Positions 1 through 36,192 of a stretch of DNA of 36,192 bases are shown piece by piece. The notes under the pieces were generated by a model that saw only the letters and a program-made list of their open reading frames with translations, made no database searches and had not been told where the DNA came from. The stretch is from Deltaproteobacteria bacterium (GTDB lineage Bacteria > Myxococcota_A > UBA9042 > DTJE01). The stretch spans positions 1 through 36,192 of the forward strand of contig JAKPOP010000007.1 of NCBI GenBank assembly GCA_029547805.1, given 5' to 3'. Both the position numbers and the translations under genes were made by a program. Positions within the stretch are counted from its first letter, which is position 1. The number at the start of each line of letters is the position of its first letter.

Positions 1-156
1 ACATGGTCTGGTCGCCGAGTCAGGGACTTCAAACCCTCAGCCCCCTGGACGGAGTCTGCCCAAATCCCTGCGGATCTGGGCCGGGACGCGCCGGGAACAT
101 GCCCGAGTCAGGCCTGGCCCCTTTACCGGTCAGTCCTGGTCGTCCCCTTCGTTCTC

Positions 157-186
157 TTGACAGGCCCCGAAGGCGGATGGTATGCA
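157..186 (+). promoter_or_regulatory. Predicted sigma-70 promoter of the atp operon
   Basis: A perfect -35 hexamer TTGACA lies at 157-162. An 18-base spacer follows, then TATGCA at 181-186 as a weak -10 (it keeps the leading TAT). Transcription would start near 193, about 25 bases before the first ATG at 218, leaving room for the GGAGGAG ribosome site at 205-211. No other good promoter is visible upstream of this operon. The call rests on sequence match and position only. Confidence 0.5.
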
Positions 187-217
187 GCCCCGACCATCCG
201 GCGTGGAGGAGACCGGC

Positions 218-688
218 ATGGTACCGTCACCGGACATCTCGGGACCGCTGGTTGCGGGGCTGGTGGACCTCGATGCCACCTACTTCATCCAGCTCGGGGT
301 CTTCCTGCTGCTCTACCTGCTCCTCTCGCAGGTCTTCTTCCGGCCCTACATCGCCCGGCTGCGGCGCCGGGCGGCCTCCACCCACGGCCTGCGACAGCAG
401 GCCCAGGAGCAGGAGCGAACGGCCCGGGAGATCCTGCAGCGCATCGAGGAACGGATGGCCGAGGTCCGGCAGGCGGCGGTGGCCGAGCGAAAGGCCCTGG
501 CCGAGGAGGGCGCCCGACTGCGGGACGCCATGATCGCCCGGGAAAAGGAGCGACTCCAGCAACAGGTGGATCGGGAGATGGCCGAGATGCGGTCCTTCCA
601 GGCGCGCCTCCTGCAGGAGGTGGACCGGAAGGCCCTGGAACTCGCCGAGGAGATGGAGCGGCAGGTTCGATCGGTGGAGGCCCCATGA
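218..688 (+). CDS. atpF': ATP synthase F0 subunit b' (second b-type stalk subunit)
   Basis: This is a 156-residue b-type peripheral-stalk subunit of the F0F1 ATP synthase. One hydrophobic membrane segment lies at about residues 17-40 and is followed by a long charged, Glu/Arg/Gln-rich coiled coil reaching the C-terminus. The start is set at 218 rather than the in-frame ATG at 182 because a strong GGAGGAG sits six bases before it; the 182 ATG overlaps the proposed -10 element. The stop overlaps the next start as ATGA (685-688), indicating translational coupling. Two tandem b-type genes (b' then b) imply a heterodimeric stator, as known in cyanobacteria, alphaproteobacteria and many deltaproteobacteria. 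The b' assignment comes from gene order and from the lack of the signal-like N-terminus seen in the next gene. It belongs to the seven-gene atp operon. Confidence 0.9.
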   Translation: MVPSPDISGPLVAGLVDLDATYFIQLGVFLLLYLLLSQVFFRPYIARLRRRAASTHGLRQQAQEQERTAREILQRIEERMAEVRQAAVAERKALAEEGARLRDAMIAREKERLQQQVDREMAEMRSFQARLLQEVDRKALELAEEMERQVRSVEAP

Positions 689-1227
689 AGCGCTTTGCCC
701 TGACGGCCCTCCTCCTGATCCCGGCCGTGGCCCGGGCCTCCGAGGGAGGAGCGGGACCCGGAACCGACTTCTACGTCTATCTGGTGGACTTCCTGATCCT
801 GGCCATCCCCCTGGCCCTCGTGGCAGCCCCGAGGATCCGGCGGATGCTCCAGCAGCGACACGAGACGGTGCGCCAGGAGATCGACGAGGCCCAACGGCTC
901 TTTGAGGAGGCGAAGAACCACCTCCGGGAGGCCGAGGCCCGGATGCAGCGCTTCGAGGAGGACGCAGAGGCCCTCATGGAGGAGTTTCGCCGCCAGGGTC
1001 AGGCGGAGCGGGAGGCGCTGGTTCACGAGGGCATCCGGATCACCAGGAAACTGGAGGAGGACGCCGAGTTCCGTCTGTCCCAGGAGGCCAAGATGGCCCG
1101 GGCGGCGATCGTGGAGGCGCTGCTGGCGCGGACCTTCACCCTGGTGGAGCAGCGCCTGGCCGAACAGGCCTACCGGCCGGTGTCGGACCGCCTGGTGGCA
1201 CGGCTGGTGGACGAGGTGAAGGCATGA
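685..1227 (+). CDS. atpF: ATP synthase F0 subunit b
   Basis: The product is a 180-residue b subunit. It begins with a signal-peptide-like stretch (MKRFALTALLLIPAVARAS), then a second hydrophobic segment at about residues 29-48 that should be the true membrane anchor, then a long heptad-like acidic/basic helix that would run up the side of F1 and contact the delta subunit. A cleavable-looking leader on the b subunit is known from deltaproteobacterial atp operons and supports that placement. The start overlaps the b' stop by four bases, and its own stop overlaps the atpH start as ATGA (1224-1227). With b' it would form the peripheral stator that stops the alpha3beta3 head from rotating. There is no sign of truncation. 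Confidence 0.93.
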   Translation: MKRFALTALLLIPAVARASEGGAGPGTDFYVYLVDFLILAIPLALVAAPRIRRMLQQRHETVRQEIDEAQRLFEEAKNHLREAEARMQRFEEDAEALMEEFRRQGQAEREALVHEGIRITRKLEEDAEFRLSQEAKMARAAIVEALLARTFTLVEQRLAEQAYRPVSDRLVARLVDEVKA

Positions 1228-1766
1228 CCCCGACGGTGGCCCGACGCTATGCCAACGCCTTGCTGGATCTGGCCGGCGATGCCCGGTCCGCCGATCGGCT
1301 CGTGGCCGAGATGGAGTCCTTCGTGGCCCAGGTCCGCAAGACCCCCCCGCTCATGGAACTGCTGGCGGACCCGACCACGCCGGCCGCCACGGTCTCCCGG
1401 GTCGTGCAGGAGGTCGCCTCCCGGATGGTCCTGTCGGAGACGATGCGGTCCTTCCTGGGGCTGCTGGCCACTCGGCGCCGCCTGGGACGCCCGGAAGTCC
1501 TCCTGGCGGTGACCCGGACCGAGCGGGACCGGCGACAGGGGCGGGCAACGGGTCTGGTGGAGTCCGCGGGCCCCCTCTCGGTCATCCAGGCGGCCCGGAT
1601 CCGGGATGCCCTGGGGAAGGCCCTGGGCACGCAGTTGACACTGGAGCAGCGACGAGACCCGGGATTGCTGGACGGGGTCCGGGTCACGGTCGGCGACCGG
1701 GTCTTCGACCTGACCGCCCGGGCCTGGTTGAAATCCCTGCGGGAGAGACTGGCGACGGTCCGCTAG
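1224..1766 (+). CDS. atpH: ATP synthase F1 subunit delta
   Basis: A 180-residue delta subunit (OSCP homologue), the usual length. The N-terminus ([13 protein letters not shown]) is the characteristic six-helix-bundle start that binds the tips of the alpha subunits. The C-terminal part carries the conserved stretch around residues 140-165, where a short strand with [13 protein letters not shown] ends in an Arg-rich helix. It docks the b/b' stalk onto the F1 head. It overlaps atpF by four bases and ends 16 bases before atpA, which has its own AAGGAG site, so alpha can be made in excess of delta as its 3:1 stoichiometry needs. The family assignment is secure from both sequence and gene order. 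Confidence 0.95.
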
Positions 1767-1782
1767 AGGCCAAGGAGATCCG

Positions 1783-3315
<1,533 letters not shown>

Positions 3316-3348
3316 CCCGGGCCGAGTGGGGCCCCGCGAGGAACGGCG

Positions 3349-4230
3349 ATGGCGACCTTGAAGCAGATCCGGAGGCGGCTCACCAGCGTCCGGTCCACCC
3401 AGAAGATCACCCGGGCCATGAAACTGGTCGCCGCGGCGAAACTGCGCCGGGCCCAGGAGAACATGCTCCGGGCCTTGCCCTATGCCGCACGCCTGCGACG
3501 CATGATCTGGGACCTGAGCCAGCACACCGACCGTGCGATGCACCCGCTGCTCCAGGTCCGGGAGAAGGAGAAGGTGTTGCTGCTGGTCATCACCAGCGAC
3601 CGGGGCCTCTGCGGCGCCTTCAACAGCAACATCAACCGCCGGGCCGAGCGCTTCCTGCGGAACCGGGAGGAGGGGCACCGGGAGGCCGAACTCGCCCTGA
3701 TCGGCCGCAAGGGCCGGGACTACTTCCGGAGGCGCAACCACCCGATCTTCCAGGAGTACATGGAGGTGCTGTCCGCCCCGACGATGGACCGGGTGTCGGA
3801 GATCGGCGCCCAGGTGGCGGCCCGGTTCCTGGACGGGGGCCACGACGCCGTCTACATGGTCTACAACGAGTTCAAGTCCGCCATCTCCCAGCGGGTCGTG
3901 GTCGAGCGGCTGCTCCCCATCGAGCCCGAGTGGTCCGAGGAACAGCAGCAGGCGGAGCAGGCCCTGGAGGGGCTGGAGTTCGCCTTCGAACCGTCGCCGG
4001 AGGCGGTGTTGTCGGCGGTGCTGCCCCTCTACGTGAACGTGCGGCTCTACTTTGCGGTGCTGGAGAGTCTGGCGGCCGAGATGGGCGCCCGGATGACGGC
4101 GATGGAGTCGGCGACCAAGAACGCCGGTGAAATGATCCAGCGCCTGACGTTGCAGTACAACAAGGCCCGCCAGGCCTCGATCACGAAGGAGATGCTTGAG
4201 ATCGTGAGCGGGGCCGAGGCGCTGCGCTGA
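3349..4230 (+). CDS. atpG: ATP synthase F1 subunit gamma
   Basis: A 293-residue gamma subunit, the central rotor shaft. The N-terminus carries the family signature (LKQIRRRLTSVRSTQKITRAMKLVAAAKLRRAQ) and the C-terminal helix ends in the conserved TLQYNKARQASITKEMLEIVSGAEAL. These two helices form the antiparallel coiled coil inside alpha3beta3. The central Rossmann-like domain includes LLVITSDRGLCGAFNSN at about residues 78-94. It starts 33 bases after atpA and ends 72 bases before the chosen atpD start. The length is near the usual 280-300, with no insertion of the kind used for redox control in chloroplast gamma. Confidence 0.97.
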   Translation: MATLKQIRRRLTSVRSTQKITRAMKLVAAAKLRRAQENMLRALPYAARLRRMIWDLSQHTDRAMHPLLQVREKEKVLLLVITSDRGLCGAFNSNINRRAERFLRNREEGHREAELALIGRKGRDYFRRRNHPIFQEYMEVLSAPTMDRVSEIGAQVAARFLDGGHDAVYMVYNEFKSAISQRVVVERLLPIEPEWSEEQQQAEQALEGLEFAFEPSPEAVLSAVLPLYVNVRLYFAVLESLAAEMGARMTAMESATKNAGEMIQRLTLQYNKARQASITKEMLEIVSGAEALR

Positions 4231-5730
<1,500 letters not shown>

Positions 5731-5737
5731 GGGGCCG

Positions 5738-6157
5738 ATGACGATCGAGGTGGTCACCCAGGACGGCGCCAAGGTGAAGGACCTGGCCGTCGACGAGGTC
5801 ACCCTTCCGGGCGTGCTGGGGGAACTGAGCATCCTCCCGGGCCACAAGCCCATGATCATCGCCCTGGGCATCGGACCGATGGTGCTCCGGGGGCCCTTCG
5901 GGGAGCGCTGGTTCTCCCTCTCCGGGGGGTTTGTGGAGGTCCTGGGAGATCAGGTCCGCGTCCTGTCCGAGACCTGTGAGGCGGCGGAAGAGGTCGATGG
6001 AGACCGGGCGAAGGCCCACCTGGAGGAGGTCACGACCCGGATGGCCTCGATGCACCCGGGCATGGGGGAGGCCTGGAAGGCCGCCGAGGCCTCCCTCAAG
6101 AAGGCCGAGACCCGCCTCCGGGTCGCCGCGACCCGTTCCGCTTCCACCCTCCACTAG
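5738..6157 (+). CDS. atpC: ATP synthase F1 subunit epsilon
   Basis: A 139-residue epsilon subunit, which sits at the foot of gamma on the c-ring and can inhibit ATP hydrolysis. The N-terminal beta-sandwich contains the conserved LPGVLGELSILPGHKPMI region, and the two-helix C-terminal part (from about residue 88) is rich in Lys, Glu and Ala. The start is the ATG at 5738, seven bases after the atpD stop; the longer open frame to 5618 lies inside atpD and is not used. It is the last gene of the operon. Beyond it lies a 163-base convergent gap shared with fadA on the other strand, in which I see no convincing T-tailed terminator. Confidence 0.95.
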   Translation: MTIEVVTQDGAKVKDLAVDEVTLPGVLGELSILPGHKPMIIALGIGPMVLRGPFGERWFSLSGGFVEVLGDQVRVLSETCEAAEEVDGDRAKAHLEEVTTRMASMHPGMGEAWKAAEASLKKAETRLRVAATRSASTLH

Positions 6158-6320
6158 GCACTCCACACCTGGGGTCGCAATCCCACCCGCGGTCCGCGAC
6201 GGTTGCCCCCGTGTCACAATGCGGGAGGACCCTTCCAGGGGCTCCAGCAGGCTTCCGGTGCGAGGGAACCGTGGAAGTCAGAAAGGCAAGGCGATCAGAG
6301 AGGGGGGCATCAGGGGCAGG

Positions 6321-7496
6321 TCACATGCGCTCGAACAGACCGGCGGCGCCCATGCCCCCACCGATGCACATCGACACGATGCCGTAGCGGGCCTGGGTGT
6401 CCTTCAACTGGTACACCATCTGCACCGCCAGTTTCGCGCCGGTGCACCCCAGGGGGTGACCCAGGGCGATGGCGCCGCCGTTGGGGTTCACCTTGGCCGG
6501 GTCCAGGCCGATGGACTGTCCCAGCAGGTCCAGGCAGGCCAGCGACTGGGCCGCGAAGGCCTCGTTCAGTTCGTAGAAGGAGATCTCCTTCTCGGCGATG
6601 CCGACCTTGTTCAGCAGCTTCGGAATGGCCTCCGCCGGGCCGATGCCCATCACCTCGGGGGGCACCCCGGCGACCTGGAAGTTCACGAACCGGGCGAGGG
6701 GCTGCAGGCCGTACTTCTTCATCGCCTCCTCGCTCATGAGCACCAGGGCGGCGCCGCCGTCGGAGACCTGGGAGGAGGTGCCGGCGGTCACGGTGCCGTT
6801 GGTCTTGAAGGCCGGCTTCAGTTTCGCGAGGCCCTCCAGCGAGGTGTCGGCCCGGGGGCCCTCGTCGGTGTCGAAGGTGAACATCTCGCCCTTCTCGTAG
6901 TCATAGACCTGGAGGGGGACGATCTGCTCCTTGAACCGGCCGGCCTGAATGGCCGCCACGGCCTTCTGGTTGGAGGCGACTCCGAACTGGTCCTGGCGCT
7001 CCCGGGTGATGTTGTACTTCTCGGCGACGATCTCGGCCGTGATGCCCATCGAGGTGTAGGCCTCGGGGTACTCGGCCATGAGGCCCGGGTGGGGCAGCAG
7101 GTTGTAGCCGCCCATCGGGACGGTGGACATGGACTCCACGCCGCCGGCGACCACGACGTCCATGTACCCCGCCGAGATGGCCTGGGCCCCCAGCGCCACG
7201 GCCTGGAGACCCGACGAGCAGAAGCGGTTGATCGTCATCGCGGTGACGGTGTAGGGGAGCCCCGCCAGATAGACCGCGATGCGGGCGATGTTCATCCCCT
7301 GGGTCCCCTCGGGGAACGCGCAGCCGACGATCACGTCGTCCACGTGCTCCTTCGGGAACTTGTCCTCGATGCGCCGGAGGGCCTCCTTGATCGGATTGGC
7401 GATCAGGTCCTCGGGGCGATAGGACCGCAGCGCGCCCTTGTTCGCCTTGCCCACGGCGGTCCGGACCGCCGACACGATGTACACGGCTCGGGACAT
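6321..7496 (-). CDS. fadA: Acetyl-CoA C-acyltransferase (thiolase, FadA type)
   Basis: A 391-residue thiolase that cleaves 3-ketoacyl-CoA with CoA (EC 2.3.1.16), the last step of beta-oxidation. The nucleophilic Cys is C93 in the NRFCSSGLQAV motif. The catalytic His is H347 in NGGAIALGHPLGCTG, and the second active Cys is C377 in CIGGGMGAA. All three are present, so it should be active. The length is typical. A strong GAGGAGGAACG precedes the ATG. It is the second gene after fadN on the same strand, 107 bases away, and a very stable hairpin lies in that gap. A biosynthetic acetyl-CoA acetyltransferase has the same motifs, but pairing with fadN makes the degradative role much more likely. Confidence 0.93.
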   Translation of the reverse strand: MSRAVYIVSAVRTAVGKANKGALRSYRPEDLIANPIKEALRRIEDKFPKEHVDDVIVGCAFPEGTQGMNIARIAVYLAGLPYTVTAMTINRFCSSGLQAVALGAQAISAGYMDVVVAGGVESMSTVPMGGYNLLPHPGLMAEYPEAYTSMGITAEIVAEKYNITRERQDQFGVASNQKAVAAIQAGRFKEQIVPLQVYDYEKGEMFTFDTDEGPRADTSLEGLAKLKPAFKTNGTVTAGTSSQVSDGGAALVLMSEEAMKKYGLQPLARFVNFQVAGVPPEVMGIGPAEAIPKLLNKVGIAEKEISFYELNEAFAAQSLACLDLLGQSIGLDPAKVNPNGGAIALGHPLGCTGAKLAVQMVYQLKDTQARYGIVSMCIGGGMGAAGLFERM

Positions 7497-7565
7497 CTTC
7501 GTTCCTCCTCTGTTGGCCGGGGCCCGCCATTTGCATGACCCCGCGCACGCAAATTGTCAGGAACC

Positions 7566-7596
7566 CGGGGCCCCCGGGAACCTCCCGGGGGCCCCG
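7566..7596 (-). terminator. Perfect 14-bp-arm hairpin between fadN and fadA
   Basis: Left arm 7566-7579 (CGGGGCCCCCGGGA) and right arm 7583-7596 (TCCCGGGGGCCCCG) are exact reverse complements with a three-base loop. The structure begins seven bases after the fadN stop. On the transcribed strand it is followed by mixed sequence without a T run, so it is not a canonical intrinsic terminator. It could act as a partial terminator, a 3'-end stabiliser of the fadN message, or a processing signal lowering fadA expression. The pairing is seen directly; the function is inferred. Confidence 0.6.
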
Positions 7597-7603
7597 TTCG
7601 CAC

Positions 7604-10003
7604 CTAGTTCCGCAGGGGCTTGCCGGTCTTCAGCATGTGCTCGATCCGGGCCTGGGTGGCCTCGGTCCCGCACAGGTAGAGGAAGCCCTCCTTCTCGAGG
7701 TCCAGCAGGTGCTGCTCGGTCACCAGGGTGCCGGGCCGGACGTTGCCGCCGGTGAGGACCTTGGCGATCTGCTTGCCGGCCACGACGTCGTGGGGCGTCG
7801 CGAAGCCGCCGGCGCCGAACTGCTCCAGGCCCGCCAGGAAGAGCGCCGCGCCGTCCGGTCCGGGCATGATCAGCCAGTCCGGCGGCGGCGGCGGGCGATA
7901 GCCGGCCCGCCAGAGGCCCAGGGCGGTCTGCTTCGCGTCGTAGAGCAGCCGGTCCCGGGAGAGGCTCACGCCGTCCTCGGGCCGCAGGAAGCCCAGGGCC
8001 CGGGCCATCTCGGCCGACGTGGAGACCTTCGCGGTGGCGATGTTCTCGAAGGCCTTCTGCAGCAGCGGCATCCGGGAGACGCCCTTCATGTCCCCGGGGA
8101 TGCCCCGGAGAAGCCGGCAGACCAGTTCCTTGCAGCCGCCGCCAGCCGGCAGCACGCCGACGCCGATCTCCACGAGGCCCATGTAGAGTTCCGCGTGGGC
8201 CTGGATCCGGGTCCCGTGCATCGAGACCTCGCACCCGCCGCCGAGGGCCATGCCGAAGGGCGCCGTCACGACGGGCTTCCGGCAGTACTTCATCCGCTGG
8301 CCGGCCTGCTGCAGGCGGGTCACCATCTCGCCCAGCATGTCCCAGTTGCCCATCTGGGCCGCCATGAGCACCAGTCCGATGTTCGCCCCGACGCTGAAGT
8401 TGTCCGCGTGGCCGCCGAGGACCAGGCCGTTCCAGTTCGCCTCGACCTCGTCCAGCGACTCGTGGAGCATGTCGATGATGTCGGTGTCGATGGCGTTCAT
8501 CTTGGTGTGGAACTCGAGGCAGGCGATGCCGTCGCCCATGTCGTAGAGCGTCGCCCCGAAGTTCTCCTTGATCACCTTGCCCTCTTCCTTCAGGTCCGGC
8601 AGCAGGATGAAGGACTCGGGCTTGTCGATCGCCACGTAGGAGTCGGTGCGGAAGTCCCAGTAGAACTTCCGGATGCCCTCCTTCTTGTAGAAGGTCCCCT
8701 CGCTCTTCTCGAGCATGCGGGTGATGTGGGCCGGGACCTGGATCCCCATCTCGGCCATCTTGGCCACGCTGTCCTTCACGCCGATGGCGTCCCAGACCTC
8801 GAAGGGCCCCAGTTCCCAGTTGAAGCCCCACTTCATCGCGTTGTCGATGTTCACCACGTCGTCGGCGATCTCGCCGATGCGCTTCGCGGTGTAGTTCAGC
8901 GTGTAGGCCAGGGACTTCCAGGCCAGCTGCTGGGCCCGGTCGTCGCCGTTGAGCAGGTTCCGGATCCGCTCCCCGGGGTCCGCCACGCCCTTCGTGGACT
9001 TCACCGAGTCGAACTGGGGCTTCGTGGCCTCGCGGTAGGTCACGGTCTTCCAGTCCAGCGCCAGGCTGACCTTCTTGCCGTCGGGACCGGTGTCCTTCTT
9101 GTAGAAGCCGCCCTTCGTCTTCCCGCCGAGCCACTTCTTCTCGACCATCTGCTGGATGAACGGCGGCAGCTGGAAGACCTCCCGCTCGTCGTCGTTGGGC
9201 AGGTTGTCGTAGCAGTTGGCCGAGACGTGCTTGTAGGTGTCCACGCCGACGAGGTCGGCGGTCTTGAAGGCCGCCGAGTTGGGATGGCCCATCGGCTTGC
9301 CGAAGACCGCGTCCACCTCCTCGATCGTGTAGTCGCCTTCCATCATCAGCTGGATCGTCTTGTTGATGGCATAGACGCCGATGCGGTTGGCGACGAAGTT
9401 CGGGGTGTCCTTGCCGAAGACGATGCCCTTGCCCAGCACCTCCTGGCCGAAGTGGACCCAGGTCTCCACGACCTCCGGGTCGGTCTCGGGCCCGGCGACC
9501 AGCTCCAGCAGCTTCATGAAGCGCACGGGGTTGAAGAAGTGGGTCACCAGGAAGTTCTGGCGGAACTGGGGCCCGAAGCCCTCGGTCATCGCGGCGATGG
9601 AGAGTCCGGAGGTGTTGGAGCTCAGGATCGCGCCCCACTTCAGCAGGGGCTCGATCTTCTTGAAGAGGTTGCGCTTGATCTCGAGGTTCTCGACGACGAC
9701 CTCGATCACCAGGTCACACTCGGAGATCTTGTCCAGGTCGTCCTCGAAGTTGCCCACCGTCACCAGGGCGGCCAGTTTCTCGTGGTAGAACAGGGGCGCG
9801 GGCTTGAACTTCTTGGCGGTCTCGATCCCGTTCAGGGCGAACCGGTTCCGGGCCGTCCGGTCCTTCTTCTCCTCGTCGGTGAGGTTCGGAGGAACGATGT
9901 CCAGGAGCAGACAGGGGATCCCGGCGTTGGCCAGGTGGGCGGCGATCCCGGAGCCCATCACTCCGGCGCCCAGCACGGCCGCTTTCTCGACTCGTCGCAC
10001 CAT
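7604..10003 (-). CDS. fadN: 3-hydroxyacyl-CoA dehydrogenase / enoyl-CoA hydratase fusion (FadN type)
   Basis: A 799-residue bifunctional beta-oxidation enzyme that hydrates trans-2-enoyl-CoA and oxidises the 3-hydroxyacyl-CoA with NAD+. Domain order is dehydrogenase first and hydratase last, opposite to E. coli FadB and like Bacillus FadN. The NAD-binding motif AAVLGAGVMGSGIAAHLANAG is at residues 8-28, and the HCDH C-terminal domain follows. The crotonase domain near residues 500-700 has the two catalytic acids, in GGGCE (near residue 590) and in LVEIG about 20 residues on. The start at 10003 is set by GGAGG six bases upstream; the in-frame extension to 10138 has no ribosome site. It is transcribed before fadA. 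Its hydroxyacyl chain specificity cannot be read from sequence. Confidence 0.92.
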   Translation of the reverse strand: MVRRVEKAAVLGAGVMGSGIAAHLANAGIPCLLLDIVPPNLTDEEKKDRTARNRFALNGIETAKKFKPAPLFYHEKLAALVTVGNFEDDLDKISECDLVIEVVVENLEIKRNLFKKIEPLLKWGAILSSNTSGLSIAAMTEGFGPQFRQNFLVTHFFNPVRFMKLLELVAGPETDPEVVETWVHFGQEVLGKGIVFGKDTPNFVANRIGVYAINKTIQLMMEGDYTIEEVDAVFGKPMGHPNSAAFKTADLVGVDTYKHVSANCYDNLPNDDEREVFQLPPFIQQMVEKKWLGGKTKGGFYKKDTGPDGKKVSLALDWKTVTYREATKPQFDSVKSTKGVADPGERIRNLLNGDDRAQQLAWKSLAYTLNYTAKRIGEIADDVVNIDNAMKWGFNWELGPFEVWDAIGVKDSVAKMAEMGIQVPAHITRMLEKSEGTFYKKEGIRKFYWDFRTDSYVAIDKPESFILLPDLKEEGKVIKENFGATLYDMGDGIACLEFHTKMNAIDTDIIDMLHESLDEVEANWNGLVLGGHADNFSVGANIGLVLMAAQMGNWDMLGEMVTRLQQAGQRMKYCRKPVVTAPFGMALGGGCEVSMHGTRIQAHAELYMGLVEIGVGVLPAGGGCKELVCRLLRGIPGDMKGVSRMPLLQKAFENIATAKVSTSAEMARALGFLRPEDGVSLSRDRLLYDAKQTALGLWRAGYRPPPPPDWLIMPGPDGAALFLAGLEQFGAGGFATPHDVVAGKQIAKVLTGGNVRPGTLVTEQHLLDLEKEGFLYLCGTEATQARIEHMLKTGKPLRN

Positions 10004-10110
10004 GAAGCACCTCCGTTCTTCCAGAAAGAACACCCGGGCCCGCCCTGGTTGACGGGCCGACCTGCACGACGCCTCCCCGGAAACCGGGCAGGACCTCGGC
10101 GAATGGGTCG

Positions 10111-10138
10111 AGATTACCCCGTTGGAAATGCCATGCAA
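10111..10138 (-). promoter_or_regulatory. Weak candidate promoter for fadN-fadA
   Basis: Read on the minus strand, TTGCAT (10138-10133) is followed by a 16-base spacer and TAATCT (10116-10111). Both hexamers match consensus at only about half the positions. It is the best AT-containing stretch in the 229-base gap between the nrdJ end and the fadN start. It would leave a leader of roughly 100 bases. No operator for a fatty-acid regulator was recognised. Confidence 0.25.
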
Positions 10139-10232
10139 GGGCTTTTTTTGCCGATCCCGGGGGAATTGACGCCTCGCGGCACCGCCGGCCCCCGGAAGGC
10201 CTCGAGGACCGTGTCGGCAGAGGCAGCGGGAA

Positions 10233-13034
<2,802 letters not shown>

Positions 13035-13174
13035 CTGTCCTCTCCCTGATTTTCCCTTCCCGGATGCCCTTGCCATCGATCCTCCGGGACCACCACGACA
13101 AGACGACTCCAACCGACCCCTGGGGGCCGGACCCGAACTCTCGGATGTCGGGAGTCGGCGTTCCTGCCATTTCT

Positions 13175-13204
13175 ACGATAGACCCCTCGCCGACCCCTTG
13201 TCAA
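13175..13204 (-). promoter_or_regulatory. Predicted nrdJ promoter
   Basis: On the minus strand, TTGACA (13204-13199, perfect consensus) is followed by 18 bases and TATCGT (13180-13175, four of six matches to TATAAT). Transcription would start near 13168, giving a leader of about 134 bases before the nrdJ ATG. The two NrdR-like boxes lie directly upstream, the nearer one eight bases from the -35. Confidence 0.55.
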
Positions 13205-13211
13205 GCAAAAG

Positions 13212-13259
13212 ACACCAGATGTGGTATGGGACGGGCACCAATGGCACAATCCGTGGTCT
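13212..13259 (-). promoter_or_regulatory. Tandem NrdR-box-like operators upstream of nrdJ
   Basis: Two 16-base sites, ACACCAGATGTGGTAT (13212-13227) and GCACAATCCGTGGTCT (13244-13259), are identical at 10 of 16 positions. They start exactly 32 bases apart, i.e. three helical turns. Each resembles the partly palindromic NrdR box (roughly ACAC-N8-GTGT). NrdR is known to bind such paired boxes, 31-32 bp apart, in front of ribonucleotide reductase genes and to repress them when dATP is high. The first box is good and the second is weaker. No nrdR gene is in the window. Confidence 0.6.
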
Positions 13260-13344
13260 TCCCGGGGGGTTGCGCGGGAGAATCGACAGGGGGACGTTTC
13301 TTGCGCCCCCCATGACATCTGGATCACGGTGCCGCCGGCATTCG

Positions 13345-13360
13345 CCGGGAGATCTCCCGG
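13345..13360. repeat. 16-bp perfect palindrome upstream of the sigma factor gene
   Basis: CCGGGAGATCTCCCGG reads identically on both strands. It lies 115 bases before the sigma factor ATG and about 140 bases upstream of the predicted nrdJ promoter. A homodimeric repressor or activator could bind it. In such GC-rich DNA a 16-bp palindrome can also occur by chance. No regulator is assigned. Confidence 0.4.
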
Positions 13361-13474
13361 AGCCCCGGGGGCCGACCCACCCCGGAACATCGCCAATTCC
13401 AGGCGTTGGACCGCCAGGGGGGCCGGAGGCACGTTTCGTGCAAAAGCGAGCGTTGGCGCCAGCGGAGGGAACGC

Positions 13475-14968
<1,494 letters not shown>

Positions 14969-15093
14969 CCGGGGACAGTGCCCGAACGACCGCAGCCAAC
15001 CATCTGTTTCCCATGGCCTTTTCGTTTTTCCAGGAAGGGGCCCTCGCGTCCGGCAGGGGGGCCTGCCACCCGGCCGTCGAAGGCGCGGTCCGT

Positions 15094-15122
15094 TTGACGG
15101 TTCCCGGGGAATCCGGTAGGTT
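15094..15122 (+). promoter_or_regulatory. Predicted promoter of the lysS-lolCD-bamA-surE-apt operon
   Basis: TTGACG (15094-15099) and TAGGTT (15117-15122) are separated by exactly 17 bases. The -35 has five of six consensus bases and the -10 has three. Transcription would begin near 15129, about 24 bases before the lysS ATG. The hexamers stand out from the surrounding GC-rich sequence. This is the only clear promoter I see for the following six genes. Confidence 0.5.
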
Positions 15123-15152
15123 CGCCCCGCCCGAGAGCGGGAGATCGCCCCG

Positions 15153-16682
15153 ATGGAGACCACCGAGCAGGAACTGATCCGGCAGCGCCGGGCGAAGCAG
15201 GCCCGACTGGAGGAGATCGATGGGGTCCGGTACCCCAACGACTTCCGGACCGATGGCCTGATCGCAGCGGTGATCGGCCCGCATCAGCATCAGGATGGGG
15301 AGGCCCTGGAGGCCCAGGCACCCGTCGTCGCCATCGCCGGCCGGGTGATGGCCATCAACTCCTTCGGCAAGGCGGCCTTCCTGCGGATCCGGGACCAGTC
15401 GGGGTCCCTGCAGGCCTACGTGAAGAAGGATCAGGTGGACGAGACGACCTTCGAGCGGATGCGCTTGACGGACATCGGCGACATCGTGGGGGTCCGGGGA
15501 ACCCTCTTCCGAACGCGGACCGGCGAACTGACGGTGATGGCCCGGGAGTACCGGGTGCTGGCGAAGTCCCAGCGGCCCCTGCCCGAGAAGTGGCACGGCC
15601 TGAAGGACCTCGAGGCCCGGCACCGGATGCGCTACCTGGACCTCCTGGTCAACGAGGACTCCCGGAACGTCTTTCGCACCCGGGCCCGGATCATCCAGTA
15701 CATCCGGCGATTCCTGGACCAGCGGGACTACCTGGAGGTCGAGACGCCGATGATGCACCCGGTGCTGGGCGGCGCCAACGCCCGCCCCTTCCGGACGCAT
15801 CACAACGCGCTGGACATGGACCTCTACCTGCGGATCGCGCCGGAACTCTACCTGAAGCGGCTGGTGGTCGGGGGGTTCGAGCGGGTGTACGAGATCAACC
15901 GCAATTTCCGCAACGAGGGGATCTCCCACAAGCACAACCCCGAGTTCACGATGATCGAGTTCTACCAGGCCTTCGCCACCTACCTGGACCTGATGGACCT
16001 GACCGAGGATCTGCTCCGTGGCCTGGTCCGGGAGCTGACGGGGGGCCATGTGGCCTCCTGGCGAGGCACGCCGATCGATTTCGAGCCCCCCTTCCGCCGC
16101 CTGCCGGTCTGCCAGGCCCTTCGGGACCACTGCGGCTACGACGACGATGCCCTGGTGGATCCGGCCCGGAGCCTCGCGGCGGCCCGGGCCTGCGGGGTGC
16201 CCGAGGCGGACCTGGAGGCGGTGGTCCGGAAGTCCGGGGGCCTTGCGGGAGGAGGCCGGGACCTGGCGCTGGAGATCGGGATGCTGGCCTTCGAAGAGAA
16301 GGTGGAACCGCTGCTGGACCAGCCCACCTTCGTGACGGACTTCCCGGCAGCCGTCTCGCCCCTGTCCCGTCGGAAGGACTCGGACCCCTTCCTGGTGGAT
16401 CGGTTCGAGCTCTACGTGGGATGCAGCGAGATCGCCAATGCCTTCAGCGAGTTGAACGACCCCGAGGACCAGGAGCAGCGCTTCCGGGCGCAACTGGCCG
16501 CGAAGAGCCGGGGCGATGCCGAGGCGATGGAACTCGATGAGGACTACGTCCGGGCCCTGTCCTACGGCCTTCCCCCGACCGCCGGGGAGGGCATCGGCAT
16601 CGACCGGCTGGTGATGCTGCTGACCGGCCGGGAGAACATCCGGGACGTCATCCTGTTCCCCCTGATGCGGCCGGAGTCGTGA
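15153..16682 (+). CDS. lysS: Lysyl-tRNA synthetase, class II
   Basis: A 509-residue lysine-tRNA ligase (EC 6.1.1.6), the usual length. An N-terminal OB-fold anticodon-binding domain (about residues 60-145; AGRVMAINSFGKAAFLRIRDQSG) is followed by the class II catalytic core. Motif 2 is GFERVYEINRNFRNEGISHKHNPEFTMIE in about residues 245-275, and motif 3 is GEGIGIDRLVMLL near 477-488. The class II family has RNE and GIGIDR at these sites, so the enzyme looks complete. It heads an operon with lolC 27 bases downstream, an order common in deltaproteobacteria. Asparaginyl or aspartyl synthetases share the fold but differ in the HNPEFTM(I/L)E and GIGIDRL contexts. Confidence 0.96.
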   Translation: METTEQELIRQRRAKQARLEEIDGVRYPNDFRTDGLIAAVIGPHQHQDGEALEAQAPVVAIAGRVMAINSFGKAAFLRIRDQSGSLQAYVKKDQVDETTFERMRLTDIGDIVGVRGTLFRTRTGELTVMAREYRVLAKSQRPLPEKWHGLKDLEARHRMRYLDLLVNEDSRNVFRTRARIIQYIRRFLDQRDYLEVETPMMHPVLGGANARPFRTHHNALDMDLYLRIAPELYLKRLVVGGFERVYEINRNFRNEGISHKHNPEFTMIEFYQAFATYLDLMDLTEDLLRGLVRELTGGHVASWRGTPIDFEPPFRRLPVCQALRDHCGYDDDALVDPARSLAAARACGVPEADLEAVVRKSGGLAGGGRDLALEIGMLAFEEKVEPLLDQPTFVTDFPAAVSPLSRRKDSDPFLVDRFELYVGCSEIANAFSELNDPEDQEQRFRAQLAAKSRGDAEAMELDEDYVRALSYGLPPTAGEGIGIDRLVMLLTGRENIRDVILFPLMRPES

Positions 16683-16709
16683 CGCCGGCACCATGACAGG
16701 AGTCGGGCC

Positions 16710-18293
16710 GTGGAGGTCGTGCAGACCTGGCTGCTGCCGGTGGTGCAGTTGCTGGCGGTGATCGGTCTGGCGATCCTGCTGGTCTCGGTGGTCGTCACGG
16801 GGATGCTCCGGGCCCTGGCCGGAGTGGCCCGCCGGGGCTGGCTTCCCGGCTGGCGCCTCTGGGTCGCCCTGCGAATCCTGGTGGGGTTCCAGGCCGACCG
16901 GCCCTCCTGGTGGCATCGGGTCGTCCCGGTGAGCACCCAGAACTTCATCGCGATGGTCAGCACGGCCATCGGGGTCTGGGCCCTGGTCGTGGTCCTGAGC
17001 GTGATGGGAGGCTTCGAGGCGGACCTGAAGGGCAAGATCCTGCGCCAGACCCCCAGCGTGCGACTGGAACCACGGCTGGCCGTGGAGGACGAGGATGCCC
17101 CGGCCCGGGTGGCACGACTGGTGGCCGAGTTGCGCTCCCGCCTGCCCCAGGGCCACGCCGTGGAGGCCTACGTCGAGGGGGAGGCGATGATCGTCTCCTC
17201 GGTGAACATGAGTCCTGGCATGGCCCTGCTGGGCCTGTCGCCTGACGGCCTCCTGGAGTCCCGGTGGCTCGTCCCGAATGCGGACCCGAAGGCGATCCGG
17301 GTCCTGAGGGACCCCCTGCGCCTGATCCCGGACCGGGACATGGGATTTCGACGCCTTCCCCGGAAGGGCCGGGAGAGCGGAACCGCCCCCCTGGCAACCA
17401 CGCCGCTGGCGGAGGACGGGGCTCCCCCGGGCGACGAAGAGCCCCTGGAGGCCCCGGGTGCAATGCCGCCCATCGGAGGCCCCGAGGAGACCCGAGGCCG
17501 GGTGCTGCCGGCGATCCTGCTGGGGGAGGAACTGGCCCGGGGCCTGTCGGTGGGCGCCGGGGACGAGGTGACGGTGGTGGTCCCCGACGGCGACGTGGGA
17601 CCCACGGGGCTGCGGCCCCGGACCCGGACCTTCCGGGTGGCGGGGACCTTTGCCAGCGGGCTCTACGAGCATGACCTCCGGACCGCCTACCTGAACGAAC
17701 GGGAGGCCGAGGTCCTGTTCCTGCTGGGGGCGCCCAACCGGGTGGCAATCCTGGATCCGGACCTGAAGACCCTGGACCGGACCGCCGCGATCGCCCGGGA
17801 GACGCTGGAACGCCATGGCGGCGGCGAGGTCTTGACGGTCCAGGAGACCAATCGTTCCCTGTTCAGCGCCCTGCGAATCGAGAAGGTGGCGATGTTCCTG
17901 GTCCTGGGACTGGTGATCCTGGTGGCCGGCTTCAACATCTTCGGGTCCCTGGTGCTCGTGGCCATGGAGAAGTCCCGGGACATGGCGGTGCTCCGGAGTC
18001 TCGGGGCCACGCACCAGGGCATCCGGGACCTCTTCCTGGCCCTCGGGGGCAGCATCGGCGCGGTGGGGCTGGTGGCCGGGCTGGCCCTGGGCCTGGGGAC
18101 CTGCGCCTACATCCAGGTGGCGGGCATCCGACTCCCGGCGGAATATTACCTCCGGACCCTCCCGGTGGAGGTCCGGGGCCTGGAGGTCGGGCTGGTGGCG
18201 CTGGCGGCGCTGGGGTCGGCCCTCGTGGCGACCCTCTACCCGGCGCTGTCGGTGGCCCGGCCAAGCCCCTCCGACGGGTTGCGGAACGACTGA
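16710..18293 (+). CDS. lolC: Lipoprotein-releasing ABC transporter permease (LolC/E family)
   Basis: A 527-residue FtsX-fold permease that, with LolD, extracts outer-membrane lipoproteins from the inner membrane. The LolC signature helix (NFIAMVSTAIGVWALVVVLSVMGGFEADLKGKIL) is at about residues 76-108. A large periplasmic domain follows, then three C-terminal helices (about 390-420, 440-470, 490-515), including the MEKSRDMAVLRSLGAT coupling-helix region. Before the normal start of the family there are about 58 extra residues with an additional hydrophobic helix (about 9-33). A Pro/Glu-rich insertion sits near 205-270. The start is GTG 16710, with AGGAG about seven bases upstream; the ATG at 16693 is out of frame. 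Only one permease gene is present, so it may act as a homodimer. Confidence 0.88.
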   Translation: MEVVQTWLLPVVQLLAVIGLAILLVSVVVTGMLRALAGVARRGWLPGWRLWVALRILVGFQADRPSWWHRVVPVSTQNFIAMVSTAIGVWALVVVLSVMGGFEADLKGKILRQTPSVRLEPRLAVEDEDAPARVARLVAELRSRLPQGHAVEAYVEGEAMIVSSVNMSPGMALLGLSPDGLLESRWLVPNADPKAIRVLRDPLRLIPDRDMGFRRLPRKGRESGTAPLATTPLAEDGAPPGDEEPLEAPGAMPPIGGPEETRGRVLPAILLGEELARGLSVGAGDEVTVVVPDGDVGPTGLRPRTRTFRVAGTFASGLYEHDLRTAYLNEREAEVLFLLGAPNRVAILDPDLKTLDRTAAIARETLERHGGGEVLTVQETNRSLFSALRIEKVAMFLVLGLVILVAGFNIFGSLVLVAMEKSRDMAVLRSLGATHQGIRDLFLALGGSIGAVGLVAGLALGLGTCAYIQVAGIRLPAEYYLRTLPVEVRGLEVGLVALAALGSALVATLYPALSVARPSPSDGLRND

Positions 18294-18302
18294 GGAGGTC
18301 CA

Positions 18303-18995
18303 ATGGGCGAGGTGCTGCTGGAGGCCAGGGACCTCTGGAAGTCCTACCACCGGAGCGGGGCGGAGATCCCCGTGCTCCGTGGCACCGACTTCCGACTTGA
18401 GGCCGGCGAGCGGGTGGCCGTGCTGGGAAAGTCCGGCGTGGGCAAGAGCACGCTGCTCCATGTCCTGGGAACCCTGGACCGGCCCGAGCGGGGCCGGGTG
18501 CTCTTCCGGGGAGCGGACCTCACCGGGAGGCCCGAGGGGGAACTGGCGGTCTTCCGGAACCGGAAACTGGGATTCGTCTTCCAGTTCCACCACTTGCTGC
18601 CCGAGTTCTCGGCATTGGAAAACGTGATGATTCCGGCCATAATCGCCGGGACTTCCCGCCGGGAGGCGGCCCGACTGGCCGGGGACCTGCTGGAGGCGGT
18701 GGGACTCTCCCATCGGCAGTCCCACCGGCCCGCGGAACTCTCGGGAGGGGAACAGCAGCGAGTGGCGATGGCCCGGGCGCTGGTGATGCGACCGGAGGTG
18801 ATCCTGGCCGACGAGCCCACGGGCAACCTGGACGAGACGACCAGCGAAGAGGTGCACGGACTGATGCTGGACCTGAACGGGCGCTTTGGCGTGGCCTTCG
18901 TGGTGGCGACGCACAACCTGCGCCTGGCGGAACGGATGGGCAGGGTGCTGCGGCTCGAGAACGGGGTGCTGCACCCGGTGGAGGTCGCATCGTGA
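18303..18995 (+). CDS. lolD: Lipoprotein-releasing ABC transporter ATP-binding protein
   Basis: A 230-residue ABC ATPase, the standard LolD length. Walker A is GKSGVGKST at 42-50, the Q-loop is near FVFQFHHLLPEF, the signature is LSGGEQ at 146-151, and Walker B is VILADEP at 166-172, followed by TGNLD and the switch His in VVATHN. The FQFHHLLPEFSALENVMIP stretch is typical of LolD. It starts nine bases after lolC with GAGG just upstream. Its stop overlaps the bamA GTG start as GTGA, so transporter and outer-membrane assembly factor are translationally linked. It powers lipoprotein transfer from the inner membrane to a carrier protein. Confidence 0.95.
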   Translation: MGEVLLEARDLWKSYHRSGAEIPVLRGTDFRLEAGERVAVLGKSGVGKSTLLHVLGTLDRPERGRVLFRGADLTGRPEGELAVFRNRKLGFVFQFHHLLPEFSALENVMIPAIIAGTSRREAARLAGDLLEAVGLSHRQSHRPAELSGGEQQRVAMARALVMRPEVILADEPTGNLDETTSEEVHGLMLDLNGRFGVAFVVATHNLRLAERMGRVLRLENGVLHPVEVAS

Positions 18996-21319
18996 GGCGC
19001 GGCGGCTGTGTCGCGATGTGGGGGGCCCTGTGGCTGCTGGCGCCCTGCGGCCTCCAGCCCGCGGCCCTGGCCCAGGAGGCGTCGGGATCGGCGCCCGTCG
19101 TCGCCGAGGTCCGCTTCGACGGGCTGCTGCGAATCGACGCCGAGACGGCCCGCCGGCGCATCCGCACGCAGGTCGGACGGCCCCTGGACCCCGACACGGT
19201 CACGGCGGACCTGAAGACCCTCTTCGGCATGGGGGCCTTCGAAAACCTCTCGGCGGCGGTGGAACCCGTCGAGGGCGGGGTCCGGCTGGTCTTCCGGGTC
19301 GAAGAGCGCCCGGCAGTGGACCGGGTGCGCCTGGAGGGCAACGACGAGGTCAAGGAGGAGGACCTCCGGAAGAAGCTGACGGTCCGCCCGGCGGCGATCC
19401 TGGACATCGAGCGGGTCGAGCAGAGCGCCGAGGCCCTCCGGGCCCACTACGTGGAACAGGGCTTCTATCTGGCGGAGGTGACCTTCCGGCTGGACCCCCG
19501 GCCCAATCGCATGGTGGACGTGGTCTTCGTGATCCGGGAGCACGCGAAGGTCCGGGTCCAGCGGATCGAGTTCCTGGGCAACGACCACGTCCCGTCGGAG
19601 GAGATCAAGAAGTTCATGCAGACCCAGGAGGGGTCCCTGCTGTCGTTCCTGACGGGCAAGGGGACCTTCCAGAAGGAGGCCCTGGAGCAGGACGTCCAGC
19701 GCATCGCCTTCTTCCTGAACACCCGCGGATATGCCCAGGCCCGGGTCTCGGAGCCCATCGTCACCCTCTCCCGGGACCGGCGGTTCATCACGATCACGAT
19801 CCCCATCGAGGAGGGCCCCCAGTACCGGGTGGGTCAGGTCCGAGTCATCGGGGACCTGCCGGAGACCTCCGAGGCGGACCTGCTGCCCCGGCTGGCCCTC
19901 AAGCCCGGAGAGGTCTTCAACGCCCTGAACGTCCAGAAGGACATCCAGTTGCTGGGCGACCTGTGGAAGGACCAGGGCTACGCCTTCGCGACGGTGTCCA
20001 ACGACACGGAACTGCACCCGGACACGAGGCTGCTGGACTTCACCTACATCCTCCAGAAGGGCGAGCAGGCCCGCTTCGGCCGCATCGACATCGTGGGCAA
20101 CGAGGGAACCCGGGACTGGACGATCCGACGGGAACTGCGGATCTACGAAGGGGACCTCTACAACGAGACGAGCCTGCGGGACAGCGAGGCCCGGATCAAG
20201 CGGCTGGGCTTCTTCGAGACGGTATCGGTGACCCCACGACCGGGGATGAAGCCCGGGGAGGTGGACGTCACGGTCGAGGTGAAGGAGCGCCAGACGGGCG
20301 CCTTCAGCGTGGGGGCGGGCTTCAGCAGCCTCGAGAACTTCCTGTTCCAGGCCCAGGTCAGCAAGCAGAACTTCCTGGGCCGCGGGCAGAACATCCGTCT
20401 GGAGGCCACCCTGTCGAGTCTGCGGCGCTTCTTCGTCTTCTCGTTCGATGAGCCCTATCTCTTCGACACCGACTGGACCTTCGGCTTCAGCGCCTACAAC
20501 ACCGACATCTCCCAGTACAACTTCTACCAGGCATCCAAGGGCCTGGACTTCACCTTCGGCCGACGGTTCAAGGACTTCTTCAGCGTGGCCCTCACCTACA
20601 AACTGGAAGGCGTCAACGTCCGGGCCGGGGGGTACGGGCTCAAGAGTGCCTCGGACGTGCCGGTGGCGAACCTGGATCAGGTGGGCATCACCAGCAGCCT
20701 GACCCTGACCGGGGCCTTCGACAACCGGGACGACCGGATGTTCCCCACGAAGGGCAACGTCAGCAGCATCAGCCTGGAGTGGGCCGGGAGCGAGATCGGC
20801 AGCGATTTCGACTACCTGCGGATCAACGTGCGGTCCCGGCAGTACTTCCCGATCATCTGGGGCATCGTCGGCAAGGTCGCCGGGTCGTGGGGTTACATCT
20901 TCAGCCCCAAGGGGCGCCCGGTGCCCATCTTCGAGCGGTTCCAGGTGGGCGGGATCTTCACGGTCCGGGGATTCGAGCGGGCCTCCCTGGGCCCATCGGT
21001 GCCGGTGGGTTCCGCCCGGGACCCGTCGGCCTGGCCTTCGCCGTTCAAGATCGGCGGGGCGCAGCAGTTGATCCTGAACGTCGAGGCGGAGTTCCCGATC
21101 TTCCAGTCCCTGGGCATCCGGGGGGTGGTCTTCTTCGACGCCGGCAACGCCTACGACGACGGCGAGTGGCCCAACCCGCTGAAGATGCGACCCGCGGCGG
21201 GCTTCGGCATCCGGTGGTGGTCCCCCATCGGTCCCCTGCGATTCGAGTGGGGCTTCCCCCTGAAGCGCCAGAGCGGCGAACCACCGGTGGTCTTCGAGTT
21301 CAACATCGGGTCGTTCTGA
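18992..21319 (+). CDS. bamA: Outer-membrane protein assembly factor BamA
   Basis: A 775-residue Omp85-family protein that inserts beta-barrel proteins into the outer membrane. A signal peptide covers about residues 1-28. Repeated POTRA domains run to about 420 (first VAEVRFDGLLRIDAETARRRI; later VQRIEFLGNDHVPSEEI and FGRIDIVGNEGTRDWTIRREL), and a C-terminal 16-strand barrel follows. The conserved lid-lock motif VRGFERASLGP sits near residue 657, and the barrel ends in an aromatic strand finishing in Phe (FEFNIGSF), as expected of the final strand. It starts with GTG overlapping the lolD stop, and SurE follows 18 bases later. There is no sign of truncation. Confidence 0.96.
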   Translation: MRRGGCVAMWGALWLLAPCGLQPAALAQEASGSAPVVAEVRFDGLLRIDAETARRRIRTQVGRPLDPDTVTADLKTLFGMGAFENLSAAVEPVEGGVRLVFRVEERPAVDRVRLEGNDEVKEEDLRKKLTVRPAAILDIERVEQSAEALRAHYVEQGFYLAEVTFRLDPRPNRMVDVVFVIREHAKVRVQRIEFLGNDHVPSEEIKKFMQTQEGSLLSFLTGKGTFQKEALEQDVQRIAFFLNTRGYAQARVSEPIVTLSRDRRFITITIPIEEGPQYRVGQVRVIGDLPETSEADLLPRLALKPGEVFNALNVQKDIQLLGDLWKDQGYAFATVSNDTELHPDTRLLDFTYILQKGEQARFGRIDIVGNEGTRDWTIRRELRIYEGDLYNETSLRDSEARIKRLGFFETVSVTPRPGMKPGEVDVTVEVKERQTGAFSVGAGFSSLENFLFQAQVSKQNFLGRGQNIRLEATLSSLRRFFVFSFDEPYLFDTDWTFGFSAYNTDISQYNFYQASKGLDFTFGRRFKDFFSVALTYKLEGVNVRAGGYGLKSASDVPVANLDQVGITSSLTLTGAFDNRDDRMFPTKGNVSSISLEWAGSEIGSDFDYLRINVRSRQYFPIIWGIVGKVAGSWGYIFSPKGRPVPIFERFQVGGIFTVRGFERASLGPSVPVGSARDPSAWPSPFKIGGAQQLILNVEAEFPIFQSLGIRGVVFFDAGNAYDDGEWPNPLKMRPAAGFGIRWWSPIGPLRFEWGFPLKRQSGEPPVVFEFNIGSF

Positions 21320-21337
21320 GAGGAGCACCGCACCCAG

Positions 21338-22150
21338 ATGTCCCGCCCCCTCATCCTCGTGACCAACGACGACGGCATCCAGGCATCGGGCCTCCAGGCG
21401 GCGGTCCGGGTCGCCCGGGAACTGGGCGAGGTGCGGGTGGTGGCCCCGGACCGGGAACGGAGCGGCGTCTCCCACGCCATCACCCTCTCGGAGCCGCTCC
21501 GGGTGCGCCCCTTCGGGGAGGGACGGTGGTCTCTCAGCGGCACGCCCGCGGACTGCGTCTTCATCGCGGTGAACCACCTGCTGGACCGGAGGCCGGACCT
21601 GGTGATCTCGGGCATCAATCGGGGCCCGAACCTCGGAGGGGACGTGCTCTACAGCGGCACGGTCGGGGGCGCCATGGAGGGCACCATCCACGGCATCCCC
21701 TCGGTGGCCCTGTCGCTGATCTCCTCGGCGGAGTTTGACTTCGAGGGGGCGATCCCGGCCGTTCGGATGCTGCTGGCCGATCTGCTGCAGCGGGGCCTGG
21801 AGCCCGGCGTGACGCTCAACGTGAACCTCCCGGACGCCAGCATCGCCCCGTTCCGCGGCTTCCGGGTCGTGCGCCTGGGACGGCGGTTCTACAGCAACGA
21901 CGTGATCACCCGCACGGACCCCAGGGGTGAGGAATACCTGTGGATCGGGGGCACCCGGGTCACGATGGAGACCACGCCGGACACGGACTGCGGCGCCGTG
22001 CAGGAGGGATGGGCCTCGGTGACGCCCCTCCAGGCGGACTTCCTGGCGGCCGGGGCGATGGGAAACCTGAGGTGGGTGGAGCGGCTGCCGGGGGGCGCGG
22101 GGGAGGAGGGGCCTCGCAGATCGGCCCCGGAGGCACAGGAGGCACGATGA
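21338..22150 (+). CDS. surE: 5'/3'-nucleotidase SurE
   Basis: A 270-residue SurE, a metal-dependent nucleoside monophosphate phosphatase (EC 3.1.3.5) linked to stress survival. The N-terminal metal-binding motif ILVTNDDGIQASGLQA (acidic pair at residues 10-11) and the downstream SGTPADCV, SGINRGPNLGGDVLYSGTVGGAMEG block are the family hallmarks. The C-terminal 20 residues are Gly/Glu/Arg-rich and probably disordered. GAGGAG precedes the ATG. The stop overlaps the apt start (ATGA at 22147-22150), which couples two nucleotide-metabolism genes. In many bacteria surE sits beside pcm and rpoS; that arrangement is absent here. Confidence 0.95.
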   Translation: MSRPLILVTNDDGIQASGLQAAVRVARELGEVRVVAPDRERSGVSHAITLSEPLRVRPFGEGRWSLSGTPADCVFIAVNHLLDRRPDLVISGINRGPNLGGDVLYSGTVGGAMEGTIHGIPSVALSLISSAEFDFEGAIPAVRMLLADLLQRGLEPGVTLNVNLPDASIAPFRGFRVVRLGRRFYSNDVITRTDPRGEEYLWIGGTRVTMETTPDTDCGAVQEGWASVTPLQADFLAAGAMGNLRWVERLPGGAGEEGPRRSAPEAQEAR

Positions 22151-22686
22151 AGGACGCGGAACTGGCTCAGGCGTTGGGAAACCGCATCCGGGACGTCCCG
22201 GACTTCCCGAAACCCGGCATCCTGTTCAAGGACATCACCCCGGTGCTGCTGGACGCCCCCCTCTACGGGCGGGTCGTGGAGGCCCTGGCGACGGCCGTGA
22301 GGGACGCCGGGACCGACGTGGTGATGGGCATCGAGTCCCGGGGCTACCTCTTCGCGGCCCCGGTGGCGGCCCGCCTGGGACTGCCCCTGGCGCTGGTCCG
22401 AAAGCCCGGGAAACTGCCCTGGCGGACCCGTGCGGCGACCTACGATCTGGAGTACGGCACGGACCGGATCGAGGTGCACGAGGACGCCGTGCAGCCCGGA
22501 CAGCGCGTGGCCGTGATCGACGACCTGCTGGCCACGGGCGGGACCATGGAGGCGGCCTGCCGCCTGGTCCGGGACCTGGGGGGGGCACCGGTGCTGGCGG
22601 CCTTCGTGGTGGAACTCTCCTTCCTGCCAGGGAGGCAGCGCCTGGGGAACGCCGTGGACGCCGTGGAGTCCCTGGTCGTCTTCTGA
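22147..22686 (+). CDS. apt: Adenine phosphoribosyltransferase
   Basis: A 179-residue type I phosphoribosyltransferase that makes AMP from adenine and PRPP (EC 2.4.2.7). The N-terminus matches the family pattern IRDVPDFPKPGILFKDITPVL. The PRPP loop VAVIDDLLATGGTMEA lies at about residues 120-135, and the adenine-site GIESRGYLFAAPVA is at about 75-88. The length is normal. It overlaps surE by four bases and is the last gene of the lysS operon. The 48-base convergent gap after it contains an imperfect GC hairpin that may serve both strands. Other PRPP transferases lack the GIESRGF/Y motif, so the assignment is firm. Confidence 0.95.
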   Translation: MKDAELAQALGNRIRDVPDFPKPGILFKDITPVLLDAPLYGRVVEALATAVRDAGTDVVMGIESRGYLFAAPVAARLGLPLALVRKPGKLPWRTRAATYDLEYGTDRIEVHEDAVQPGQRVAVIDDLLATGGTMEAACRLVRDLGGAPVLAAFVVELSFLPGRQRLGNAVDAVESLVVF

Positions 22687-22702
22687 GGGTCTGCCTCCGG
22701 CT

Positions 22703-22720
22703 CCCCGGGCGAAACCGGGG
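22703..22720. terminator. GC hairpin between convergent apt and lipoprotein gene
   Basis: CCCCGG (22703-22708) pairs with CCGGGG (22715-22720) around a six-base GCGAAA loop. An outer GG/CC pair is possible after a bulged T. It falls in the 48-base gap between two genes that end towards each other, which is where a bidirectional terminator is expected. There is no T tract on either strand, so termination strength is uncertain. Confidence 0.35.
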
Positions 22721-22734
22721 CCATCCACGACAGG

Positions 22735-25443
22735 TCAAGGAACCTGGGGGTCCCAGGGGGCCCCGTCCTGGTAGATGGCCCGGTAGCCGTCGCCATCGAC
22801 ATCGACGAAGACCGGATTGGTGATCGTCATCGGAAACTTGCCGCTGACGGGAGTCATCCGGTGTGCCGCCAGCGTGGACCCGGCCACGACGACCAGGTGG
22901 GCGTCGGTCGTCAACACCAGTTCGAACTCCTCGTCCAGGCGCAGCACCTCGCCGGAATCCAGGGGCACGAAGTCCCGGGAGACCTCCCCGTTCACGAACA
23001 GGCGAACGAACTGGAGCCCCATCCAGGGAGGAGCCAGGACCCGGAGATGCACCGGGACGACGCCGCCGGCAGCGGCCACGACGTCCCCCAGGGAACCGCC
23101 ACCGACCTGGAGGTCCACCACCGGCCCCCCGAGGACCTGGGACCGGAAGGCCTTCATGGCCGAAAAGACCTCCTCCTGGGGCAGGGCCTCCGACACGGAT
23201 CCATCGACGAGGACGAGGTTCCGGGGGTTGCCGTAGTTGCCGTCGTAGGTGTGGGAATCGGACCCGCCGATCCCGGCGATGGCATATCCGCGATTGAGCA
23301 GGTTGAACCAGGCCGGGAGGTTCTGCTCCAGCACCGTCTCGACGTCGTCGAACTTGTTGTACACCTCCACGGCATCGACCCGCCGGAGGTCCAGGTCCGG
23401 CAGGGCGTCGGCGGGATCGGAGGCGGCCGTGAGGTGGTAGGTCTCGAAGGTGGCACCTCCCCGGTAGGGGTGGTTCACTGCCAGGAACTCGCACTGGAAG
23501 CCCTCCCGGGCCTGACGATAGACCTCCACGGGGGTCGTGGGGCGGATCGCGTTGCCGTCCTCGTCATAGAGGGTGTAGGCCACCGCGAAGTAGGTGTCGT
23601 ACTCGGGAGGCGCCAGGCAGCCGGCCGCGGTGGTGTGCCCCCAGAGGGGCGAGACCTCGCACCCGGTGTAGGAGACCACCTGGTCCTGCAGCCCCAGGGC
23701 GGCGATCGTCCGGCGGTGGTTTCCGAAGAAGTCGTGGTCCGTGGGGTTCATCACGTCGATGCCGTTCGCAACGGCGTTCCAGACCCGGTCCTCGACGGGG
23801 ACGAAACTGTCGATGCTCCGCTCGCAGTGCTCGTGGGTGTTCACCGACAGGAAGCCCGTGGTGTCCACCGCCGGGGCGATCCGGGCCGTCACCTCGACGA
23901 CCTCGCCGGGACGGACGGTGACGTCCTGGCGATCGGCGGTCCAGGTCAGGCCCCGGGCCACGGTGAGGGTGTAGTCCCCCGGGATCACCGGGACCTCCCG
24001 GTCGCCCCGGTGGATGGCGTCATACTGCACGACGCTGGCATTCCAGTCGGCCCCGTGCCCTGTCTGGAGGGTCGCCGCGGCCGTGATCGGGGCATCCTCG
24101 GGTCCCAGGACCCGCACCCGGAGCCGTCCGGCCGCCGGAAGGTCCAGGGCCAGCGGCGTGTCCACCGGCTCCCCGGGGACCTCGATCCCCGGAAACCAGG
24201 TGTCGGCGGCACCGGGGACCAGGACCCGGACGTCGTAGGTCCCGGAGGACAGCGTGACGACGGCCTTGCCCTCGGAGTCCAGGCGGGCCTCCGTGACGAA
24301 TCCCCCGGACCCAACCCCGGCCTGCCGGACCTGGACGCGGACCTCCCGGTAGTCCGTGAAGGGGTCCTGCCGCCGGAACGCCAGCGGGAATGGGATCCCC
24401 GAGGACTCGCCGCGCCAGGCCAGCATCCGGGACCGGAGGACGTCCACGGAGCCGTCTCCGACCTCCAGCCGGAAGGTCCGGGTCACGGCCTCGCCCTCCT
24501 CGAGGACCGCCGTACCGGTCGTCAGCAGCAGCATGTCCTCCTCGGCCAGCAGCAACGAAAAGGCTCCCGGGGCCTCGGGGACCAGGCCATAGGAGACCGG
24601 CAGGTCGGACCCCGCAAGCCAGCGAATGTCGCTCTTGCCCGACAGGCACTTCTGGTCCGGGCCGCAGCCCATGTGGAAGGGCGCCAGACGCTTGCCCATC
24701 TGGACGACCATGCCCACGTCCGCCGCCAGTTCCCCCGTCGAGGGATTGCGCAGCGTGACCCGAATCTCCAGGGCCGTGTCCTCGGGACCCAGGCGATATT
24801 CCACCGTGCTCTGGGCCCCCGACGAGGCGGTCGGGAGGATGCTGTCGATGAGGGCCATCCCACCATCGGCCCCGTCAAAGCGGACGATGGCCTGGCCACT
24901 GCACGACCCGTCATCGACGACCTGCATTGCGGTGGGACGGAAGAGTCGGCCGAAGCCGATCATCGGGAAGAGTTCCAGGAAGCGGTCCTCGCCCGGGCTT
25001 CCGTCGGGCCGGACGACGTCTGCATCCACCAGGGCCCCTCCGTAGGGGGAGTACAGGCTCCTCCGCTGCCAGTCCCGGACCACGAAGCGGACGTGGGCGT
25101 TCCGGATCACGATGTCCCCCGGGGCGCCCGCGGCCGTGGGCCCCCCGATCAGGTCTTCCGGCGTGGCGACAATCGCCCGGGCCCCTGGGATGCAGGAAGG
25201 GACGTCGGCCTCGCCCGAGAGGTCCGGCATCCCCGGGTCGGGGAATGCCACGTCGCCGTCATCGGGCACCCCTGGGTCCTCGCCGGGGTCCGCCAGGGAG
25301 TCCCCCGGGAGGTCTGGGGCCACGAGGTCCTGGCCCGGCAGGTCCCCCGACGGGAGGTCCGTCGCCGACTCCACGGAACAGCCGATGGCGGTCCCGACCC
25401 ACAGGACCATCCAGAGACTCGCAACTCGCAGGCAGGCGCGCAT
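22735..25443 (-). CDS. Lipoprotein with C-terminal CehA/McbA-type PHP metallohydrolase domain
   Basis: A 902-residue secreted lipoprotein. The lipoprotein signal peptide ends in AIGC (Cys22) and is followed by a Pro/Asp/Gly-rich linker to about residue 75. The middle has beta-rich segments resembling carboxypeptidase-regulatory/Ig-like folds (GTYDVRVLVPG, GDYTLTVARGL). The PHP metal motifs follow in order: THEH in VNTHEHCERS, TDHDFF, GCEVSPLWGHTTA, NHPYRGG, VEVYNKFD and GSDSH. All metal ligands seem present, so hydrolase activity is plausible; McbA/CehA relatives cleave aromatic esters or carbamates, but the substrate here is unknown. The chosen ATG has GGAGG five bases upstream, and a TTGACA promoter lies before it. 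The C-terminus has a DVDGDGY calcium-loop-like motif. It is probably anchored in the outer membrane. Confidence 0.82.
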   Translation of the reverse strand: MRACLRVASLWMVLWVGTAIGCSVESATDLPSGDLPGQDLVAPDLPGDSLADPGEDPGVPDDGDVAFPDPGMPDLSGEADVPSCIPGARAIVATPEDLIGGPTAAGAPGDIVIRNAHVRFVVRDWQRRSLYSPYGGALVDADVVRPDGSPGEDRFLELFPMIGFGRLFRPTAMQVVDDGSCSGQAIVRFDGADGGMALIDSILPTASSGAQSTVEYRLGPEDTALEIRVTLRNPSTGELAADVGMVVQMGKRLAPFHMGCGPDQKCLSGKSDIRWLAGSDLPVSYGLVPEAPGAFSLLLAEEDMLLLTTGTAVLEEGEAVTRTFRLEVGDGSVDVLRSRMLAWRGESSGIPFPLAFRRQDPFTDYREVRVQVRQAGVGSGGFVTEARLDSEGKAVVTLSSGTYDVRVLVPGAADTWFPGIEVPGEPVDTPLALDLPAAGRLRVRVLGPEDAPITAAATLQTGHGADWNASVVQYDAIHRGDREVPVIPGDYTLTVARGLTWTADRQDVTVRPGEVVEVTARIAPAVDTTGFLSVNTHEHCERSIDSFVPVEDRVWNAVANGIDVMNPTDHDFFGNHRRTIAALGLQDQVVSYTGCEVSPLWGHTTAAGCLAPPEYDTYFAVAYTLYDEDGNAIRPTTPVEVYRQAREGFQCEFLAVNHPYRGGATFETYHLTAASDPADALPDLDLRRVDAVEVYNKFDDVETVLEQNLPAWFNLLNRGYAIAGIGGSDSHTYDGNYGNPRNLVLVDGSVSEALPQEEVFSAMKAFRSQVLGGPVVDLQVGGGSLGDVVAAAGGVVPVHLRVLAPPWMGLQFVRLFVNGEVSRDFVPLDSGEVLRLDEEFELVLTTDAHLVVVAGSTLAAHRMTPVSGKFPMTITNPVFVDVDGDGYRAIYQDGAPWDPQVP

Positions 25444-25495
25444 CCGGTCCTCCACGACAGGGGGCGGCCGACCGGGGACGGACGGCCCGAAGGGG

Positions 25496-25524
25496 ATGAG
25501 ACCCTCATTGCGGCCGCCTGTCAA
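25496..25524 (-). promoter_or_regulatory. Predicted promoter of the PHP lipoprotein gene
   Basis: On the minus strand, TTGACA (25524-25519, perfect) is followed by a 17-base spacer and TCTCAT (25501-25496, four of six matches). Transcription would start about 45 bases before the lipoprotein ATG at 25443. It lies in the divergent gap shared with the dehydrogenase gene. Confidence 0.5.
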
Positions 25525-25586
25525 TCCGGTGACATTTCCATGACGCCTGGTTTCTTCATGACCGGTGCGGGTCTCTCCCGTTCCCA

Positions 25587-25618
25587 GGCGGCGGGCGTTG
25601 GCGGAGAATCCCGCCGCC
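25587..25618 (+). repeat. 9-bp inverted repeat in the leader of the dehydrogenase operon
   Basis: GGCGGCGGG (25587-25595) and CCCGCCGCC (25610-25618) are perfect complements around a 14-base loop. The right arm ends 21 bases before the dehydrogenase ATG, just before its GGGAG site. In RNA it could fold next to the ribosome site, or the DNA could be an operator. Function is unknown. Confidence 0.4.
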
Positions 25619-25639
25619 ACGAGGACGGGAGACCGGGTC

Positions 25640-26515
25640 ATGGGCATGCTGCGGGGTCGGGTGGTGGTCATCACCGGGGCCGGGTCGGGACTCGGGCGAT
25701 CCCTCGCCCTGGCCTTCGGGCGGGAGGGCTGCCGGGTCCATGGGCTGGAACTGGACCCGGGACGGGCACAAGACCTGGGACGGGAGGCGGCCCGGACGGG
25801 ACTGGGCGTCATGGGCCACCCGGTGGACTGCACGGACCCGGAGGCCCTCGCGGCGGCGATCCGGGACATCGAGGCCCGGGAGGGCCCGGTGGACGTCCTG
25901 GTGGCCAATGCGGGAACGGTGGTCTCGGGACTGGCCGAGACGCTCCCGGAGGAGGACTGGGAACACATCCTGGACCTGAACTACCGGGCCGTGGTGCGGG
26001 CGATCCGCTGCGTGCTGCCGGCCATGATCCGCCGGGGCCAGGGGCACCTCGTGGTGGTGGCCTCGATGGCCGGTCTGCTGCCCCTGCCGACCGTGGCGCC
26101 CTATTGCGCCACGAAGGCCGCCACGGCCATGCTCGCCGAGACCCTCGCCATCGAGACGGTCGGGACCGGGGTCGGGGTCACGACGGTCTGCACCGGGTCC
26201 CTGCGGACCCGGGTCCTGGAGGACGGGCGCCTGCGACTGCCGGAGGGCATCGCGACGAGGCTCCGGCGAGCGATGGCCTGGGGGTCCGGCTCCCCCGATG
26301 CCCTGGCCCGCCGGGTCGTCCGGGCCGTCCGCTGGAAACGCCCCTACGTCTTCGCTCCCCGGGAACTCTGGCCCCTGTGGGTGATCCGGCGGCTCTCGTT
26401 CCGGCTCTATCTGGCCGTGCTGCGCCTGGTCTTCCGCCGTCCCCTGAAGGCCCTTCGCCAGACCCACCCTGCACCCAAGGAGGAGGTCGATGGAACCCAC
26501 CCCGTCCGGGAGTGA
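25640..26515 (+). CDS. Short-chain dehydrogenase/reductase, possibly lipid-acting
   Basis: A 291-residue classical SDR. The dinucleotide motif TGAGSGLG is at 12-19, the NAG motif at 90-92, and the catalytic Ser142, Tyr155 and Lys159 (YCATK) are all present. After the Rossmann core it has a basic and hydrophobic C-terminal tail (about 250-275; LWPLWVIRRLSFRLYLAVLRLVF), suggesting membrane association. GGGAG lies eight bases before the chosen ATG; ATG 25646 is an alternative. It overlaps the next gene by 26 bases, so they are co-translated. It sits two genes from an alkylglycerone-phosphate synthase. I therefore propose, as inference, an acyl/alkyl-DHAP reductase role like the mammalian SDR DHRS7B/PexRAP. 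A fatty-acyl or sterol substrate is equally possible by sequence. Confidence 0.85.
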   Translation: MGMLRGRVVVITGAGSGLGRSLALAFGREGCRVHGLELDPGRAQDLGREAARTGLGVMGHPVDCTDPEALAAAIRDIEAREGPVDVLVANAGTVVSGLAETLPEEDWEHILDLNYRAVVRAIRCVLPAMIRRGQGHLVVVASMAGLLPLPTVAPYCATKAATAMLAETLAIETVGTGVGVTTVCTGSLRTRVLEDGRLRLPEGIATRLRRAMAWGSGSPDALARRVVRAVRWKRPYVFAPRELWPLWVIRRLSFRLYLAVLRLVFRRPLKALRQTHPAPKEEVDGTHPVRE

Positions 26516-27683
26516 CCTGTTCCAGCCCTGGACGCTGGGCCCCCTGCGCCTGCGGAACCGGATGATCCGGTCGGGGTGTTTCGAGGGGATGTGCCCCGAT
26601 GGACGGCCCTCCGAGGCCCTCCGGGAGCACCACCGGGCAGTGGCCCGAGGCGGCGTGGCCATGACCACGGTGGCCTACTGCGCGGTCCACCCCGATGGCC
26701 GTTCCTACGCCACCGAGATGTGGATGCGGCCCGAGATCGTCCCGGCCCTCCGGGAGATGACCGATGCGATCCACCGGGAGGGGTGCGCCGCCAGCCTTCA
26801 GATCGGTCACTGCGGGGGCTTCTCGGACCCGAGGGTCACCGGGACCCGGGGGCTCGCCCCGAGCCGCTTCTTCGTGACCTATCGGCTGGGCTTCGCCCGG
26901 GAGGCCGGCGCCGAGGACCTGGCGCGCCCGGAGGAGGACTTCGCCACGACCACGCGGCTGGCCCGGGAGGCGGGCTTCGACGCCGTCGAGGTCCATGGCG
27001 GTCATGGCTACCTGCTGAGCCAGTTTCTGTCCCCCTGGAGCAACCGACGCCTGGACGACCTGGGCGGCCCGCTGGCGAACCGGGTCCGCTGGCCCGCCCG
27101 GGTGGTGGCCCGGGTCCGGGAGGCCGCCGGGCCGGCCATGGCCGTGCTGGTCAAGATGAACCTCGACGATGGATTCCCCGGGGGCCAGAGGGCCCAGGAG
27201 GCCCCGGCCATTGCCCGTGCCTTCGCCGAGGCAGGGGCCGACGGGGTCGTCCTGAGCGGCGGCTTCACGAGCCGCACTCCCTTCTACATGCTCCGGGGAG
27301 ACCTCCCGGTCCGGGAGATGGTCCAGAACGAGCCCTCGCCCCTGCGGCGACTGGGCCTCTCGCTGTTCGGCCGCCTGCTGGTGCCGGTCCATCCCTACCA
27401 GGACGCCTTCTTCCTGGAGGGGGGCCTCCCGGTGGTCCAGGAGTCGCCGGTCCCGGTCATCCTGGTGGGAGGCATCCATCGACGGGAGGACATGACCCGT
27501 GGCCGGGCGCTGGGATATGCCGCCTTTGCCCTGGGCCGCCCCACCATCCGGGACCCGGAGTTCCCGTCCCGTCTGGCCCGGGGAGAGGTGGACCATTCGG
27601 ACTGCGACCGCTGCAATCGGTGCGTCGCGGCGATGGACGGCGGGGGGGTCCGCTGTGTCACTCGCGACCTGGAGGGTCGCTGA
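26490..27683 (+). CDS. Old-Yellow-Enzyme-like NADH:flavin oxidoreductase with C-terminal Fe-S cysteines
   Basis: A 397-residue TIM-barrel flavoprotein of the OYE / 2,4-dienoyl-CoA reductase family. The family motif HGGHGYLLSQFLSPWSNRRLDDLGG starts at residue 169. FMN-binding residues in the LVGGIHRREDM region and GRPTIRDPEFPSRL follow. The C-terminus keeps a C-x2-C-x2-C-x10-C set (C372, C375, C378, C389), the pattern that binds a 4Fe-4S cluster in dienoyl-CoA reductases. The NAD(P)H/FAD domain that normally follows is absent, so electrons must come from a separate reductase. The start overlaps the preceding dehydrogenase; AAGGAGG lies only three bases before the ATG, which is rather tight. 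The substrate is unknown and ene-reduction of a lipid is plausible. Confidence 0.85.
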   Translation: MEPTPSGSDLFQPWTLGPLRLRNRMIRSGCFEGMCPDGRPSEALREHHRAVARGGVAMTTVAYCAVHPDGRSYATEMWMRPEIVPALREMTDAIHREGCAASLQIGHCGGFSDPRVTGTRGLAPSRFFVTYRLGFAREAGAEDLARPEEDFATTTRLAREAGFDAVEVHGGHGYLLSQFLSPWSNRRLDDLGGPLANRVRWPARVVARVREAAGPAMAVLVKMNLDDGFPGGQRAQEAPAIARAFAEAGADGVVLSGGFTSRTPFYMLRGDLPVREMVQNEPSPLRRLGLSLFGRLLVPVHPYQDAFFLEGGLPVVQESPVPVILVGGIHRREDMTRGRALGYAAFALGRPTIRDPEFPSRLARGEVDHSDCDRCNRCVAAMDGGGVRCVTRDLEGR

Positions 27684-27788
27684 CCGCGGTCCCGGCCAGA
27701 TTCTCCACCAGGAACCAGCGGTTGATTCCGGCAACGGAACAGCGGCCACGGGACGGCGGCCGGGCTGGTCTTTCCAGGCGGACCGCGG
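27684..27788 (+). ncRNA. Candidate structured leader RNA before alkylglycerone-phosphate synthase
   Basis: The gap between the flavoprotein stop and the synthase gene can fold into nested helices. The outer stem pairs CCGCGGTCC (27684-27692) with GGACCGCGG (27780-27788), nine perfect pairs. An inner stem pairs ACCAGC (27714-27719) with GCTGGT (27764-27769), extended by CC-A-GGA with TCC-A-GG. Inside are two hairpins: TTCCG-GCAA-CGGAA (27726-27739, a GNRA tetraloop) and CGGCC/GGCCG (27743-27747 with 27758-27762). It starts directly after the upstream stop and ends about 45 bases before the synthase ATG. GC-rich DNA pairs easily by chance, so confidence is modest. It matches no riboswitch class I know. 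Confidence 0.4.
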
Positions 27789-27833
27789 CAAGATGCAGGA
27801 CCGGGGAGGACGACCGGACCCAGGGAGGAGACG

Positions 27834-29495
<1,662 letters not shown>

Positions 29496-29517
29496 CGATC
29501 CGATGGCCCCACGGAAG

Positions 29518-29546
29518 GAAAAGCGGTCGATCGTTATCGTCTTTTC
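29518..29546 (+). terminator. Weak stem-loop after alkylglycerone-phosphate synthase
   Basis: GAAAAG (29518-29523) can pair with CTTTTC (29541-29546). An inner CGAT-CGTT-ATCG hairpin adds four pairs, with an asymmetric internal loop between the two stems. It lies 23 bases after the synthase stop and ends in a short T-rich arm. This is a plausible but weak terminator, and it is also the point where the sequence becomes noticeably less GC-rich. Confidence 0.3.
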
Positions 29547-29714
29547 AGGCTCGGCGCCATGAAGCCTTCAACGGCGCCCGTCAGGAGTGAAGACCATGAT
29601 CGCTCGTTAGGGCCTTTCCCCGGAGAAGCCAGCCATCCCTTCAGACACGCACCCTCCGCATGACAGAACCCTTCTGGGGACATGGTCTTGCATCGCGGAT
29701 GACGACTGTCCGAT

Positions 29715-29737
29715 GTCATGCAAGCCTCCTGCATGAC
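29715..29737. repeat. 8-bp perfect inverted repeat at the edge of the helicase gene
   Basis: GTCATGCA (29715-29722) and TGCATGAC (29730-29737) are exact complements around AGCCTCC. The repeat begins 12 bases beyond the helicase stop codon. On the plus strand it is followed after several bases by CTTTTCT, a poor T tract. It may be a terminator for either converging gene or a boundary remnant of the acquired segment. Related GCATGAC words recur nearby (for example 29658-29664). Confidence 0.4.
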
Positions 29738-29748
29738 GGGTGACTTTT

Positions 29749-32700
29749 CTAAGATTCCCCTCCGGTTTGCCTTGCAGTCTCGAACCAGCCAGTGTCCGCC
29801 GAGACCCTGTCCGCCCCCTCCCGTCCCAGCAGGATCCTCGCGAGCCGGCGGAAATGCCGCGCCATCGCGTTGCGGTCGCTCAGATGGCCATATGGAATTT
29901 CCAGCACCTCGTAGCCGCGATTGCGGAGTTCTTCACGAATCTCGCGGTCGCGTCTCTGGGTAGCCGGATTGCCGTGGATGTGTCGGCTCATGCCGTCGAG
30001 GTAGATGCAGATACCATCCAACCGTCCGGTCGGGTCTTCATAGAAGAAGTCCGGTTTCGTAGTGCCCAGGGAGAGCCCAAGGTCAATGGGACGCTGCCCG
30101 ATGGGCGATGGGAACCCGGCACTCACGAGCAGCGCCCTCAGGGTCGCCTCGGCGTCGTTCACCGGTGGTTCACCGCGGTCCGTCTCAGGCAATCGCGGCG
30201 TGACAGGGTGCGCAAAGACCAGGGTGTCGCCCCATGTCCGGAGGCGGTCGGAAGCCGTGCTGCGGTTGAGGTGCTGGTGGTAGGCAGCGTTTCTGAAGGT
30301 GAAAAGGCAGTCAATGCACGCCGTCGCGCAGCCGCACTTCTCCACCACCTCAAGCGCCGCCTGGACCACCTCGGGCCACCGGCTCGTCATCTGGTCCAGC
30401 AGGCCCGATCCTCCAGGCATCGGGTCATAGAGCAGGACATCCACCACCGCCGACCCCGGTCGCCCGATGGCAAGGACTTGCAGGTCCTCCAAGTCCATTT
30501 CCAGAATCCCAGACGCGCCCTTTCGCAGGGCCTCGGCGACGCTGTAGGCCTCTTCCCGGCTCGCGCATTCCTTGATGCAAAGCGCGTCAACCACGATATC
30601 GGCGAAGAAACCCACGGACTCGACCCGCCGGCCGCACCGCTCCTGGTGATCCCTCGCGAACTGGTTGCGGTCGGCCTCAGAGGCCAGTGCCGAACGGCTC
30701 TGCCCGCAAACGAGGCACATCGGATATCCCATTCGGTTGGCACCCCTGACAAGCTGAGACGGTCCGACGTTCACGAGACGAAGGTGAACCGAAGAACGGA
30801 GGGAAACCTCTTTCGGACCCCAGTGAAAAGACCGGCCTGCCCCATGGCGGGCCTGCTCGTACCCGAACACCGACACGGGCAACTGGAAGCGGTAGTCCTC
30901 GTCGTCGGTGATGTGCGACTGGTGGGGCAGGTCCACGTCGCAGATCGGGATGGCGGGCAGCGCGCTCGCGCCCAACCCCACCTCCGCGACTGCCAGTCCC
31001 GTCCCGACCTCGACGACGGCCTCATTTCCCACATCTACCTGGAAGATCGTGGGTTCCGTCGCCTCCAGGTGGAAGAAGCGCGGGTAGAAACGATGACCGT
31101 TCACATAGATGAGGTTCCCGGGCACAAACTCGCGAAGTGCCAGCGCCTGTGGCCGACGCAGTTCAAAGTCGCGCAGGTCGGTCCCGTAACGGGGGGCCTG
31201 ATGAAACCCTACAACCGCGCCAATATCCAGCCCGTAGCCGGGCAGGAACCCCTCGGCCGCAAGGACCGAGTACGTGTTGGTGTCGTCATACCCTTCGGCC
31301 TCGCGCCGACGCCTGCTCTCGATCCCCTTGAGTTTCTTGACGAGTCGGTCGCACCGCTGCCTCAGTGCATCCTCGTCAGGGTCGAGCGTGCCCTTGGTCT
31401 CGCGTACCTCATCGAGACGGCGCATCTGGTTGAGAGCCCATTGAAGCCGGCGGGCGAGCCGAGCGGTCACATCGCCCAGGCATTCGGCGAAGTGACCCAC
31501 CTGCATGGCAAGACGGTCAGGCGCGACCACTGCCGCGTCATCTGCCGGCCACCCCTGATCGAACACGGCACCGACGTGATCGACTATCGTTTCCTCGTGT
31601 TTCGCCACAACCGCCGCGAGCGGTGCCGTGTCAAATGGCTCCCGCCGGACATGCCCTGCATGGTCAAACAAGTAGTGCCTGACCTGAGGCGGGAAGCAGT
31701 GACTGAGAACCTCACTCAGCCCTTGCCGGTCCTCCTCGGAAAGCGGGCTGCCGGCCCGCGCCAGCCGAAACAGAACGGTGAGGACAGCCGCATGCACGTG
31801 CTTCTGGACCATCAACTCGTTCTTCAGGTTGAACCTCGGGGGCGTGATCACCCCGCCCAGAAGCCTGGCCGGGTCCGCAAAATATGCCCGGTCGTGGCTG
31901 GCTGTCCGTGCGTAGGTCACGTTGACCGCCATCCGGTGGCGGCGGCCCGCGCGCCCCGCCCTCTGCCAGTAGTTGGAAGGCAGCGGCGGCACGTTGCGCA
32001 TCAGCACCGCGTCGAGAGCACCGATGTCCACCCCGAGTTCCAGCGTCGGCGTGCACACGAGCGTGTTCACCAGGTCGTGTTCCCCCTTGAACGCGCGCTC
32101 GAGGACCTCGCGCTGGTCCGGCGGAATCTGCGCGGAATGCTCCCGCGGCCGGAGCATCGTGAACCCCTTGTCGAGGACCATCAGGTCGTAGTCTTCACCG
32201 CTCTCGGGCTCGTCTCGCAACGTACCGCCGCACCGCCATGCCGTACAGACCATGTGAGGCGTCACACGGACATGGGGACGGCGGCAGGTGTCGCATCGAA
32301 AGACCCCCTTGTGGGCCGCAAGCCTTAGCCTGTCGGCATCCACCTGCCGCACCCCGGCGCATCGGGGCAGGGCGCGATTGCGGGCACCCTTCAAGGTGGC
32401 GGGAGCGAGCAGCCCCAGGTCTTCCGTCAGTAGTCGCCAGAGGTCGTTAAAAAACTCGTCGAGGTGTTCCGCCGGAACCCCGAACCGCCGCGCCAACTGC
32501 CTGGCCTGCGTGTCACCTCGGTCCGAGAGCCACTGCTGAACCCGATTCGGGTCGTCGTCCGGGCCGCGTCGCAGTTTGAGACCCTTTGGTACACCAGGCA
32601 TCAGGGGCAGGTAACCCCGCTGGACCTCGTAGTCCCCGTCCTGCCAGAATCGGGAAAAGATGTCGCCCTCGCGGTCCAACAGGATCCCGCCGCGACGTGT

Positions 32701-35199
32701 GATGTCCAGCAGGGTCGCCACACCTGACACGAGTTCGTCCCGCGATGTGTCGAGCGGCCCCGACCATTTCTCGAAGAACGGCAGGTCAGGCCTGAGTCCT
32801 GCATACTCCACGATCAATCGGCCCCATGGTTCCAGGCCGATCCGCTGGCGCATGCTCGTGGCGACCTCCCGCAGGACCAGGATGCGCAGGAAGCGCTTGC
32901 GCTCCTCCCCGTGGCGGACGCCTTCCGCTTCCTTGCGATGGACGCGCCAGACCTCAGGGACCAGGGCCCGGGACAGGTCGTCGTCGTGATCCAGCAGGTC
33001 GTCCAGGTACGACGTGAGGTCTCCAACCGACACCGGACCCTGGACCAGACGCTCGTGGATCAGGGCGCGCAGCCGGTAGCGGCGAGCGTGGTCCTGCATC
33101 CAGCCCGCCTGAAAGGCGGCGTCCTGGCGGTTGTCCGCAAAGACGAGCAGGCGCTTTCGCTCGGCGTAGTGCAGCATGTTCTGCGCGAGCACGTGGACGT
33201 CGGAAACGGCAACCGCACGGACCGGGCGTGCCGGTTCCCTGTACAGACCCACTCGCTGTCGCCCGATGGCGCCGCATGCCACGCACCTCGTCAGGTATCC
33301 CGGCACGGTATCGCTCTGCCGCAAGACGTAGAGTTCGACCAGCCCGCCCTCCCGTCCGCACCCGTCGCAGCGGGGCCGCTCGGCCGGGTGCAAGGCGCCG
33401 CAGGTGCGGCACAGGTACACCGGCGCCCCGAAGCGGTGGCTCGTCGGATCGGCGCCGTCTGCGCCATTGGCACCCTCTTCGTCAGGATCCTCGGTGACGA
33501 GCCGGTCCACGAGGACGACGCGACAGCCGCCTCTTGCCGCATCCAGGGCGCGCCAGACGACCCGGTCCTCTACCGCCTCGCCTCCCTCCGGCGTCCGGTC
33601 CAGGAATTTGAAGTCCGCAACATGGTGAACAAAGTAGTGCTGCCCGCAGGTGGTGCAGGTGAGGATCGGCAGGCGGAACAGACCTGTGTCGCAAGCGACC
33701 TCGTCCTCGGCCGATAGCCACAACTTGGGTCCCGTGTGTCCCTCGGGGAACGTCACGACCGCGCCGCCGACGCCCCGCACGAACGCGTGGACCACAGGGC
33801 GCAACAGGGGCCGGCCCTCCCTGCGCGACACGGCGCCGAGTGCGAGCCACACCAGAATTTCCTCCTCGGGCACCGGGCGTCCAACAACGCGGGCCAGTTC
33901 CTCAACCAGGTCGTCCAGCCGCCGCGGCGTGGTGAGGGATTCCGCGATCCGGTACACCAGTTCGTTCGCGGCGAGCCGGTCGTAAAGGCTCTCCTGCCAG
34001 CGGGCCGCTTCGAGCCGTGTCCCCGTGAGCGACTGGAAGACGCCCTGGAGCATTCGCACCGCGGATTCGCTCGGGCCATCGCCCTCGACTCCGGAGACCG
34101 CGTCGAGCACCGTGCGGAGCTGGACCGCCGGGTCGCCCGGAAGCGGATCCGGCATCGCGCGCGTGTCGGCCCACATGTCGGTCTCGTACTCCTCACCGAC
34201 GAGTGCAACCGATTCCGCGGGAACACCGAAGAACCGAGCCGCGAATTCCCGGCCGGCCTCTGGACCGCGCTCCGGGTCAGCGATCGTGGCCGACGTGGCG
34301 ACGCAGGCCGTCTCCGTGGGTCCGCGACCGCAGTGTGCCCGCAGGCGCCGGATCAGGCACGCGGTCTCGGCCCCGGTCGCGCCGCTGAAGGTGTGGGCTT
34401 CATCGAAAACCAGAAAGTCGAGTCGGGCCCCGTCGAACAACTCGACGTCCCGCTGGCGGGTGAGCAGCAATTCGAGTTGCTTGATGTTCGTGAGGAGGAT
34501 GCGCGGCTGCATGCCGGGAGTGCGCATCTCGTCCCGGCTGACGCGCTCCTCTGGCGGGTGGACCGCGTGGGTCTGCCGGCTGCGGCGCACTGACTCGAGG
34601 GCGCTCAGGTAGTCCACCCGCGACGACCCGGACGGCAGCCGGATGCCGGGCACGTCCTCGCTTCTTTCGGGTGTCTTCCCCACGTACATGCCGAACGTGA
34701 CGCCTGTGCCGGCGAGCAATTCCCGCAGGCGTCCGAGCTGATCCTCGGCGAGGGCGTTCATCGGGTACACGATGACCGCGACGACCCCCGCCGGGGCGCG
34801 CTGGTCCCGCAGCGTCAGGCACCGGCTGATGATCGGGTACAGGAAGCACTCAGTCTTCCCGGAGCCGGTCCCGGTGGCCACAAGCGCCGTCTTCCCGGCG
34901 GCGATCCCCCGGATCGCGGTCTCCTGATGTCCGTACAGATGCGGATGCGGGGCGAGATGCGCCAGGTGAGGGTGCAGCACGCCTTCGGCGACCAGGTCGG
35001 CCACCCTGGCGCCCTTGCGGAACGATCGGCTGAGGCTGATATACGGCCCCTTCAGCAGCGGCGAGGCCCGCGTCTCCTCGAGGTTCAGGAGGCGCCGCAT
35101 CTGCTCGTGCAGGCCGCGGTCCGCAAAGGGGTACGTGGTGATCTGGTACCGCAGGAAGTCCGCGACGACGCGATCGGCGAAGGTGATTGGGTTCAGCAT
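29749..35199 (-). CDS. Giant SF2 helicase with DUF1998 module and C-terminal Vsr/DUF559-like nuclease domain
   Basis: A 1816-residue multidomain protein. The DEAD/DEAH core has Walker A ATGTGSGKT at 108-116, DEAH at 266-269, SATI at 303-306 and motif VI QRAGRAGRR near 1080. Cys pairs near residues 515 (CTTCGQHY), 600 (CRTCGALH with CDGCG) and later (CDTCRRPH, CLVCGQS) suggest zinc binding. The DUF1998 region runs to about 1630 and ends in CGCATACIDCL. The last 120 residues resemble a Vsr/DUF559-type nuclease: PDFFYED, IYLDGMSRHIHG, then an Asp and GYEVLEIPY. ATG 35199 is chosen because GGGAGG lies upstream and the gene then overlaps the preceding ORF by seven bases. The fusion recalls DISARM DrmA+DrmB and MrfA; an anti-phage role is inferred. 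Codon use differs from the housekeeping genes. Confidence 0.85.
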   Translation of the reverse strand: MLNPITFADRVVADFLRYQITTYPFADRGLHEQMRRLLNLEETRASPLLKGPYISLSRSFRKGARVADLVAEGVLHPHLAHLAPHPHLYGHQETAIRGIAAGKTALVATGTGSGKTECFLYPIISRCLTLRDQRAPAGVVAVIVYPMNALAEDQLGRLRELLAGTGVTFGMYVGKTPERSEDVPGIRLPSGSSRVDYLSALESVRRSRQTHAVHPPEERVSRDEMRTPGMQPRILLTNIKQLELLLTRQRDVELFDGARLDFLVFDEAHTFSGATGAETACLIRRLRAHCGRGPTETACVATSATIADPERGPEAGREFAARFFGVPAESVALVGEEYETDMWADTRAMPDPLPGDPAVQLRTVLDAVSGVEGDGPSESAVRMLQGVFQSLTGTRLEAARWQESLYDRLAANELVYRIAESLTTPRRLDDLVEELARVVGRPVPEEEILVWLALGAVSRREGRPLLRPVVHAFVRGVGGAVVTFPEGHTGPKLWLSAEDEVACDTGLFRLPILTCTTCGQHYFVHHVADFKFLDRTPEGGEAVEDRVVWRALDAARGGCRVVLVDRLVTEDPDEEGANGADGADPTSHRFGAPVYLCRTCGALHPAERPRCDGCGREGGLVELYVLRQSDTVPGYLTRCVACGAIGRQRVGLYREPARPVRAVAVSDVHVLAQNMLHYAERKRLLVFADNRQDAAFQAGWMQDHARRYRLRALIHERLVQGPVSVGDLTSYLDDLLDHDDDLSRALVPEVWRVHRKEAEGVRHGEERKRFLRILVLREVATSMRQRIGLEPWGRLIVEYAGLRPDLPFFEKWSGPLDTSRDELVSGVATLLDITRRGGILLDREGDIFSRFWQDGDYEVQRGYLPLMPGVPKGLKLRRGPDDDPNRVQQWLSDRGDTQARQLARRFGVPAEHLDEFFNDLWRLLTEDLGLLAPATLKGARNRALPRCAGVRQVDADRLRLAAHKGVFRCDTCRRPHVRVTPHMVCTAWRCGGTLRDEPESGEDYDLMVLDKGFTMLRPREHSAQIPPDQREVLERAFKGEHDLVNTLVCTPTLELGVDIGALDAVLMRNVPPLPSNYWQRAGRAGRRHRMAVNVTYARTASHDRAYFADPARLLGGVITPPRFNLKNELMVQKHVHAAVLTVLFRLARAGSPLSEEDRQGLSEVLSHCFPPQVRHYLFDHAGHVRREPFDTAPLAAVVAKHEETIVDHVGAVFDQGWPADDAAVVAPDRLAMQVGHFAECLGDVTARLARRLQWALNQMRRLDEVRETKGTLDPDEDALRQRCDRLVKKLKGIESRRRREAEGYDDTNTYSVLAAEGFLPGYGLDIGAVVGFHQAPRYGTDLRDFELRRPQALALREFVPGNLIYVNGHRFYPRFFHLEATEPTIFQVDVGNEAVVEVGTGLAVAEVGLGASALPAIPICDVDLPHQSHITDDEDYRFQLPVSVFGYEQARHGAGRSFHWGPKEVSLRSSVHLRLVNVGPSQLVRGANRMGYPMCLVCGQSRSALASEADRNQFARDHQERCGRRVESVGFFADIVVDALCIKECASREEAYSVAEALRKGASGILEMDLEDLQVLAIGRPGSAVVDVLLYDPMPGGSGLLDQMTSRWPEVVQAALEVVEKCGCATACIDCLFTFRNAAYHQHLNRSTASDRLRTWGDTLVFAHPVTPRLPETDRGEPPVNDAEATLRALLVSAGFPSPIGQRPIDLGLSLGTTKPDFFYEDPTGRLDGICIYLDGMSRHIHGNPATQRRDREIREELRNRGYEVLEIPYGHLSDRNAMARHFRRLARILLGREGADRVSADTGWFETARQTGGES

Positions 35200-35831
35200 C
35201 TGACAGTACCTCCCGTGGCCATCCGAGGAAGAAATCTGAGAAGCCGCGCCAGGCTGGGGCTGCGCGCTTCGGCGGCGTGGGGCCGCCAGTGAAGGTTCGT
35301 GAAATCGATCAAGGACGTGACATATCCGGGACCAAACCGGGCGCTGGTGCCCTCGGGCGGCAGCAGGGCCTCGCGGATCGACTTGCGGCGCGAACGGCGG
35401 GCGAGTGCGAGCACATGGTCCTTCGGGTCGTCGAGTGCATCCGGGTCGCCGGAGACCCGCGCCGCGGGAACGCCCAAACAGTGCGCCATGGCCTCCCGAT
35501 CCGCGAGCAGCCACGACTCGACGGCCCTCACCGCCACATGGAGGCGCATCCGTGGGGCAGGCGACGGCAGCAGCGTCCTGGTCAGTTTCGGTGCGCACGG
35601 CGCGTCATGGTCGAGGTCCCGCAGTACGAGCCAGCGGGAGAATCGAGCAGCGTTGTTGTACGCGGCAAGCCTGTCGTCCAGCCCAGTCTTCCCGTTCGTG
35701 ATGCACACCGGACCCGGGGTCAATCCGGCCCTGAGTGATCCCCTCAAAGGCGATCGGGGGTCTGCGAAGTCTCGGCAGGGCCAAAAGAAGCCTTCCGGGG
35801 GCACAGCGCGCTGTGTAGCGAGGTTTTTCAT
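35193..35831 (-). CDS. DUF4276/Toprim-like protein, probably N-terminally truncated by an IS
   Basis: A 212-residue ORF. From about residue 45 it matches the pattern I associate with a DUF4276-like, Toprim-related family: GKTGLDDRLAAYNNAA, the acidic DLD at 72-74, VRAVESWLLAD (101-111), DPK (135-137), GPGY (167-170) and SPSLARLL. The N-terminal segment that should hold the Toprim glutamate is missing; residues 1-40 look unrelated and may be read from IS sequence. The ATG has GGAGG six bases upstream, but both lie in the end of the transposase gene, with ATGA overlap. It precedes the helicase with a seven-base overlap. It could still be expressed as a chimera, though it is likely a damaged gene. 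The family name is from memory of its motifs. Confidence 0.6.
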   Translation of the reverse strand: MKNLATQRAVPPEGFFWPCRDFADPRSPLRGSLRAGLTPGPVCITNGKTGLDDRLAAYNNAARFSRWLVLRDLDHDAPCAPKLTRTLLPSPAPRMRLHVAVRAVESWLLADREAMAHCLGVPAARVSGDPDALDDPKDHVLALARRSRRKSIREALLPPEGTSARFGPGYVTSLIDFTNLHWRPHAAEARSPSLARLLRFLPRMATGGTVRC

Positions 35832-36192
35832 ACGACACCTCCGGTGGCCGGGACACCCCTGGGGATGTCCAGATCAAAGGCCAGGCGGGCGAAGCATGAG
35901 AGCCAGGCGAGGGGGAGCCAGCGGACCAGTCGGTGCCCCTTCCAGCCCATCTGGAAAGGGCTATGGGTGCGGGTCCGAACGGTGTTGGCCTTGTAGAGGC
36001 GGTCGAGGCCCTTGGCCTCGATGTAGTGGCCGATCAAGGAGACCAGGAAGTAGGCAGAAGCAATGACCAGGATGAGGCGGTCCAGCCGATCGGGACGATC
36101 CTTCAGACGGTACTCACCGAGGCTCCAGCCGTAACGGGTGCTCTTCTTGTCGCGGAAGACTTCCTCGATGGTGAAGCGGCGTCCGTAGAGAC
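35828..36192 (-). mobile_element. IS4-family transposase, C-terminal part, running off the window
   Basis: An open frame continues from the window edge for 120 visible residues and ends in TGA at 35828. It begins with LYGRRFTIEEVFRDKK, which fits the IS4-family YREK signature exactly: Tyr, two residues, Arg, three residues, Glu, six residues, Lys. This holds the third catalytic acid of the DDE transposase. Downstream are two hydrophobic helices (RLILVIASAYFLVSLIGHYIEA and RLVRWLPLAWLSCFARLAF) and a short tail. Upstream DDE residues are outside the window, so completeness is unknown. The IS end probably lies within 35720-35825, beyond the stop codon. It reads towards the truncated ORF and helicase and may supply their transcription. 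Confidence 0.8.

Follow-up and report, generated by a model that had tools for sequence, protein, structure and literature searches.

The window analysed here (36,192 nucleotides) is the whole of one contig, C26 of 32, in the genome of a Deltaproteobacteria bacterium, and it encodes a giant protein in which a preliminary description had seen a helicase, a DUF1998 region, and a nuclease joined in one chain. This three-way fusion was put forward as a candidate anti-phage effector, with DISARM as the comparison, which raises the question of what system such a chain belongs to. Our answer, held with high confidence, is that the protein is the ArmC of a horizontally acquired ARMADA operon, composed of a BrxHII-like ArmA, a PglX-like ArmB, an AAA and DUF4276 pair, and ArmC itself, and split by an IS4-family element.

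The armC-like Gene and Its Helicase Core

The armC-like gene, coding for a YprA-family helicase with DUF1998 and Vsr-like nuclease domains, is on the minus strand (29749..35199), from an ATG at 35199 to a stop at 29749, and yields 1816 aa, exactly as described before. The mechanical ORF extends further upstream, to a GTG, and the start was set at ATG 35199 because homologues begin at this M(A)LNPI. Seven homologues are near full length (50–57% identity), and a further one, at locus L060, reaches 79%. The gene has a GC content of 0.667 and a GC3 of 0.81, versus 0.726 and 0.94 in the FAD oxidase gene next to it, in agreement with the compositionally distinct segment noticed earlier; the insertion sequence (IS) reported alongside was also found, as a fragment of an IS4-family transposase where the contig ends. 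Just beyond the armC stop, at positions 29711–29735, a short inverted repeat (GTCATGCA...TGCATGAC) is present, which may be a terminator or mark the island's edge.

The DEAD/DEAH motifs read from the sequence were recovered by Pfam as DEAD (74 bits) and Helicase_C (42 bits) matches. The first of these (PF00270) corresponds to RecA1, at about residues 88–285 (34345..34938, minus strand), with a Walker A motif TGTGSGKT at 109–116, DEAH at 266–269, and SAT at 303–305, and the second (PF00271, residues 1021–1087) to RecA2, at about residues 1019–1148 (31756..32145, minus strand), with motif VI (QRAGRAGR) at 1079. The DUF1998-like region was confirmed as the MrfA Zn-binding domain, PF09369, formerly DUF1998 (residues 1555–1632; 30304..30537, minus strand), with 45.9 bits over a cut-off of 24.2. 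Cysteine pairs were also found as announced, only that the count of at least four zinc sites fell short of the seven CxxC motifs present, at residues 515, 597, 611, 639, 969, 1495, and 1628. In a PDB sequence search, the RecA2 region matched YprA (6znp) and the DruE-like 9tu7; the nearest PDB sequence to ArmC was the 2108-aa helicase of 9tu7, which we take, judging by its length, to be E. coli DruE, and 6znp matched at 1e-30.

A YprA-family helicase with a fused DUF1998 is thus present, as in the ARMADA helicases described in 2025 by Bell et al., in which this fusion is followed by a C-terminal Vsr domain predicted to be active (PMC12458937). According to the same description, these helicases have a BrxA-like insert after RecA1, and beta-barrel zinc and MarR-like domains inside RecA2 (PMC12458937); the stretch of about 700 residues bearing CxxC pairs that separates the RecA halves of ArmC appears consistent with such an arrangement.

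A Probable Vsr-like Nuclease at the C-Terminus

As no relevant Pfam family was matched by the last 179 residues of the armC product, the assignment of a nuclease rests on its relatives. In an alignment of 24 C-terminal domains, E47, D80, D98, H105, and D114, which correspond to E1684, D1717, D1735, H1742, and D1751 of the full ArmC, were invariant or nearly so; all five were kept in 23 of the sequences, and the ArmC studied here has every candidate catalytic residue. A profile of these 24 relatives matched 3r3p, a solved Vsr-like endonuclease deposited as 'Mobile intron protein', with an E-value of 2.5e-4; this is presumably I-Bth0305I, a Vsr-like EDxHD enzyme. The match of the same profile to the mismatch endonuclease Vsr (1cw0) was weak (E 1.6), with the conserved 'RD' segment and the helix-1 glutamate lining up in the alignment. 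In addition, single relatives matched the Pfam families REase_MTES_1575 (3.6e-10), DUF559 (6e-7), and Vsr (0.005). The AF2 model of the domain had a pLDDT of 80, and its Foldseek matches were weak (best E 0.095), several of them being restriction-endonuclease-like folds. From the profiles and the E-D-D-H-D residues, with weak structure matches, the domain at about residues 1678–1797 (29809..30168, minus strand) is probably an active nuclease of the Vsr/EDxHD type, as in ARMADA, and the C-terminal nuclease of the earlier reading was upheld on the same grounds.

In many relatives of ArmC (L061, L104, L080, L073, L074, L075, L041, and L105), the nuclease is followed by an S24 (LexA-like) peptidase domain, detected by Pfam in L061 (37 bits) and L104 (33 bits) and by GDSM/GESM motifs in others. 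The ArmC of the window and that of L060 stop short of it. The presence of a protease on a helicase-nuclease hints at regulated cleavage.

One Operon Split across Two Contigs

The genes adjoining ArmC in its closest relatives were used as queries, and both partners were located on contig C28 of the same genome: a BrxHII-like Snf2 helicase gene (C28:6932-9973, 58% to the relative L037) and a PglX-like methylase gene (C28:2058-6890, 52% to L037), both expected in an ARMADA operon. The product of the former scored 646 bits as DrmD and 245 bits as BrxHII in PADLOC; that of the latter scored 77 bits with Pfam Eco57I, and 1536 (REase_MTase_IIG), 450 (DrmMI), and 26 bits (PglX) in PADLOC. Both genes point at the contig end, and downstream of them lie an AAA gene, the initial codons of a DUF4276 gene (about 717–779 of L057, on C28), and the 5' half of the gene for an IS transposase. 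Read in the operon sense, the window opens with the 3' end of a transposase gene of the IS4 family and continues with the rest of the DUF4276 gene and armC. As the contig ends inside the IS, most of the operon is absent from the window.

The IS portion in the window (35731..36192, minus strand) comprises an 18-bp terminal repeat (35731–35748) and the transposase C-terminus (35828–36190; NCBIfam transpos_IS4_2, profile positions 230–318), and runs off the contig. The IS ends on C28 and C26 are matching 18-bp inverted ends with three mismatches, outside both of which lies the 9-bp sequence GGCCGGATT, the target-site duplication, at 35722..35730 (minus strand) in the window and at 712–720 in the C28 copy (L057). 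Part of a further copy of this element was found at a contig end as well (C27:35608-35768, 96% over 161 bp), which accounts for the break of the assembly inside the IS. The adjacency of C28 and C26 is supported by the shared IS ends and target duplication, by the DUF4276 gene lying in two parts, and by the outer flanks, which are neighbours in a same-genus genome. In this genome (G011), which has no operon, the FAD oxidase gene of the C26 flank and the epimerase-like gene of the C28 flank are 160 bp apart, and 8.3 kb beyond the empty site align with C28 at 83%. As the flanks adjoin in G011, about 17 kb were either gained in our genome or lost in G011. The GC3 of the three core genes (0.81–0.84) versus that of the flanking oxidase gene (0.94) adds to this picture, and horizontal acquisition of the operon is part of the best explanation, at the same high confidence as the ARMADA reading as a whole. 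Read from these sequence junctions, an IS4-family element is what cut one operon in two. It sits between armB and armC, so that this copy of armC may be silent or its expression disturbed.

An Embedded AAA/DUF4276 Pair

The DUF4276 portion in the window (35193..35730, minus strand) is the 3' part of the gene, which the IS has separated from the 5' part, and overlaps the armC start by a few bases; the ORF covering it scored 172 bits as HEC-01B in PADLOC, and an intact homologue precedes armC in L043 (L043:2846-3454). In L043 and L092, an intact AAA gene (HEC-01A, 497 bits) and DUF4276 gene (HEC-01B, 197 bits) lie between methylase and helicase. HEC stands for Hma-embedded candidate, a name that comes from a guilt-by-embedding survey (PMC12988326). 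The likeness to HEC-01 consists in an AAA ATPase and DUF4276 pair embedded in another defence operon, whereas here this host operon is ARMADA and not Hma. Both genes are recognisable in our genome but broken: in the assembly, the AAA gene has two frame changes and one internal stop, and the IS divides the DUF4276 gene. The DUF4276 sequence has VEG..D and DLDHD motifs of TOPRIM-like character, and its protein is probably TOPRIM-like. A literature search retrieved no paper naming Druantia and HEC-01, nor DUF4276, TOPRIM, and defense together, and the terms 'TOPRIM', 'DUF4276', 'AAA', and 'accessory' are absent from the main text of PMC12458937.

Distribution and Relatives of ArmC

Relatives were taken as the best 80 loci from a scan of 84,980 species genomes, and include the 79% homologue L060, in a pseudomonadotal MAG. 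Within the close clade, which spans many phyla, the order BrxHII, PglX, any variable genes, and then ArmC was found wherever enough DNA was present. Neither of the findings named beforehand as speaking against a defence role, that is, a C-terminus devoid of nuclease fold or homologues in housekeeping contexts, was obtained, and the suggested look at the homologues' neighbours returned the defence genes BrxHII and PglX.

In a maximum likelihood tree (quick mode, SH-aLRT), built from homologues rather than from the published ARMADA references such as E. coli ArmC, the window ArmC fell in a group with 100% SH-aLRT support, rich in genes linked to BrxHII and PglX, where it joined L060, its nearest sequence, and a Myxococcaceae locus bearing ArmD. 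An Actinomycetota/Chloroflexota/Bacillota group stood apart with 100% support, and in five of the six loci of it that were checked a gene of 1010–1165 aa directly precedes the helicase, the same layout as that of DruH-DruE in M. smegmatis (PMC13316683). No PADLOC match to DruH was obtained in these sister loci, though their layout fits.

In the phylum, matches at E<=1e-30 were found in 32 of 379 genomes, and in seven of these the match was full-length, at 50–57%. No match to armC was found in phage records, and plasmid records gave one, from Synechocystis, with the gene annotated in pieces.

ArmD follows armC directly in L036, L038, L067, and L089, all of the close clade. In our genome no ArmD gene was found downstream of armC, and only weak UvrD-like matches were detected elsewhere. 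In the ArmD-linked homologues L036 and L038, part of the nuclease motif is lost (EDDPE in L036, no DG..H segment in L038), in contrast to published type II ARMADA, described as having an active Vsr.

Alternative Readings

Sharing the helicase architecture and length class of DruE, ArmC had DruE3 as its best PADLOC match (374 bits, over several stretches), and this, together with its nearest PDB sequence, would be expected of a type III-like Druantia helicase working with a DruH sensor, all the more as a Vsr domain is present in some of the Druantia III-like helicases (PMC12458937). This reading is quite improbable, being already largely refuted by the operon: the partners of armC are BrxHII and PglX and not DruH, and homologues with the DruH-DruE layout form the separate, fully supported group, one of them scoring 607 bits as DruE, far above the window ArmC. 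A DruH gene next to the helicase, as in Druantia type III, was looked for and not found, the upstream genes being DUF4276 and then AAA, PglX, and BrxHII, and the other Dru genes are absent here too. In the published accounts, E. coli DruE III ends in two PLD domains (PMC13192584), the Vsr domains of Druantia I and II are predicted inactive, and the three-way fusion exists in Druantia as well, with degenerate or other nucleases (PMC12458937).

That the window holds only the overlapping DUF4276 and helicase genes could point to a two-gene system or to a stand-alone helicase-nuclease effector. We regard this as highly improbable, as the pair recurs within larger PglX-containing operons (L043/L092, L105), only 100 bp separate methylase and helicase in L060, leaving no room for a DUF4276 gene, and armA and armB sit on C28. 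It is just as hard to credit that the protein is a DNA-repair helicase of the YprA/MrfA type without immune role; it belongs to the same family, as its match to 6znp indicates, but its occurrence in the phylum is sporadic, its insertion site is vacant in G011, it has its closest homologue in a pseudomonadotal MAG, and it is linked to BrxHII and PglX in the close clade.

The comparison with DISARM also has its grounds, since there a YprA-like helicase and a DUF1998 module act with an Snf2 helicase and a methylase; it is not the nearest one, ARMADA being closer. DrmA and DrmB are separate proteins in DISARM, versus helicase and DUF1998 in one chain in ArmC. Apart from armC, a complete-looking DISARM operon (DrmA 919 bits, DrmB 292, DrmC 273, and DrmMI 1337, plus an Snf2 helicase gene) lies on C4 of the same genome (about 485.6–499.0 kb, L059), which therefore holds both the split (DrmA/DrmB) and the fused (ArmC) form.

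ARMADA Type and a Possible Mode of Action

The likeness to ARMADA extends over the YprA-family helicase, the zinc motifs, the fused DUF1998, the C-terminal Vsr-like nuclease, and the order BrxHII-PglX-YprA, which occurs in type II and some type I systems (PMC12458937). It differs in the lack of ArmD (RelE-UvrD), the AAA and DUF4276 genes between armB and armC, and the IS4 interruption. Published type I is without ArmD (PMC12458937), and our operon can be placed in type I, or in type II if ArmD was lost; the type is left between the two because the genes are ordered much as in type II but ArmD is lacking. The architecture and the system are already known from the published description (PMC12458937), and the fusion protein studied here is a good new example of ARMADA, not of a new system. 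In that work, anti-phage activity is shown for the E. coli type II system only, in which all four genes, ArmD included, the ArmC Walker motifs, and the ArmB methylase motif are needed, and which protects so that cells survive (PMC12458937). A defence role is strongly inferred for the operon studied here; an anti-phage function is very likely, and the part of the proposal that gave way is the effector acting as a single molecule, as ArmC is encoded by the last gene of a BrxHII-PglX-YprA operon. The PADLOC check advised at the outset did return a defence match (DruE3), yet the 2023 models have no ARMADA label and call the pieces of the operon DrmD, type IIG REase-MTase, and DruE.

In the likely mechanism, ArmB would methylate host DNA, sparing self, as its Eco57I-type methylase domain suggests, and ArmA, a Snf2/RapA-type translocase, may help to find or remodel invading DNA. 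ArmC would load on single-stranded or 3'-tailed DNA, as expected from DruE, which prefers 3'-tailed DNA (PMC13192584), and from MrfA, driven by its two RecA domains under a zinc-rich OB/DUF1998 canopy. ArmA and ArmC would then act on unmarked invading DNA, which the C-terminal Vsr-like domain would nick, judging by its residues and profiles. In our genome, the IS4-family element inserted into the DUF4276 gene that precedes armC. The core ARMADA genes remain open, with their proteins still encoded, the embedded pair is disrupted, and there is no ArmD.

A Possible Cargo Slot between armB and armC

Methylase and helicase were both seen in 31 of the best-scoring 80 loci, many of them from MAGs, and in this count, for which genes were called by a simple method and no control region was included, the gap between them was below 400 bp in 9 and held extra genes in 16, as it does in our genome. 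Varied defence or toxin-antitoxin genes were observed in the gaps of L064, L069, L070, L071, L076, L079, L092, L105, and others, and the families recognised by profile were AbiEi/AbiEii, Drt1a (1059 bits), Fic, SLFN_AlbA_2, HEC-01A/B, and a HEC-03B-like AAA. We somewhat favour the view that the armB-armC gap is a recurrent exchange site, where defence or toxin-antitoxin modules unrelated to one another are traded; these would include AAA/DUF4276, AbiE, the Drt1a reverse transcriptase, Fic, Schlafen-AlbA, and DUF262. A methylation-guided first line would then shelter a second-line, probably abortive module, decayed here while the core is open. The slot is a hypothesis with good grounds behind it, and the counts do not amount to a measured enrichment.

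In conclusion, the locus provides an ARMADA island with clear limits, whose empty site is seen in a genome of the same genus, and which lies outside the experimentally studied group. Annotation models from 2023 break such operons up under the labels DrmD, type IIG, and DruE. The putative ARMADA cargo slot could be mined for new defence modules.

Follow-up and report, generated by a model that had tools for sequence, protein, structure and literature searches.

The anti-phage system ARMADA comprises a SNF2/BrxHII-like helicase, a PglX-like methyltransferase and a YprA helicase with a C-terminal Vsr domain, and in the assays given in the covered parts of the paper all four genes were needed and defence was non-abortive (Bell et al. 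2025, PMC12458937). The core genes are ordered armA-armB-armC in type II and reversed in type I; type II carries armD, a RelE-UvrD/GajB-like gene, after armC. In the E. coli ATCC 8739 island, which supplied the reference genes, armA-armB-armC-armD adjoin with nothing between them. Druantia type III (DruH-DruE) also has a YprA-family helicase. PARIS (AriA-AriB), Gabija GajA and OLD all combine an OLD-type ABC ATPase with a Toprim nuclease. In PARIS, AriA holds AriB in check and releases it; the AriB-type Toprim is activated by an anti-restriction protein and cuts tRNA. An ATPase and a Toprim protein also make up HEC-01 (Hma-embedded candidate 01), already known as a PADLOC-DB candidate. No paper on HEC-01 or DUF4276 was found in the literature searched. 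The backup-effector idea is likewise already known for BREX and related systems, for which a second layer is described, made up of TOPRIM-linked OLD-ABC, PIN and Schlafen genes within or next to restriction-like operons (Rakesh and Krishnan 2026, PMC12839542, in the part covered); that part of the text has no match for YprA, DUF1998 or DISARM. "Guilt-by-embedding" is in print as well (PMC12988326, PMC10855318, both as far as covered). The covered parts of the ARMADA paper neither mention a variable slot nor contain the terms Toprim, DUF4276, "accessory" or "inserted between".

The window, that is, the whole 36192-bp stretch of DNA analysed here, is an entire contig (C26 of genome G000) whose end falls within an IS (Table 1). 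The C-terminal part of the transposase spans 36192 down to 35828, with its stop codon at 35830-35828. Directly outside both IS ends lie the same nine bases, GGCCGGATT, at 35730-35722 of the window and at 720-712 of another contig of this genome, C28; the chance expectation for nine matching bases at two fixed places is about 1 in 260,000. The left part of the IS is C28:1-711, up to the contig end, and related inverted repeats, CTGACCCATCCCCTCAAA and CTGAGTGATCCCCTCAAA, are found at the IS ends. The right end of the IS occurs again at G000:C27:35608-35768 (96% over 161 bp); the IS is therefore multi-copy and may explain other contig breaks.

Table 1. Features of the window, with positions counted from its first base
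Feature	Position	Strand	Evidence
armC-like YprA-family helicase, 1816 aa, intact	29749..35199	-	Pfam DEAD, Helicase_C, MZB; PADLOC DruE3 3.9e-112; synteny with SNF2 and methyltransferase genes in relatives
C-terminal Vsr-type nuclease domain (predicted), about residues 1678-1790	29830..30168	-	AlphaFold model, pLDDT 76
MZB (MrfA Zn-binding, DUF1998 region), residues 1555-1632	30304..30537	-	Pfam PF09369 9.5e-12
First RecA domain (DEAD), residues 91-178	34666..34929	-	Pfam; Walker A TGTGSGKTE, residues 109-117
OLD-type Toprim gene (HEC-01B), 3′ fragment	35193..35730	-	PADLOC HEC-01B 3e-51; matches L020 Toprim from residue 24
9-bp target-site duplication GGCCGGATT	35722..35730	-	Second copy C28:712-720
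Right part of IS (transposase 3′ end and right inverted repeat), cut at contig end	35731..36192	-	Sequence comparison with C28

A genome search with the ATPase and the methyltransferase of two homologous loci (L020 and L081, respectively) placed the missing half of the operon at the end of C28, on the minus strand, where a SNF2 helicase gene, a methyltransferase gene, an OLD-type ABC ATPase gene and the first 27 Toprim codons are followed by the IS. The complete operon, of whose anatomy we are highly confident, runs armA-armB-OLD-type ABC ATPase-Toprim nuclease-armC, all genes pointing the same way and abutting or overlapping, the Toprim gene being split by the IS. The junctions are ATGA (armA/armB), TGAcATG (armB/ATPase), ATGA (ATPase/Toprim) and ATGCTGA (Toprim/helicase). 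The matching duplication and IS on the two contigs indicate that the Toprim-like ORF at 35831-35193 is a 3′ fragment with an IS-borne start codon and ribosome site. Its ATG at 35831-35829, earlier taken as the gene start, lies in the IS and overlaps the transposase stop (ATGA), and about the first 34 residues of the ORF are IS-encoded; the true start is C28:791, and the last of the 27 codons read from there already touches the IS. An earlier note, made from the window alone, had given each ORF its own ribosome site: the helicase ATG is indeed preceded by GGGAGGT, while the site before the Toprim ORF (GGAGGTGTCGT) belongs to the IS. The locus serves as a warning, a contig end and an IS having given half an operon the look of a new two-gene system.

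All three ARMADA core features are present. The SNF2 helicase (armA, C28 6920-10240, 1106 aa) is open, matches PADLOC DrmD at 1.3e-195 (650 bits) and BrxHII at 244 bits, and is 27% identical to E. coli ArmA over 600 residues. The methyltransferase (armB, C28 about 1950-6983), also open, matches type IIG, DrmMI and Eco57I models and, weakly, PglX, and is 74% identical to the L081 methyltransferase over C28 2016-6899. The YprA-like helicase has invariant columns in the Walker A region in an alignment of ten helicases, and its modelled C-terminal domain aligns with I-Bth0305I (Z 11.6) and with Vsr structures 1cw0 (Z 9.0) and 1vsr (Z 8.2), pointing to a Vsr fold. Its identity to E. coli ArmC is 23-28% over matched stretches, ArmC and DruE being about equally low. 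A tree rooted on the YprA-like gene of the same genome gave a polytomy of the window clade, E. coli ArmC and DruE, with long branches; since these three are left unsplit, ARMADA membership rests on gene content and order. The armA-armB-armC order is that of type II and of the reversed type I. A scan of species genomes yielded helicase relatives, of which the best 80 of 216 were kept (best-segment identity 47-79%). Of these 80, 53 have a methyltransferase homologue upstream in the same orientation, and 39 of them also the SNF2 C-terminus, in the order SNF2-methyltransferase-helicase; the slot count below excludes the 27 that show no methyltransferase in the stretch read, several of them beginning at a contig end. 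ArmD gave no match in the window or in 18 kb of C28. An ArmD-like gene is present at 9 of the 86 other loci covered, including L106, the nearest relative of the window and L081 on the helicase tree; L081 has one weak distant match. Elsewhere in the genome, at G000:C4:493161-495188, there is another large methyltransferase-like ORF (1813 aa frame), 33-59% identical to the ARMADA methyltransferase in pieces, which is perhaps part of another restriction-like system.

Between armB and armC lies an ATPase-Toprim pair that fits the HEC-01 models. For the Toprim fragment PADLOC HEC-01B is far better than the DUF4276-like label first proposed, which Pfam supported weakly (E 0.0086, 16.8 bits, cut-off 30.2); DUF4276 was rejected as its family. 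The two Toprim pieces complement each other: residues 4-26 of the L020 Toprim correspond to the piece on C28, residues 24-202 to the window piece. Matching only from residue 24, the window piece is thus without the N-terminal VEG/IEG motif and its conserved glutamate. Toprim relatives show the catalytic signature E ... DxD, in which D62 and D64 (L020 numbering) never vary, and neither does E10 in the eight complete rows; the fragment retains DxD only, the E aligned in its row being IS-encoded. The C28 ATPase (1948-788, 69% identical to the L020 ATPase in the two longest matched pieces) carries three lesions: two frame breaks, giving three frame segments, the first break at a short tandem repeat, and one inner TGA. 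As both cassette genes are broken and the three core genes are open, it is the cassette that is decaying, not the core.

L020 holds an intact pair (ATPase HEC-01A 8e-150, also AAA_21; Toprim HEC-01B 9e-59), and there, as in the C28 and window pieces together, the ATPase directly precedes the Toprim, as in HEC-01. Unlike that candidate, the pair sits here in ARMADA and not in Hma, and both of its genes are broken in G000. A profile of nine such ATPases matched GajA, OLD, PtuA and AriA structures in the PDB; the Toprim gave no PDB sequence match. The modelled Toprim of the L174 homologue was most similar to the OLD C-terminal region (Foldseek E 1.6e-3, VIA Z 8.0), and unrelated rows scored nearly as well; no PARIS or Gabija Toprim came up for it in this comparison, which excludes neither. 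ATPase and Toprim are separate genes here, in contrast to GajA and OLD, and by sequence only the ATPase resembles its PARIS counterpart, AriA.

The ATPase-Toprim order was found at all nine loci L020-L028, at eight of 12 further loci and in G000, in total 18 of 22; at three of the four remaining loci no more than about 60 bp separate the end of the ATPase match from the contig end. Loci L029-L031, with weak Toprim matches and no HEC-01 ATPase adjoining, were left out of the 22. A YprA-type helicase lies beside the pair only in G000, L020 and L021. L020 has the methyltransferase-ATPase-Toprim-helicase order of G000; in L021 the cassette is inverted. The ATPases of these three are 66-72% identical to one another, whereas the six others show 43-59% identity to that of L020. 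Within the phylum, 12 of 377 genomes gave Toprim matches, and in another phylum sample seven of 398 genomes gave ATPase matches at E 1e-60 or better; a tblastn search of phages and plasmids gave no Toprim match. At L023 (G315:C206, 8615-13432), whose ATPase is next closest (59% to L020), HEC-01 immediately follows SNF2-helicase-like matches that are spread over more than one frame, possibly a Hma-type or another embedded setting.

The cassette and the helicase have separate histories. The window and L081 helicases are sisters (79% identity, support 100), and L081 has 78 bp between armB and armC and, in its genome, no HEC-01 ATPase match better than E 1.1e-4. The L020 helicase groups elsewhere, its sister relation to the window helicase being rejected (AU test, p 0.001), and the L021 helicase is only 35% identical. 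Sisters that differ in the cassette, with L020 elsewhere on the tree, indicate that this cassette type entered the slot repeatedly or was lost repeatedly.

Across 53 loci the armB-armC gap ranged from -34 to 9234 bp. Among 39 three-gene loci, a gap of at least 500 bp was found 20 times between armB and armC and twice between armA and armB; discordant loci numbered 19 versus 1 (binomial p 4e-5, loci treated as independent). Genes were called in 29 of the 31 loci whose armB-armC gap reaches 500 bp, L078 and L106 having none. Of 98 slot genes 77 share the strand of the operon, and 20 of 29 filled slots end in a same-strand gene that lies within 120 nt of the helicase. On the helicase tree, with 59 rows scored, the slot must have switched between filled and empty at least 12 times. 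The slot protein scan took 94 of the 98 called genes in one alignment, with 30 lead genes scanned one by one. Among the leads are AbiEii, AbiEi, PIN, PemK/MazF, ParE, zeta, Fic, DarT, GmrSD_N, Schlafen AlbA_2, BrxC/D, a one-piece OLD with Toprim (L096), AAA_15/DUF3696 ATPases and an MkoA match. In 22 of 29 filled slots the lead belongs to what we take to be toxin-antitoxin or defence families, going by Pfam names; this count excludes the leads of L117, L122, L129, L147 and L151 as well as the XisH/XisI leads of L088 and L143. The ATPase and Toprim are a self-contained module in an exchangeable armB-armC slot, where relatives hold other toxin or defence genes or nothing.

Several slots deserve separate mention. 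Two Pseudanabaena carry XisH/XisI genes there (L088 and L143, both 9172-10001). At L126, two BrxC/BrxD-like ATPases (7584-10037) lie between the ARMADA methyltransferase and helicase, a BREX part in an ARMADA-like operon; the last, helicase-like slot "gene" of this locus may be part of the core or of another system. The SNF2 gene in the L151 slot might be a displaced armA. L033 (IMG/VR UViG_3300048599_000897, 206-22163), a contig filed as viral, bears an ARMADA operon with other slot genes; its downstream gene (20595-22163), presumably recombinase-like by its motif, suggests an operon on an integrative element.

We consider the window to be quite probably the 3′ end of an ARMADA-type anti-phage operon with an exchangeable, putative backup-effector cassette, here decayed. 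Against this reading, only three loci have the cassette beside such a helicase, and one of them is inverted with a helicase 35% identical. General knowledge of methyltransferase-based defence and of OLD/PARIS nucleases, together with the published ARMADA assays, suggests how such an operon might work. The ARMADA core would mark self DNA and attack unmarked phage DNA with its helicases and Vsr nuclease. The ATPase would restrain the Toprim nuclease until infection, or until phages put the core out of action, and then let it act as a second, possibly suicidal line of defence in the manner of AriA-AriB of PARIS. In G000 this second layer would be dead, and the core may persist without it. The odds that the cassette acts as a backup effector of the ARMADA operon appear to us evenly balanced. 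TOPRIM-linked OLD-ABC modules accompany restriction-like operons in BREX too (PMC12839542, in the part covered); the host operon here differs in being ARMADA, and the slot in being one particular junction. A wider proposal, which we hold to be doubtful, is that armB-armC would be a dedicated cargo slot, repeatedly loaded with guard modules that are silenced by or sense the core and fire when a phage disables it, one HEC-01 subclade having specialised for the slot and moved between distant ARMADA operons. Should the slot prove real and functional, uncharacterised toxins and defence genes could readily be sought at the armB-armC junction, and the backup-effector idea would extend from BREX to another large class.

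The HEC-01 cassette could instead be a passenger, a defence-island insertion with no functional link to ARMADA. That it occurs alone elsewhere and decays here while the core ORFs stay open fits this explanation, as do the very mixed slot contents, some of them not evidently defensive (XisH/XisI, TPR, dCTP-deaminase-like). However, insertions concentrate at one of the two core junctions and are mostly same-strand and tightly spaced, and the three ARMADA-embedded ATPases are more similar among themselves than L020 or G000 is to the six others. We regard a passenger as a real possibility, though on the unlikely side.

The locus might also be a new Druantia subtype, a DruE-like helicase with a methyltransferase, an ATPase and a Toprim. 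PADLOC scores the helicase as DruE3 and also as DruE1 (4.1e-109), and the polytomy of the rooted tree leaves room for this. But PADLOC-DB dates from 2023, before ARMADA, and a tblastn search at E 1e-5 gave no DruH match in 88 stretches, window and C28 included. The genes upstream of the helicase were identified as Toprim, ATPase, methyltransferase and SNF2, and the combination of SNF2 and PglX-like genes with a helicase ending in Vsr, rather than in the PLD nuclease of Druantia type III, is the published ARMADA signature, with ArmD-like genes in nine stretches. A Druantia subtype is thus improbable.

A dedicated two-gene Toprim-helicase defence system, as the earlier note proposed, is highly improbable: the genes overlap, with the same overlap in L020 and adjacency in L021, but Toprim is found beside 0 of the 80 best helicase relatives (the 79% identical L081 among them), the stretch read shows no such helicase at the 19 ATPase/Toprim loci other than G000, L020 and L021, and the run is completed by the ATPase and methyltransferase on C28. 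Much of what that note described was borne out, namely the helicase ORF from its ATG at 35199 to its stop at 29749, the seven-base overlap (ATG 35199-35197, TGA 35195-35193), a helicase-DUF1998-nuclease fusion next to a Toprim in a locus broken by an IS, and the suggested third gene, both the AAA ATPase and the methyltransferase being present. The Toprim-helicase adjacency does recur in two other genomes, G113 (L020) and G201 (L021, where the cassette is inverted), yet not as a conserved two-family pair; the constant partner of the Toprim is the ATPase. The overlap, though real, is partly built in: the M-L-N start of the helicase (ATGCTGAAC) spells TGA in the other frame. The L020 helicase, 57% identical to that of the window, has the same ATGxTGA junction, and the identical ATGCTGA overlap in the two is partly dictated by these start codons.

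Among plasmids, the only close helicase was that of Synechocystis B12 (52.8%), with no Toprim there. In that plasmid locus a PIN-domain gene precedes the helicase, with SNF2- and methyltransferase-like genes further upstream. The helicase itself (L032, CP101713.1, 12001-17443) is split over six annotated reading frames and is probably a pseudogene or poor sequence.
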